In this document: one piece after another, positions 1 through 64,000 of the stretch
Layout: each line of letters starts with the position of its first letter
Numbering within the stretch: position 1 is the stretch's first letter
Origin: Dysidea avara
Taxonomy: Eukaryota > Porifera > Demospongiae > Dictyoceratida > Dysideidae
Reading direction: 5' to 3'
DNA: 64,000 bases
Assembly (NCBI RefSeq): GCF_963678975.1
Contig: NC_089285.1
Span: forward strand, 11,642,694-11,706,693
The notes under the pieces: model-generated
Seen by the model: only the letters and a program-made list of their open reading frames with translations
Database searches by the model: none
Told to the model about the DNA's origin: nothing
Program-made: the position numbers and the translations under genes

Positions 1-1140
1 GGGGACGTGTCCTTATATGGAGCTTAATATACTTTACCATGCGCAAAAGGGATAATTATTTCCGACCAGCTGGAAATGCTAAAGCTACTGCTGTAACATG
101 TTGGAGTACAACTAGTCATTGATGAAGTGATGAACAACTACATAAACTTTATTTATTGTGTTTTTATGTTTCCGACATGTTGGAATTATTGCAAACTATT
201 CTTAAAACATTTACATTATGTTGAGCATTAGAAAGGAGCTTTTAACATTGTTTCCAACGTGTTGGAGTATAACTAGTCATTGATGAAGATATGAACAACT
301 AAATAAACTTTATTTATTGTGCTTTTTCATTTGTTTCCGACCTGTTGGAATTGTTGCAAACTATTCTTAAAACTTTCAGATTATGTTAAGCATTAGAAAG
401 GAGCTTTTAGGACTTTTTCCAACATGTTGGAGAAAGACCTTCCAAAACAATTTCCAATCTACTAAATTGTACACAAGGGTTACAGAGCTAACAGACGTAA
501 CAGCTGTAACAATAGCAAGAAATGTAACAGCAGTAGCACTTTGGATAACAAAAAGTACATATCTGTAACAAAAAAAGTAAAAGGGAGGAAGGATTCCCTT
601 CTTTGTAGAGTTGCAGAGTTGCAGAGAGAAGATTGATGATGCAGTTTATTTATTTATTTTTGCAGGGTGGAGGAGATTATGACGCAATGAGTTGCAGAGT
701 TGAATTTGATGTGATGCAATGGCAAGAAGTTACTGATGCAATGAGATGCTGCAGATGGATGGACTCATCCCAGGGCAAGAAGTATATGCTGAGATGCTGC
801 AGATGGACCAGGAGTCTTGTCCAATTAATTCTACAGGGTTATAAATCATATATAAAACCTTGTTGTGAAGTGAAATAATTGGTAGTGGTATTGTGACCAC
901 TCAACAAAGAATTAATATCATGGGTCGGAAACAAATAAAAAGGTAAAAACTTTCAGATTATGTTAAGGCATTAGAAAGGAGCTTTTAGGACTGTTTCCAA
1001 CATGTTGGAGTATAACTAGTCATTGTTAAAGTGATAAAGCACTGAATAAAGCTTTACTTCATTTCCGACATGTTGGATGTTGTTTAAAATTCTTTTAAAA
1101 TGCTAGGAGATTGAAATATTATGTTAAACAATAGAAAGAA
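1..1140. repeat. Satellite block 1, roughly 170-bp unit with CCAACATGTTGG dyad
   Basis: Diverged tandem copies of a unit about 165-172 bp long. Each unit has one dyad of the form CCAACATGTTGG, followed by an AACTAGTCATTGATGAAG segment, and a second weaker dyad CCGACCTGTTGG about 80 bp later. Copies are clear near 90, 257, 418 and 996. Bases 596-890 interrupt the array with unrelated sequence that holds an internal duplication of about 49 bp around GAGATGCTGCAGATGG. Short open frames here are by-products of the repeat and are not called as genes. The same family resumes at 3506-5354. Confidence 0.8.
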
Positions 1141-1169
1141 ACTTGCTTAGCTACACTTTCAACCCCCAC

Positions 1170-1415
1170 CTAAGCCAAACTTTTTTCCAGTTTCTGGACC
1201 TTTTTGAAGCACGTTTTAAAAAATTTTTTGACACTGAACTGTTCAGCTATATAGGGCATTGTTTGCATCACATCTGAGGAAAGCATGGCATGTACACAAG
1301 TGGCTAATGTACAGCATGCAAGTTCAAGCATATTATGTCCCTGGTCGGCACTTCCGCTCACCAGATCATATTTTTTATGTTGTAGTGTAGGCTTAGATAT
1401 ATGCGCTGATGTATC
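1170..1415 (-). CDS. Possible terminal exon of an unknown gene
   Basis: An open stretch of about 81 codons runs from an AG acceptor-like site at 1416-1417 to a stop at 1170-1172. It ends in a lysine-rich segment (KKVQKLEKSLA). Composition looks coding (few low-complexity runs, mixed residues such as ADQGHNMLELACCTLATC), but there is no ATG at the front, the polypyrimidine tract is poor and no family is recognised. It lies downstream on the same strand of the gene at 1560-3049, whose own frame stops before it, so it could be an alternative last exon, a separate gene, or chance. Confidence 0.25.
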   Translation of the reverse strand, partial: DTSAHISKPTLQHKKYDLVSGSADQGHNMLELACCTLATCVHAMLSSDVMQTMPYIAEQFSVKKFFKTCFKKVQKLEKSLA

Positions 1416-1559
1416 CTGTGTTCTTATGTTTCCTTATGACCATGAACTTATATAACACTGCTGTGCAATTTAGACTGATCTTTACACACGCGCATGCACA
1501 CACGTACAACACATCACTGACGTAACAATTTATTACATAAAATATTTAATATAGATAGT

Positions 1560-3049
1560 TCACTTTTTCCATTCATCCGTTTTTCTTGCAAACCTTTCTA
1601 TGAAAAGATCTATCAATTTGGCAGCTCTAAGTCTATTGTAGATATCAGGCTCTATTTTTGTTATAGCATGGTTGGAGGCATTGAATTCTATTTCCAGTTT
1701 GTAGCCAGCCAAACCTCCATTTCCACAACATAACATGCCGTAACTTGTTAGAGTTTTGACATCTATTAAGTCCTTTCTACTGAAGGTCTTTTCACAACAG
1801 GATTTCGCAAACTTTTCGACAATGAGAATAATCATATTTGCCCATAGCTGATGTTTCTTCTCGTCAAGATAAACATGTTCGTTTTTTAACTCTAAACAAA
1901 GCTGAGCTAGTTTTTGGGTTCCCCTTGTTGTTGGGGAGACATTTTCAGCAACTATCAAATTTCCATCGGCTCCAATATCACCCACATCACTTTGAAAAAT
2001 TAAAGACTCTGTCGCACCATTTTCAATAAAAATGTCCCCCCCACCAGAAAATGGACAGTAGTGATGAACTGATGCAACTATCTGAACATGGTATGAATTG
2101 CTTTGTAGTGAAAGCATCAAAGCATTGACTCTCAAAACTTCTGCTGAAGAAGAATACTTGTCACCCTCATGAAGATCCTTGCCTTGTGCCAGTGTGAAAA
2201 ACGGATAACTAATTTTACCTTTCGATATTGGAATTGGATTTTCCAAATCCAAATCTTTGGACCGTTTCAGACGCAAAAAAAGTTTGGCGTTGGCATCTGA
2301 GCAACGGGTGCGTTTTTTAAACTCCCACATGTACACTTGAAAGCCATCATCTAATTCCACCAGCTGAACTATTTGTCCATTATGAGGAATATCACAATGC
2401 TCTGCAATTTTAGTTTTCAGTTTGGTAAAGTCGTAAAGTCCTGTAGGTGTAATGTTTAAAAATATCTTCTTCGCCCAACAGGTTTCAAAGATGAATAGTA
2501 CCGAATTTGATTCCTAAAGTTAAAAAAAAAAGACCAACACTAGTGATAAAGTTTGCATGCCACAGGACTACAATTGAAGGGCCTAGTGGAATGAGCCATT
2601 TTGGATTTTATTTTTTTCAAAAATGAAATAGCTTATTTATGACATGTGAATAATGCTGTTATTAAGTGAACAACAGAAATCATAAATTCGAAGCAACCTC
2701 AAGCAAATTATTACACATCTGAAAATTTCTATTTAATGTCCACCATGAGGTTACCTAATTTTTCAAATGGGGCTTATCCCCTTTTGCCACTGAGCCCTTC
2801 AATTGGAAACTGCTTTAGCATTAGCAACGGTGAACGACATAACGGAACTTTCAACTTACTTCTGCATTGCAGACAGTCACTGTATGCACTTCTTCATCAT
2901 CTTCAACATCGCTATCTTCAACATCGCTTGGCTCTGAATCTCCTTCCCTATAACATATCCCACTAGGGACCTGTGAGAAGCATTGCCACACCCTCTTACC
3001 TTTGTCTTTTGTTGGATTGACGACCGCTGCGCCTCAACAGGAGCCTCAA
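1560..3049 (-). CDS. Multi-exon gene of unknown function, acidic N-terminal part and possible ubiquitin-like segment
   Basis: Three exons can be read: about 3049-3000 (ending KTK before GTAAGAG), 2970-2860 and 2513-1560. Exon 2 begins VPSGICYREGDSEP, is very acidic (DVEDSDVEDDEEV) and ends at GTAAGT. Exon 3 starts ESNSVLF in the same phase and runs to a stop about 318 codons later. The start of exon 3 (KIFLNITPTGLYDFTKLK, then a VQLVELDDG stretch) has a spacing reminiscent of ubiquitin-like folds; this is a weak impression. The C-terminal part contains a CCGNGGLAGYKLEIEF segment with no match known to me. The intron between exons 1 and 2 would be only 29 bp, so that junction is doubtful, and no start ATG is placed. 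It could be host, or cargo of an old transposon, since it sits between two satellite blocks. Confidence 0.55.
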
Positions 3050-3060
3050 CTGCCAAAAAT

Positions 3061-3505
3061 AACACTTTATATTACGCAACCCTGTACACCATAATTCTGC
3101 ACCTCGTTACTCATGACAAAACACGACCGCGGCAGTTGCTACACGCCTCGCCACAAATCACACTTCAATTGGGCATTAAAAAGAATCGCTATTAGTGTTT
3201 TCGAAGGGTTGCGTCACTTTCAATTTCCCGTTACTGTGGTAACATAATCCTCTATGAATGTATCAGAGGAGGTACGACACACTCACAAGAGCGCATACTA
3301 ATGTACAGGGTAATTAAAAACCTACCTTAGAAGGGTTTATCTACAAATGAGGTATGAATCGAAAGCAGTGCGTGATCCAATGGTGTGATTGAACCCCGCG
3401 AACCCCACTGAGTGAAGCAGCTGGGAACACTAAACAGATGGTACCAAGAGAAGCACTATGTACTTTGGTCAAACAAATGTTTGATGAGGTGCTACAAGAG
3501 AGATA
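3061..3505. other. Non-coding stretch between the unknown gene and satellite block 2
   Basis: No convincing gene, RNA or repeat was seen here. The gene's missing first exon, if it exists, would be expected in this stretch or further right; one ATG-led fragment on the minus strand near 3115 is too short to call. Confidence 0.4.
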
Positions 3506-5354
3506 ACAATGTGTTACACTGTAAAAATGAAGTTGGAAGGTAATACTCTATCACTTAACTATTGTGTTGAGTTGTTCAACAGTTTGGAGTATTTATATAT
3601 TGTGTTTTTTATTTGTTTCCGACCTGTTGGAATTGTTGCAAACTATTCTAAAAACTTCCAGATTATGTTAAGCATTGGAAAGGAGCTATTAGGACTGTTT
3701 CCAACATGTTGGAGTATAACTAGTCATTGTTAAAGTGATAAAGCATGAATAAACTTCCATTTATTGATCTTTACCTCATTTCCGACATGTTGGATGTTGT
3801 TTAAAATTGTTTTAAAATGCTACGAGTATGTTAAGCAATAGAAAGAAACTTATCCAACATGTTGGAGTTTAACTAATACTTACTAAGGAACGTATGACTT
3901 AGCGTTACTTGTATTCCGACCTGTTGGATAAACGGCAAAATACTCTATCACTTAACTATTGTGTTGCGTTGTTCAAAGAACATGTTGGAGTGCAACTAGT
4001 CATTGATGAAGTGATGAACAACTACATAAACTTTATTTATTGTGCTTTTTATTTCTGATGGAATTATTGCAAACTATTCTTAAAACATTAACATTATGTT
4101 AATCATAAGAAAGGAGATTTTAAGATTGTTTCCAACATGTTGGAGTATAACTAGTCATTGATAAAGTGACTAGTTACTGTACAACACACGTCATTGATGG
4201 ACTGTTTCCATCATGTTAGAATAGTTCGAATTGTTGCAAACTATTCTAAAGACATTCAGACCTTCATTTATTTGTGTTAAGCATTAGAAAGGATCTTTTA
4301 GGACTGTTTCCAACATGTTGGAGTATAACTAGTCATTGATGAAGTGATGAACAACTACATAAACTTTATTTATTGTGTTTTTATATGTTTCCGACATGTT
4401 GGAATTATTGCAAACTATTCTTAAAACATTTACATTATGTTCAGCATTAGAAAGAAGCTTTTAAGATTGTTTCCAACATGTTGGAGTATAACTAGTCATT
4501 GATGAAGTGATGAACAACTACTTTTTATTTGTTTCCGACCTGTTGGAATTATTGCAAACTATTCTTAAAACATTAACATTATGTTAATCATTAGAAAGGA
4601 GATTTTAAGATTGTTTCCAACATGTTGGAGTATAACTAATCATTGATGAAGAGATGAACAACTAAATAAACTTTATATATTATGTTTTTTATTTGTTTCC
4701 AACCTGTTGGAATTGTTGCAAACTATTTTAAAAACTTCCAGATTATGTATTCCGACCTGTTGGATAAACTGCAAAATACTCTATCACATAACTATTGTGT
4801 TGAGTTGTTCAAAGAACTGTTTCCAACATGTTGGAGTATAACTAGTCATTGATGAAGTGATGAACAACTACTTTTTATTTGTTTCCGACCTGTTGGAATT
4901 ATTGCAAACTATTCTTAAAACATTAACATTATGTTAATCATTAGAAAGGAGATTTTAAGATTGTTTCCAACATGTTGGAGTATAACTAGTCATTGATAAA
5001 GTGACTAGTTACTGTACAACACACGTCATTGATGGACTGTTTCCATCATGTTAGAATAGTTCGAATTGTTGCAAACTATTCTAAAGACATTCAGACCTTC
5101 ATTTATTTGTGTTAAGCATTAGAAAGGATCTTTTAGGACTGTTTCCAACATGTTGGAGTATAACTAGTCATTGATGAAGTGATGAACAACTACATAAACT
5201 TTATTTATTGTGTTTTTATATGTTTCCGACATGTTGGAATTATTGCAAACTATTCTTAAAACATTTACATTATGTTCAGCATTAGAAAGGAGCTTTTAAG
5301 ATTGTTTCCAACATGTTGGAGTATAACTAGTCATTGATGAAGTGATGAACAACT
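3506..5354. repeat. Satellite block 2 with higher-order duplication
   Basis: About a dozen copies of the CCAACATGTTGG-bearing unit of block 1. Beyond the basic unit there is a longer repeat: the stretch from about 4113 to 4500 recurs almost unchanged from about 4951 to 5338, an offset of about 838 bp. This includes the distinctive variant in which CATCATGTTAGAATAG replaces the normal dyad. So a multi-unit segment was duplicated recently on top of an older, more diverged array. The block ends abruptly at the edge of the Helitron relic. Confidence 0.8.
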
Positions 5355-5380
5355 AGGGCCGATATGCTGCCTTGATTAAG

Positions 5381-7617
5381 CTATAAAATGCAATTTTGAC
5401 CAATGTGCTGAAATGTATGGTTTTCCAAAATAGGGTCACATATTTCTTCTGTGCTTTCACCAATTATTGGTGCTCCTTCTACCCATGCCTCCACATGACT
5501 GTGTTGCAATCCTCTCCCTTGGTATTCACAGTTTGCACCAAGAGCACAAACAGGACCCAAAGGCTGGCTGTCACTTAGAATGAAATCATAAATTGCCTCG
5601 TGTTTATTGTCAATAAATCTACTACTGGATGCCGGGTCAGTGGTAATCATTTAAGAGCACAAACAGGACCCAAAGGCTGGCTGTCACTTAGAATGAAATC
5701 ATAAATTGCCTTGTGTTTATTGTCAATAAATCTACTACTGGATGCCGGGTCAGTGGTAATCATCTTTCTAACATGTGCAAATATTGTTGTTAGGTTTCCT
5801 TCCAGCTCTTCAGATAACATTTCTAGACAGCGGGCAGCTGTTAGCCTTTCACTTGGCCTAATCACCTTTAGCTTATGGTAAATACCATTTGCTATTTGTC
5901 GCAGTATTGTTTGGTTATTCAAGAAAAAGATGAGCTGTTGGTTAATCCTGAATCATGGATCACGTGATTGCAAAATGCACTTCACGTACTCTGCTGCGCT
6001 TAATGGCACCTCTCATTGACACCTCTGTCCACCAATTCCGTGTGGGTATAAATATGGAAAACACAACATATCCAAGTTTTTCATACGACTATCAAGAGGG
6101 GCTTCATTTACTTTTAGCATTTGGTATAGTGCCGTGACCTTCTTGTTTTCCCTTGGGGCATGCAATGGATTAATGGTATATTGCTCATAGTAAGATTGCT
6201 CCTTATGTTCAGCAATTTCTTCTACCATAGACTCTCCAGATGTTGAAAGTGGTTCTCCATAAGAACCTTCATCAATTCAGTTACCAATATCTAGATCTTT
6301 TGGAGCTCCAGGAAGCTGAATTAAAGCATACAGGGGATTGATTTCCTTAAGCTTTAGTAGGGCATTGTAGACCTTATTGATATCTACAAGGTCCTTCCAT
6401 ATGACATTAGATTTACTAGGTAAACTTTGGATTAAAATAAAAGTTCACCATGATTTGGAAGAGCTTGCTGTGGGTCAGGCAATCTGTTCAAAGTTGCTTC
6501 AATTGGTAATGGAAAGTGGAACGTAGTGCCAATAACCTTCTGAATTTTGTGGCTGGCAGGCAATTGCCTTTTCGCAACTGTACCCATTCTACTGACAGTT
6601 TGAAAACATTTTGCCCTTTGTATTAATATTTTTTCAAAAGCATTTAGTTCTGATATCTCTTGTGGAATGTCTCCAAACTGCAGACCATTGAGTATGCACC
6701 TTGGTGGTAATTTTCCTTGTCTAAAGTAGTTTAGGCAATATTTGCATATTAATCCTTCAGGCAGTCCATCGTTGTACTCTGGTCTACGCGTATTGTAATC
6801 CATCAAGGCCTGCCACTCACAACTGTTGGGAAAATTGCATAGACTACCTAAGTGTCAACATTCGCGTCGGTAGCACAACTTGTCACATGATATGCAAGGG
6901 TACTTTGCAACATCTAAACACCTTTCATAAAACTTCTCATAAGCTGCCTTATGTTGTTCATAGATTTGAGTTTCACTCAATGGCTGGTTGTCTGTCTCAA
7001 TCGATTGCTCTTAGCAATGTCGGTAATCTCAGACAGTTTTTCCAGCTATCCATGTTGCAAGGCATGCTCAATTTCCGTGATTTTTCTACCATGTCTGCGC
7101 ACTTCATACAACAATTTCACCACACATTGTATGTCTGGAAAATGAGGTGCTAGCACACCAAATACAACAGTGGAGAATCACAGGGAGGAGATTCTGTATA
7201 GCAACATAATGGATGACCTTGAAGTAGCTCCTCTTTTGTTAACTGATTGGTGTAATCGTCTATATGCTGGATGTACCTGCGAGCAGCATTAGGTGCACAT
7301 TCAGTTATCTTACAATAGATCATCTGAAGTTTACCCTCGATTATTTCTGATTCTTCCACTTTGCACCATGGTGGGTCATAACAACATTCCTATGTTGAAA
7401 CATCCCTGCCTGCAATGGTGTACTTGCTTGAATAGCCTGGAAATTCTTCATACTTTATGCTGCCATCATCATTAAATGCCTCTTGGTTGTAGATGGCCTG
7501 AGGGAAAAATGTCTCAGTGTTTGACGTATGCAAACTAACACCACACAGTGAAATTGAATCATTCTCAGCTTGCTTTATACGTGATGCATCTAAGTTATTA
7601 CGTAATTTTTCAAACAC
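5381..7617 (-). pseudogene. Helitron Rep/helicase-type protein relic, N-terminal half only
   Basis: Read from right to left, fragments in several frames follow the order of a Helitron protein. An N-terminal region is at 7617-7150. A cysteine-rich DUF6570-like region follows (YPCISCDKLCYRREC near 6880, then CKYCLNYFRQGKLPPRC at about 6730). Next is the FPYLYPHGIGGQ motif of the Helitron_like_N domain (about 6030). Last is the Rep nuclease motif region with CEYQGRGLQHSHVEAW (about 5500). The helicase half expected downstream is absent; satellite DNA starts instead at about 5355. At least five frame changes or stops are present, and a direct duplication (5553-5763) lies inside the Rep part. It is a dead rolling-circle transposon fragment. 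Confidence 0.75.
5553..5763. repeat. Tandem duplication of about 100 bp inside the Helitron Rep region
   Basis: The segment at about 5553-5651 (GAGCACAAACAGGACCCAAA to the GTGGTAATCAT end) is repeated at about 5655-5763 with essentially one difference (GCCTCGTG against GCCTTGTG). Near identity means the duplication is much younger than the decay of the surrounding Helitron, or that the locus has been gene-converted. Confidence 0.85.
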
Positions 7618-7775
7618 TTCACAAAGTTATGTTTGAAATAACTAAGCTGCTGTAGACAAGACTTAACCAAAAACCCTGTTTTTATTGTATTCGCAGATCT
7701 GTTTCTTATGCCCATTATGTGTGTGGCCAGAAACAAGAGGCGAATGTCAGCTAAGAGATATCAGGGTGTGGCTTT

Positions 7776-9318
7776 TGTTTGAAATTTAATCCAGACTCTC
7801 ACTGGATTGGTGCATTATACAAGGGTTTAAATTCACTCCAGTATGTCGATGGCAGAGATTTATTGAATATCAATCGAGACGATGCCACTGGGTTTAGACT
7901 TGATACATTAACAACTTGCAAGCAGTACAAAACCCCAGTTGTTCAAGGACAAGAAGTGTTAACCACGAGAACTGACTTTGTCAACAAATACCCGTCACTT
8001 CTCCAGACAACATCGTACAATTTTACAGGAATTACTACGACGTCTGAAGTTTGTGTTGGGCTAGTAAAGGCCTCAAAAATTCATGAGAAAAATCCTGCAC
8101 AGCATGCTGCAGATCTTGAATTATTAGAATCAGTGGAAAGGCTTCATCCTGTGTTCTTTAATCATTTAAGTGGTCTTCCCAAATCTGTTGAGTGTATTCG
8201 TGTCGATGGTGCAAGTGATGAGGGACCAAGTCATGAAGAAGTACAATTCTATTGGGCAGCACATCACTTGTCAAAAGGAAAAATTGTAAAACTCGTTACT
8301 AGCAGAAGTAGTGGTTCTTCATATTTAAACTGTGTGGAACTCCAAAATGGCTGTTTGAGTCTTGGCCATGCAAATACATTTATCCCTTCTACACTTAAAG
8401 GATCATGTGTAAGTGTGGAAACAGGGATGGTGGACAATGATAAGCTTAAAGAAAACTTGGATGTTGCCATTGATGCATATATTTCCCGAGTTGATGGAAC
8501 TCCATGTGGCGACACAACCATACACCTGTACAAAGGTGCTAAAGACAGTGAGCAGGTTAAAAGTAGAACTAATTTACTGACATTTTTGAAGGGTTCGAGC
8601 AAGGCTAAGGTTGGATTGAAGCAAAAAGAACCAGAACAATATGCTTACTTCCAGAAAGTGTGGGATTTGCGTTCTCGCCACATGGTATCTGAACTACCAA
8701 TACAGTATGTTTATATGCTCACCTGTTGTTATCAACCAGAATGTTGTCACCCGCAATGTAAAAAAGGCAAACCTCTTTCTCCCCTCAGGTGGTATGATGG
8801 AGGCCCTGCAATTAATATGCTTCCTCTCCTTGTAGTCGATGAGCAGAGGCCATGGGAAAGTTACTGTGAACAGTGCAGTAATTGCACAGGCCACTGTTCT
8901 AACTGATGTAAGTAATAGAACTGCTATGACCTCTGTTGCTCTGCCACCATCAACAATTTTGAAGCAAGAGTTTAACAAAGCAAGAAAACCAGTTGATGAA
9001 GCTTTTGTAGAGAGAGCTGTTAAAAAAACACTTCTGTCTACTTGTGATACAAAAATGTGGCTTGACCATTTACAAGTTGTATGTGATAATCGTAAACGAG
9101 TAGCAAGGAAGGCTGCATTAACTCAAGCGCGAAATCTAGATGTTAATAACTCCAGAGAGGATGCAGAATGTCATTGTGGAGTGTGTGGAAAACTTTATAC
9201 TGAAGAAACAGATACACCTGAGTTATGGATTGCGTGCAATGTGTGGTACTGTGCTGTATGTGAACATTTATCTGTTATCCCACAAGAAGTTTACATATGT
9301 TGTAAGTGTCGTTTGTAA
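7776..9318 (+). pseudogene. DDE-type DNA transposase with C-terminal PHD-like finger, one frame change
   Basis: The main frame begins around 7755 without an ATG (the first in-frame candidate is TTG), so the N-terminus is missing. It holds DLLNINRDDATGF, then CIRVDGASDEGPSHEEV and SYLNCVELQNGCL, an acidic-residue pattern typical of RNase-H-fold transposases seen in multicopy invertebrate proteins. I cannot name the superfamily. It ends with clustered cysteines (CEQCSNCTGHC) and a stop at 8904. A second frame, overlapping from about 8840, carries the rest and finishes with a PHD-like finger: CHCGVCGKLY, then WIACNVWYCAVCEHL and YICCKC. A single frame change between 8840 and 8903 separates the two. 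The gene lies head to head with the Helitron relic, 160 bp away, so it could be a neighbour or captured cargo. Confidence 0.6.
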
Positions 9319-9493
9319 ATTTTATTATTATATTGTTCATTAAAGAAATATATGGTCAACTACTTGTCCTTTACTATGCTTGATTACACTTTAAACAGTC
9401 GCAGTGTTAATGTATTCAGTCAGTGGCATCTGGATCCTGCTGAGCCCTTTCAATCTTCCATCAAGTTCAGTGTTTATTCCTGTAATGTTTAAA

Positions 9494-9521
9494 CATCAAA
9501 ATTAATGAGCTAATTTTGATG
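9494..9521. other. Perfect 11-bp-arm hairpin
   Basis: CATCAAAATTA and its exact reverse complement flank a 6-base loop. It lies about 175 bp past the stop of the transposase gene and could be part of that transposon's terminal structure. Confidence 0.6.
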
Positions 9522-9580
9522 GCAAGAGCCCATAAAAATAAATGTATGACCTTGATGGTGTAGTAGTATTAAACAAGGGG

Positions 9581-9814
9581 GTGGCACTCCTGTACTCTGA
9601 TCTTTGCTGTCCTCAGTGAACTTGAAAAATAAGGCTTGACTCTTGACTTTTTACTAAAAAGGCACTTGACTCTTGACTAAATTTTTGTGACTCGGAAATT
9701 ACAATGTACTTGTACTTTGATCAACGCCAAATTTCCAGCTTGACTGTTGACTGTCACTTTGACCGAGGACGAAGATCGGAGTACAGGACTATATAATTAT
9801 TGGAGTGCCGTCCG
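9581..9814. repeat. Imperfect fold-back repeat (MITE-like)
   Basis: GTGGCACTCC followed by CTGTACTCTGATCTT on the left reads in reverse complement on the right as CTGTACTCCGATCTT and GGAGTGCC. The arms are about 40 bp and imperfect. The interior is rich in CTTGACTCTTGAC repeats. It resembles a small non-autonomous DNA element; no target duplication was identified. Confidence 0.5.
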
Positions 9815-10193
9815 CTTGTATCAAACAATAATTTAACGCAGACTACAGTGCAAGGACAAATCCAGCCTGGAGGGAAAAAAACGAGCATCAAAACACTATC
9901 TTTGGCCCAATATCAAAAGGTGGGAGAAGGTTGGGGATTTGACTAGCTGTGATGCCCGACATGTCAGGTATTTGAACTTTCCATATTTCAAATCCCCACC
10001 TCAGTCCCCACCTTGCCCGGGAGGGGGGGTTGGGGCGTAATATTGATAGGTGCATTATAAACAATGACTTCTTTTGTTCTTTTTATAATTCAAAACGCAA
10101 ATGCTATTTACCCAAAACTATGGTTGTATTAGTTTCTTCTAAGGTTATTTGTACTTCTTTGGCAAGGGAATATTTATATGGCAGCCATTTTTA

Positions 10194-11283
10194 GTACTGG
10201 TTAGGTCTCCAAGACTGGGAACCTCCACCATCGGATGATGAGAATGATGACGACAACAACATTGGACAGTTTCCACCACCCAAAGGTAGCCTCACTGAAG
10301 CGGATGATCAGGAGACTGTGGAAGCTACTGATGATGATGTATGTCACACTTTCTTCCATTGTCAGCTATTCACTGTAACTGTATTTAGGTGCAAGAAGAA
10401 TTCTCGACTGGAAGTGGTCGAGTGTCGGAGAGTGGTGCTGGGAGAATACTGGCATGTCAATGAACAGTTTGTCTTGTTGATAATGTATTCCTTTTAGGCT
10501 GAAGATGTTTCTACATTGACCAAAAGTACTGGAGGGAATGAGATCGCAGGCGTGAGTGGAGGGGGTAGTAGCAACAGCAGTTCTAGTGAAAGTGGCTCCC
10601 TAGGAATCTCTATTAACATTTCTAATTTAAGCAGAGTACCAAATAGGTTAGGTGTTTCTATTGATTTATCAAATTTAACTCGTCCCATTCCTCCACCTTC
10701 TACTACTGCTAGTGCCTCTATTCCTCTCAGGGGGGGGGGGGGGGGGGGTCCATTTGTTGAGCCTGTGGGTCCCACAACACCCCTGTCACCAACAGCTACA
10801 GCAATGGATTTTTTTGGGCAGAATTTTGATGACGATCTTTTTAGGCACATTGTAGATGAAACCAACTTGTATGCCTCTCAAATGGGTTCTAAATGGAGGT
10901 GGCCTCTAACTGTAGATGAATTAAAGGCCTTCTTAAAGGTATGGACTGTGATGGGAATAGTTAAGCTACCCCGGGTTCGTGATTATTGGTCCCAAGAACG
11001 TATTTATGGGGAACATTCAGTGATTACTGGTGCCTTTGCTGGCTTTAGAGATTATAGGGAATTTCAGCTCAAGGGGAAGAAGGGAAGGCCTAGGTATAGT
11101 GCAGAAGTAGTACCTGCTGTGTTTGATCGACAGCATTATCCTATGGAGTTTCCGAGCGAGGGGCAGTGTGTTGTGTGTAAATATCGGGTCCCACATCGTA
11201 AGAGAACTAAGTTTGGCTGTGGTTTGTGTGGCGACAAACGGATGTGCCCTGTTCCCTGTTTTGAGATCCACCATACCCAATAA
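10194..11283 (+). pseudogene. piggyBac-type transposase relic lacking the catalytic core
   Basis: Exon 1 (about 10194-10338) encodes an acidic segment (WEPPPSDDENDDDNN) and ends at GTATGT. The intron is 10339-10497. Exon 2 runs from 10498 to the stop at 11281-11283. The N-terminal piggyBac domain is clear: DFFGQNFDDDLFRHIVDETN, then WRWPLTVDELKAFLKVW and VMGIVKLPRVRDYW. At the C-terminus is the family's cysteine-rich domain (CVVCKYRVPHRKRTKFGC, CGLCGDKRMC, CFEIHH). Between them the roughly 300-residue DDD catalytic region is gone: about 45 residues join the two ends in frame. A G19 run (10730-10748) encodes a glycine tract. This is an internally deleted copy that keeps an open frame for a DNA-binding-only product. 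Confidence 0.8.
10730..10748 (+). repeat. G19 mononucleotide run in the piggyBac exon
   Basis: Nineteen consecutive G residues encode a glycine tract. Runs of this length slip readily, so the frame downstream may vary between individuals or be mis-assembled. Confidence 0.9.
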
Positions 11284-11599
11284 CTAATCCATATTGTTTA
11301 TCTGCATAATTTGAGTCTTTCAGGTAGCTACTGTATGAAGTGAAGACAAAACATATTTTATTGTATGTACGCATGTTGTTTTTTTATTGCACGAGTGTGT
11401 GGATAACAGAAACAGATCTCCAAAAGCAAAGGGTTTTTTCCTCTTTGTACAGAGGTTCTCCCCTGGAGATGGAGGGGCACCATCTCCTAAATCTAGGCTG
11501 AATATTTTCTCTCTGTCTGCCCCAGCTCTGATTTTAGTATTATTATTATTATATGCATGCATATTGAAATTCAACTGCATTATTTTTTAAATTATTACT

Positions 11600-12230
11600 T
11601 GATCAAATGAATTTTGCTGAGTCTGTAAACGTCACGATGCATCAGTCTAGTAATTTGAAGTGTTACTTCCGAATATGGCATTGGTAAGGTGGATTTATGG
11701 CCGCCACGACTGAACAAGGCACACATCTTCTAACAAAGACAGCAATAGTGTTACAATACCCCTTGCACTATCATTTCATATTCTGGAGCAGCTATTGGAG
11801 ACTGTTCATGCTGATTTTCAGCCATGGAAGAGTTGTACTTCGAAAGGTAGATGGCTGAAATCACGCCATTATACAGATTTGTCTTTTTATTTTATGTAAG
11901 CTTGTAAACAATTGTGGTAGCATTTTTATAGAAATCATAACTTGATCAAACAATTTTTTATGTGTCTGTAAACGTCATTGTACGTCAATGTATCATTCCA
12001 GAGTATTTCTTACAAATTTGGCAGCGCTGACTGTTTCCATGATGAAGTTGTGGTCATCGCGAACAAAAGATGCACGCGTATTCTAAAAAAAAATAGCGAT
12101 GACGTTACAATTATTATTTAAACAACACCTCACCTTGTAGAGCAGTTAATGGGTATTCAGGCCGATTTTCAGTCACGGAGGATCCTTAGTTAAAAGTTAC
12201 AGTGGTGAGTTCACGCCTGTGTAATATACA
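11600..12230. repeat. Two diverged direct copies of a roughly 340-bp repeat
   Basis: Copy A (about 11600-11890) and copy B (about 11945-12230) share ordered blocks: TTGATCAAA, GTCTGTAAACGTCA, a CCAG/AGTATTT zone, a GTTACAAT block, GATTTTCAG, and a TTCACGCC/TCACGCCATTATA end. Identity is low, so the duplication is old. No coding potential was seen. Confidence 0.55.
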
Positions 12231-12289
12231 AAATTTTGGTAAAAATAATTCAGGTAACGGGGTATGCTTGCCACTTTAATGGCTTTTAG

Positions 12290-12587
12290 GTAAGAAAGGG
12301 TTAAGCTCAACACAATACACCACACACATGCACACACACAAGTACGTAATAAGTAAGTATATAAGTTAAGTTGATTAAGTAATCATGTAATTTATTAAGT
12401 AACATACATACACATTTCTAGACATCATGCACATATATACACGCACACACACACACACACTCGCACACGCAAACACACACACACATATGTATACACACAA
12501 ATACACACCCCACATAACACACCCCACATAACACACACGCAGACAGACACCCACACACAAAGAAATGGACATACATACACACACCAC
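12290..12587. repeat. CA and AAGT microsatellite-rich repeat, left part
   Basis: AAGTAAGT-type steps followed by long (CA)n and ACACAC-rich sequence. The repeat is cut by the Gypsy-1 element and continues at 16732-16935; a related copy with the same TTTCTAGACATCATGCACA junction lies at 20950-21570. Confidence 0.8.
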
Positions 12588-12886
12588 TGTAAGTAATAAC
12601 TGTGAGTTAAGTAAGTAGCCGGAGCGCACACGTTCAAGACTTCACAGTTAAACTCAATATCATAGTAAAGTACAGAATGAATTGGTACAAACATACAGGG
12701 TTATTTATACAAGTTACGAGGTAAAGTACAAAACTAACAAAGAACATTTATTAACTACAACACTTTAACAATACTGAGACAGATGGTTAACCTATGGGAG
12801 ACTAAGTGAGTTAATACATGAATAGGTGAATAGATACAACAGCCAAAATAAACAAGTCAATGCAATTATAGTATGAAATCACTACA
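12588..12886 (-). repeat. Gypsy-1 3' LTR
   Basis: On the element's strand it starts TGTAGTGATTTC and ends near CAGTTATT..TACA. It matches 16430-16731 almost base for base. Confidence 0.9.
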
Positions 12887-12941
12887 TTCCTCCCCCTTTA
12901 AGTACAAAAATCTTTTTTTTTTTTTAAATTGTAAGGATAAC

Positions 12942-13921
12942 TTAAATAGAATAAATGAGTCTGTTTGGTGGGCGTGAAACTCTGGTGGACCTTTGCAATG
13001 TTGCTGGTAGTAACGCATTGTTAGGTGTTGTTGAAATGGGAATAACATCATCTAGAGTGTCGTCACAGTCTGTAGGTTGAATGTCTACATCAACTGAATG
13101 TGGTCGGATGTGGTCAACATGACGGCGGATAATTCTGTTGTCGGATAACTTGACATTGTAAGTTCGTGGGCCTTGATGATGATGCCGGGTAGCCATTTGT
13201 CCCCTTGACCAAAGTTTCAAGCAAATACAGCTTCATCTGGAAGAGTATGTTGATCATACCTGTCTTTCTGAAACTGTTGCTTGTCTTGGACATGAGATGT
13301 TAAATCCAGAAGCAGTTGGTCTAAATGGGAACGTAGACATCTACCCATCAGTAATTGTGCTGGTGTTTGTCCAGTAGTGGTGTGTGGAGTAATTCTGTAT
13401 TGGAATAGGAAACGAGAAAGTTTTGTTTCTAAGCATCCATCAGTGAGCTTCTTCAGTCCTTCTTTTAGTGTCTGCACTGCTCTTTCAGCTAACCCGTTTG
13501 AAGCTGGGTGGTAAGGTGCAGTTCTGATATGGTGTATTCCATTCTTCTGTAAAAAGTCTTCGAACTCACTGCTGATAAAAACACTACCATTGTCAGAGAC
13601 AACTGTCCTTGGTAGGCCATGGGTGGCAAACATACTTCTTAGTTTCTGTGTGGTTATACCAGTAGTGGCAGAATTAACTATGCTCACCTCCATCCATTTG
13701 GAGTGTGCATCCACAACCACAAGGAACATCTTGCCTTGATATGGACCAGCATAATCAACGTGCAATCTGGACCAGGGCTGAACTGGCCATTCCCAACTCT
13801 GCATTGGTACTGCTGGGGGGTTCTTGTGTGTCTCTTGGCACTGTCTACAGTTCTTTACTTTGGCTTCCAGTTGCTCATCCATGCCAGGCCACCAAACATA
13901 GCTGCGAGCAAGGCTCTTCAT
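12942..13921 (-). pseudogene. Gypsy-1 integrase region
   Basis: Recognised by a zinc-binding CRQCQ segment, the core motifs HVDYAGPY, VVDAHSKWMEV, VSDNGSVF and SNGLAERAVQTLK, and a C-terminal tail with a basic DNRIIRRHVDHIRPH segment. Part of the Gypsy-1 fossil. Confidence 0.85.
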
Positions 13922-14292
13922 TCTTGATATACCAGGGTGAGCAGTATGTAATTCGTCAATTACCTTCTGGCGTCCCTATGGTGGTATCACAACACGTGTT
14001 CCCCACAAGATACAGCCATCTTGCACACTCAACTCATCTGTTCGTCGTTGAAATGGTTTTAAGGCTTCGTCAGTGGAGAATTGCCGTCCTTGTAATAGCA
14101 TCTTCCTTACTTTTGAAAGTAGGGGATCTCGGTTAGTCCATGACTTGATCTGAGTAAAGTTGGTAGGTGAGGCCTGAAGGGACTCTGTTAACAGAACAGT
14201 GTCTGCAGGTATAGGTGTCTCTTTTGGAAACTCGAGTAGGGGAAGTCTACTGAGAAGATCAGCACTGGCTTGGTATTTGCCTAGTTTGTAAT

Positions 14293-15224
14293 TTATGTCT
14301 CATAGTCATAAGCACTTAAAGTGAGAGCCCATCGTTGAATTCTTGCAGAAGCCATTGGGGGTATGGCTCTTGATCTGCCAAACAAGTGCTGTAGGGGTTT
14401 GTGGTCAGAGAATATAGTAAATTTTCTTCCCAACAAGTAGTGGTGAAATCTCTTTATACCAAAGATAATTGCTAGGCCCTCCTTATCCAACTGAGAATAC
14501 TGTTTTTCAGCAGGGGACAGTGTCCTAGAAGCAAAAGCGACTGGATGCTCTGACCCATCACCTAGCTTGTGAGACAAAACAGCACCCACACCATAAGGTG
14601 AGGCATCACAAGAAAGCACAAGTGGTTTATGTGCATCAAAATGTACAAGTACCTGAGACGAGGTTAACAGTTTCTTTGCTTCTTTGAAAGCAGTTTGTTG
14701 TGGCATTCCCCACTGCCAAGTTGTGTTCTTGTGTAGAAGACTGTAAAGTGGAGCTAAAACTGAAGACAAATTGGGTAAAAATTTGCTGTAATAGTTTAAC
14801 ATTCCCAGGACAGGACTTCAGCTGGGAAACATTCTGCGGGGCAGGAGCTTCAACAATAGCTCTGACTTTTTCCTTTGTAGGATGTAGACCAATCTGGGAG
14901 ATTTGGTGTCCCAAGTATTCCACCTGAGGAAGTAAAAACGCACACTTATCCTTCCTTAAATGCATACCTGCTTGCTCCAGGCGAGTCAAAACTTCGTGTA
15001 AATTGTTCAAATGTTCTGTTCTCTCTCATGGCATAGGGTACTGATCGTGGTCTGTAGAATTTGGGTCTAGCCTGTGGATCAACATGAAGTTTAGCAGTGA
15101 CCCCTCTCACCATTCCCAATGTTGAACTGAACACAGTCTTGTGCTTATCCAGAAGGTCTTGTAAGGTAATGGTTGGTTGCTGAGTGTGGTACAATTCTGC
15201 CCAGTTCAAGCGGATCTTACTCAA
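14293..15224 (-). pseudogene. Gypsy-1 reverse transcriptase and RNase H region
   Basis: RNase H is shown by LVLSCDASPYGVGAVLSH and FTIFSDHKPLQHLFG. The thumb and connection region has VEYLGHQISQIGLHPTKEKV. N-terminal RT sequence (RPKFYRPRSVPYAMR) lies to the right. Part of the Gypsy-1 fossil. Confidence 0.8.
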
Positions 15225-15236
15225 CCAATCACGGCC

Positions 15237-16406
15237 CTAAAGACTAGGGCCATCTCCTGCAACTACTAGTAGCTGCAGGTTATGATTCTGCTCCTGAAAA
15301 GATACATCAACATTAGCAACACCCAGTACCTCAATGTTTTCCCCAGTGTAAGTTCTAAGTTTGTTGTTGGTGGACTGAAGGGGTGGGGCTGCTTGAGCTT
15401 CCCATAATTTGTCGAAAGTTCTCTTGCATATTAGAGTTAATGAGGCTCCTGTGTCTACTTCCATCAGTAGCTCGGCCCCATTAATCTGCACTGTAACAAC
15501 ATACGGTTTAGAAGGAGAGCTAGAAACATTAAATAAAGTGTATGCGGAAGCGTCAGTGTCATTCTCCACTGTCTCTGTAGCTACCACTGAATGGGTTTTC
15601 TGGGAATAAGCTCTTTTAGTTTTCTTCCTTTGGTGTGGAGGTCTGCCTGTGTCTCCCTTCTTGCTGCTGCAAACGCGTGCTAAGTGTCCTTTCTTTTTAC
15701 ACAAATGGCACTCAGTATCTCTGAACTGGCACTCTGTTGCAAGATGTGGTCCTCCGCATCGGTAGCACTCTACCACTCGTGTGCGTGACACATTACCTGT
15801 AGATTGGGGTGGGGCTTTGGAGTGAGTTTTTACTGGTGGTCGAACAGCATTCACTGCAGGGAGCTGAGTCTTTTGCAAGTCCTTTGCATTGCGATCTGCC
15901 GACTCCATGGCAATTGAAATCTCCACCACTTTGTCCATGGTCAAGTTGGGCTCTGCAAGTAATCGTCGTTGTATGCGGCCATTCTCTATGCCACACACCA
16001 ATCTGTCATGTAGCATGTCATTTAAAGCACCTCCAAACTCACAATATCTGGTTAGCTGTCGCAGTTCTGCTATGAAATTTGCAACTGACTCGCCCTGTTG
16101 GCGATTACGGGAGTTGAACCGGAAGCGTTCCACTATCACAGAAGGTGTCGGATTATGGTGATCCTGTATCGGTTTGACTAGCTGAGTATATGATTTGTCT
16201 GCAGGATTCTCTGGAGCTGAAAAATTTTTGATGAGACGGTAAGTAGCTACTCCACAAGCACTTAGAAGTACAGCCTTCTGTTTGCCTTCTGCTACATCAT
16301 TTGCTGTGAAGTACTGCTGTAGTCTCTCAACATAAGAGGTCCAGTCCTCTTGAGTAGAATTGAATTCCCCAATAGTTCCATGAATCCCTGCTACTGTAGC
16401 TGCCAT
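15237..16406 (-). pseudogene. Gypsy-1 gag and protease region
   Basis: An open frame of 389 codons. It has a capsid-like N-terminal part (QEDWTSYVERLQQYFTAND), two zinc knuckles (CYRCGGPHLATEC and CHLCKKKGHLARVC) and the aspartic protease motif DTGASLTLI. Part of the Gypsy-1 fossil. Confidence 0.85.
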
Positions 16407-16429
16407 AGCCAGTTAATCCTCGTCGCCAC

Positions 16430-16731
16430 TGTAATAACTGTGAGTTAAGTAAGTAGCCGGAGCGCACACGTTCAAGACTTCACAGTTAAACTCAATATCA
16501 TAGTAAAGTACAGAATGAATTAATACAAACATACAGGGTTATTTGTACAAGTTACGAGGTAAAGTACAAAGTACAAAACTAACAAAGAACATTTATTAAC
16601 TACAACACTTTAACAATACTGAGACAGATGGTTAACCTATGGGAGACTAAGTGAGTTAATACATGAATAGGTGAATAGATACAACAGCTAAAATAAACAA
16701 GTCAATGCAATTATAGTATGAAATCACTACA
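16430..16731 (-). repeat. Gypsy-1 5' LTR
   Basis: Partner of the LTR at 12588-12886. On the element's strand the next bases inward form a primer-site-like GTGGCGACGAGGA. Confidence 0.9.
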
Positions 16732-16935
16732 ACCACCCACACACATAGAAACTCACATACATATACACACACATGCACAGACACACACCACCCTCACACA
16801 CTCACTACAAACACACACACACACCACATACGCAGACACACTCGCATACATCACACTACACACACAGACGTACACACACATACCCACAAGTAGTATGTAA
16901 CAAGTAAGTATATAAGTAGTAATTAAGGTAGAAAC
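16732..16935. repeat. CA and AAGT microsatellite-rich repeat, right part
   Basis: Continuation of the repeat at 12290-12587 beyond the Gypsy-1 insertion, beginning with the ACCAC target duplication and ending in AAGTAAGTATATAAGTAG. Confidence 0.75.
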
Positions 16936-17369
16936 ACACCCTAGAAATAAAATTAGCGAAATATCCTTAAACCACGCAATCTATAGTGTTGAACTAGTAA
17001 CTATTTGAATTTAATCACGGTCAGTACGATGACTGCTTCATCAACAGCGATCGATGAGGGATCACGTGACACCTTTCGTTATGGCGTGAACGATTTATGT
17101 CGGCATATGCAACTGAACCAACTGTGCCAAGGTGGTAGGCTTGGCCCTTACCTGCCATTAGCTTATCTTGTTGTATAAGTTTATTCCAGTAGCTTATACC
17201 TTTAATTAGGCGCGCCCCCAAAAGGTCTTTTGCTTACACTGTGAATTACATTACATTGTGGTATTCTTTTTTTATCTCTGTAGGAGCAGCAAGCCCACAA
17301 TGAACAATGTATTCTATGTACTGTAAGTACCATAGAGTTTTCATTTCATATAATGACTTTCAACCAAAA

Positions 17370-17540
17370 ACACAAGTATAGGGTATGTCAAAGTACAAGT
17401 AATAAACATGTCAAAGTACAAATAGCAAAACATCTCAAAGTACAAACAGCAAAACGACTCAAAATACAATTAGCAAAACACACGCAGCAAAACACCTCAA
17501 AGTGCTAGTAGTAAGACATGTCAAAAGGGGTATACACAAC
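17370..17540. repeat. Short minisatellite (unit about 27 bp, TCAAAGTACAA core)
   Basis: Six or so variable copies of a CTCAAAGTACAAATAGCAAAA-type unit. It lies just past the 3' end of the Mutator-like gene and may belong to that element's termini. The surrounding 16936-17718 shows no gene. Confidence 0.6.
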
Positions 17541-17718
17541 AGTATGTGTAAGTGTACGCAACTAGACATTGTTACAACATTATAAGAGAAACAAAATCTT
17601 TACCACGTACGTACACAGACACAAAAAAACCTGGTTAACTAGAGAACTTGAAAAACACAAACCAAGTGATATGTAAAATTAGAATCACTCACATACATAT
17701 GTAACTGCTGAGCAGTAG

Positions 17719-20489
17719 TCAACGATTTGAAATGTTTCTGGGATTTAGTGGGCAACTTTGCTGATGTGTACCTCCTCTCAATGAAGGACATGTACACAAA
17801 CCAACTTCACGCTCATCACACTCTGTATCTGTAGCAGTAGTAGTAGTTTCACAGACAGGCACCCTAGTTTTCTTATTCAGAGGACACTTGCGGTGACTGA
17901 TATATTTGTGCTGTGTAGATCCACACTTACACATACTAAGCTTGCTGCTACTAGCCTTTCCCTTACTACGTGTTGCTGAGGTTTCATCATCGTCATCTTC
18001 AGTAGAATCATTATCATCAGAAGATCCATACGCGTGCTGGATAACTTGCCTCCGACTCCAAAGTTTTCGCTCTTCTTGTTCTTGGACTCTAGCCTTTTTC
18101 CATTCTTTTCTTTTTTCCTTGGCCAGGTCAGTCTGTTTCTTTGCAAGGTTCCTATAACGAACTTCATTTGCTTTCCTTAGTGCCTCAGCCATACCATCAA
18201 ACTGGGGAAGTTTCAAGCGAGCAAACAGGTCTAAAAGCCAATGGTAAGAAAGCCCATGTTTTTTCGTCATGTATGTCATATTTGCTTGCAGCAATCCTAG
18301 GTTTGTACTGTCCATGTAATGAATACTTTGCAAGTACTTGTCCTTAGACCTAAACCTTGCCAATACATTATGCGAAGCCTCAGGGTAGTTGGAATGTCCA
18401 CGTCCCAACTCAGTGTGAATAATCTGCGATGCCTGAGCAGCTCTGTTGCTACACTTTATTTCATATGCAAGGGAATGTAATGGATTCTTTGCGTTATAAT
18501 ATAATCTTCACCCCAACACAACACATTGTCATGTGCAATTAGTTAGAGCATGAAAGTCACACTGACCCCCAGTCCATGTGTGAACATCACATGCATGGTA
18601 TTTGCCTACTATCAGCAAACGGGAGGCAAAGGCACTAGGGTCTGTCCCAGCTTGTATAAGACAGTAGAAAAAGTTGGTATGGGCTCCACGCAAGAAACTG
18701 TTAGTTAAAAAGCCACACTGTTTGGAATGCCGTTTAGGACAATGACACTTCACCGTAACCACATCAGGAAACTTATCTTTGTACACGTCTTGCAATGCAG
18801 GAGAAAAACTCTTTTGCTTAGCTAGCTCACCCAAACGCTTTGTATGAGCTCTGGCCAGATGTCCTCCACAGAGCATTACTTGGGAGTCAGGATAATGCTG
18901 CGTAAAAGATTTAGCAGCTGAGGAGTCTGCATCTTGCCATTGCACTTCAATGTGCATACCTTCATCTTTGGCTTTGCCAAAAAACAATACTTGCAGCATG
19001 GCCCTCTGCTCCCTTGGCTGTACCATGATATAATTCACCACCACTTTTTCCTTGCATGCTGAGATGAATAAAATATAGTAAGGAGTTGTTCATATAATTT
19101 CTCACAGTGAATGAGCAATTCTGGCTAAACCTCCCCCTTGTCAACCAAACACCGTCGGATGAAGTGATAGCTCGTTTCCAGCTACCCACAACTGTTGGAT
19201 CTTGAGCCTTCATCTCTGCCTTGGATTCATTGCACATATCTACAAGCATAGCATCTACAACAGGTTGGAGGAGTTTAACAGTATCATAAAATGTGGCAGG
19301 ATTTACTGCTGAGAGGCCTAGATACTGTTTTAAAATCTTGCTGTACTGCGCATGTGCACAACCACCTGCTACAAAAGCAACCTGTAAAGCCAAACTACAT
19401 ACTGAACGTTTAGAGAACTCAATGTCTACTGAGCTAGTCAAGTTTAGCATATGCTCTGAACACATAGTACATGAAAACTGTATCACTACACTTCCTCCCA
19501 ACCCAACATGTTTCATACCAACTGGCACAAGCTTACCAGTGCAGTCAGGTGTATAGCACAAACTAGTACCATTTATACTATCAATAAATGACTGTAACTG
19601 GGTGGTTTGGTATACAAACAGACTGTTTCCGAGGTCTACAGTACTAAGCCACTGCCTTTTCATTGGTGTTGGACAGTACTCTGAACTACTAGCATCTGAC
19701 AGTTGATCGGTACTACTTAGAGACAGATCATCACAAGACGATCCAAACTGTATTAAACTACCTCCACTTTGCTCTATAAAAGTACTAGTGCCCACTTGGT
19801 TATTACTTTGTGTGCCAAACAGACATTCATCTACAATACTCACTGAGCCAAGCACCCTGTCTGTTCCTGGTCCATCCTCAATCGTACCAAGTGTATCCTC
19901 CATTTGTCTTTGTCCATTCTCAAGTGTGTCCTCCATTAGTGCTTGCTCATTCTCACTGATTTCAACACTGTCATCAACTGTTCCAGGAGTATTCTCAACT
20001 GTTGTAGGAGCGTTCTCAACTGTACCAGGAGCATTCTCAACTGTACCAGTTTCAACTGTACCAGGAGCAGCAGTCTCAACTGTTCCAGGAACATCCTCAA
20101 TTGTTCCAGGAACATCCACAACTGTTCCAGGAACATCCACAACTGTAGCAGAAGCATCCTCAACTGTTCCAGAAGTGTTCTCAGTTGCTCTAGTTGCACT
20201 GTTGGTTGTTTCTTCTACTGTAGTGCTAACCTCATCCTGAGTACCATCAGTATTAGAGCTAGTTGTACTCGGCAAAATGACAGAAACACCGTCAGGAGGG
20301 CTATCATCTAATAAATAACGATAAATAAATGGTTTCTCGAAAGCTAGTAACAAACTCACCACTGCCACGTGGCCGTGCACCATCTGATAAGCTACGTTTC
20401 TCCCACCGAGATCTTGCTAAATTACTATACTTTAGTGACTTCTTCCCCGGATTATGCTTACGATCTTTTCTGACCTTCTTACTGTCCAT
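17719..20489 (-). pseudogene. Mutator-like (MULE-type) transposase gene, degraded
   Basis: Exon 1 runs from an ATG at 20487-20489 (MDSKKVRKDRKHNPGKK) to 20360. A 52-bp GT-AG intron (20359-20308) joins it in phase to a long second exon. A low-complexity region of PGTVE repeats (about 20210-19948) precedes the transposase domain. That domain has AITSSDGVWLTRGRFSQN, a HGTAKGAEGHAA block, EVQWQDADSSAAKSF and MLCGGHLARAH, which fits the Mutator-like transposase family seen in invertebrates. The C-terminus has two CPLN fingers: CKCGSTQHKYISHRKCPLN and CTCPSLRGGTHQQSCPLN. At least two frame changes occur (about 18960-19010 and about 18500-18535), so this copy is dead. The family name is my best reading; the spliced structure is well supported. 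Confidence 0.6.
19948..20210 (-). repeat. Coding minisatellite encoding PGTVE repeats
   Basis: Variable units of about 18-36 bp containing CAACTGTTCCAGGA encode repeats such as VPGTVVDVPGTIED. The tract lies between the N-terminal exon and the transposase domain. Confidence 0.8.
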
Positions 20490-20949
20490 TATCAACTCAA
20501 TTATCACTTGTGCTAACAAGCCAAGCACGCCATGTTTTCCGGAAAACATCACGACACACAATATCAATAACGGAAACTTTTTAGCCATGTGGCGAGCAGA
20601 AAAATAGCTGTTTGGTATTTTTTGGTGGAGCTAATGGTAGTATTTAGAAACTTCTCGCATTGATTTGGAAATTGATTTTGTTTCAAGGTGAATTTTTGAA
20701 AGGGAAAAAGCAGCATGGCGTGGGCAGTAGTTGCTAGCATTTGATTCGCAACCAGCTCTGACTAACTTTGTTTCTTACAGTTATCATTCATTAGACTATC
20801 TGTCATTGATACAAGCGGCTGCAAAAAAATCCTTTAGTGATGCAATGTTACAAGGTTGTTGCTCTCGTATTTGCCACATGCAGCCACACCCACCCATTAT
20901 ACCCACGCGTTTCTACTCTACATAACAATGGTAATCAGATCATTGCATA

Positions 20950-21570
20950 TATTTCTAAAAAAATGCATTATGTTGTGCAAGGTGCTTTCCTACCTTAAGT
21001 AGGTAAATAAGTAATAAGTGATTGAGTAAGTAACTAACTAAGCAGTAAGTAATTAAGGAAGTAACACACATACGCATTTCTACACAATACACACACACAC
21101 ATGCATACACCACACCACACCACACATAATACACACACCACGCACACGAGTACATAACAAGCAGGTATATAATTAAAGTAAGTTAACAAGTAAGTAATTA
21201 AGTAAATACGCAAATAAATGATTAAGTAAACTAATTAAGTAATTTATTGATTAAGTAATCATGCAATTAATTAAGTAAATAAGTAACATACATACACATT
21301 TCTAGACATCATGCACACATGTACGGACACAGACACCCACCACCCACACACAAAGAAACACACATACATACACAACCACACACACATACACGCGCACACA
21401 CACATATGCACACACACACACACACACACATACATCACACCACACACGCCTACATCACACCACACACACACAACCACGCACACGCACACACACACAACAC
21501 CAGACCACACACACATGTATACATATGCACACATGCACAGACACACACAACTCACACACACCTTCTCAAT
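20950..21570. repeat. AAGT and CA microsatellite-rich repeat
   Basis: AAGTAAGTAA steps and long (CA)n tracts, with the same TTTCTAGACATCATGCACA junction seen near 12411. Open frames here are repeat artefacts. 20600-20950 and 21600-22130 show no recognisable feature. Confidence 0.8.
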
Positions 21571-22261
21571 TTTTAAAACAACTACAAAAGTTGCAACTAT
21601 AAAAGTAACAACATAAACTACAACACAAAGAATAATTATTCTCAATATCTGATACCTTAGTGGCCTGCTTGAACTAATGCTCAATGCTGTATTACTGTAC
21701 TACGATGTAAGGCAATTAAGGTCCAGTACTCAAGTTTGAATATCAATGTTCCTACAAGACAACAAATTTATTTGTAAGTGTAGATTATTCACATTATATT
21801 ATAACTGAAGACATACCATTTGGCACTTTTACATGTAAATATGTGTTGCTTACAAACTACGAGTATTAAGTGTAGTCTGTAAACACTTTGCAATGATTTT
21901 AAATTGCATTAAGTTTATGCAAGAGGCATTACTTATTAAGTGAAACCACTTCCATTAAATACACACCCCTACAAAAATGCATTTTTTGTTATTTTCACTG
22001 TCATTGGCAAGTATGAGTGGCTTGGACTCAGGCTTTGGATTTAGCTACACTAATTACTTGCAACACACACAAGCACCTCACCTAGTTTAAAACATTTCTA
22101 CATTTAACCAACACTCTTACCACAGGAAAAAATTTTTAAAAACCAAATTTGGTAAATAGTGATTTTCCAATGGAAGATAAAACCAATGTTGAACTTTGCC
22201 ACAAATTCCAAGATTGGATACTTGTTTTTGGTGAAACCAATATAGTTTTTCCCGTATTCAG

Positions 22262-23217
22262 TCTTGGTTAGTAATCTTCCAATATTGACTATTGATCTAT
22301 CAATGTTGGTATTATTGTATTAATTTTAAACAATGTTGTAAATTAAAATTCCCACATTGAAAGGGGATTTTACCAATCTTGGTAAACTTGAAACACAGGT
22401 TGGTAAAATGGTCGATAGTAAACTACGATGTTGGAATATTGATCTGCCAATGTTGGTATTGTTGTATTAGTTTTAAGCAATGTTGTAAATTAAAATTCCC
22501 AAATTGGAAGGGGATTTTACCAACCTTGGTAAACTTGAAACACAGATTGGAGAAATGGTCAACAGTAAACTACAATGTTGAAATATTGATTTGTCAATGT
22601 TGGTATTATTGTATTGGTTTTAAACAATGATGTAAATTAAAATTCCCACATTGGAAGGGGATTTTACCAACCTTGGTAAACTTGAAACACAGATTGGTAA
22701 AATGGTCGACAGTCAACTCAGAGATGCCAACCTCTGAACAATTTTAGGAGTGAGACCTTAAACACTACCAGCAGTGTGGACCAGATTCAAGTGCAGCTCC
22801 AGGATTTTTGGTAGTGAAGACCAAAAAAAAAAAAAAAAAAAGGTCGTCACATGTTCTCAGTCCAAAAATAAGCACAGGTCTGCCCAATTTTAAGCACAGG
22901 GCTAATTACGAAGCAGATCAGGCGTGAGAACTAAGCTGAAAGAGTGAGAAACAGAGGGTTAGGCGTGAGAGCGTGAGATTACTAGCCAAAGAGTGAGACT
23001 CATGCCTAATGCGTGAGAGTTGGCATGTCTGGTCAACTACAATGTTGGAATAGTGATCTGTCAATATTGGTATTATTGTATTGGCTTTAAACAATGTTGT
23101 AAATTAAAAATTCCCACATTGGAAGGGGATTTTACCAACCTTGGTAAACTTGAAACACAGATTGGTACAATGGTAAACAGTAAACTACAATGTTGGAATA
23201 TTGATCTGTCAATGTTG
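22262..23217. repeat. Tandem array, unit about 150 bp, with TTTACCAACCTTGGTAAA dyad
   Basis: About four and a half copies spaced near 150 bp (the CAATGTTGGTATT landmark recurs near 22298, 22448 and 22597, and again after the MITE). Each unit contains a perfect dyad with 8-base arms, TTTACCAA and TTGGTAAA, and the block AAATTCCCACATTGGAAGG. A hAT MITE (22719-23031) interrupts it, and the IS3EU-like element has inserted at its right end. Confidence 0.85.
22719..23031. mobile_element. hAT-type MITE
   Basis: Inverted ends CAGAGATGCCAAC and CAGACATGCCAAC, with GTCAACT duplicated on both sides (22712-22718 and 23032-23038). It is 313 bp, non-coding, and contains an A-rich run near 22825. CAG termini and a 7 to 8-bp duplication point to hAT. 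Confidence 0.8.
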
Positions 23218-23223
23218 GTATTG

Positions 23224-23354
23224 TATGGTAGGCCATTTGTTTCAAAATGATTATTTGATATGTTCAATGAAATATTTGATATGTTCAATGAATTATTTGA
23301 TATGTTCAATGAATTATTTGATATGTTCAATGAATTATTTGATATGTTCAATGA
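23224..23354. repeat. Left terminal inverted repeat with five 21-bp subterminal repeats
   Basis: About 26 bp of unique terminus, then five tandem copies containing TATTTGATATGTTCAAT. It is the reverse complement of the right end. The preceding GTATTG (23218-23223) is the target duplication. Confidence 0.9.
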
Positions 23355-23419
23355 GCTATGCCATCATTACGCATAGCTACGTATATAGCTTTGTTATTAC
23401 TCAGCACTTCATTGCTACT

Positions 23420-23939
23420 CAGAGTTGGGGGTAACTAGCTATTAACAAGGTTACATAACTAGTTACTTTAAAAAAGTAACTAGTAATTTAACTATAGTTA
23501 CTTGCTTTGTAAATAGTAACCTGTAACTGGTTACGACTTCCTGAAAAGTAACTAACTTACAGTACAATATTAGCTTGCAACAGTTACATTGTAATTATAG
23601 GTAATTATGCTTTAAAAGCAAGAGCTACACTTTCTGTGTACTGTTCTTCATGATTCAGCTTGAGTATACAGGCGTAACAGTTGAAACTGAGCTGAAATGG
23701 CTGCAGAATCATTATTTTTATAAAGTGTGCAATTATTATATAAGATTATAGTTCTCTTCTCCCTTGCTCTGGGCAAAATAATCATATCACAAAAGTTAAC
23801 AAACAAGCGTAACTTATATATGAAAGTAACTAGTAACTAGATATTTAGTTACATTTTAAAAATAACTACAACTGTAACTAAGTTACATGGGATAAACATA
23901 ACTAGTAACAAGTTTTCTGAAGTAACTACCCCAACTCTG
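23420..23939. mobile_element. hAT-type MITE of the GTAACT-rich family, inside the IS3EU-like element
   Basis: Inverted ends CAGAGTTGGGGGTAACTA and CAGAGTTGGGGTAGTTAC, with a perfect 8-bp duplication TTGCTACT at 23412-23419 and 23940-23947. It is 520 bp, filled with GTAACTAGT-type motifs and non-coding. It postdates the element it sits in. Confidence 0.88.
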
Positions 23940-24230
23940 TTGCTACTACAGTAGTACTAGTGGTTTTGGGTGCACAAATTATTTTTCAGAAGTCTTGATC
24001 AAAACCATTGCAACCCCTGTATCAGCTACTGACTAGTTTTCAGAAGAATTGGGAAGTATAGTTTTAAATAACAGCATGTGTGTACTTAGATGGCTTCTAA
24101 TTCTCACTACTCTGAGGTGTAGACATTATAGGCACTTTCTACTTGTAGTCAACAAACATGCTTGTTTAACAGTTGTTATGCAAATTATTGATCGGTATTG
24201 ATATCAGTTCTTGCATGAAGTGTACTGATA

Positions 24231-24610
24231 GTATGTTCACGTTGAGCTGAACCCTGAAAAACAGCTAAAAATTAAAAGTGGATTTTTTCTCAAAAGATTT
24301 AACATTTCAACCAACCAGATGATTATTGGTAACAGCAAAGGTGTTAACAACAGACACGTACAGTTTGGATCCATTACAAGTTCGGGAAAGGGCTATAATG
24401 GACACTGTACTTATATGGCTTCCCCATAGGAAATGTATTGTGAAATTTTTGATTGGCCGTAAATATTATGTAAAACATTTGAACAACAAGATTTTAAAAT
24501 ATTTTTAGCGGGTCAAGCAGTACTACAAATGAGCCAAATTTCAAGATCGTGTATAACTGCATCTGTGAGTTATTAAATGTTTTTGAGGATTCAGCTCAAC
24601 GTGAACATAC
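24231..24610. mobile_element. Tc1/mariner-type MITE inside the IS3EU-like element
   Basis: 380 bp with near-perfect inverted ends GTATGTTCACGTTGAGCTGA (about 30 bp long), flanked by TA on both sides. It lies just upstream of the transposase gene and may have displaced that gene's 5' exon or promoter. A 60-codon open frame inside matches nothing I know. Confidence 0.75.
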
Positions 24611-24766
24611 TATATATTGTATATGTGGGATAGAAACTGCCATAGTATCCAGTCATGCACCAATCCAATTTTCAGTACATCTTTAAAGATACAGCATAAA
24701 ATCTTATTTAGTTGTATACAGTCAGTTCTACTGTACCCTGTTTACAACATCATTGTATTTGCACAG

Positions 24767-26485
24767 ATGACTGAGATGCTGAGGAAGATCGGTCTGTTGC
24801 ACCTTGCAGGGAATTTTGAGCAGGAGAAAGTGAGAATTTATGCATTATAAAACATTATGCTCCTGTACATTCCTATAGGTGACACCAATGCTTGTACCGA
24901 GTTTAACAGATAAACAACTAACAGACTTGGGTGTCACTGCAATTGGTGACAAAGCCATGTTAAGAGCAGCTGGTTTTTGTCATCCTCAATATATTGAATG
25001 TAAGTATTATAGCTATATAATAAATCAAAAAAATAACATTTTATTGCATGCATTCTACCTTATATAGGGCATTTCAGAAAACTACTAGATCATCTTACCA
25101 TGTCACATGATGATGCCAGTCAAAATCTAGAGGATATCGAGGCTGCTATTGATGTGTTGGATTTTATCACTGATCAATGTCCAAGGGAATTCCAAATTAG
25201 TCATCTGAATCGCCTACGATCCCGTTTTCTATCACTGCATCAACAGCTGGCAATGCAGTCAGGTACCTGTACCTCTCTGGCTGTTGGATTAGTAGATTCT
25301 TCAGCAGAATCACATTCAACAGGAAGACCTAAGCTTTGTGTGAACTTGGAATTGGTTGAAGTGTTACATTCAGCTGGATTTAAGATACAGGAAATAGCCA
25401 GTTCATTGCTAATCAGTAGGGTGACCTTATGGAGGAGACTAAAAGAAGAAGATATAACACTGTCGAGATATTCAGGGATGTCTGACCATGAGCTAGATGA
25501 CATTGTTAGAGAAATCAAAAGCAGGCATCCTTTCAGTGGCTTTGGTTTAATATATGGTACTATTAAGAGTAGAGGGGTTACTATCCAGCGATACCGACTA
25601 CGTGACAGCATAAGAAGGGTTGATCCAATTAGAACAAGTGCTAGATTGAACCAGGCTGTTCAAAGGAGAAAATACAGTGTGCCAGGGCCTAATGCACTCT
25701 GGCACATTGACGGTAATCACAGCCTAATCCGCTGGCGATTTGTTATTCATGGAGGGGTTGATGGCTTTTCACGTATGATAACCTATCTACATTGTTCGAC
25801 AAACAACAGAAGTCACACTGTCTATGAATTGTTTGTTCATGCTGTTGAATGCAATGGATGCCCATCTCGTGTCAGGTCAGACAAAGGTGTTGAAAATGGA
25901 GAAGTATATGTATACATGGTAACCACACGTGGAACTGGTAGGCATAGTCACATAGCTGGTTCATCAACTCATAACCAGAGGATAGAGAGGATGTGGAGAG
26001 ATGTTTTCAGGTGTGTATTGTCTACATTTTATGCACTGTTTTATCACTTGGAAGACCAAAGGATCCTTGATCCCTTGTCAGATATCGATTTGTTTGTTTC
26101 GCACATAGTATTTTTGTCACGAATAAACCATTGTCTTAAAGAATTCAGGGAAAGCTGGAATAATCACCCAATGAGAAATGAAAGAAATTGGTCACCCAGG
26201 AAGATTTGGCTTAATGGCATTATAAATCCAAACAATGCTGGACAAACTGCTGTGCAGGACTGTGAAGTAAACCCTGACATATTTGGTGTTGATGATGATG
26301 GCCCACTTGGTTTAGAGCTTGACCCAAATGAAGAAGCTGTAATTGTGCCAGAAACATTGTCTCCTATTAATGAAGATCAATTGACTGAATTTGTTGACCA
26401 AATAGATCCTTTAGGTGACTGCGATGACTTTGGTTTTGAGAAATATAGTGAAGCACGTCAGTTGTTACATAGAATTATTCAGTAA
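24767..26485 (+). CDS. SAM-domain integrase-type (D,D34E) transposase of the IS3EU-like element
   Basis: Three exons: 24767-24829, 24879-24999 and 25068-26485, with introns of 49 and 68 bp in phase. Exons 1 and 2 encode a SAM domain (MTEMLRKIGLLHLAGNFEQ, then LTDKQLTDLGVTAIGDKAML). Exon 3 has a helical segment, a helix-turn-helix (IQEIASSLLISRVTLWRRL), then the integrase core: WHIDGNHSL, VRSDKGVENG and HNQRIERMWRD. Counting from the exon-3 ATG at 25100, the catalytic residues are D204, D261 and E296, giving D-x56-D-x34-E, as in IS3 and retroviral integrases. The C-terminal tail is acidic. A further 5' exon may exist, because the ATG follows a GCACAG acceptor-like site, as it does in the HECT gene. 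The frame is intact throughout. Strand transfer and end cleavage are the expected activities. Confidence 0.85.
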
Positions 26486-26615
26486 AATTTATAATGTTGC
26501 AGTGCACATGTTTATTTTGTATTGTGAAAGTTTAAAACAAAACATATCCTAATATTCCAATTTGCACAAAAAATACTAACAGAATTATGTTTACTGAGTA
26601 CTACTGATTCATGTA
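26486..26615. other. Tail-to-tail gap between the two transposon genes
   Basis: 130 bp of AT-rich sequence separates the convergent stops. Polyadenylation-like AT-rich sequence is present on both strands, but no distinct motif was assigned. Confidence 0.6.
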
Positions 26616-29600
26616 TTAAATCATAGTGTATGATCTTCTTGTATTTGGTATCAGTGCTTTTAGAGCACAACTAAATATCTGGTAATCATGTACTGATAAT
26701 GGTATAGTGAGCTTCATAAAGCACGTAGATGCTGCAATATTAGATGAGCTGTCGAACTCCACCTGTATCCTCTTCCTGACAATCTGCCTTCCTCCAGTTA
26801 TGTATTTGAGAAAATCTACTAATTCTGTATAATAAAGTAAAGTGAAATAACAATGACAACAACATACAGTATGTATATAATTATGCAGTAGTGCATATTG
26901 CAGTGCTTCAAGTATGGTATACCGCCGGTATTTCTATAAATATAAGCTGTGAGAAATTTTCACAAGTGAAATTTTTGTGTTAAAAATTTTCACCGGTGTC
27001 CTCAAGCAATGACAATTTTTTAACAATGAATTATGTAGTTTTAAAATTATCTGTCCTTTTTGTATAATAGCAGAATAACAAGCAGTGAAACTTAAGTGTG
27101 GCATCTCCATTCCATGGAGGCTGCACCCTGAGAGTTGTCCACCGGTCACAGTTGTATACCATTTGTACTACTCTGACCTGATGGAGAACATGACTCAATA
27201 AATTCAGAAAGCATTGAAATAACTCTGGATTCTTCATCGGTAGGGTTCCTTGGCAGAATCAATGCATCCCAAAACATTTCAGCAGTAAGCTCTTCAATTT
27301 CACTGTACACAAAATACTCTTCAAACAGGTTAGGAAAACACTTGATTATATCTAAGAGCCCAAGAGTAGAGAGACCACTGGAAAGTTGAAAAAACACTGC
27401 AGCTCTCTTAGAAATAGTGTCGTGTAAAATAATGTCTTGTATTAGGGCTGCCTTAGTATCAAACTATAAAGGTATTAGTATACTGCTGAGTACAATATAT
27501 CAGACTCAGTAACAACACTTACTGTAATCATGCGCCTTGTTCCAATTTCACTAATCAGATGATCAAATTGAGAGGTTGAAGTGACCCTTTCAAATCCTTC
27601 CTCTGTGTTTTTCTTTTGCAGCTATATGCATAAAGACAAAACCACTATCTATAACACACGAAGTGGCCAGTTCTCGAGGCTCAAAAAAAGTTTTAAGTAC
27701 CATCTATGACTAAGCGTATACCATTCATGGTTTTTGTCATTGATATAATGGTGCCTGCACACTGTTAATATAGAAGTGGTCATAACACACCAGCACAGGT
27801 GTAATATTACTGTCCAAACTGGCACATCTTTACAAGTGTAGTATGCACACCACATCAATCACACTAATAAGAGTGTGACCACAAGTTTACAAATGACAAA
27901 AAGCACTTAGGAGTGGGAGGCATGTCATGACAAGCTATTATCAAAGTCAACTACTAATTTCAGTACTATTTGTGAAATACTGCATCATCTACAGTTTTGC
28001 AATTGGTATTACAATCCTGGAATGTCAACAATCTACAAACAATGTGTCAGTCAGCAATTTACCTACTTTATAACATCTCTACTTAAACATTGTTTTCAAA
28101 ATGTATTAAAAACCTATATCACCAAGCATGGAGTTTCATTGTGGGTTTTAAATTTCACTCAACCAAGGCTTACATGTTCTACAGTACGATATGTACTGGC
28201 CCCTCTGATCATTAGTCTACAGTATTGTTATCCCTTTACCGTTGTTTACATTCTGATGTCTGATGACATAATTGATGTATTTTATTTAGCAATGAGCCAA
28301 TGGAAATTAATTTTGTTGATACAAACATATATACCAGCTTTGTGCATTGATCTGAACTGCCTGTGTGTAATGGCTTAGCACAAAATGAGTTTATTGTCAC
28401 AATTATATTTTAAATACATAAATTCAATGAAATTGATACTTTGTGATCCTTCTTACAACCCCTCAATGATAAAGGATGCCACAAAATACCTCTTTTAAAC
28501 ACTGGAATCATCTATAATGGCAGAGAATAGCTTTTCATGTATAAATATTGGTGTCATACACACCAATGTACAGTTACACTGCTTGTCTTATGTGCTTTAC
28601 ACACCATATCCTGAAAGTGTGACTGCACCCCAAGGGTGTGCTGCTGTTTAAGTGTGCTATGACCACCTGAGTTTTAACAGTGCATGAAGTTCACTGAAGA
28701 ACACAGCTCCTAATGGGCTATATGGGTATCACAAAATGGCAACTCGGGCCTTGCAGACTACTAGAAATTGCATATCCCTTCGTATCAAAAGGGGATGCAA
28801 CCATAATGTGATAATTAATGAATTACAAAATAATTAATGAGTTACAAAATGCAATTGCTGTGTGCATTTAACACCAAAGCAAAATAAATTACCATAGAAG
28901 TTTGATTTGGTACTAACTGGGTGCCTGGTTTTTAGACGTAGCATAGCATCAACTTGCTTTTCTTTAATGTTTAAATACCAAATGTAGGAATCACTCCAAA
29001 AGTAGCAAGTACCACCTAAAATGCTGCCTTTGAAAATCAGATCTTATGCAATGAAAATCACCTTTACCGGATAACATTAGTCTATCTAACATCTAACATC
29101 AATACAGTGTTAAAACAAGAAAACACTTAAAGACAGCTGGATATTCAATTCTAAAAAAATCGCCAGAACCCAAAATTTCAGCTGCCTGCCAGATCAGTTA
29201 CAAGGCTAGAGGCTAAATGAAGCAGTGCATGAATACCATTTTACATCATAACAATAAACTCAGTGCTTTTTGTGGTTCCGACATGTGTGTACCCTCTGCA
29301 CCATATCTTCCTTTTATTTTCAATCAAGCTGTTCTTATTTTCTTAATGCATTTAAACCATATCAAGGTGCTAATTTTCTGCATCAACACTTTCTTTGAGC
29401 AAATTTAGATGCCACAATATTATTTAAAGCACTTGCGCTACTGTAGAGGTGCTGGACACCCGTAGATACCTGTAACTTCATGACAGATTGACGAATAGAG
29501 GTTGAGCACACATACACCATACCTCATAGCAATCTATTCACTCAAACATGATGACCATACCACTTATTGGTCTGGCTGTATTATAATGACCACACCTCTT

Positions 29601-32484
29601 GATAGAGGCTGACTCTAATACAGCAGTAACCCTAATAGAACAGTCACATGTGTATAGCTGTATACTATAACAAAAAGCTAGGATTAATCTAGGGGGAGGT
29701 GGGGCACAGGCCCCCCTGGGTTAGCTATTTCCCCCCCTAGGTTTATACCTAAACTTTGAGAAATGGAAAGGTTTAATTAATCCCAAAGTTGCATAATCAA
29801 ATGGTCAATATTTAATGGCATCACAGTAAAATTTCACCAAATTGTGTAATTTATACCTAAATTTTCTTTTTTTTTCTTCCTGGGGGAGCATGCCCCCAGA
29901 CCCCCCTAGAATCCGAAGTGGCTTACTTCGTTTGAAGTTATTAATACTGTGTAAAACAAACTTACCATTTCCACAATTGCTAAAGCATCAACAGACAAAT
30001 CATCATTGGTAACATAAGAGAGTGCAAGCTCCTCTGACCCTGTTGCCAGATACCAGTATACATAAGGAGCAAGGTATGGGAAGCCAGGGCCTTCTTGTAC
30101 TAGTGAATGTACAATTAGAACACCCAAAATTCTGAATAGTGGTAATAATTGAGGGCTGTAAGTAGGGCGCAGGCAGTGTTTATCACCCATGAACATTGAA
30201 TGGGGATCCTTAAATGCAATTTCATCCAGCACATCTGTAAAAAACTGCCTTCTAATACCACCAGTATCAAGCCCAGGCTGATTTATATAGGAAACACGTA
30301 ATGGTCGGGATGGATCAAAGGTAACAGCTTTATAAAACAACAGAGCGTCATTTAACAAATCATCTTCATCAACTCTTACTTTCATTGGAGGACCATTCAT
30401 CTTCTGTTGTAACAATGAGAGGATCTTCTGAGAATCAATGTCCAGCAAAATGTTTATAGTTTTCTCATTGTTCATTGATGACAGCCCTTGGATCACATCA
30501 ATTGCATGTTTGGAGAAAGTAGGAAACATCTCATAAATTGCTGAGAGATCAAAACCATTCTCATATGTGCTAACAGAATCAAGAACCGGAGTAGGTGATG
30601 CACGAGCAATACTTGGGCCTGGAAAACTCTCAAGACTGTTGCTCAGTGGTATCAGCAATGGTCTAGTTGTTGGCATTAATCCAGATCTTTGCACCAATTG
30701 TGGTGTTGACATTGATCCAGGTCTTTGTGTTGATACTGATTCTGGTCTGTGCACTGATTGTGTTGACATTGATCTGGGTCCTTGTACTGGCGTTGAAACT
30801 GATCTTGGTCTTTGTACTATTGATATTGGTGGTGTCGACACTGGTTTTCGTGTTGACATTGGCCCTGGCATTGATACTAGTCCTGGTGTTTCCAGTAACT
30901 CATCATCATCATCATTTCCTTGTCACTTTCATCAGGACGGTCATCATTGTCATCATTCACTACCGCATCCCGCTTCAGTCGAACATATAAATCTCCTTGA
31001 CCACACAAATGCTTCACTGCAGTGCCTGACCAAGTAAAATCTGGTGCCGTCTGAGACACTCGACATATTCTCCCAACACATTTGATGAACTTGATATCTT
31101 GAGGTGAGCAATGAGAGAGATCAACTTCAGGAGAAGTGGAGGAGCTGGTGATGACATTGCATATGTTATCAAGAATTTCTGTTTCAGTAGAGTTCAAATC
31201 AAACTGTACCATCCCATTCAAAATAATGTACTTATCTAACCGTGAGAATTCTGATAAATTATCAGAGCCCATGTGCTTAAAAACAATCAAGTTTTTGCAA
31301 ATGCTGTGACGGCGCTTGGCACTTGTAAAAGTCAGTACTGTTGACTTGTGCTTTCCTTTCTTGGTAGGAGGAACAACACCTAATTCAAATTTGGGTCTAC
31401 AGCCCATCACCCCCCTGGCTTCTTGTATGGCAGTTAGTTGGCGGCTGGTGTTACCTATCAACAATCATAAAAGCACAATTTAACATTAAAACAGTTCAGC
31501 TAGCCTGAAGCTTAAAACCTCTTGAACTATATATACCTCTAGAAACTTGACAAGCTGCTCTCAACATGGCTTTGTCACCTATTGTGGTGACACCCAAGTC
31601 TGTTAATTGTGCATCAGTTAAATTTGGTACGAGCTTTGGTGTTACCTGCAGGAATGAAGAGGAACATCATTTTAAATACATAACAATTTACATTCTCACT
31701 TTTTCCCGCTCAAAGTTCCTAGCAAGTTGCATTAACCCAACTTCCCTCAGCACCTGAGCCATCTGCATAATATACAGTATATAATCATTACCGGCTATAA
31801 TATTACTGGGTTAACTATGGGTAAGGTCAGTGCTAGCTACTATATGAATAAGTCTCTGTTGGACATGCGTTGCTTTTGCTAGAATTCTTCAGTGATATAG
31901 GAGTGTTTATCCACTGTGAAAAACATTAGTAACAATGCATGTTTGTTGCTATTTTAAAAATGCATGACCCCTCAGTAACTGGAATTTAGTTAGCACTGCA
32001 ATCCACAAAGTTATGCAATTTGTTTTTAATGGCTTATGTATCTGAAAACCTTGTAAATATCAAATTATCTGATTGACATGGTATAATGTTATTGTTTTAG
32101 CTATAGCTTGCTAGCTACCTCAGAAATAATCTGGCCGCTGGGTTGCCGTGGTATTGCTGAGGCCGCGTGAGCTGGATGGCTGTGGCAGGCAGCGAATTTT
32201 ACACCCGACATGCCAGTAGGTCATCCCAGCCATGTTATTCACCAATCCTAGACCATGAGACCGTACACCTGCATGCATGCACTCCGAGCGGATGCACTCG
32301 GCACTGAGCATGTGTGACAACGTGTTAATTCATCCGACTTAGCTAGCTGCCGTAAATCAGGTAGTATAGTGAACAGATTACGCTGCCAACTGAATATGTA
32401 TGCACACATACAAAACCTCACCTCAGCTTGCTCACCATCCATCGTCTTAAATTTAAAGTACTGAGCAACTATAGCAGAACGCAC
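26616..32484 (-). CDS. SAM-domain HECT-type E3 ubiquitin ligase encoded by the IS3EU-like element
   Basis: Exons read by frame and splice sites: 32484-32422 (MRSAIVAQYFKFKTMDGEQAE), 31762-31700 and 31645-31537 (SAM domain, LTDAQLTDLGVTTIGDKAML), 31454-29966, 27621-27523, 27463-27178 and 26824-26616. The long exon has an unnamed domain (FDLNSTETEILDNIC, CGQGDLYVRLK), a serine/proline/threonine repeat tract (PGPMST-like) and the HECT N-lobe (DPSRPLRVSYINQPGLDTGG, GVLIVHSLVQEGPGFP). The last exon has the C-lobe (TGGRQIVRKRIQVEF) with the catalytic cysteine in STCFMKLTIP (codon 26721-26723). All junctions keep phase. One apparent 1-base frame change lies at about 30905-30925. HECT ligases take ubiquitin from E2 onto this cysteine. 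Why a transposon would encode one is unknown; stabilising or clearing a host or element protein is a guess. Confidence 0.75.
27750..28690. repeat. Long imperfect inverted repeat in a HECT intron
   Basis: Sequence near 27757-27810 (CACACTGTTAATATAG, GTGGTCATAACACACCAGCAC) is matched in reverse complement near 28635-28690 (CACTGTTAAAACTCAGGTGG, TCATAGCACAC). The spacer is about 800 bp. It may be an old fold-back element that inflated this 2.3-kb intron. The rest of the intron, 28690-29690, shows no clear feature. Confidence 0.4.
29690..29910. repeat. Fold-back element with CTAGGGGG ends, in a HECT intron
   Basis: Inverted C/G-rich ends: CTAGGGGGAGGTGGGGCA on the left and, in reverse complement, CTAGGGGGGTCTGGGGGCA on the right. 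A single related arm occurs at 43151-43200 (CTAGGGGGTCTGAGGGCATG), so this is a dispersed family. The right end lies about 55 bp from the donor site of the long HECT exon. Confidence 0.65.
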
Positions 32485-32650
32485 TGCTGTGTTATTGTAC
32501 TAGGCTTTCTCTCACTCTCACTACTCTTGATCAGCCTGTCCAATATCACTACCAACTAGATTGCTCTGATTGTGATAACGATACCAACCAAAAAAATATT
32601 TTATTATTGCTACGCAAAAATAAAATTTACAAAAATAAAACACTAAAATT

Positions 32651-32860
32651 GAATATATCAAATAATTCATTGAATATACCAAATAATTCATTGAACATAT
32701 CAAATAATTCATTGAACATATCAAATAATTCATTGAACATATCAAATAATTCATTGAACATATCAAATAATTCATTGAACATATCAAATAATTCATTGAA
32801 CATATCAAATAATTCATTGAACATATCAAATAATCATTTTGAAACAAATGGCCTACCATA
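32651..32860. repeat. Right terminal inverted repeat with nine 21-bp subterminal repeats
   Basis: Nine tandem copies (reverse complement of TATTTGATATGTTCAAT units), ending in the 26-bp unique terminus and followed by GTATTG at 32861-32866. The two innermost copies are the most diverged. Confidence 0.9.
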
Positions 32861-32999
32861 GTATTGTTTTGCTACAGTAAGTGATATCGTAATTCAAACA
32901 CAAACATGTAATAGTAATAACTGAACAGTAGATTTAATTTGTGCAATATGTAAGTAACTGTACTATAAAACTAAGAGGTTGATCTGTTTAACAAAAACT

Positions 33000-35900
33000 G
33001 GCTTCCATGATGTAACCATGTTCCTGATGCTATACCAAAAACAGCATTCCAGTGAACTTGATCAAGCCTGTTGCTTTCCTTACGATATAGCTAGTTATTA
33101 TGCCTGTCTTGCATGTAAAAGTACACTTGGCACAGCTTAGATGAACCATTTGTATGCTGGATATGAGCCAACCAGGTTTCATCACTATCACCCTTCACTG
33201 CAACCATGTCACCTGGCTCAGGGTACTGGGGTATTAAGACATCTTCTGATGTCAGTGGAATGTCTTCTCTTCTCTAGTCAATCACTGAAAAGCTGTTGTC
33301 CTCATTAGGATATAGCATCACTTTTCTAATGACATCCCTACCTCTAGCCATGATCATTCTGTCGGTGGCAATAACAGTGGGATTTCCACTATGTAAGTGG
33401 AAGCCTATTTGGTTGTATTTAAATCCTTGAACAAAAATGTGATGATCACCATTAACAGGGAACAAAAATTTCTTTGATGAGATTTTGATAACAACTGGTT
33501 CACTGGAGGTGTAATGGTTGATATATGCATCTTCATTAACTCTGTACAAGACTCCACTAAAATCATGGCAGGGAATGTACAGACTCCGCACTGAATATCC
33601 ATCAGCATTTGTGTGAGGTAATGGAGGTGGTATGCTAAGCAGTGTATAGGCTGAGTCCACTTCATCTTCAGGTACTGCAAAAAATGTTTAGCACCAACTG
33701 TGATCTCTTTGAATGAAGGGGTTGTCTTTGACAAATCACATGCCACTGGAAAACTGGGAGCGTGTGCCTATACATAAATAAATAATATATAACAACATGC
33801 ACAGTAAGGAAAAACCCTGCAGCATAATAATAAATATGTATTATTTTTCCTAAATTTTCTAGTCTATTCTGCGATTGCCAATATAAATATATCATTAGCT
33901 ATATGTGAAAGTTATACATTGAAATAACCATTTTCCTTACAAGGTAAACATTTTCATTCCAAATAAGCGGGCGTGAATTGTTCTCCATGAATTTTAAGAA
34001 CTCCCTTCGACATTCACTCCTAGCAAACGTGTGCTCAAGGTTCTTGGCATTTGAGGATCTTTGAGTGTAACCTTTCACTGCTCTTTCAAAAGAATAGCAC
34101 CAATAATTGTCCAGAGGCCCAAAACGTTTGATGTCTTTTGAGAGATGGATTAGATTATGCAAGGTCACAACACAACTTTTCATACCTTCTGCCTCTTCTG
34201 TCAAAATGTTGTGTCTTGCTACCAACTTCTCTAAAAGATCAATATGTACACTAGTTCTGTAAGCCTAACTAGTACCATCCAAGCAGAATAGTGCTCATCT
34301 GGGAGATCTTCCAAAACAAATTCAGAAGCTGGAAACACAAATTTCTGCAAATCTTCTGCTTTTCAGTGTCCAAACTTCTGTGTGACTTCTTGTGGCACTC
34401 TTCCTCTCTTAAGCTCTACCATAAACAAAGGTGATTACATTTACACAATATGTGCGTAAGTATGTGTCTATCTGTATATATGTATTTTGTTACAATAGGA
34501 GATTGATAGATTACCTGTTGTCCATGGAATTTTTTTCAACTTCTTGTCCACTGCTTGCTTCGTGAGAATGCCCTCATTAAAATAATAATGCAAGTGATGA
34601 CTTAGAATGTTGTGCATGGCATCAAACACTAAGTCCAGTGTTATGTTAAAGCCATAGAGTGCATTCAAATCATGTAAAATAGATAATCCAGTGAAACCTG
34701 ATTGTTTAGATTTATTAGCTCAGACAGTTGGTAATTCTTCTGCCGTCATCAAATCTAATGATGATTCAAACACTCTTTCTGACCAAGGATGGCAGAAATG
34801 ATAACAAAAATACCAAAATAATAGTTGGTGGCAGATGGATTTCTTTCACCTGCAAGAAACCACAATCTTTGCACCTCAGCTGAGAAATGCATTTGTAGCT
34901 ATAATAATTTATTGCATGTACACCACCATAGGCTTGCATAGTTTTGCAGCTAATATTATGGGGTTAGATTCTAAATGTTTTGATTTACTCCTCATAACTG
35001 AATCAGTAGTACCTTGCAATTCACATCTACGACATGGATGAATGCTACCATTAACAAATTTCCCAACTTCTGACTGAGCTGGATAGTCACCTGTCCACAA
35101 CAAAAGTAGACATCTCAACAAGGCATCACCAGATTGAGCTCCCAGGACCTCAGCTGAATAAGATACATTAATACCTGGAGAATAAAGTAAGTATATATGT
35201 GACCAGATTTTACAGAACCGAACCAAATCGCACATCAGGCAAAATCAAACTAACACCACCAGTGGATAGCTACACTATCTTACTACAAGTTTTGAACCTC
35301 AGCACTGCTCAAACTACACGAGGCTGGTTTTAATAGACGTCTTTTCTGGGTGGTGTGGAGTGCCCAAATGGCAGTTTCATGCCTTGTGAAGGACCTGGCT
35401 TGGCAAGAATCAGTGGTTTACTGGTGGACAGCCTTATGATGTTGGCCAGACGTGTTCTCTGTAGATTTTGCTACATATCAGCCACTAAGGAGCCAGCACA
35501 GCCCTGTAATCTCGTGTCTGGACTCCAATCGTGGTCTGCCTCCATTTTGAGGCCCATCTTTTGCCCTCCCCGCCACCCCCCAGCCTCCACCCCTTTGTGA
35601 GCACTCGTGATACTACTTCGCTCGTCCAACTGCTCAGATTTTCTATCTTATTTGGCGGGAAACTGTACAAGCAGCTACAAGTACTGGAAGTGGCTTGAAA
35701 GGTAACAGATTGATGCATCTTTTGTGTAAATTTCGTACGCGTGCTTGCTATCCTTGGAGAGTTATGCTGGCTTCAATTCTTTAAAACCGTTTATCTCGAA
35801 ACTTCTAATCTGAGATTTGGATCGTTTTTCCAAAATCCAGTCACATATGCTTATTAAACTTTATAGATATGCATTTGTAACATAAATATGACTTCATTTA

Positions 35901-36053
35901 CCGTCAGTGAATAATTCTTTCACTTCTTCTATCAATGGATGCAAGAAAGCATCAATAGCATTAGGCCTCTTGTTTGGCAATAAATGGCTTGGAACAAATC
36001 CACAAACATAAACTTCTCCGTCTTTAGATCTGTCCTCTTTTGACATAGTTGAA
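33000..36053 (-). pseudogene. EnSpm/CACTA-type transposase relic (tnp2 and DUF4218-like)
   Basis: Coding pieces in order on the minus strand. First, SKEDRSKDGEVYVCGFVPSH with a donor site (36053-35905). Second, LLLWTGDYPAQSEVGKF and HPCRRCEL (about 35190-35030). Third, SGFTGLSILHDLNALYGF, DAMHNILSHHLHYYF and IPWTTG (about 34740-34515). Fourth, a DUF4218-like block HNLIHLSKDIKRFGPLDNYW (34225-33899). Fifth, a C-terminal domain with YIPCHDFSGVLYRVNEDAY (33660-33274), continuing to WLAHIQ and VHWNAVFGIASG (to about 33010). At least four in-frame stops interrupt these, for example a TGA in the LPTV-ANKSKQ segment (about 34717), a TAG after FSVID and a TAG after DRHNN. Both outer ends are lost: the left abuts the IS3EU-like element's flank and the right abuts Gypsy-2. 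Confidence 0.7.
35240..35890. repeat. Unassigned non-coding insertion within the CACTA relic
   Basis: Sequence between two coding pieces of the transposase, with a C-rich stretch (CGCCACCCCCCAGCCTCCACC) and a TTATCTCGAAACTTCTAATC end similar in style to repeats near 43690 and 62580. It may be a SINE-like or MITE insertion in an intron; ends were not resolved. Confidence 0.35.
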
Positions 36054-36063
36054 ACCACCTCTA

Positions 36064-36241
36064 TGTATTATTGTTGCCGTTACCTCTATTGAAGACTGAT
36101 TATAGACTGATAACATTGTACAACAGTACAGACTTTATAGCCATACAATTATAGGATACGTTCTAACACTTACTTACAATCACTATTACATCACGCATGA
36201 TTACAACATCACAGCCTATTAATAGTTACAGTTATACTACA
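36064..36241 (-). repeat. Gypsy-2 3' LTR (putative)
   Basis: On the element's strand it starts TGTAGTATAACTG directly after the purine tract, contains a CTATAAAG promoter-like box and ends near AATAATACA. About 178 bp. No second copy was found in the window, so the outer edge is provisional. Confidence 0.5.
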
Positions 36242-36261
36242 TCTCCTTCCAAGCTGTAACA

Positions 36262-37185
36262 CTAGTTTTTGTAATGTTGTGGAGGTCGAATCTCTGTGCC
36301 AGTTTTGGAACGAGTTTGTATCTGCCTCGGCACACTGGTACTGTTACTGACTGTTACAGCTTCAGAGTTTCCTGAGGTCCTGGTTCTCAAGTGAGAGCGA
36401 TTTCGACGAACTTCTCCAGATGGCACTGTCACTATGTAAGATCTTGGTTCTGGTGCTGATGACACAATAGTTCCTTGAACTTGGCCATTCTGCATGTCTA
36501 CCCAAACTGGAGTGCTCTCAGGAAGGTCAGGTAAGGATCTTGTTCTGTAACGCTTGTTGTAGTTCCGTTTCTGATCATCTCTATACTTCCTCTCCCTTTC
36601 TCTGAATTCTTTCAGGTAGGGCCAATCTGGCTGAAAAGCTCTAGTGTGTTGAGGGACATCTGTCCTGATAACTCGTCCCATTAAAAGCTCTGCAGGGCCG
36701 AGTCCACACCATGGCAATGGGGTTGCTCTATAATTGAGTAAAGCTAAATAAGGATCAGGGGAATTTGACAAAAGAGACTTAACAGTCCTTACTGCTCTTT
36801 CAGCTTGTCCATTTGACTGGTGATAATGAGGAGAACTGGTCACATGTTGAAATCCATAAGTTAAGGAAAACTTGTTCATTTCCTCTGAGGAATATTGTGG
36901 TCCATTGTCTGTAATGAGAGTAGCAGGAATACCATGCCTTGAAAATATGGCTTTGAGGTGAGTGATTACACTTGAAGAAGTGGTAGAGGTTATTTTTTCT
37001 ATTTCAACAAATCTTGAAAAGTAGTCAACCATTAGCAAATAAGTTGATTTCTTGTGTTCAAACAAATCTGATGCCACTCTTTCCCATGGATGACTGGGAA
37101 GGGGAGATTGAAGCAATGGCTCTCTCGGTAGTATTGCTGACTGCTGGCACTCTGGACAGGATCTCACAAATTCTTCCCATGTCAC
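36262..37185 (-). pseudogene. Gypsy-2 integrase region
   Basis: Core motifs LLMVDYFSRFVEI, TLITDNGPQYSSEE and SPHYHQSNGQAERAV are present, with a C-terminal tail ending in basic SHLRTRTSG. Part of the Gypsy-2 fossil. Confidence 0.85.
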
Positions 37186-37379
37186 GGGATACCCCAGGCC
37201 ACCAAATGGAAGTGTTAACTCGAAGTCGGCATCTCTGGATACCTTGATGTCCCTGGTGTATCTTTTGTAGTGTCTCGTGTTTCATCTTATCTGGTACAAC
37301 TATTCTAGTGCCATACAACAACAGATTATCACACAATGATAGCTCACCACGGAACTGCCAGTATTTGCTCAAAACTCCT

Positions 37380-38600
37380 TTTGGCTTGTGGGTTGGCCAA
37401 TCTGATTTACAATACTCAATCAACTTGGCACAAACATCGTCACTAGCTTTAGCTTGTCGGTAAACTTGTAGTCTATCTTTGCTAGCTGGCAATAGGTCTG
37501 TAAGAGTGTGAATAAACAGTTCAATGTCTCTGGCTGACAGTTTGGTAAGAGAATCTAGTTGATTATTCACCGGAGCTCTGGAAAGTATATCAGGACTGTA
37601 CAATTCTTTCCCTGGAACGTGCTTGATGGTATACTCAAATCTCATCAGACGAAGACGAAAACGTAACACTCTGGGTGGTAAAGAGTCTAAACTTTTCTTT
37701 CCCAGTATAGGGACCAAAGGTTTGTGGTATGTTTCCAGTAGAATCTGCTTCCCAAGGACATACTCTGAGAATTTCTCACAAGCCCAAGTAATGGCGAGTG
37801 CCTCCTTTTCGATCTGTGCGTATCTTTGCTCTGTGTCAGTCAATGAGCAAGAGGCAAAAGCCATGGGCTTCCATTCACCATTGTGCCTCTGTAGTAGCAC
37901 AGCTCCTAATCCATAAGATGAGGCATCTGCACTGATCTTAGTATCAGCTGTCACATCGTAGTGAGCAAGTACTTTGGGAGTAGCAATTTCAGCTTTCAAC
38001 TTCTCAAAGGATTCAGCTTGTGGTTGCCCCCAAATCCATGTTCTCTTAGGACTAAGAAGCTCTCGAAGTGGTTGAGACAGTTCAGCTAGGTTTGATGAAA
38101 ATTTGCTCATTTGATTAATCATTCCTAGAAATCGTCGAAGTAGTGTGACATTTGTTGGTGGACTCATGTGAGTAATAGCTCTTGTCTTCTGAGGATCCTG
38201 AGAAATTCCATCGCTGTTGATGATGTGACCTAAAAAAGATATACATGTTTGGTTAATCACACATTTATCACTGTTCAAAGTTAGTCCAGCTTGTTGAATT
38301 GCTTGGAGAGCTGCTCTGAGTCTACTGCCATGTTCTCTCTGGTTGCAGCCAAAAATTAAGACATCATCAATGTGGCAAACAATTCCAGGTAGACCAGCAA
38401 GGATGTTACACATACGTCTCTGGAAATGTTCTGGTGCGCTGCAGATCCCAAAAGGTAATTTATTAAAGCAAAATCTCCCTAATGGTGTAAGGAATGTAGT
38501 CAGGAGTCGGGAGTCTGGGTCTAAAGGAATTTGCCAAAAGCCACTGTTTGCGTCTAATTTTGAGAAAACTTTTGCTCCTGATAACTGAGCTAGGGTGGTT
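37380..38600 (-). pseudogene. Gypsy-2 reverse transcriptase and RNase H region
   Basis: The RT active-site strand is CHIDDVLIFG and the thumb is FLGHIINSDGISQDP. RNase H is shown by ISADASSYGLGAVLLQRH and YAQIEKEALAITWACEKF. Part of the Gypsy-2 fossil. Confidence 0.85.
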
Positions 38601-38662
38601 TCAACTTTTGGAAGAGGGTGAACTTCTCTTAAAACGCTTTCATTTCAAGTCTACACATATCC

Positions 38663-39682
38663 TCACACCACCATGCCTGCACACCAGGGTGTTGGTGTCT
38701 CCACTTTTGAAATAACTCCCAACCTCTCCATTCGGTCCAGTTCATTTCGAACTTTAGATCTCAAAGGAATAGGTATGTGTCTGGGTGTAAACAGGGCATA
38801 GGATTTTGCATCTGGTTTCAGTCTGATAGTGTAGCATTCCTTCATGTTGCCTAAACCTGTGAATAGGTCAGGAAATTGATCTGGAATAGTCTTCTCTATG
38901 ACATCAATTTGAGGTAACATCTGCAGTTGTCTGATAGCAGGTAAGCCTAGTAGGTTACTTCTCAAGTTGCGAATGATGTAAATCTGCTGAGTACAGGATT
39001 TCCCATTGAGTGTCAATGTCAGACTGACTGTCCCTAGGACATCTAGTGGTTTACGATCTGGTCCACAAAGCCTTTGTTTTGCTTTTCTCAGTTTGCCTGG
39101 ATGACTCAGTGAATTCCATGCTGATTCAGACATTGCAGTAACTTGTGCACCAGTGTCAATTTTAAACAACACCTTGTTTTTCACCATGACTTGCACATTC
39201 CAGCTTTCTGGCACATTTTTGGTATGTGCTTGCTCATCGCATACTGTGTTCAGGTAAACAACATCTGTGTAGAGATCATCACTGTTAAGGTCAAGGTCTT
39301 GATCACTGTCACTCTCCTGGTCTCTTGTAGATAGTTCCTTCATGTCTGAGGTCACACTGGCCATTGTCTTGGACAGACACTGTTTGCTGTAGTGACCCTG
39401 ACGTCTGCATTGGTGGCATGTAGCATCTCTAGCTGGGCACTGTTGTTTGGGGTGAGAGTCTTTTCCACATCTTCTGCACTTTGGAGGTAGACTTTGTGTC
39501 TTTGAAGGCAACTGTCTAGCTGCAGGTTGTTTCCATTTTGGAGGCTTCATTTGTTTGTGGGTGGAGGTGTGGCCTTTCCTCACTGCATCCATCTGTAATT
39601 TAGTGTTCCCTGGATGTTTCAGAGCATACTGCTGTTCTTGCACTGCTGCTCTTTGTCTAACCCTTGTCTCTGCCTGTTGCAA
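38663..39682 (-). pseudogene. Gypsy-2 nucleocapsid and protease region
   Basis: Two CCHC knuckles and the protease motif FKIDTGAQVTAM are followed by the start of RT (YALFTPRHIPIPLRSKV). Part of the Gypsy-2 fossil. Confidence 0.8.
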
Positions 39683-39683
39683 G

Positions 39684-40045
39684 GACAGCTAGAGACTGAC
39701 AAGGGAAGTGCTGGGGACAGACAATTGAAGTCAGAGGAGGAAAGTGTCAACCACAGACAACTAGAGTCTGACAGAGGAAATGCTGGGGACGGACAGCTGG
39801 AGCCAAACAAGGAGAGTGTTGGGAATGGACAGTTGGAGTGGGAGTCTGAGAGAAGAAGTGAGGGGGACCAGATAGATCTAGAGTCAAAGAAGGGGAAGTG
39901 CCAGCCACGGGCAGCTAAAGTCAGACAAGGAATGTGCCGGGAATGCACACTTGGAGTTGGACAAGCAGGGAAGTTCTGGGCATGGGCAGCTGAAGTCAGA
40001 TAAGGAAAGAGCTGGGAATGGGCAACAGGAGTTGAATAAGGGAAG
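39684..40045. repeat. Purine-rich minisatellite
   Basis: Eight or so variable copies of a 39-48 bp unit (GGACAGCTGGAGTC, GACAAGGGAAGTGCTGGGGA). It is almost all purine on the plus strand, so the open frames through it are not taken as genes. It starts where Gypsy-2 stops. Confidence 0.75.
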
Positions 40046-40754
40046 TGCTAAGCCAGAAGAAGCAAGAAAGCAAAAAACGTGAGGTACAGATATGCATGCA
40101 TATGGATGCTCATTAGCTTCATAAGAGTACGTTTTGTAAGAAACAGCAGATAAGCAATGGTATATACCCAGAATTTATTGTATTAAAACTGCATTGATGT
40201 TCATATGTACATAGTTATTTAACATCTGCAGACTTACGGATGGGGTTAATTGATATTACGGACTCCTTACAATCCTTAAATTTTCACAGAAAATAATGTG
40301 CCGATAGATGTTTCGAAACTTTGCCATTTTTATTTTCTGTGCATGGCCGCTTCTTTTATGCACTGTAACTTCATAACGGTGTAATATTATATTGCAGGAA
40401 AAGAAAATTCCATCAACTTACCGAGGTGTGTTAGATATAGTTCTTTAACTTACGGTACGCATGCCACTTCATCTGTACAGACAGTTCTAGTGATGACAAG
40501 GACGAGGATGATCTTAAAGGTACGTATACACATATTGTTGCATCTACTTAGATATAAATTTGTGTTATAGTGCTTAAGCCATTGTATTGGTGGCATTTGG
40601 AGCGCACTTTTTAAAAGAGATTTCGAGGGGACAGCAAAAACATTAAGGATTGAAACATTACAAAAAGGGTGATAAGTTGGAAAACTTGATTCCACTTGCA
40701 AAGGGTTCCTCAACAAAGGGTTCATAATCCTGTCAAGAGAAGCGGACCTTACAG

Positions 40755-41192
40755 GTAATATAACTCAAGTTACTTTACTTACAAATGTAACGCGTTACCT
40801 AAGTAATATAGTTACTGTAACGAATCTAATATTACGTACTAATATTACGTAATATTATTACTAAAAGTAACGAAGTTACTAATCTCGTTAGTAACCCACT
40901 GAGTAACGCCTTGCCACAACGAAGTAATGAAGCCTACTAAGTGAGGCTTATTCACCAGCTACTTACTTATATCAAGACTTGCACATTGTCCAACAACGCA
41001 ATCGTGTCACGTGATAAGGTGGTAGTTTCACACGTGACAGCTTAAGGCTATGGACACAAAGTAATATAATATGTAATATTATTACAGTTACTTTATTTTA
41101 TGGGTAATATGTAACTGTAACTAAATAGTTCAACTGCAAGTAATATGTAATATGAAACTAGTTACTTTTATAAAGTAACTTGCCCAACACTG
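40755..41192. mobile_element. hAT-type MITE with AACGCGTTAC motif, left end altered
   Basis: The right end reads, in reverse complement, CAGTGTTGGGCAAGTTACTT, a terminus familiar from widespread animal hAT MITEs. The left end keeps only the CAAGTTACTTTAC part. The interior is rich in GTAACG and GTAATAT. No target duplication was found. 40046-40754 holds no recognised gene. Confidence 0.65.
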
Positions 41193-41289
41193 TGAACTAG
41201 TTATATGCATAGTTATTGATTATGTCAAGTAATTACATAGATTATTTATTTTCACATACTAAATTTACAGCATTGCATTGTGATTGCAT

Positions 41290-41620
41290 CGTTTATAATG
41301 ATATTGGATTATGACTCCCACATCATATTTTGTATAAATACCAACATCGGATTAGAACTCTCACATTGTAAACTGTATAAATACCAGCATTGGTTTGGAA
41401 TTCTAAAATCGTAAACTGTATAAATACCAACATTGGATTAGAATTCTCGCATTGTAAACTGCATAAATACCAACATTGGATTAGAATTCTCATACCGTAA
41501 ATTGTATAAATACCAACATTTAATTAGAATTCCCGCATCATAATTTGTATAAATGCCAACATTGGATTAGAATTCTCACTTTGTAAACTGTATAAATACC
41601 AGCATTGGATTAGAATCACC
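41290..41620. repeat. Tandem array, unit about 60 bp, with CCAACATTGG core
   Basis: About five to six copies of TATAAATACCAACATTGG followed by ATTAGAATTCTCACATTG and GTAAACTG. Copies differ by several bases. The CCAACATTGG dyad and the neighbouring TACCAACATTGG resemble the array at 22.3-23.2 kb. Confidence 0.8.
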
Positions 41621-41639
41621 ACTAGGCATGAGGCTATTA

Positions 41640-42500
41640 TGCTCCAAAAATTGAGCATTATACTTTTGAGCAGTGCTAAAAAAAATCACCTATTATGGTT
41701 TGGAGAATTGCCCATTATTCCCAAAATTATGCCACCATAATTGGGTAATAATGACAGTTTATTGCTGTATCAGACCATTTTCATTGATGTTTAAGCTTTA
41801 AATAGTCTTGAATTCTTTAGCTGGTTGCTGTATTAGAGTATTTCATGTCAACGTGACTGCTTTATTAGAGTAAATAATATTCAATGATTGTTCTATTAGA
41901 GTTTCTGACTGCTCAATACTAAATCACTAACAGAGACGTTCACATGCTACTGCTAGTTGACCTCTTTGAAAGTAGCAGTGCTGCAATGTTTGTATGGACT
42001 TAAGTAGGGCACTTAGGTGAAAATTAGGGCACTTTAGTAGGGCACTTAGGTGAAAATTTAAACGCCAAAAAAGTATATTATGAGACAGCATGGTGCGCTT
42101 ATTTATTTTAGTTTTATGGTGTAGCCATCACTGACCAATGAGATCTAGCTACTTATAATGAGATTGTGTTGGATGGATGAACTCAGAATGAAGTCTATTA
42201 AAGTACGAGAAACATGCATATATATGCTGCAATGGTAGTCTTGCATAATCATCCCGGCGACCAAATCAATTCAGGACAGTTTTATGATCAGGTTTGATGT
42301 GAAGACAATGCTCCCTCGCCGCTTAACTCACCCAAAACTTCTCAGTCTGGCCTGGCACCCACGTCAGGCTAGCAAGTCGTAGCAGGTAAACCTAGGGTCG
42401 TGTATATAGTGTGTGTTCTATTTCATCATGGATAGCTCTGGGCTCGAAAAACGTGGAGAGTTTCCCATAGAAATGCTTTAATTATCTAATTAATAACTAC
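41640..42500. other. Gene-poor stretch with short dispersed duplications
   Basis: No gene seen. There is a local duplication of TAGGGCACTTAGGTGAAAAT near 42003-42060 and several TTATTAGAGTA-type segments between 41830 and 41920. Confidence 0.5.
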
Positions 42501-42534
42501 AGTTCATCAGAGAAAGACTTGTGCACCACTGTGG

Positions 42535-42975
42535 TGTGCCTGTGTTGTCAAAGGAGACCACCAGTAATTGATTTTGTAACAAAAAATGTGGCTGTGCCAT
42601 CGAAGGACACCACTGATAACTCATCATGTAATTTACAGTCAGTATGTTATGTTGTTGTGTTGTCAAAGGAGATCACCAGTAATTCATTTTGTAGCGAAAA
42701 ATGTGGTTGTGCCATCAAAAGACACCACTGATAACTCATCATGTAATTTACTGTCAGTATATTATGTTGTTGTGTTGTCAAAGGAGACCACCAGTAATTA
42801 ATTTTGTAACAAAAAATATGGCTGTGCCATCAAAGGACACCATTGATAACTCATCATGTAATTTATAGTCATCAGTGTTATGTTGTTGTGTTGCCAAGGG
42901 AGACCACCAGTAATTTATTTTGTAATGGTAACACCGGTGGTCTGCTAGCTAGCCAAAGGAGACCATGCACTGCTA
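42535..42975. repeat. Tandem array, unit about 118 bp
   Basis: Four copies. Each contains GTTGTCAAAGGAGACCACCA, then TTTTGTAACAAAAAATGTGG and CACCACTGATAACTCATC. The last copy is degraded. Open frames across it are an effect of the repeat. Confidence 0.85.
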
Positions 42976-43839
42976 TTTCATTTTGTAATTTAGAATAGTA
43001 TCATGTCATTTTTATCGTGTATGGCTGTGTCATCAGGGCCGGAGGAGGGAAAATTGAGTTGGTCAGGCCATTGACTATAATATTGAAATTGTACTATATA
43101 CATGCCAATGAGAGAAGAGCTGTTGCATAGTGTGCGAAGCATGAGCATTCTAGGGGGTCTGAGGGCATGCCCCCACAGAAAATTTTTGAAAATTAGACAC
43201 TCAGATATGCAATTTTAGTGATATTTCACTGCTAGCTAAGATTTAGAATCAAAGAAGGCACCTGCCTTACACATGGTAAACGCCAACTGTCAGCACACGT
43301 GATACAGTACGTAGAACCCACAATCATTTCTGTACAAAACGATACGAATGCTATGCTGTACTGTAAGGTAATTGGAGGTACTGTACATGTAGTTCTGTGC
43401 TTTAGTTAGGCTGAGAAACTAGGTAACTACTCGTGTCATGCATTTTCAATAACATCTGTAAAATGTACGTAGCTACATGTAGATGTGATCATCCAAAGGT
43501 TGTATGAGAATAATGTAGTTCGAGCTGGTCAGCTAATTGGTTCAACTCCAGATTATTGGTCCGGCTCAGGCCTCCGTCACCTCCGGCCTTGGTCATCAAA
43601 GGACTCCACTCGTGACCACTGATGGTGGCACTATCAGTGACAATAAAGCTTATGGATGTTGTTGATTGTTGATAGGATAGAAACTACGCCAATTTTTGAA
43701 GTCGCATATCTCGGGAACGCTTGAAGCAATTTCGTTCAAATTTGGAATGTGGTGTACTGAAGTTGGAGGGCGTGTCCACAGCAAAAATCAGCTCCTATGA
43801 TGTACTTTCAATAAAAATTGTAGAAATTTCCCAAAATGG

Positions 43840-44965
43840 AAATTGTGAGCACCTCAAAAGTTGCCAAAAGTGGCAATGGCAATTATATTAACTGCCAATT
43901 TTGGCATTTTTGGGTATAAAAATTGCCATTTTTTGGCAAAAACTAAATCCCACAATCAATTAGTCATCGTTCTATTAGAGGTGTACCGATATTGGTTTTT
44001 GGCATGTATCGATATCCGATATTGGTGCCACTAAAAGAGGCCAATTACCGATAGTCGATCCGATATTTGCATTATAGTTAAAAGTGTACATTTACCTACC
44101 CTACAACAACATGTGCATGTATTCATTGCTATACTCTGCCTGTGGTGGTACACAGCTTGGGTTTCTATTGTGCAATCCAGACAATTAAGCACCCACAAAC
44201 ATTTTTATGTATACTCCCATGAAGCCTTAGACGGATATTTCTGCATTCTAATGGTTTGTGAGAAAGCTGGTACTGTGACAGCAAGTTTCCTTGGTTATCC
44301 TGTGACCCTTCTTTTTATTACAAGGTAATTACTCTATAACTGCTTCATTTATAAAGACTGTGTCTGTGATAAGCTTTCCAGCAACAGACAGTAGAATCGC
44401 GTGTATTTATACGGCTCCTCGTAGCGTAGCGCTTGTTTCAGAGTGAACAATAAGCCACTGGCACTAAAGAGCCACATGAATAATGTAGAAAACCAATGCA
44501 CAATCCGTTTATGTACAAACTATTGCTACTGTATAAATATCGGTAGCGATATCGGTCCTCCTGCTGTTCTGTACCGATACCGATATTGGTAAAAATTGCC
44601 ATATTGGTGGCCGATATTATAGCTGATCTGATTATCGGTACACCTCTACGTCCTATATAAAAGTAGTACACTTATTCACCACCTTGTGGTTGTTCAAAGC
44701 AAAAAACAGAAGTTGCCAATTTGGAAACAGTAAACAGTTTCCAGTTTAGTCACTTTTGGCCTGCTCAGAAATTGCCAAATATGGCAATTATGAACAGTTA
44801 AAAAGTTGCGCAACTTTTTGCTGCTAAAAAAATTGTGAGCAGTTCAAGTTTCCAAACTTGGCAACTTTTGGTCACCAAGTTTCCAAACTTGGCAACTTTT
44901 GGTCACCACAAATTGCCATTTTTGGTAATTTCTGAGTAGGTCTAAAGTTGCCATAATTGGTTTGT
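43840..44965. repeat. Lattice of TTGCCAA/TTGGCAA palindromes
   Basis: Many short dyads such as TTGCCAAAAGTGGCAA, CCAATTTTGGCA and TTTCCAAACTTGGCAAC, some in tandem (CAAGTTTCCAAACTTGGCAA appears twice at about 44848-44900). They occupy both sides of the hAT MITE at 43976-44648, so the lattice was one block before that insertion. No coding potential. 42976-43840 shows no gene. Confidence 0.65.
43976..44648. mobile_element. hAT-type MITE with TAGAGGTGTACCGAT ends
   Basis: Inverted ends TAGAGGTGTACCGATA at both sides. The 8-bp flanks CGTTCTAT (43968-43975) and CGTCCTAT (44649-44656) differ at one base. The interior is rich in CCGATATTGG motifs and non-coding. 673 bp. Confidence 0.85.
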
Positions 44966-44981
44966 AACATACCTCGAGGAG

Positions 44982-45540
44982 ATGCCTTCTTACTCGTGTC
45001 CAGACTTTGCTAAGCGTCATTTACCGTGTAAACATTTTTTGCAGTATTTCAGCTCCATGATTGGTGGGGCTGGGAATCACTGCCAACCTTGCACTTACTT
45101 GTCAACAGACTGGCCAGCAATCCACTACTACTTCGCAGGAAAGCACTGTGAAAATTCGAGGTTACTTGTCAACAGACTGGCCAGCAATCCACTACTACTT
45201 CGCAGGAAAGCACTGTGAAAATTCAAAATGACCAAGACCAACTGGGTGAGTTGCATCAACCAAGAGTATGGTTAGATAGAAGGGGAAGTCTTGGAAAGAG
45301 GTGAAGAGCTGCATATACAGGAAGGAGAATGGTCAGATGGACAAGTTGAATTGTTGGATATACTTGAAGGGAAGTGTAGGATAATTCTGAAGCAATTAAA
45401 CACTTTAAGTTATGCCTGTACTCACCAGAAATTATTAGATGAAATAGAATAAAACTATTTGAAGAACAAAGTTTGAGGCGCCACTCAGATGTAAAGAAGG
45501 AGTGCTACTTCTGCCTAACAGGAGAATGACAGTAAACGTT
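44982..45540 (+). pseudogene. SWIM-type zinc finger remnant of a transposon protein
   Basis: MPSYSCPDFAKRHLPCKHF has the SWIM pattern C-x-n-C-x-H. Further on, another frame reads CRIILKQLNTLSYAC, which resembles the helical segment often found after SWIM fingers in transposon proteins. A direct duplication (45093-45222) and frame changes break it. It may be the 5' part of the gene at 46200-47195, but the gap shows no clear exon. Confidence 0.5.
45093..45222. repeat. Tandem duplication of about 68 bp
   Basis: The segment TTACTTGTCAACAGACTGGC through CACTGTGAAAATTC occurs twice in direct succession with no differences seen, so it is very recent. Confidence 0.9.
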
Positions 45541-46199
45541 CAAGAAACTCTGTAAGAAAAGCATGAAAAATATTGGATGGCAAACCATAATTTAGTTCAT
45601 TGAGTATGCTAAGGCAGAAAAAGAAGGGGCATGAAAGATATGGTCAGAATGAGCTAAAAACATAAACTTAGACTTGCAAGAGCTTGTGAACTATGAAAAT
45701 GTTAGCTACAAGTTTGTTGAATAATTGAATATCACCCATGTCTATGATGTGCCTTTCAATACGTATCACTATGGGTGACTGTGTATATGGAAGAAAACAA
45801 AATACTATTTTGTCAAAGTTTTATAATTTTTATGCTACCATTACTCAGTGTATATATACTTAGGTAATGCACTAAAACCAGTTGCAAAGTGTCCACGACG
45901 TGTGGAAACCAGTGAAGAATTTGATGTGTTAATTTTGTTGTATTACAGAAGGTACTTGACTGTTCTACTACTTATACCATAGATATTCTACTACCAGGGA
46001 TTGTGTACCGAGTTCGTTAACACTAATCAACACCAACACTCCACGTTGTACTTCATTATCCTGTGTTCCGTAATATTTCCATGAATGCTTCTCTTAAAAC
46101 GGCGTCATTTAGTCACTGCAGCCACCTTGTTGGTTACGAACTTGGTGATTCCACTTGTAAGTTTCTATAAAAGAGCGTTTATGACGAGTATGCAAGTCA

Positions 46200-47195
46200 T
46201 TTTGAGGGATTTGTGCACTGCTTAATACTGTAGGTAGCCATAACAAGAATGAGCTTGTACAAGTGTTGGAGAAGGTACTATCTGATGACTCTTTTAAAGT
46301 AAAGACCCCATCAACGATTGAAGCAAGAAAATGTGCAGAAGAGTTGCTCACTTGGTGCTTGGACTGCAAAAACAGCACTCTGCTGAATGTATTCAACAAA
46401 ACCCTGGCAGATTCACAGAAAAAAGTCATCGGTGCAAATCATTTGCATACAACAATGAGAAATTATGGCAAAAATTTTTTCTTTTACGATTCAGTCAAGG
46501 TTTCGTGGATCAATGGAAGCAATTTTTAAATACTGCTAATGTTCCAGTCAAACCTGTGTTATTTCAGCACTTGACTGATGTCCTGTTTAGAAAGCATTTA
46601 AATGACCACGTTCAAGTGCACTATGTAGATGTAGTAACTGATACAGAACTAACTAATAATGAAAAGGGCGTTCTTCGTTATGTTGCGGGGTATATTTGTA
46701 GACACCTACAGAAAAGATTGGAAAGGGATGGTCACAAATTCAAGGAGAAGATGATTCTTTGCTTATCAGATTTAGTCAAAGGAGATGTCACCGACCAGCT
46801 TGGCACTGATGAAGAGTGGACTGATTTACTAGATAGGGGTGGACTCTGGCATGTAAAAGAGAACACTTACCAGTTTTTTTGTGCTGTTGAGGATGTGGTT
46901 AGAGGCATACTACCAAAGCTGGTGCTTCCTAATGCACCATTAAAACCCGAGATGATTAAAGAAGTAACTAGTGACAACGATGTTCACATCTATTAGCTCA
47001 TTGCTACAGCGGACTTTAAGGTGGATGACTATGAAATTCATGATATTCTGCTATTAAAAATAATTGAACTGTATGTTACAGTCCGTGGATTTTCTCTTGC
47101 TAATGGTTGGCTTGAGAAGTACAAACAACTAACTAAAAAATCTATGCAGCGGACAAAAAGTCTTCGCAGAGAAATTCACGATAGTACCACAGCAT
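46200..47195 (+). pseudogene. Transposon-associated protein of unrecognised family
   Basis: Coding sequence runs from about 46230 (ELVQVLEKVLSDDSF, CAEELLTWCLDC, NHLHTTMRNYGK), changes frame near the T-rich run at about 46475-46500, and continues FVDQWKQFLN, VLRYVAGYICRHLQ and WTDLLDRGGLWHVKENTYQF. A TAG at 46993-46995 interrupts the frame, which then stays open (YVTVRGFSLANGWLEKYKQ, TKSLRREIHD) to a stop at 47193-47195. The conserved-looking tail after the TAG suggests that stop is a recent mutation. I recall similar multicopy invertebrate proteins but cannot name a family. It converges on the P-type transposase gene, with 100 bp between the stops. Confidence 0.5.
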
Positions 47196-47564
47196 AGTAC
47201 AATTCACATCACACATGATTATTATTTACTGTATACTTGTGTAACATCATTAGTATTTCATTATTAACATAGCATCAAGCATAAGAATGGATAAATTATA
47301 ACAATGTATTGTGTAACAGCTCATTTACAATTTTATTTCTGCTTGTGGGAATGTCTCTTTGAGAAAAATTTAATACCAATCCCTCTGCTAGGCATCGAGC
47401 ATACAAGCAAACAAACACACCACAGTCATAAGAAGTAGACTGTCTTGGAACACTCTCCTCCTCCTTGATAAAATACGAATGGCCACTTGCCTGGTCCAAA
47501 AACTGCTTCACAGCCTTCAAACATGTGTGATTTTGCTTTGATTGTGATTTCACAGAGCAATCAA

Positions 47565-47745
47565 CATTTACCGGATGTGCTGGAGAAGAAACGACAGCTA
47601 ATGGCCGTACTAGAGAACAATCAACATCTAATGGACGTGCTGGAGAAGAATCAACAACTAATGGCTGGACCGGAGCACAATCAACATTTATTGGATGTGG
47701 TAGAAGAGAATCATCAGGTGCCGATTGTGCCAGTGGAGTATCTAC
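47565..47745 (-). repeat. Coding 36-bp minisatellite in the P-type transposase gene
   Basis: About five 36-bp units containing CAATCAACATTT or close variants, encoding 12-residue repeats between the transposase domain and the Ulp1-like tail. Confidence 0.75.
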
Positions 47746-48309
47746 AGTTTCAGGATGTAGTAAAGAAGAACCTTTATAATCATTTTCCTTAGCAAGTGTT
47801 TTCTTTCTGTTTCTGCGACGCTTTGGTAATGGTTTGGTATCTTGCATATCAATTTGCTGCTTCCTGCCACGGCAATTTCCCTTAGATATGTTTCCACACA
47901 CTGAGTTGATGATTCGTAATGCTTGCGTATTTTTACAAAACTGAAAAGCATTGGGATTTTCTCCAGCTCTTCCTCTCTGCCTTTGACATCCAAAAAAGTT
48001 CTCGAGCGGATCCTGTGAGATCCGCTCACTCAGAAAGAACTTAACTCCAGGTATCTGTAAGATGTACTTCACCAACTCGACAAATGATTTAACTGAGTGG
48101 ACAAATGCATGCATTGTTACTTTATGAATTTATTTGAAAAAAATTACCTGTCACATCTATTCCATCACGAGTTTCTTTGGCCAATAGCATCGTTCCCTTA
48201 GCTTGTGGAGTATAACCTATCCTTTTTTGCACACTTTCTTCCCAACTCTTCAAGTATGGCATGAACTCATCAGTGAGCCACTACATATAACATAAACCAG
48301 AATGGACAG

Positions 48310-48360
48310 TTAGCAGTACACACACACACACACACAAGCATGCGCACACACAAAGCAAAG
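48310..48360. repeat. (CA)n microsatellite in an intron of the P-type gene
   Basis: ACACACACACACACAC run with short flanking variants. The wider intron, 48290-48600, also holds GC-rich non-coding sequence. Confidence 0.8.
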
Positions 48361-49718
48361 CAAAAAAACCAATATCTCTAGCTACCATCACAGACAGTCA
48401 CACCCATCCAGGGTGCCTGGGCACTAATCAAGCGCTATGAGCCAGTGCTGGCAATCCACCTGGGAAGGGCTGGTACCCCACAGGTGGGGCTGTACACACA
48501 TATACACACAAAGTAGTATGTAGGTAGGAAAGTGGGTCAAGTTCAACCTTATACTTTATGATAAGGTTTTCACTAAATAACTGAAATTCATTCACGATAC
48601 CAAGTAATGCACCTAAGTTGAAAATCATCAGTTTTCTCATAGGGCTTTTGGAAACGCTTCCTCTTTTTCCTTCCACAGTTTAAATTTGTCACATTTACAC
48701 AATCAAAAAATTTATCGATCATCTCAATAAATTTTGCTGTCTCTTCAACATTTTCATCCTTGGTATCAATTAAGGCCTTAGAAACTCTTTCACTCATTAC
48801 CTACATAGTGAACAATATAGCAACAGAATCAACTACGTATTATCTATGACTTGTATACCTGTGCAGCAAGGTCCACACGCATTTTTGAGTATGAAGTAAG
48901 CACCATGTGTTCGTATTTCAACTTCGGAACCTGCCTAAGGTTTATTGGCTTTGATGTATCTTGATAGTAGAGATCCACCACATGCTGCCAAGAAATTTCC
49001 TTGCCATTGCACTAAAAATTAATACATACAAATAATTATACATTTCATAGGGAGCCACTGTGTTGGTCGTACACCAAATCGTGCTTGATGTGCATTTCAT
49101 CCATAACAAGAATGACGTACTTGTTCAATTTATTGCTAAGAAATGCAGTGTCGACAAGATTTTGGTCAACTTCAGTTGAAAATCCAACTTTTGCAGGGAT
49201 GTAGTGAGTATAGTCTCTTAACGTTGACTGTGATGGTAATTTAATGCAGCCAGATTTGCGCAAAAGCTCGTATGACTTTCCAGATAAGTGCCAAAGGTAT
49301 AAGCTCCACTTAATAAACAGAGGATGCCACTTCACACTTCACATGAAATATCGATGGAACTCCAGTTTTGGTATTTTCAACAATGCTAGTCCCTAGATTA
49401 ATAACAAAGGTAAACAAATACCCACTGTAGTTACAGCCACATGCATGCCAAATATACTTATTCATGTTTATGCCATACAATAAACATACGGGTAGCATCT
49501 TTCATGGTATTCTCATGAATGTTTGGAAGTGCTAGAAACCTTTCATCATAGTTTCCCTCACACACAACAGCATTGGAAATTGTCGTCAACACATCCTTGG
49601 CTTTTGACACTGTAAGAAGTGGATACATTTTTACGTATATCCAAACTATTCCAACTTCAAAGCTTTACCTGTATTCACTTCTGATGGTGCACTTCTCAAA
49701 ATACTACAATTTTCCTGA

Positions 49719-49785
49719 CGAATATCATTGGCTTGTTCCAGTTCATTTCTTTGAGAGGTTGTCAATTAGTACCAATTTCGTGACA
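49719..49785 (+). repeat. BEL-1 5' end repeat
   Basis: Matches the last part of the LTR at 60870-61085 over the stretch from GAATATC to TTTCGTGACA. Confidence 0.8.
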
Positions 49786-49787
49786 AG

Positions 49788-49805
49788 TGGCGCCCAACGA
49801 GGGGC
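49788..49805 (+). other. BEL-1 primer-binding site
   Basis: TGGCGCCCAACGAGGGGC, two bases inside the LTR. The TGGCGCCC start indicates a tRNA-Lys-type primer. Confidence 0.75.
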
Positions 49806-49956
49806 AAGAAACTCACTGAAGCCCCCTACACGCAGAATCCTTTGTGCCGGGGCATTTAAACGGCACCAGTAGAGGTGAAGTACTGATAAGACTGAACTGT
49901 GTATTCTCGTAGTTTTATTTTTAGATTCATTCACGCCGTAGAGATCGAGAGCAAGC

Positions 49957-52538
49957 ATGAGTGAAAACTTGGATCGATTGAAGACCGTTAGAGGATCACA
50001 CCGTGGAGTCGTAACGAAGCTAACTAAAGAAACCGACACTCTAGCGGCCACAGAACCACTAACCACTGAACAGATCGACCGTTTAACCGTGATACGACAA
50101 CAGTTAAATGCTAAGGAACAGACATTACAGACTCTTAATCGTGATATCTTGAACCTGTGTTCATTGGAAGAAATTGAAACAGAGGTAAATGACGCTGAAA
50201 CTGTGGTAGCCAAGATAATGGACTATAAGTGTCGAATTGACGTAGCCTTACAACCGCCGTCTCCCGCACCCCAGCTGTTGTTGTTGCATCACCACCTGGA
50301 GCTGTTGCAAAAACGCGTCTACCCAAATTGAGTTTGGCCAAGTTCAAAGGTGATGTCACTGCGTGGGTATCCTTTTGGGATTCATTTAAGTCTGCAGTTC
50401 ACGAAAACAACGAAATATCAAAAATTGACAAGTTCATTTACCTGCATTCTTTGCTTGAGGGTGCTGCTGCCTTAACCATTCAAGGGCTCAGTCTAACAGA
50501 AGCCAACTATGACTCAGCTATAGAATTATTGAAGAGATTTGGCAACACTAAACAGATTATTGCTACCCATATGGAAGAAATCTTCAGACTTCCTGCTTGT
50601 ATTGGAGATCGTGCCCAGCCTTTGAGACGGTTATATGACAAGATGATGGTTCACATACGTGGGTTGAAATCCCTGGGCATTGAGACTACCCAGTATGGCA
50701 GTGTGCTCATTCCTGTCCTCATGTCCAAACTACCAGATGGAGTACGTCTAAGAGTGGCTAGAGAGAATCGAGAGGAAACCTGGGAGATTAATCACCTGAT
50801 GAGCACTATTCTTATAGAAGTTGAAGCCAGGGAAATTAGTGAAGGGGCCAGAATCTTATCACAGAAGAGTGTTGTTCACTCTAAGACACATGTTGGTGGC
50901 TTTAATCCTACTGCTAACTCTTTAGTAACTAATAACTACACTGTCAAATGTGTGTATTGTGGTGAGGCACATTACTCAGCTTCATGTAAGAAGGTAGTCA
51001 GTGTGAAAGATCGTAAGGAAGTCTTAATAAGAATGGGGAGATGCTTTGTTTGTTTGAAGTCTAATCATAGGGCTCATGACTGTGAATCTCACAGAAATTG
51101 TCGTTATTGTCATCGTAGACACCACCAGTCCTTGTGTGAACCACAAACAACAAACCAACGTGACCATAATGTGGAACAGGTTACACCAGTTGAAGACACC
51201 ACTGCTAATACTATTAACACTGTGAAGAGCGGGCAATTGGTTTTACTACAGACCGCACGGGCTGAAGCTACTAATGGAAGTGAAACCAGCATTGAGAATG
51301 TGAGGATACTCTTTGATAATGGTAGCCAACGCTCCTACATCACAGACTCATTGAAGACAAGACTTGGACTGTCACCCATCAGAAAGGAGAAGCTCAACCT
51401 CAACACCTTCGGTGATAGTAAGTTTAAAACACAGAATTGTGATGTTGTTACAGTGTATTTGCAGAAACCTGGGAGTGAGAACTTGTATTGTATTAATGCA
51501 TTAAGCTTTCCAACTAAATGCGCTGCACTACCCAGTCCTGTTGACCTTAGTGCTTACCCCGTGTTGAATGAGCTCGGATTGGCTGATTGCCAGGTCTCAC
51601 CAGATCAGAACCACATTGACATTCTCGTAGGCTCAGACTTCTATTGGTCCCTTGTGACAGGGGAGATTATTCGTACTGAAAGAGGACTTATAGCTGTTTG
51701 TAGTACATTGGGCTGGCTTATATCAGGACCTGCTGAGACTGCTGTTACTGAGGAATTGGCCCATACTCATTCCAATCTTGCTATTAGTTATTTTAATGAA
51801 TCGAGTTCTTCTGAATCCCATGATGACCAACTTGTTACTGCTCTTAAGAAATTTTGGGAAGTTGAGACTCTTGGTATTGAATGTATTGAGAATGCCCCTT
51901 CAGATGACATTTTTCTACAAGGGTTGAAATTTAAGGGCAATCGCTATGAGGTAGGCTTACCTTGGATAGGGGACCATGTTAAGCTTTCTGATAATCGTGA
52001 TCCTTGTTTTAGTCGTTTGAAATTACTTCATAAAAGATTGCTTAAGAATCCTGACATTCTTCGTGAATATGATTGTGTTATACAAGATCAGTTAGAAAGG
52101 GGTATAATTGAGAGTATTCCCATGCAACAAACTAACAAGGAGAAGGGTTCTATTCATTACATGCCCCACCATCCTGTTATACGGAAGGGGCGGAGCACTA
52201 CTAAGGTCAGAATAGTATATGATGGGTCTGCCAAATCAAAAGAGTCTGGATTATCTTTGAATGATTGCTTACAAACAGGGCCTAACCTTATTCCCAGATT
52301 ATTTGACGTTATGGTACGATTTTGTAGTCATTTGATAGCATTAACTGCAGATATAGAGAAGGCCTTGCTCATGATTGGCACTAGTGAGTCTGACAGAGAC
52401 ATGTTGCGTTTTCTTTGGTTCAAGGACCCTCACCGTGAAGATAGTGAAGTTGTTCAATTTAGATTTACCCGTTTAGTTTTTGGGCTGCGACCATCACCAG
52501 CCATTCTAGGAGCTGTAATTGCTCACCACACTCATTAG
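49957..52538 (+). pseudogene. BEL-1 gag, protease and RT region
   Basis: A coiled N-terminal gag segment (RLKTVRGSHRGVVTKL), a capsid-like part (WVSFWDSFKSAVHENNE), zinc knuckles, a protease-like FDNGSQRSY, and BEL-type RT sequence (VRIVYDGSAKSKESGLSLND, LTADIEKALLMIG). Part of the BEL-1 fossil. Confidence 0.85.
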
Positions 52539-52983
52539 TACCATGACAGTCAGCCTGAACTGTGCCAGTGTATAGAGCGGTCTTTGTATGTTGATGATCT
52601 CATTGCTGGGGCTGATACTATTGGTAATGCTTTTAAGTTATACAAGACAGCTAAATCAGTGATGTCAGATGGTGGCTTTAACTTGCGCAAATGGAATTCC
52701 AATTCTCCTTCTTTGTTAACGATGATTAAATCAGAACAGAATAATCAGAAACCCAAATAGGAGTTTGATAGGGTGAAGGAATTAGAACCTGATTCAGACA
52801 AGCTACTTGGAATTCAATGGTTTCATGAGACTGATGAATTTAGATTCTGCTTTGGGGAGTTACAGGCTCATGTAAGAGGCTTGCCATCCAACAAACGAAC
52901 GGTACTGCGTGTGACTGCTGCCATTTTTGATCCAATGGGTTTTCTTAGTCCGTTTGTTATTCTTCTGAAGGTAATGTTTCAAA

Positions 52984-53165
52984 TGTTGTAATTATTGTGT
53001 GTGAGACTTTAATAAGAATAGAGTTATCACGTGCACACAATCATGGTAGCTTCGTATTCGATGCTGAATCTGTATCCTTGTGTTTGATGATAATCGCTCG
53101 CGAAACAATCGATTCGTGCCTACCCTGAGGTTGGGCATAAGCTACCTTTGACGATAGTTCTGATA
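52984..53165 (+). repeat. BEL-2 5' LTR
   Basis: 182 bp, TGTTGTAATTATTG to TTCTGATA. It is followed two bases later by the tRNA-Lys-type primer site. Confidence 0.92.
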
Positions 53166-53167
53166 TC

Positions 53168-53185
53168 TGGCGCCCAACGTGGGGC
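53168..53185 (+). other. BEL-2 primer-binding site
   Basis: TGGCGCCCAACGTGGGGC, the sequence expected for priming by tRNA-Lys(1,2). Confidence 0.85.
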
Positions 53186-53366
53186 TCGACTGATTGGATA
53201 TCGATGCACGTGTCACCTTCATCCTTGTAACCCAAAGCGAGTCGCCTGGTACCGTGGAGCGATAATACTCTACTTCTCTATCGCAAACGGTACTAGAGAA
53301 GGTGACGTTCTTTACCGTGTTACTTTTATTTCGTAACGATTTCTTGTGTAGGTATACACGCTCGCA

Positions 53367-54767
53367 ATGAGCGAAGACGAAGATAGAAGGAAATTAGAGA
53401 GGCTGAGAGCCGTAAGAGGAGGACATCGAGGTGTTGTCACTAAACTCTGTCGAGAAGTGGAGGTTATACTAGCTGAAGAATCATTCGCTACTGATCCAGT
53501 AAAGGTATCACGCTTAACCATAATCAATGAGCAGCTTGACACGAAGCAGAAGGCCCTTGGCAATTTGGATGGAGAAATTGTATCTGTATGCCCACTTACA
53601 GAGATTGAAACTGAGTTAACGGAGTCAGAACCACTAGAAGCTAAATTGTTAGAGACGAGACCCAAGGTAAGTGCTGCTATTATCAAGAGTACAAGTGCTG
53701 TAAGGGAGGGGACAGCATTAACTAGCCATGTTTCCCCTGAAGGTCCTGTTAACAAGCCACGTTTGCCAAAGCTCACTCTACCCAGATTTAGGGGTGATAT
53801 TACTCAATGGAGCACATTCTGGGACTCTTATAAGTCAGCAGTACATGATAGCACGGATCTTCCCACAATCGACAAATTTAATTATTTGAATTCATTACTT
53901 GAGGGAGCAGCAGCCAGGACTATTCAGGGTCTTACCCTCAATGAAGCAAATTATACCGCTGCTGTACAATTGTTGGAGGAGCGATATGGGAAACCTCAGC
54001 ACATTATTAGTGCACATATGGAGGAATTGGTGTAGCTGCAAGTATGTACTGGAGACAAAGCTTCTGCTTTGAGGTATGTGTATGATAAGATTAATGTGAA
54101 TCTTAGGGGCTTGTCGTCCTTGGGTATTTGTGAGAAGGGTACTACTACCCTTGGGCCTCGCACAGTTGATCGTACCTCTAACAATTCACAATCGGGTAGA
54201 CAAGTAGAGCAGTCACCCACTAGGGATGGTCCTAATAGTAATCCAAGCAACTCTACCGTTCAAGCCACAACTAGTGCAAGGAACCATAAAACAGTATTGC
54301 TCCAGACTGCACATGCAATTGCCTTGGCTGACCCTAGTGGCCCACCTGTGCCTGTACGTATTTTGTTCGATAGTGGGAGCCAGCTATCTTATGTCACTGA
54401 AAGGCTTCAGCAGCAACTACACCTCAAACCCATGAAATTTGAAAGGCTTCACCTGAATACCTTTGGTCATGTTGGTTATAAGACACAAGAGTGTGCTGTT
54501 GTCTCTTTGTATTTACAAGGGCGTCAATGTACAGAGGCAACAAAGATCTCAGCTTTGACTTCTCCTTCAATTTGTTCCTCACTCCCTTCTACTGTTAGAA
54601 TAAGTAGTTATCCACACCTGCAAGATTTGCTATTGGCTGATGTGTGTGACAAGCCTAAGGGGGAGATAGATGTGTTGATTGGCTCCAACTATTATTGGAA
54701 TTTTGTAACAGGTGATATAGTGAAATCAAGTGAGGGACCAGTAGCTGTAGATAGCAAACTTGGATAG
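53367..54767 (+). pseudogene. BEL-2 gag and protease region
   Basis: The N-terminal coiled segment (RLRAVRGGHRGVVTKL) and capsid-like part (WSTFWDSYKSAVHD) parallel BEL-1. The protease motif is LFDSGSQLSYVTERL. Part of the BEL-2 fossil. Confidence 0.8.
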
Positions 54768-55058
54768 CTTCTGTCTGGACCAATCGATTCTCGTGGAACG
54801 AATCTCAGTTCCACCTGCCTGGCGATCAATGGAGTACCAAATAATCCAAGGTATGATGAACACGATGATGTTTTAGTTGGTATACTTAAAGAAATTTGGG
54901 AGGTCGAATCCCTTGGAATTGTTCCATTAGATGAAGGCTCAACCTCCAATCAATTTCCTCCAAGAATTTCATTCGAGGACAATCAATATTCAGTTAGTCT
55001 GCCATGGAGGTTAGATCATCCAGTAGTTCCTAGTCATTTATCTCTATGTGAAGGTCGA

Positions 55059-56573
55059 TTGAAGAGTTTGTTACATAGACTTCAGTGGAATCCGGAAGTT
55101 TTGTTGGAATATGATAAAATTTTGAAAGATCAATTGAAAGCCAGTATTATCGAGACTGTAGACCCGGAATCAGTACAGGGAGCTGCTAGAGCCAGTGATA
55201 ATCTTCCAGTTCATTATCTGCCGCATCATGGTGTAGTGCGTCAGAGTAGTCAGACCACAAAACTAAGAATTGTATACGATGGATCTGCTTGTGGCTTGGG
55301 AGATCAATACTCCCTTAATGATTGTTTAGAAACTGGTCCTAACAGTATTCCAAAGTTGTTCAGCATTTTGATACAGTTTAGATGGCACAGAGTAGCAATC
55401 AGTGCCGATATAGAAAAGGCGTTCCTGATGGCAGGTGTTGATCCTCCTGATCGAGAATGCCTTCGTTTTTTATGGGCCAAGGATCCATTTAAGCAGCCAT
55501 ATGAGTTAGTTCATTTTCAATTTACCCGGTTAGCCTTTGGCTTGCGCCCCTCACCTGCCATTTGAGGCTCAGTATTGGCTCATCATATAAATAGATATTG
55601 TTCTCAGTACCCTGAAGCTGTGAAGAAGTTGAGAGACTGCTTCTATGTTGATGATTTAATTACTGGAGTGCCTGACGTTAACACTGCATTGGAATTTTGT
55701 GTACAATCGAAGCTGATCATCAAGGAAGCAGGAATGAACCTGCGCAAATGGAATTCCAATTCACCCGACTTGCTGGTGAAGCTCCAGTTGGCAATGGAAT
55801 CGGAACAGAGTGCTAGTGGTTCTTGTAAGACTCTAGTTGAAGAAGATGAGACTTATGCCAAGTTTATGACTGGCCATAATGTTTCACAACCATCGGGAGA
55901 CCCTGCCAAAATTCTTGGAGTAGCTTGGGACTCAAGGAATGATGCCTTTACCTTTGATTTTACTGAGATAGCGGAACTTGCTGACTCCACTGAAATAACA
56001 AAGAGATCCATTTTAAGGCTTACTGCCAAACTCTTTGATCCTCTTGGATTTGTTAGCCCACTTGTGATTCAGTTGAAGATCCTCTTTCAAGACCTGTGCA
56101 TTGGTGAAGCAGACTGGGATGCCCCGTTGTCTGGCGAAATGTCGCTGAAATGGAAGAAGCTTACTGGCAGTGTTGGTCTTCTGAATAGAGTAGCTGTTCC
56201 GAGGTGTTATTTTGAATTTAAGTCAAATAGACAAACTTCCCAACTGCATGGTTTTTGTGATGCATCTGAGAGAGCCTTTGCGGCAGTGGTGTATTTAAGA
56301 TCTGTATGTGAGGATGGAAGCGTTGAAGTCAGCTTGGTGGCATCCAAAACTCGTGTCTCTCCTAAGAAACAACAGAGTATCCCACGATTGGAGTTGCTTG
56401 GAGCTCTTGTATTAAGTCGCCTTGCAAACAGTATAATTGATTCATTGCCAATGGCTATGTCTGTTTTTTATTGGACTGATTCAATGGCTGCTCTTCACTG
56501 GATAAGAGTGGTTAAGCCTTGGAAGCAGTACATCAGCCACCGAGTAGCTGAAATGTCGTCTTACTGTACGTGA
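55059..56573 (+). pseudogene. BEL-2 reverse transcriptase and RNase H region
   Basis: RT motifs LRIVYDGSACGLGDQYSLND, ISADIEKAFLMAG and CFYVDDLITG; connection RLTAKLFDPLGFVSPL; RNase H LHGFCDASERAFAAVVYL and YWTDSMAALHWI. All are typical of BEL/Pao (Peptidase A17 family order). Part of the BEL-2 fossil. Confidence 0.85.
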
Positions 56574-56658
56574 TCAGTGGCAGCATTGTCCAGGAGACAT
56601 TAACCCAGCTGATATTCCATCAAGAGGGCTGAGTAGTGAGAAATTAGCAGACAACAAG

Positions 56659-58640
56659 ATGTGGTGGAAGGGTCCTGAATTTTTACAATTGTCAGATGAA
56701 CAATGGCCAAGAAGTGAAGTTTTCCCCTCAAGTGAGATTACTGAAGAAGAAGTGATCAAGAATCCAAAGGGCCTTATACATGTTCTTTTAAGTGCAAGTG
56801 AATTCAAGTGTAGCAGTGTGGATGAGGTAATTGATTGCACAAGGTATAGTCGTCTCAATGTATTACTTAGGGTGACAGGCTTTGTACTTAAGTTCATTAA
56901 TTTGTTGTCCAGGAACCGTCATACAGAAACCTCACTTCGCTCTTGTGGTAACTGTTTGAATGCGGAGGATTTAAATGCTGCAGAGGCACATTGGGTACGG
57001 TCTATTCAAGCCAAATCATTCACAGATGAATTGTGCTACCTCAACTCAAGTTGCAAGGTGACTCGTACACCCCCTGTTAGAGTATCTCAATTTGGTTTGT
57101 TTCTCGATGAGTTGGGACAGATCCGATGTCAAGGAAGAATAAGTAATTCCTCGGTTAGCTTAGGCAGTAAGAATCCTATTTTGTTGCCGTCATCTCATCC
57201 CTGGGTAACGCTGTTGATTCGGTATGTACATCAACTCATCAAGCATAGCGGAACTGCTGATACCTTATCAACAATTCGAGAAAGGTACTGGATTCTTAAG
57301 GGTAGGCAGGTTGTGAAGAAGATTTTAAGAGGCTGTGTGGTCTGTAACAAGCTGGAGGGTGTTCCAGTTCCTCCTCCTGATCTCCCCAGTGAACGAACAT
57401 CAGAGGATCCTCCCTTTAGCCATACAGGCATAGATTTTGCAGGACCACTTTATGTGAAGGGTGATGATGAATCAGACAAGGCTTATGTCTGCCTGTTTAC
57501 TTGTACATCCACCAGGGCTGTTCACCTTGAACTAACACCAGATCTGTCAGTTAGTTCATTTTTGTTACTATTTCGTCGATTTGTTGGTCGAAGAGGCCTA
57601 CCTGTAACTCTCATCTCTGATAATGCTAAGACCTTTAAAAGATCATCTAAACACATTTTGAAGATAGCTAGATCCAATGAAGTGATCCGTTTTTTGGGTG
57701 AGAAAAGAGTAACATGGAAATTTATTGTGGAAAGAGCCCCTTGGTGGGGGGGGCTTTTGGGAACGCCTCATACAGACTGTTAAGAGAAGTCTTAGGAAGA
57801 GCATTGGACGAAGTAATTTAACCTATCAACAGCTCTCCACTTTGATTGCGGAAGTGGAATGTGTCATTAACTCTCGTCCCCTGACCTACATTTCAGACGA
57901 TTCAGATGGAATTGTTGGCTGTTTGACACCTTCCCACTTACTTAATGGTAGAAGAATTGCTGCTATGTCTAACAGTGCTCATTTTGAGGTAGTCATCACT
58001 TACCAATCTTTAACCTTTAAACTTAAACATCACAGACACTTGCTCGACCAATTTCTGAAGCAGTGGAGGCGTGACTATTTACTGAATCTTCGTGAAAGTC
58101 ATTCTCTTAAGGCCAAGAGTGGTGGACATGAGTTAATTCAGGTGGGTGATGTTGTTGTGTTGAAGAATGATACAAGTAAACACATCTTTTGGAGGCTGGC
58201 AGTTGTTAATGAACTATTGAAAGGTAGTGATGGCAAGGTTAGGGCTGCAGTGGTGAAATTGGGGAACCCCCGTGGAGGTCACAAGCTGCTTAGAAGAAGT
58301 GTCAAGCATCTTTTTCCAATTGAAGTTCACCACAGTGAAGTTATACAACAGCAGCAGCTAAATCAAGATAGCGATTCAAGTGACAATTCATCGAATTCTC
58401 GACCTGATAGTGAAGTTACACAACAGCAGCAGCTAAATCAAGATAGCGATTCAAGTGACACTTCATCGAATTCTCAACCTGATGTTTCCAGTATTTCTCA
58501 ACCTGATGCTTCAAATGTCCGATGTTTCCAGTGTTTCTCAATCTGACGAATTAGATACAACAAATGATGCAACAGGAAGACCACGTCGTCGTGCTGCAAT
58601 AATTGGAGAACAGATCCGTAGAAACTTTTATTACAAATAG
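56659..58640 (+). pseudogene. BEL-2 integrase and C-terminal region
   Basis: Zinc-binding H2C2 segment (VHQLIKHSGTADTLSTIRE, CVVCNKLEG), core GIDFAGPLYVKG and LISDNAKTFK, then HLLNGRRI and a C-terminal DUF5641-like part (HIFWRLAVVNELLKG). The tail has a 75-bp direct duplication around QQQQLNQDSDSSD (58335-58490). Part of the BEL-2 fossil. Confidence 0.8.
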
Positions 58641-58735
58641 GACTATTTGATTTTTCTTGTAGCTAAGGTTAGGCCATTTTTTCTGTTAGCCATGTAATTT
58701 TAGTTGGTCTCCCCAAGGTCGCCAACCGCGGGGAG

Positions 58736-58917
58736 TGTTGTAATTATTGTGTGTGAGACTTTAATAAGAATAGAGTTATCACGTGCACGCAATCATGGTA
58801 GCTTCGTATTCGATGCTGAATCTGTATCCTTGTGTTTGATGATAATTGCTCGCGAAACGATCGATTCGTGCCTACCCTGAGGTTGGACATAAGCTACCTT
58901 TGACGATAGTTCTGATA
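58736..58917 (+). repeat. BEL-2 3' LTR
   Basis: Partner of 52984-53165, with about four differences. Confidence 0.92.
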
Positions 58918-58921
58918 CAAA

Positions 58922-60798
58922 CACTTTGTGTTAACAAGTCCCACTGGGATGATCCTCTCCCGCCAGACCTGGCTCATAGGTGGAATCAATTATTAGAGAG
59001 CTTGAATACCTTGAATATGGTTGTGGTACCCAGATGTTATTTTGTATTAGGGAAGCGCCCAGAAAGAGTTGAGCTCCATGGGTTCAGTGACGCTTCAGAA
59101 CATGCCTATGCAGCTGTATTGTACTTAAGAACTCGCTACTCTGATGGAAGTGTATCAGTGAGATTAGTAGCATCCAAGACCAAGGTTGCTCCCCTTAAGA
59201 AACAAACAATTCCATGACTTGAGCTATTGGGAGCATTGATTCTTGCGAGGCTTACTAAGGTTGTCCAAGGCTTGATTTCCAATCTCAATGGTCAATTTTT
59301 TTGGGTGGATTCCATGACTGCACTTTGTTGGATCCGTAATGACAAGGTATGGAAACAGTATGTGCAACACAGAGTTGATGAGATCCGTCAGCTTAGTGAT
59401 CGAGAGTTGTGGAGACATTGTCCTGGAAGATTAAATCCGGCTGATTTGCCTTCAAGGGGCACCATGGCTTCAGAGTTGATTGACCAAGTATTGTGGTGGC
59501 AAGGACCAAACTTCCTGAGGGAATCAATTACAAACTGGCCAACCATTGAAGTGTATGACCTCAATCATGAAGCACAGATGGAGATGGTAAAGAACATAAC
59601 TCCAATTACTCTTTCCTTGGTCTCCACAAGTTCAACCTTTGTGTGTCAGTCTATTAAGGAGTTGATTGATTGCAAGAAATATGGAGGCTTAAATCGATTA
59701 TTGCGTGTAACCTCTTATGAGATTCGGTTCATTAAGAAGTGCAGGAAACAAACCGACTCATTTGAACCTTTCATATCTCGTAGTGAAATGAATCAATCAG
59801 AGCTATTATGGATTAAGTCTATACAACGTAGTTTTTTTGCTCGTGAAATCCAATATTTCCGTTCTTGCTCAGGTCCGTGTCCTCTACTAGTCAAGCAATT
59901 TGGGCTGTTTTTAGATAACCAGGAAGTTTTACGTTGTAAAGGCCGACTCAACAATTCGTCTCTGTGTCTACTGAGCAAGAACCCAGCCATATTACCACAT
60001 GATGATTATTTTGTAAAACTGTTGGTCTTGTGGGCTCATCAGAATGTAAAGCATAGTGGTGTTGCAGACACGCTACCTTATTTACGAGAACGTTTTTGGA
60101 TCCTGAAGGGACGCCAAGTCGTCAGAAGAGTTGTAAAGTCTTGCACTGTTTGCCGTAAGCTTGAAGGACCATCATACTCTTCAGTTACAGCACCAGACTT
60201 ACCAAATGAACAAGTTTCAGACCAGCCACCATTTACTCACACAGGTGTTGACTTTGCTGGACCCCTTTTTATTTCAGAGAAGAATGTCAGTGAGAAAGTA
60301 TACATATGTCTGTTTACTTGTGCGTCGACAAGGGCTATTCATTTTGAGCTCACCCCAAATATGGGAGTAGATTCTTTTTTATTGGCTATAAGAAGATTTG
60401 CCAGTCGACGAGGGCTGCCAGCAACGTTGATGTCTGATAATGCTAAGACCTTTCAGTCATCAGCTAAAGAACTGATTAAGATTTCTAGGTCAAAGAAGAT
60501 AAGTCAATACTTGACCAATAATCGAATTACATGGAGGTTTATTGTTGAGAAGGCACCATGGTGGGGAGGATTTTGGGAGAGGATGGTACAAAGAGTGAAG
60601 AGATGTCTTAGAAAGACTGTGGGTCGTACCAGTTTAACTTATGATCAGTTACAAACCCTCCTTATTGAAGTTGAGGCAGTCATCAATGCTCGCCCCCTCA
60701 CTTATGTACAGGATGATGTTGATGGAATCAGCTATACTTTTTCTCCATCCCACCTGTACCCAGTTGAAGTGAAGAACCCAACAGTGTCTGGTGAATGA
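58922..60798 (+). pseudogene. BEL-1 RNase H and integrase region
   Basis: Resumes the BEL-1 coding order after the BEL-2 insertion. Motifs: LHGFSDASEHAYAAVLYL and FFWVDSMTALCWI (RNase H), HQNVKHSGVADTLPYL and CTVCRKLEG (zinc-binding), GVDFAGPLFIS and LMSDNAKTFQ (integrase core), VEAVINARPLTYV. Part of the BEL-1 fossil. Confidence 0.85.
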
Positions 60799-60869
60799 AC
60801 TTTTAAGTTTTGTAATTATAATTATGTAGTTAGATGTTTGATCAACTGTGTTGCCTCAAACACGGGGAG

Positions 60870-61085
60870 TGTAATATTTATTTTATCTTTGGTTTTGTAA
60901 TTAGGTTAGGCTAGGTTTATTCAATGATGTAATGAATTGTGTAATGCTGTCACGTGTGTGTTTAAGTTATCAGTTGAAGCGATTAACACGTTTGAGTGGT
61001 TTGAAGTGCTAAGTGGCGTGAATATCGTTGGCTTGTTCCAGTTCATTTCTTTGAGAGGTTGTCAATTAGTACCAATTTCGTGACA
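60870..61085 (+). repeat. BEL-1 3' LTR
   Basis: 216 bp from TGTAATATTTATTTT to TTTCGTGACA, preceded by the purine tract ACACGGGGAG. Confidence 0.85.
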
Positions 61086-62400
61086 GGTCTCCTGCAGCAG
61101 AGAACAGTCGCTCGGATGGCACTGAAGTGGCAGGTGCAGACAGGAATTGTCGGGCTAGTTTTGAAAGAATTGGAAATTCTTGACAATGCTGTGACCACCA
61201 CATAAAAGGGTCACCTGTATTGAAATCTATTAAAGGCACACTTAAGTACCTATCTACTTCACTAATAGATGTGGGCAGGTCTTCACTGCTATCAGCAACA
61301 ATTTCAGAAAATACATCTAACAGAATGCTACTTTTTAGTGGGCAAACTCTCTTAGGCCTTGTTGGTCCCTCCATTTCAGTGTTACCTTGCAAACCAGTGT
61401 CAAGCTTGGACAATTCTTCCAATAAAATTTCTTTAATTGTCACTTTAACAATATTGCTTGAAAAGAATTTGTCCTTAAACCTAGGGTCAAGGAAAGTAGC
61501 AAAAGATAACTGCTTGTTTTCTTCAATTCTGTTAAAACGTAGTTTAAGCGAATGAAGCAGTTCTCTTTTCATAGTGCAAATACCACTGTCTTCAGTGTTT
61601 TTTCAAGTGCTCTGGTAAGTATACGTATGTACGGTATGACGATGGAAATAACTGCAAGGTCTGCAGATATAGACCTAGTGATCTCTTCCACAGGAGATAA
61701 AATTTCAATAACTCTTTTCATTACATCCAACTGGTGAGATGAAAGCTGTTGAACACCGCTATTTTCAGCAGCATATGCTGCTAACACCATCTTTTGCTAT
61801 AGGACTGATGTCAACATGTAAAATGTGGAATTCCATCTTGTTTGGACATTCTGCTTCAATTTATGTTGTGGAATATTGAGGCTTTCTTGAATTCTTTTCA
61901 AATTGTGAGAAGCAACAGACGAGCGGTGAAAATGCCCAACTATACTCTTGCATATTGCAATGATATCTTTCACTATTTTCTGAGATAGTAAGCCATCATT
62001 GATTGCTAACTGAAGAGATTGGGCAAAACACCCAAAATGTGGTAGAGAAGCATCACGCATGGCCTTAGCCATATTACTGGAGTTGTCAGTGATCACTAAA
62101 TGCACCCTCTGCAATGCTATTTCCCATTTTTCCAGCATGCTGAGTACCTGAGCAGCGATGTACTCTCCAGTGTGGGCTTCAGTAAGGCATTGGGCATTCA
62201 AAACAGCAGAAACTCGCTTGAACTGGCTATCATCCAATGAGCTGTAAGGCTAAGCAATGCCGTATCATTCACACTTGAACTCCACGCATCCATCGTAAAG
62301 CTCAAGTAACTTTCATCATCACAACTGCCTCACAACTTCCTCTTTCATTCCATAGTATATTTTTGGAATAATTGTTTCAGTAAAATCAAGACACACGATA
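61086..62400 (-). pseudogene. hAT transposase relic (ZBED-like)
   Basis: Fragments on the minus strand in order: LLSLTAHWM (about 62250), VHLVITDNSSNMAKAMRD and HFGCFAQSLQLAINDGL, VQTRWNSTFYML (61797-62237), VIEILSPVEEITRSISAD (61569-61790), LSFATFLDPRFKDKFF and the hAT dimerisation end LARQFLSAPATSVPSERLFS (61086-61572). The order and motifs match ZBED4/6-like hAT transposases. Frame changes near 61570, 61795 and 62240 show it is dead. The BED finger is missing on the right. The C-terminus is cut at the BEL-1 LTR: the SAAGDL motif ends at the insertion point. Confidence 0.85.
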
Positions 62401-62436
62401 GTGTGTCGTGCAGCCCAAGAAGCCGGCGCGCCACAC

Positions 62437-63200
62437 CGTGAGTATATTAACAGGAAGAAAGAAAACGCAATTTTCACACCTATGTAGCTCTGTGATCCCT
62501 TATCCGATTGGAACCAAATTTGCTAGAGACGTGCCGCCCAGTTAGGGGAGTCTACATACCAAATTTGAAGGAAATCCCTCCAGCCATTTCCGAGATACGA
62601 GCGAACAAAATTTCGTTTTAATTTCTTCGTTCTTTTCTTCTTCTTCATTTCGCACACTTCGCAAAATTCGCCATAAAACACGAATGCGTGTTCGGATTGG
62701 GCTGAAATTTGGCACACTTAAAGGGCTCATTAAGGCGGATCTCCATACCAACTTTGGTAGGAATCCGATGAACATTCATGGAGTTATTACCGATTATTTG
62801 CGTAAAATAAGGTCGAAGGTCTGTCACGCCTACAGGGTAAACCCCTTGGAGGAATCAGTTGAAAATTGATATGTAGATGGAGCAACCATCGTAGGAGTGC
62901 CTTTTTGTGGTTTGAAAGGAATCGGGATAAAGACCATGGAGATATGACACAAAACCCAACCTGTGTCAAAATTACGCGATCGATTTTTATGAATAAAAAA
63001 ACTATTAGTTTTCGTGTCTACCAGGCAAACCGCTTAGAGCAACGAGCTGAAAATCAGTATGTAGCTGGAATAATCATCATAGAAAGTTCTTGCAGTAGTA
63101 CAGAAGAATCGGATTACAAATCACTGAGTTATGATTCGAAAGGCAACTACGTGCGGCAAATGCGAGATCGAGATACTCTAATAGAACAGTCACCCTAATA
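62437..63200. repeat. Dispersed non-coding repeat with two similar halves
   Basis: The stretch near 62505-62600 (ATTGGAACCAAATTTGCTAG, CCAAATTTGAAGGAAATCC) is echoed near 62695-62775 (ATTGGGCTGAAATTTGGCAC, CCAACTTTGGTAGGAATCC). A third, weaker echo lies near 63030. Open frames on both strands are short and unrelated to any family I know. Similar wording occurs at 43690-43790, suggesting a dispersed family. Confidence 0.5.
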
Positions 63201-63249
63201 AAGCATTCAGCTGCATGTATAATTTACACAGTTATATTACATTGCAAGT

Positions 63250-64000
63250 TATTCTGTAGGGAATTCAGCTACAAACAAGTCATCCTGTAGTCAGATCAGC
63301 TAGAAGAAGGTACCTAATAGAGAGTTCAGCTACAAAGAAGCCATCATGTAGAGAGTTCAGCTCAAATAAATCACCCTGTAGAGAATTCAGCTACAAACAA
63401 ATTGCCCTGTACAGAGATCAGCTAGAAACAAGTCACCCTGTAGAGAGTTCAGCTAGAAGAAGTTACATTGTAGAGAGTTCAGCTATAAAGAAACTACCAT
63501 GTAGAGAGTTCAGCTGCAAACAAATTGTCCTGTAGAGACAAACAAATCACCCTGTAGAAAGATCAGCTAGAAGAAGTTACCTTGTAGAGAGTTCAGCTAC
63601 AAAAAAAATCACCCTGTAGAAAGATCAGCTAGAAGAAGTTACCTTGTAGAGAGTTCAGCTACAAAAAAAATCACCCTGTAGAGAGTTCAGCTAGAAACAA
63701 GTCACCATGTAGAGAGATCAGCTAGAAACAAGTCACCCGTAGAGAGTTCAGCTAGAAGAAGTTACATTGTAGAGAGTTCAGCTACAAAGAAACTACCATG
63801 TAGAGAGTTCAGCTGCAAACAAATTCCCTGTAGAGACAAACAAATCACCGTGTAGAAAGATCAGCTAGAAGAAGTTACCTTGTAGAGAGTTCAGCTACAA
63901 ACAAATCACCCTGTAGAGAGTTCAGCTAGAAACAAGTCACCCTGTAGAGAGATCAGCTAGAAACAAGTCACCCGTAGAGAGTTCAGCTAGAAGAAGTTAC
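63250..64000. repeat. Minisatellite, unit 36-40 bp, GTAGAGAGTTCAGCTA core, runs off the window
   Basis: About twenty units alternate two variants: GTAGAGAGTTCAGCTACAAA followed by AAATCACCCT, and a TCAGCTAGAAGAAGTTAC form. A longer block (from about 63430 to 63600) recurs from about 63740 to 63900, so there is higher-order structure. The array continues past position 64000. Confidence 0.9.

Follow-up and report, generated by a model that had tools for sequence, protein, structure and literature searches.

A two-gene IS3EU-like transposon of the sponge Dysidea avara: a transposase and a HECT ubiquitin ligase with a common SAM domain

A transposase is generally regarded as the only protein that most eukaryotic cut-and-paste transposons require. 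In the accessible part of PMC10045372, the IS3EU and GingerRoot elements are described as having TA..TA ends, usually with 6-bp target duplications, and an IS3/IS481-like DDE transposase without the HHCC finger. The fungal IS3EU elements, according to the accessible part of PMC12730594, have terminal inverted repeats (TIRs) of more than 30 bp ending in TAYGG..CCRTA, make 6-bp duplications and carry accessory genes for a TET/JBP dioxygenase and an alpha-kinase, the accessory gene being oriented opposite to the transposase; TET/JBP is thought to aid the escape from silencing by methylation. The main texts of PMC10045372 and PMC12730594 mention neither HECT nor ubiquitin. A search of the open-access PMC literature, with Repbase entries outside its scope, found no paper that joins HECT with IS3EU. 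A coelacanth paper picked up by word search was rejected, its subject being a retroviral integrase and its main text being without HECT.

The element described here lies in a stretch of 64,000 nucleotides of Dysidea avara DNA, the window. It is like IS3EU and GingerRoot in its TA..TA ends, its 6-bp duplication and its IS3/IS481-like DDE transposase, for which no H2C2 (HHCC) finger was found among the Pfam matches. With the fungal elements it has in common the long TIR, the TAYGG..CCRTA ends, the 6-bp duplication and an accessory gene of opposite orientation. Unlike the IS3EU elements in the accessible part of PMC10045372, it carries a HECT gene, and its transposase bears a SAM domain. The original prediction had placed it in IS3EU, and the termini, which read TATGG..CCATA, the 6-bp duplication, the inverted repeat of more than 30 bp and the DD34E rva_4 core support this assignment, by features that do not tell IS3EU and GingerRoot apart.

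Positions 23224-32860 of the window are a bounded DNA transposon with two spliced convergent genes inside. The features are as follows.

23218..23223, no strand: left target-site duplication GTATTG
23224..23271, +: left inverted terminus, perfect over 48 bp
23246..23354, +: left array of subterminal repeats, 5.2 copies of a 21-bp unit
24230..24611, no strand: nested insertion with 22-bp inverted ends
24764..24974, +: SAM-coding stretch of transposase gene, inverted repeat of 31550-31765
24767..24829, +: transposase exon 1, first part of SAM
24879..24999, +: transposase exon 2, second part of SAM
25068..26485, +: transposase exon 3, encoding the rva_4 DDE core (D276, D333, E368) and an HTH-like region
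26616..26824, -: final exon of HECT gene, encoding the C-lobe and its catalytic-type cysteine (STC)
27178..27463, -: HECT gene exon, later N-lobe part
27523..27621, -: HECT gene exon
29966..30922, -: HECT gene exon, linker, CUE-like segment and N-lobe
30923..31454, -: HECT gene exon, homologue-based prediction of a ubiquitin-like (beta-grasp) domain
31537..31645, -: HECT gene exon 2, second part of SAM
31550..31765, -: SAM-coding stretch of HECT gene, inverted repeat of 24764-24974
31700..31762, -: HECT gene exon 1, first part of SAM
32648..32838, -: right array of subterminal repeats, 9.1 copies of a 21-bp unit
32813..32860, -: right inverted terminus, perfect over 48 bp
32861..32866, no strand: right target-site duplication GTATTG

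The inverted termini and the exact GTATTG duplication outside them are thus as originally predicted. The end 20-mer is exact at 23224-23243 (+) and 32841-32860 (-), with 0 occurrences expected by chance (100 shuffles, even allowing 3 mismatches). The element had been taken for a 9.6-kb unit with both ends; the ends are confirmed, but the window copy is shorter than the two other uninterrupted close copies, which measure 12,045 and 11,953 bp, and is therefore a shortened form. About 2 kb of its left arm is missing, and the nested insertion is private to it: the three other close copies lack about 376 bp of 24230..24611. No empty site was found in the window, where the left flank but not the right has further matches, these lying in a 147-bp minisatellite.

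In the genome, where all counts are lower bounds, the end 20-mer (up to 2 mismatches) occurs at least 53 times forward and 50 times reverse, and the reversed control 0 and 0 times. All four close copies of the transposase, that of the window included, lie between the same ends and each has a close HECT copy. This bears out the claim of one unit whose two genes move together, and contradicts the idea of integrase copies with other termini or never with the HECT gene. Exact 6-bp duplications, differing in sequence, flank three of the four, as a search for other copies had been expected to find. Of the four close copies, three have an open transposase frame, while all have an interrupted HECT frame with the gene model used, which implies that an intact ligase is not needed in each copy; recent activity, which had been called plausible, is thus supported by the transposase frames but not by those of the ligase. 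The dN/dS of the young copies, about 0.25 to 2.3, is uninformative because of the few changes. The 6-bp duplication is exact in 10/14 end pairs, window counted, and in 10/15 further end pairs of the window type or of the related TATGGTGTGCC type. We rejected the possibility that all same-ended elements are one transposon, as ten of the 14 end pairs show no transposase or HECT match among those listed. These ten elements match the ends of the element over stretches of 150-300 bp, except C2c, which has no such stretch above 150 bp among the matches listed; C2b has one short internal match, and among the matches listed the ten have a common core among themselves.

The splice sites of both genes are our reading of the sequence, and some frame breaks are perhaps assembly errors. 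On the plus strand, three exons join into an open transposase of 533 aa, with 34 residues between D333 and E368 (DD34E). In the Pfam scan it matches rva_4 at E 1.6e-79 and rve at E 3.7e-6, the latter below cut-off, and has HTH-like matches. The D/D/E triad is invariant in 22 aligned sequences, the window and 21 of the 120 relatives listed from 899 matches. Among viral contigs, one scan confirmed no transposase relative. The 14 control genomes gave 0 matches for rva_4 and 0 for HECT as well, and are therefore uninformative here; probably no eukaryote is among them.

The ligase gene consists of seven exon pieces on the minus strand, between 31762 and 26616, and runs convergently to the transposase. 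Both spliced genes are therefore present in the arrangement originally described, the transposase with an intact frame, but the ligase frame is broken near the 3' end of exon 30923..31454. The order of its domains is SAM, ubiquitin-like, CUE and HECT (N-lobe, C-lobe). The open C-terminal part matches Pfam HECT PF00632 with 33 bits (cut-off 23.9) and E 6.6e-8. A model of the homologue P0123, covering part of the N-lobe, gave weak but consistent fold matches to the HECT domains of WWP2, HUWE1 and E6AP. The best of these matches was a HECT domain at E 3.7e-4, the sole one below 0.001. A low-depth model of the ligase homologue was weak, as were its matches, and the usable model came from a deeper alignment. 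CUE was seen in 8 of 31 aligned sequences (ligase homologues and window-family members), and Pfam HECT was reached at E 0.01 by only one of the 31 in the homologue alignment, most of them pieces that lack the C-lobe. The catalytic cysteine is kept in 14 of the 16 C-lobes of paired loci and replaced by tyrosine in two. Judged by N-lobe, C-lobe and cysteine, the gene encodes a HECT E3 ligase, with predicted activity.

The pairing is also found beyond the window family. A second bounded family, at C12:3647955-3689387, has a TIR beginning TATGGTGTGCC, the target duplication GTGGAG, a transposase 46% identical to that of the window and a convergent HECT gene. HECT-coding sequence lies within 12 kb of 31/67 transposase loci, where 0.31 would be expected from uniform placement; 19 of these pairs are convergent and 12 are not, and at 36/67 loci no HECT piece was found within 12 kb. 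The transposases of the 16 paired loci have identities as low as 38%. For these loci the transposase and ligase trees appear broadly congruent: both contain the same three groups, and inside two of these the branching order differs. The Mantel r on all 16 loci, 0.92, is inflated by near-duplicates, and we therefore used the dereplicated values, r 0.53 and p 0.0003 for 11 loci. Stricter dereplication weakens the congruence (8 loci, r 0.40, p 0.02), and the test on only five loci gave 11/120 permutations. It seems that the ligase has travelled and diversified together with the transposase. Among the homologues, the HECT/transposase pairs P0127/P0054 and P0150/P0089 have equal longest-contig figures, 2,033,260 and 5,077,361, which suggests that the members of each pair are on common contigs, at a distance that these figures do not imply.

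Both proteins of the window element carry a SAM domain, and each of the two SAM frames is open. That of the transposase reaches 22.1 bits with SAM_2 (cut-off 20.5) and 22.2 with SAM_1, just under the cut-off of 23; that of the ligase reaches 26.9 with SAM_1 and 25.9 with SAM_2 (same cut-offs). The two coding stretches are 78.6% identical over 220 columns, first intron included, and the duplication begins 3 bp upstream of the start codon. The transposase SAM has 39/52 residues in common with the window-family ligase SAM, whereas with those of the ligases in two other families it shares only 17-26 of 50-51; in these two families SAM was found on the ligase and not on the transposase. The pair is held under purifying selection (dN 0.127, dS 0.67, dN/dS about 0.19; Fisher p 4.8e-5). 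The transposase SAM of the window family is apparently an inverted duplication of the first two exons of the ligase gene, and the two outgroup families suggest that the copying went from ligase to transposase. Neither the SAM on both proteins nor the genome-wide HECT pairing was part of the original prediction.

The boundaries, gene content, copies, cross-family pairing, conserved cysteine and the SAM-coding inverted repeat under purifying selection are rather probably explained by an IS3EU-superfamily transposon with a two-gene set, a transposase and a co-inherited HECT ligase, in which the transposase gained its SAM from the ligase and the two are tethered by it. The DD34E transposase would act on the TATGG..CCATA ends, cut the target with a 6-bp stagger and probably bind at the 21-bp subterminal repeats. 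Uptake of the ligase gene would predate the divergence of the families present in this genome, ligase and transposase having been passed on together from then on; in the window family, the inverted duplication would then have given the transposase its SAM. The two SAM domains may bind each other, which would place the ligase next to the transposase at the element ends. What it modifies there could be the transposase itself, the strand-transfer complex, or a host protein of chromatin or of silencing. The ligase may act in trans, so that single copies would tolerate its loss. More tentatively, an animal IS3EU lineage may have retained a ubiquitin ligase as an operating component of its transposition machinery, with the transposase of the window family taking over the ligase SAM. 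Through their matched SAM domains the two proteins would polymerise or pair on the subterminal repeats, and the ligase would regulate the turnover of the transposase or clear host proteins from the ends.

The ligase could instead serve counter-defence by degrading a silencing protein of the host, with the transposase SAM serving only for oligomerisation or carried along with shared 5' sequence. The fungal IS3EU elements, with their alpha-kinase genes and a TET/JBP thought to be anti-silencing (PMC12730594, accessible part), lend this some weight, and since the SAM duplication includes the first intron and the 3 bp before the start codon it was perhaps kept for expression at first; the dN/dS of the SAM pair favours a role of the protein, however, and we regard this explanation as unlikely, though not far-fetched. 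It is doubtful that the HECT gene rides along as a passenger, having been captured a single time from the host and decaying slowly since, without any part in transposition. The broken frames in all four close copies, the 36 loci where HECT was undetected and the ten same-ended elements that survive without it would fit, but a useless gene should not last across such divergence: the cysteine is kept in 14 of 16 loci though the transposases are down to 38% identical, ligase and transposase co-diverge, and the ligase SAM seems to have been duplicated into the transposase and maintained there by selection. A chance neighbourhood of a transposase element and separate HECT repeats, both being repeated in the genome, is hardly conceivable and was rejected, with 31 of 67 loci paired against 0.31 expected, 19 of them convergently, and with the two genes enclosed by one end pair, flanked by exact 6-bp duplications, at three of the four close copies and again in the second family.

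If the two-gene reading is true, a ligase that diversified in step with the transposase and donated a contact domain to it would bring ubiquitin control into animal transposition, and transposase and ligase would be a natural two-protein pair. Transposon-borne ligases could also account for some of the multi-copy HECT genes of invertebrate genomes. If the ligase is a working part of transposition, numerous animal genes that bear the name G2/M-phase specific E3 ubiquitin ligase would belong to transposons.

The accessory gene sets the window element apart from the fungal IS3EU elements, a ubiquitin ligase here as compared to TET/JBP or an alpha-kinase there. A coral homologue of the ligase, P0139, is named G2/M-phase specific E3 ubiquitin ligase by its source, and this name may be an annotation of transposon genes. 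Vertebrate G2E3 carries PHD/RING fingers before the HECT domain, and such fingers were not found in the Pfam scans of the window ligase pieces. In RAG1, a ligase-type RING is part of the protein itself. RAG1-RAG2, two cooperating proteins proposed in the accessible part of PMC4411706 to stem from one transposon, differs from the window element in its transposase superfamily, and the HECT ligase of the sponge element is a separate protein.

The genome searched comprised 550.8 Mb in 108 contigs (named here by C numbers), and the window lies at C14:11642694-11706693. The surroundings are rich in transposons, as would suit an animal genome; Pfam matches included piggyBac-type and Mutator-like transposase pieces and a gypsy-type integrase, and BEL/Pao-like and additional gypsy-like frames were judged by eye from translations. 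The original prediction of one bounded unit proved to be real, with exact ends and the same six bases on both sides, and its IS3EU-type assignment was borne out: the unit is an IS3EU-type transposon. It had also proposed a search for other copies, and those found on C15 and C4 contain both genes between different exact 6-bp flanks. The element and its close copies are as follows:

Window 23224-32860: inverted termini TATGGTAGGCCATTTGTTTC (from 23224; in inverted form from 32860), perfect over 48 bp altogether
Outside both ends of the window element: target duplication GTATTG, exact
Subterminal, one per end, in opposite orientation: tandem arrays, unit length 21 bp, with 5.2 copies on the left and 9.1 on the right
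Window 24230-24611: nested insertion, about 380 bp long and bounded by inverted ends of 22 bp, not in the three other close copies
C15:435211-447255: close copy, 12,045 bp, complete, exact duplication GAGCTG
C4:5671839-5683791: close copy, 11,953 bp, complete, exact duplication TGCGGT
C7:33614272-33652689: close copy, 38.4 kb, both ends present, flanks without matching duplication

A 147-bp minisatellite (window 22290-23223) adjoins the element, its units repeating as far as the insertion point.

The gene on the plus strand is spliced to give a 533-aa protein with a SAM domain, an HTH-like region and an rva_4 integrase core (E 1.6e-79), in that order. The catalytic residues are D276, D333 and E368, the latter two separated by 34 residues, and this D/D/E is invariant in all 22 aligned transposases (the window's and 21 of 120 relatives among the matches listed). 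The gene on the minus strand encodes a SAM domain, a predicted ubiquitin-like fold, a CUE-like segment and a HECT domain (Pfam E 6.6e-8), and its C-lobe carries an active-site-type cysteine, in the motif STC. Pfam CUE was found in 8 of 31 aligned ligase sequences, and Pfam HECT at E 0.01 was reached by only one of the 31. The ubiquitin-like fold was predicted in a structure model of the homologue P0123, where residues 61-170 had ten-residue means of 89 to 98 pLDDT. The best matches of this model to known structures were HECT domains (best E 3.7e-4), with low TM-scores because the model holds only part of the N-lobe; Ras-association and ubiquitin-type folds came further down the list. A coral relative of the ligase is annotated in its source as G2/M-phase specific E3 ubiquitin ligase. 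A single open frame at window 47299-48129 (minus strand) combines the C-terminal part of a TNP-like RNase H (5.9e-9), of the P-element/THAP9 type, with a Ulp1-type protease domain (1.4e-9); here, too, a transposon in the window carries a gene related to ubiquitin-like modification.

Four transposase loci in the genome had a main match at least 97% identical, and the HECT search gave close copies (96-100%) at those same four loci. About 2 kb of left arm common to the other three is missing from the window copy, whose arm is 2.2 kb shorter there than that of C4 and 2.8 kb shorter than that of C15. In the C7 copy about 28 kb, including inserted sequence, lie between the two genes. Three copies have an open transposase frame, the window copy (as originally claimed), C15 and C7; that of C4 is broken. 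None of the four has an uninterrupted ligase frame: the window copy shows a frame break, C15 an in-frame stop, C4 an indel and C7 several lesions. Given such damage in every one of these young copies, the ligase either works in trans, supplied by other copies or families whose frame is open, or is now disappearing in the window family.

The two genes are also connected by their SAM domains, which have 39 of 52 residues in common. The coding DNA matches in inverted orientation (78.6% over 220 columns), with the first intron within the match. Compared with the ligase SAMs of two other families, those of the window element agree at 17 to 26 of 50 or 51 residues. In the families of L038 (on C12) and L037, another paired locus, the ligase bears a SAM split at a similar place. 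Near the transposase the search gave no SAM, in L038 over the whole stretch from the element's left end to the transposase and in L037, where the element ends were not located, over about 7 kb upstream of it. Since the SAM occurs there by the ligase only, it is most likely that the transposase acquired it from the ligase gene within the window lineage. At the paired loci L039-L041 a SAM was found on neither gene. The pair has a dN of 0.127 against a dS of 0.67 (Fisher p 4.8e-5), which shows that selection has maintained it. The transposase P0002 (71% identical) retains GHFR, the residues with which the exon 3 region of the window's transposase opens, and P0003 (54% identical) does not, which would place the fusion between their branchings.

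The transposase probably recognises the ends with their arrays and inserts them into target DNA by cuts staggered by 6 bp; the 6 bp are observed and the chemistry is taken from the family. The ligase, produced by the same element, would be recruited through contact between the two SAM domains, and may ubiquitylate the transposase, its complex or a host factor as putative substrate.

The pairing of transposase and HECT genes is old. A second family at C12:3647955-3689387 has termini TATGGTGTGCC.. and duplication GTGGAG. Its transposase, 46% identical to that of the window element, is convergent with a HECT gene; between the two lies another HECT C-lobe, which is partly broken (L038:3338-3525). 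The arrangement is convergent at all five distant loci L037-L041, which were selected for a HECT gene nearby. In an unselected count, merging same-strand matches with gaps below 5 kb, 90 transposase matches gave 67 loci and 165 HECT matches (43 from one search, 122 from another) gave 107. A HECT piece lay within 12 kb of 31 of the 67, where uniform placement would predict 0.31. The closest piece was convergent in 19, tandem in 7 and divergent in 5; within 6 kb there were 25 (19 convergent, 6 tandem). The close C7 copy falls outside these 31. No HECT piece was detected within 12 kb of the other 36, both searches being lower bounds. From the HECT side, with a single query, a transposase match lay within 12 kb at 19 of 40 loci and at 21 there was none. 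At C4:35118457-35135410 and C11:14321354-14330780 one transposase lies between two HECT C-lobe pieces that are inverted with respect to each other, which looks as though in these families the ligase belonged to a long inverted repeat.

Among 16 paired loci, picked for having both genes, C-lobe and transposase distances correlated with r 0.92, which is too high because of near-duplicates; after dereplication r was 0.53 for 11 loci (p 0.0003) and 0.40 for 8 (p 0.02). Both trees contain the groups {window, L038, L037/L081/L082}, {L074/L075, L076-L078, L079} and {L039, L040, L041}, the latter two with low support in the short C-lobe tree (0.46 and 0.28) and with a branching inside them that differs from one tree to the other. 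The catalytic cysteine is kept in 14 of the 16 C-lobes, the two exceptions being sister copies with tyrosine. This co-divergence and conservation fit a ligase acquired once, early, and then inherited jointly with the transposase.

End pairs were chosen by eye from listed 20-mer matches, and the counts cover the listed places. Ten of 14 pairs had neither a transposase nor a HECT match inside, among the genome matches listed, and make up a non-autonomous group with the ends and arrays of the window element. Its existence suggests that the transposon proteins act in trans, and the shared arrays would mark the cis-acting part. Exact 6-bp duplications flanked 10 of the 14 and 10 of 15 further pairs (20 of 29), and eight of the 15 carry related TATGGTGTGCC ends. 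The flanks are identical in the same-ended elements C6a and C6b and nearly so in C3a and C3c, so each couple is probably a single insertion, later duplicated. At C1:64836205-64836278 the terminal 20-mer occurs twice, facing, within 74 bp, perhaps a leftover of internal deletion or of excision. A HECT gene lies inside TATGGTGTGCC-type ends with an exact 6-bp duplication at C14:1071120-1079035, and another near a TATGGTGTGCC-type end, the one end seen, at C4:44777778-44785989; neither has a transposase inside among the matches listed.

In open-access papers, Repbase and subscription papers lying outside the search, we found none joining IS3EU with HECT, none on HECT domain, SAM domain, integrase and transposon, and none on sterile alpha motif, DNA transposon and transposase. 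Two open-access papers, on a fungal plant pathogen and on water-buffalo mastitis, contain both IS3EU and ubiquitin. HECT and ubiquitin are absent from the main texts of PMC10045372 and PMC12730594. The hallmarks of IS3EU, as described in the former, are TA..TA ends and usually 6-bp duplications. Fungal members, according to the latter, carry TET/JBP and alpha-kinase genes, the alpha-kinase opposite to the transposase, whereas the accessory gene of the window element is a HECT ligase. What is new here is a standing ligase partner of an IS3EU-type transposase and also, as it seems, a SAM domain handed from the ligase to the transposase.
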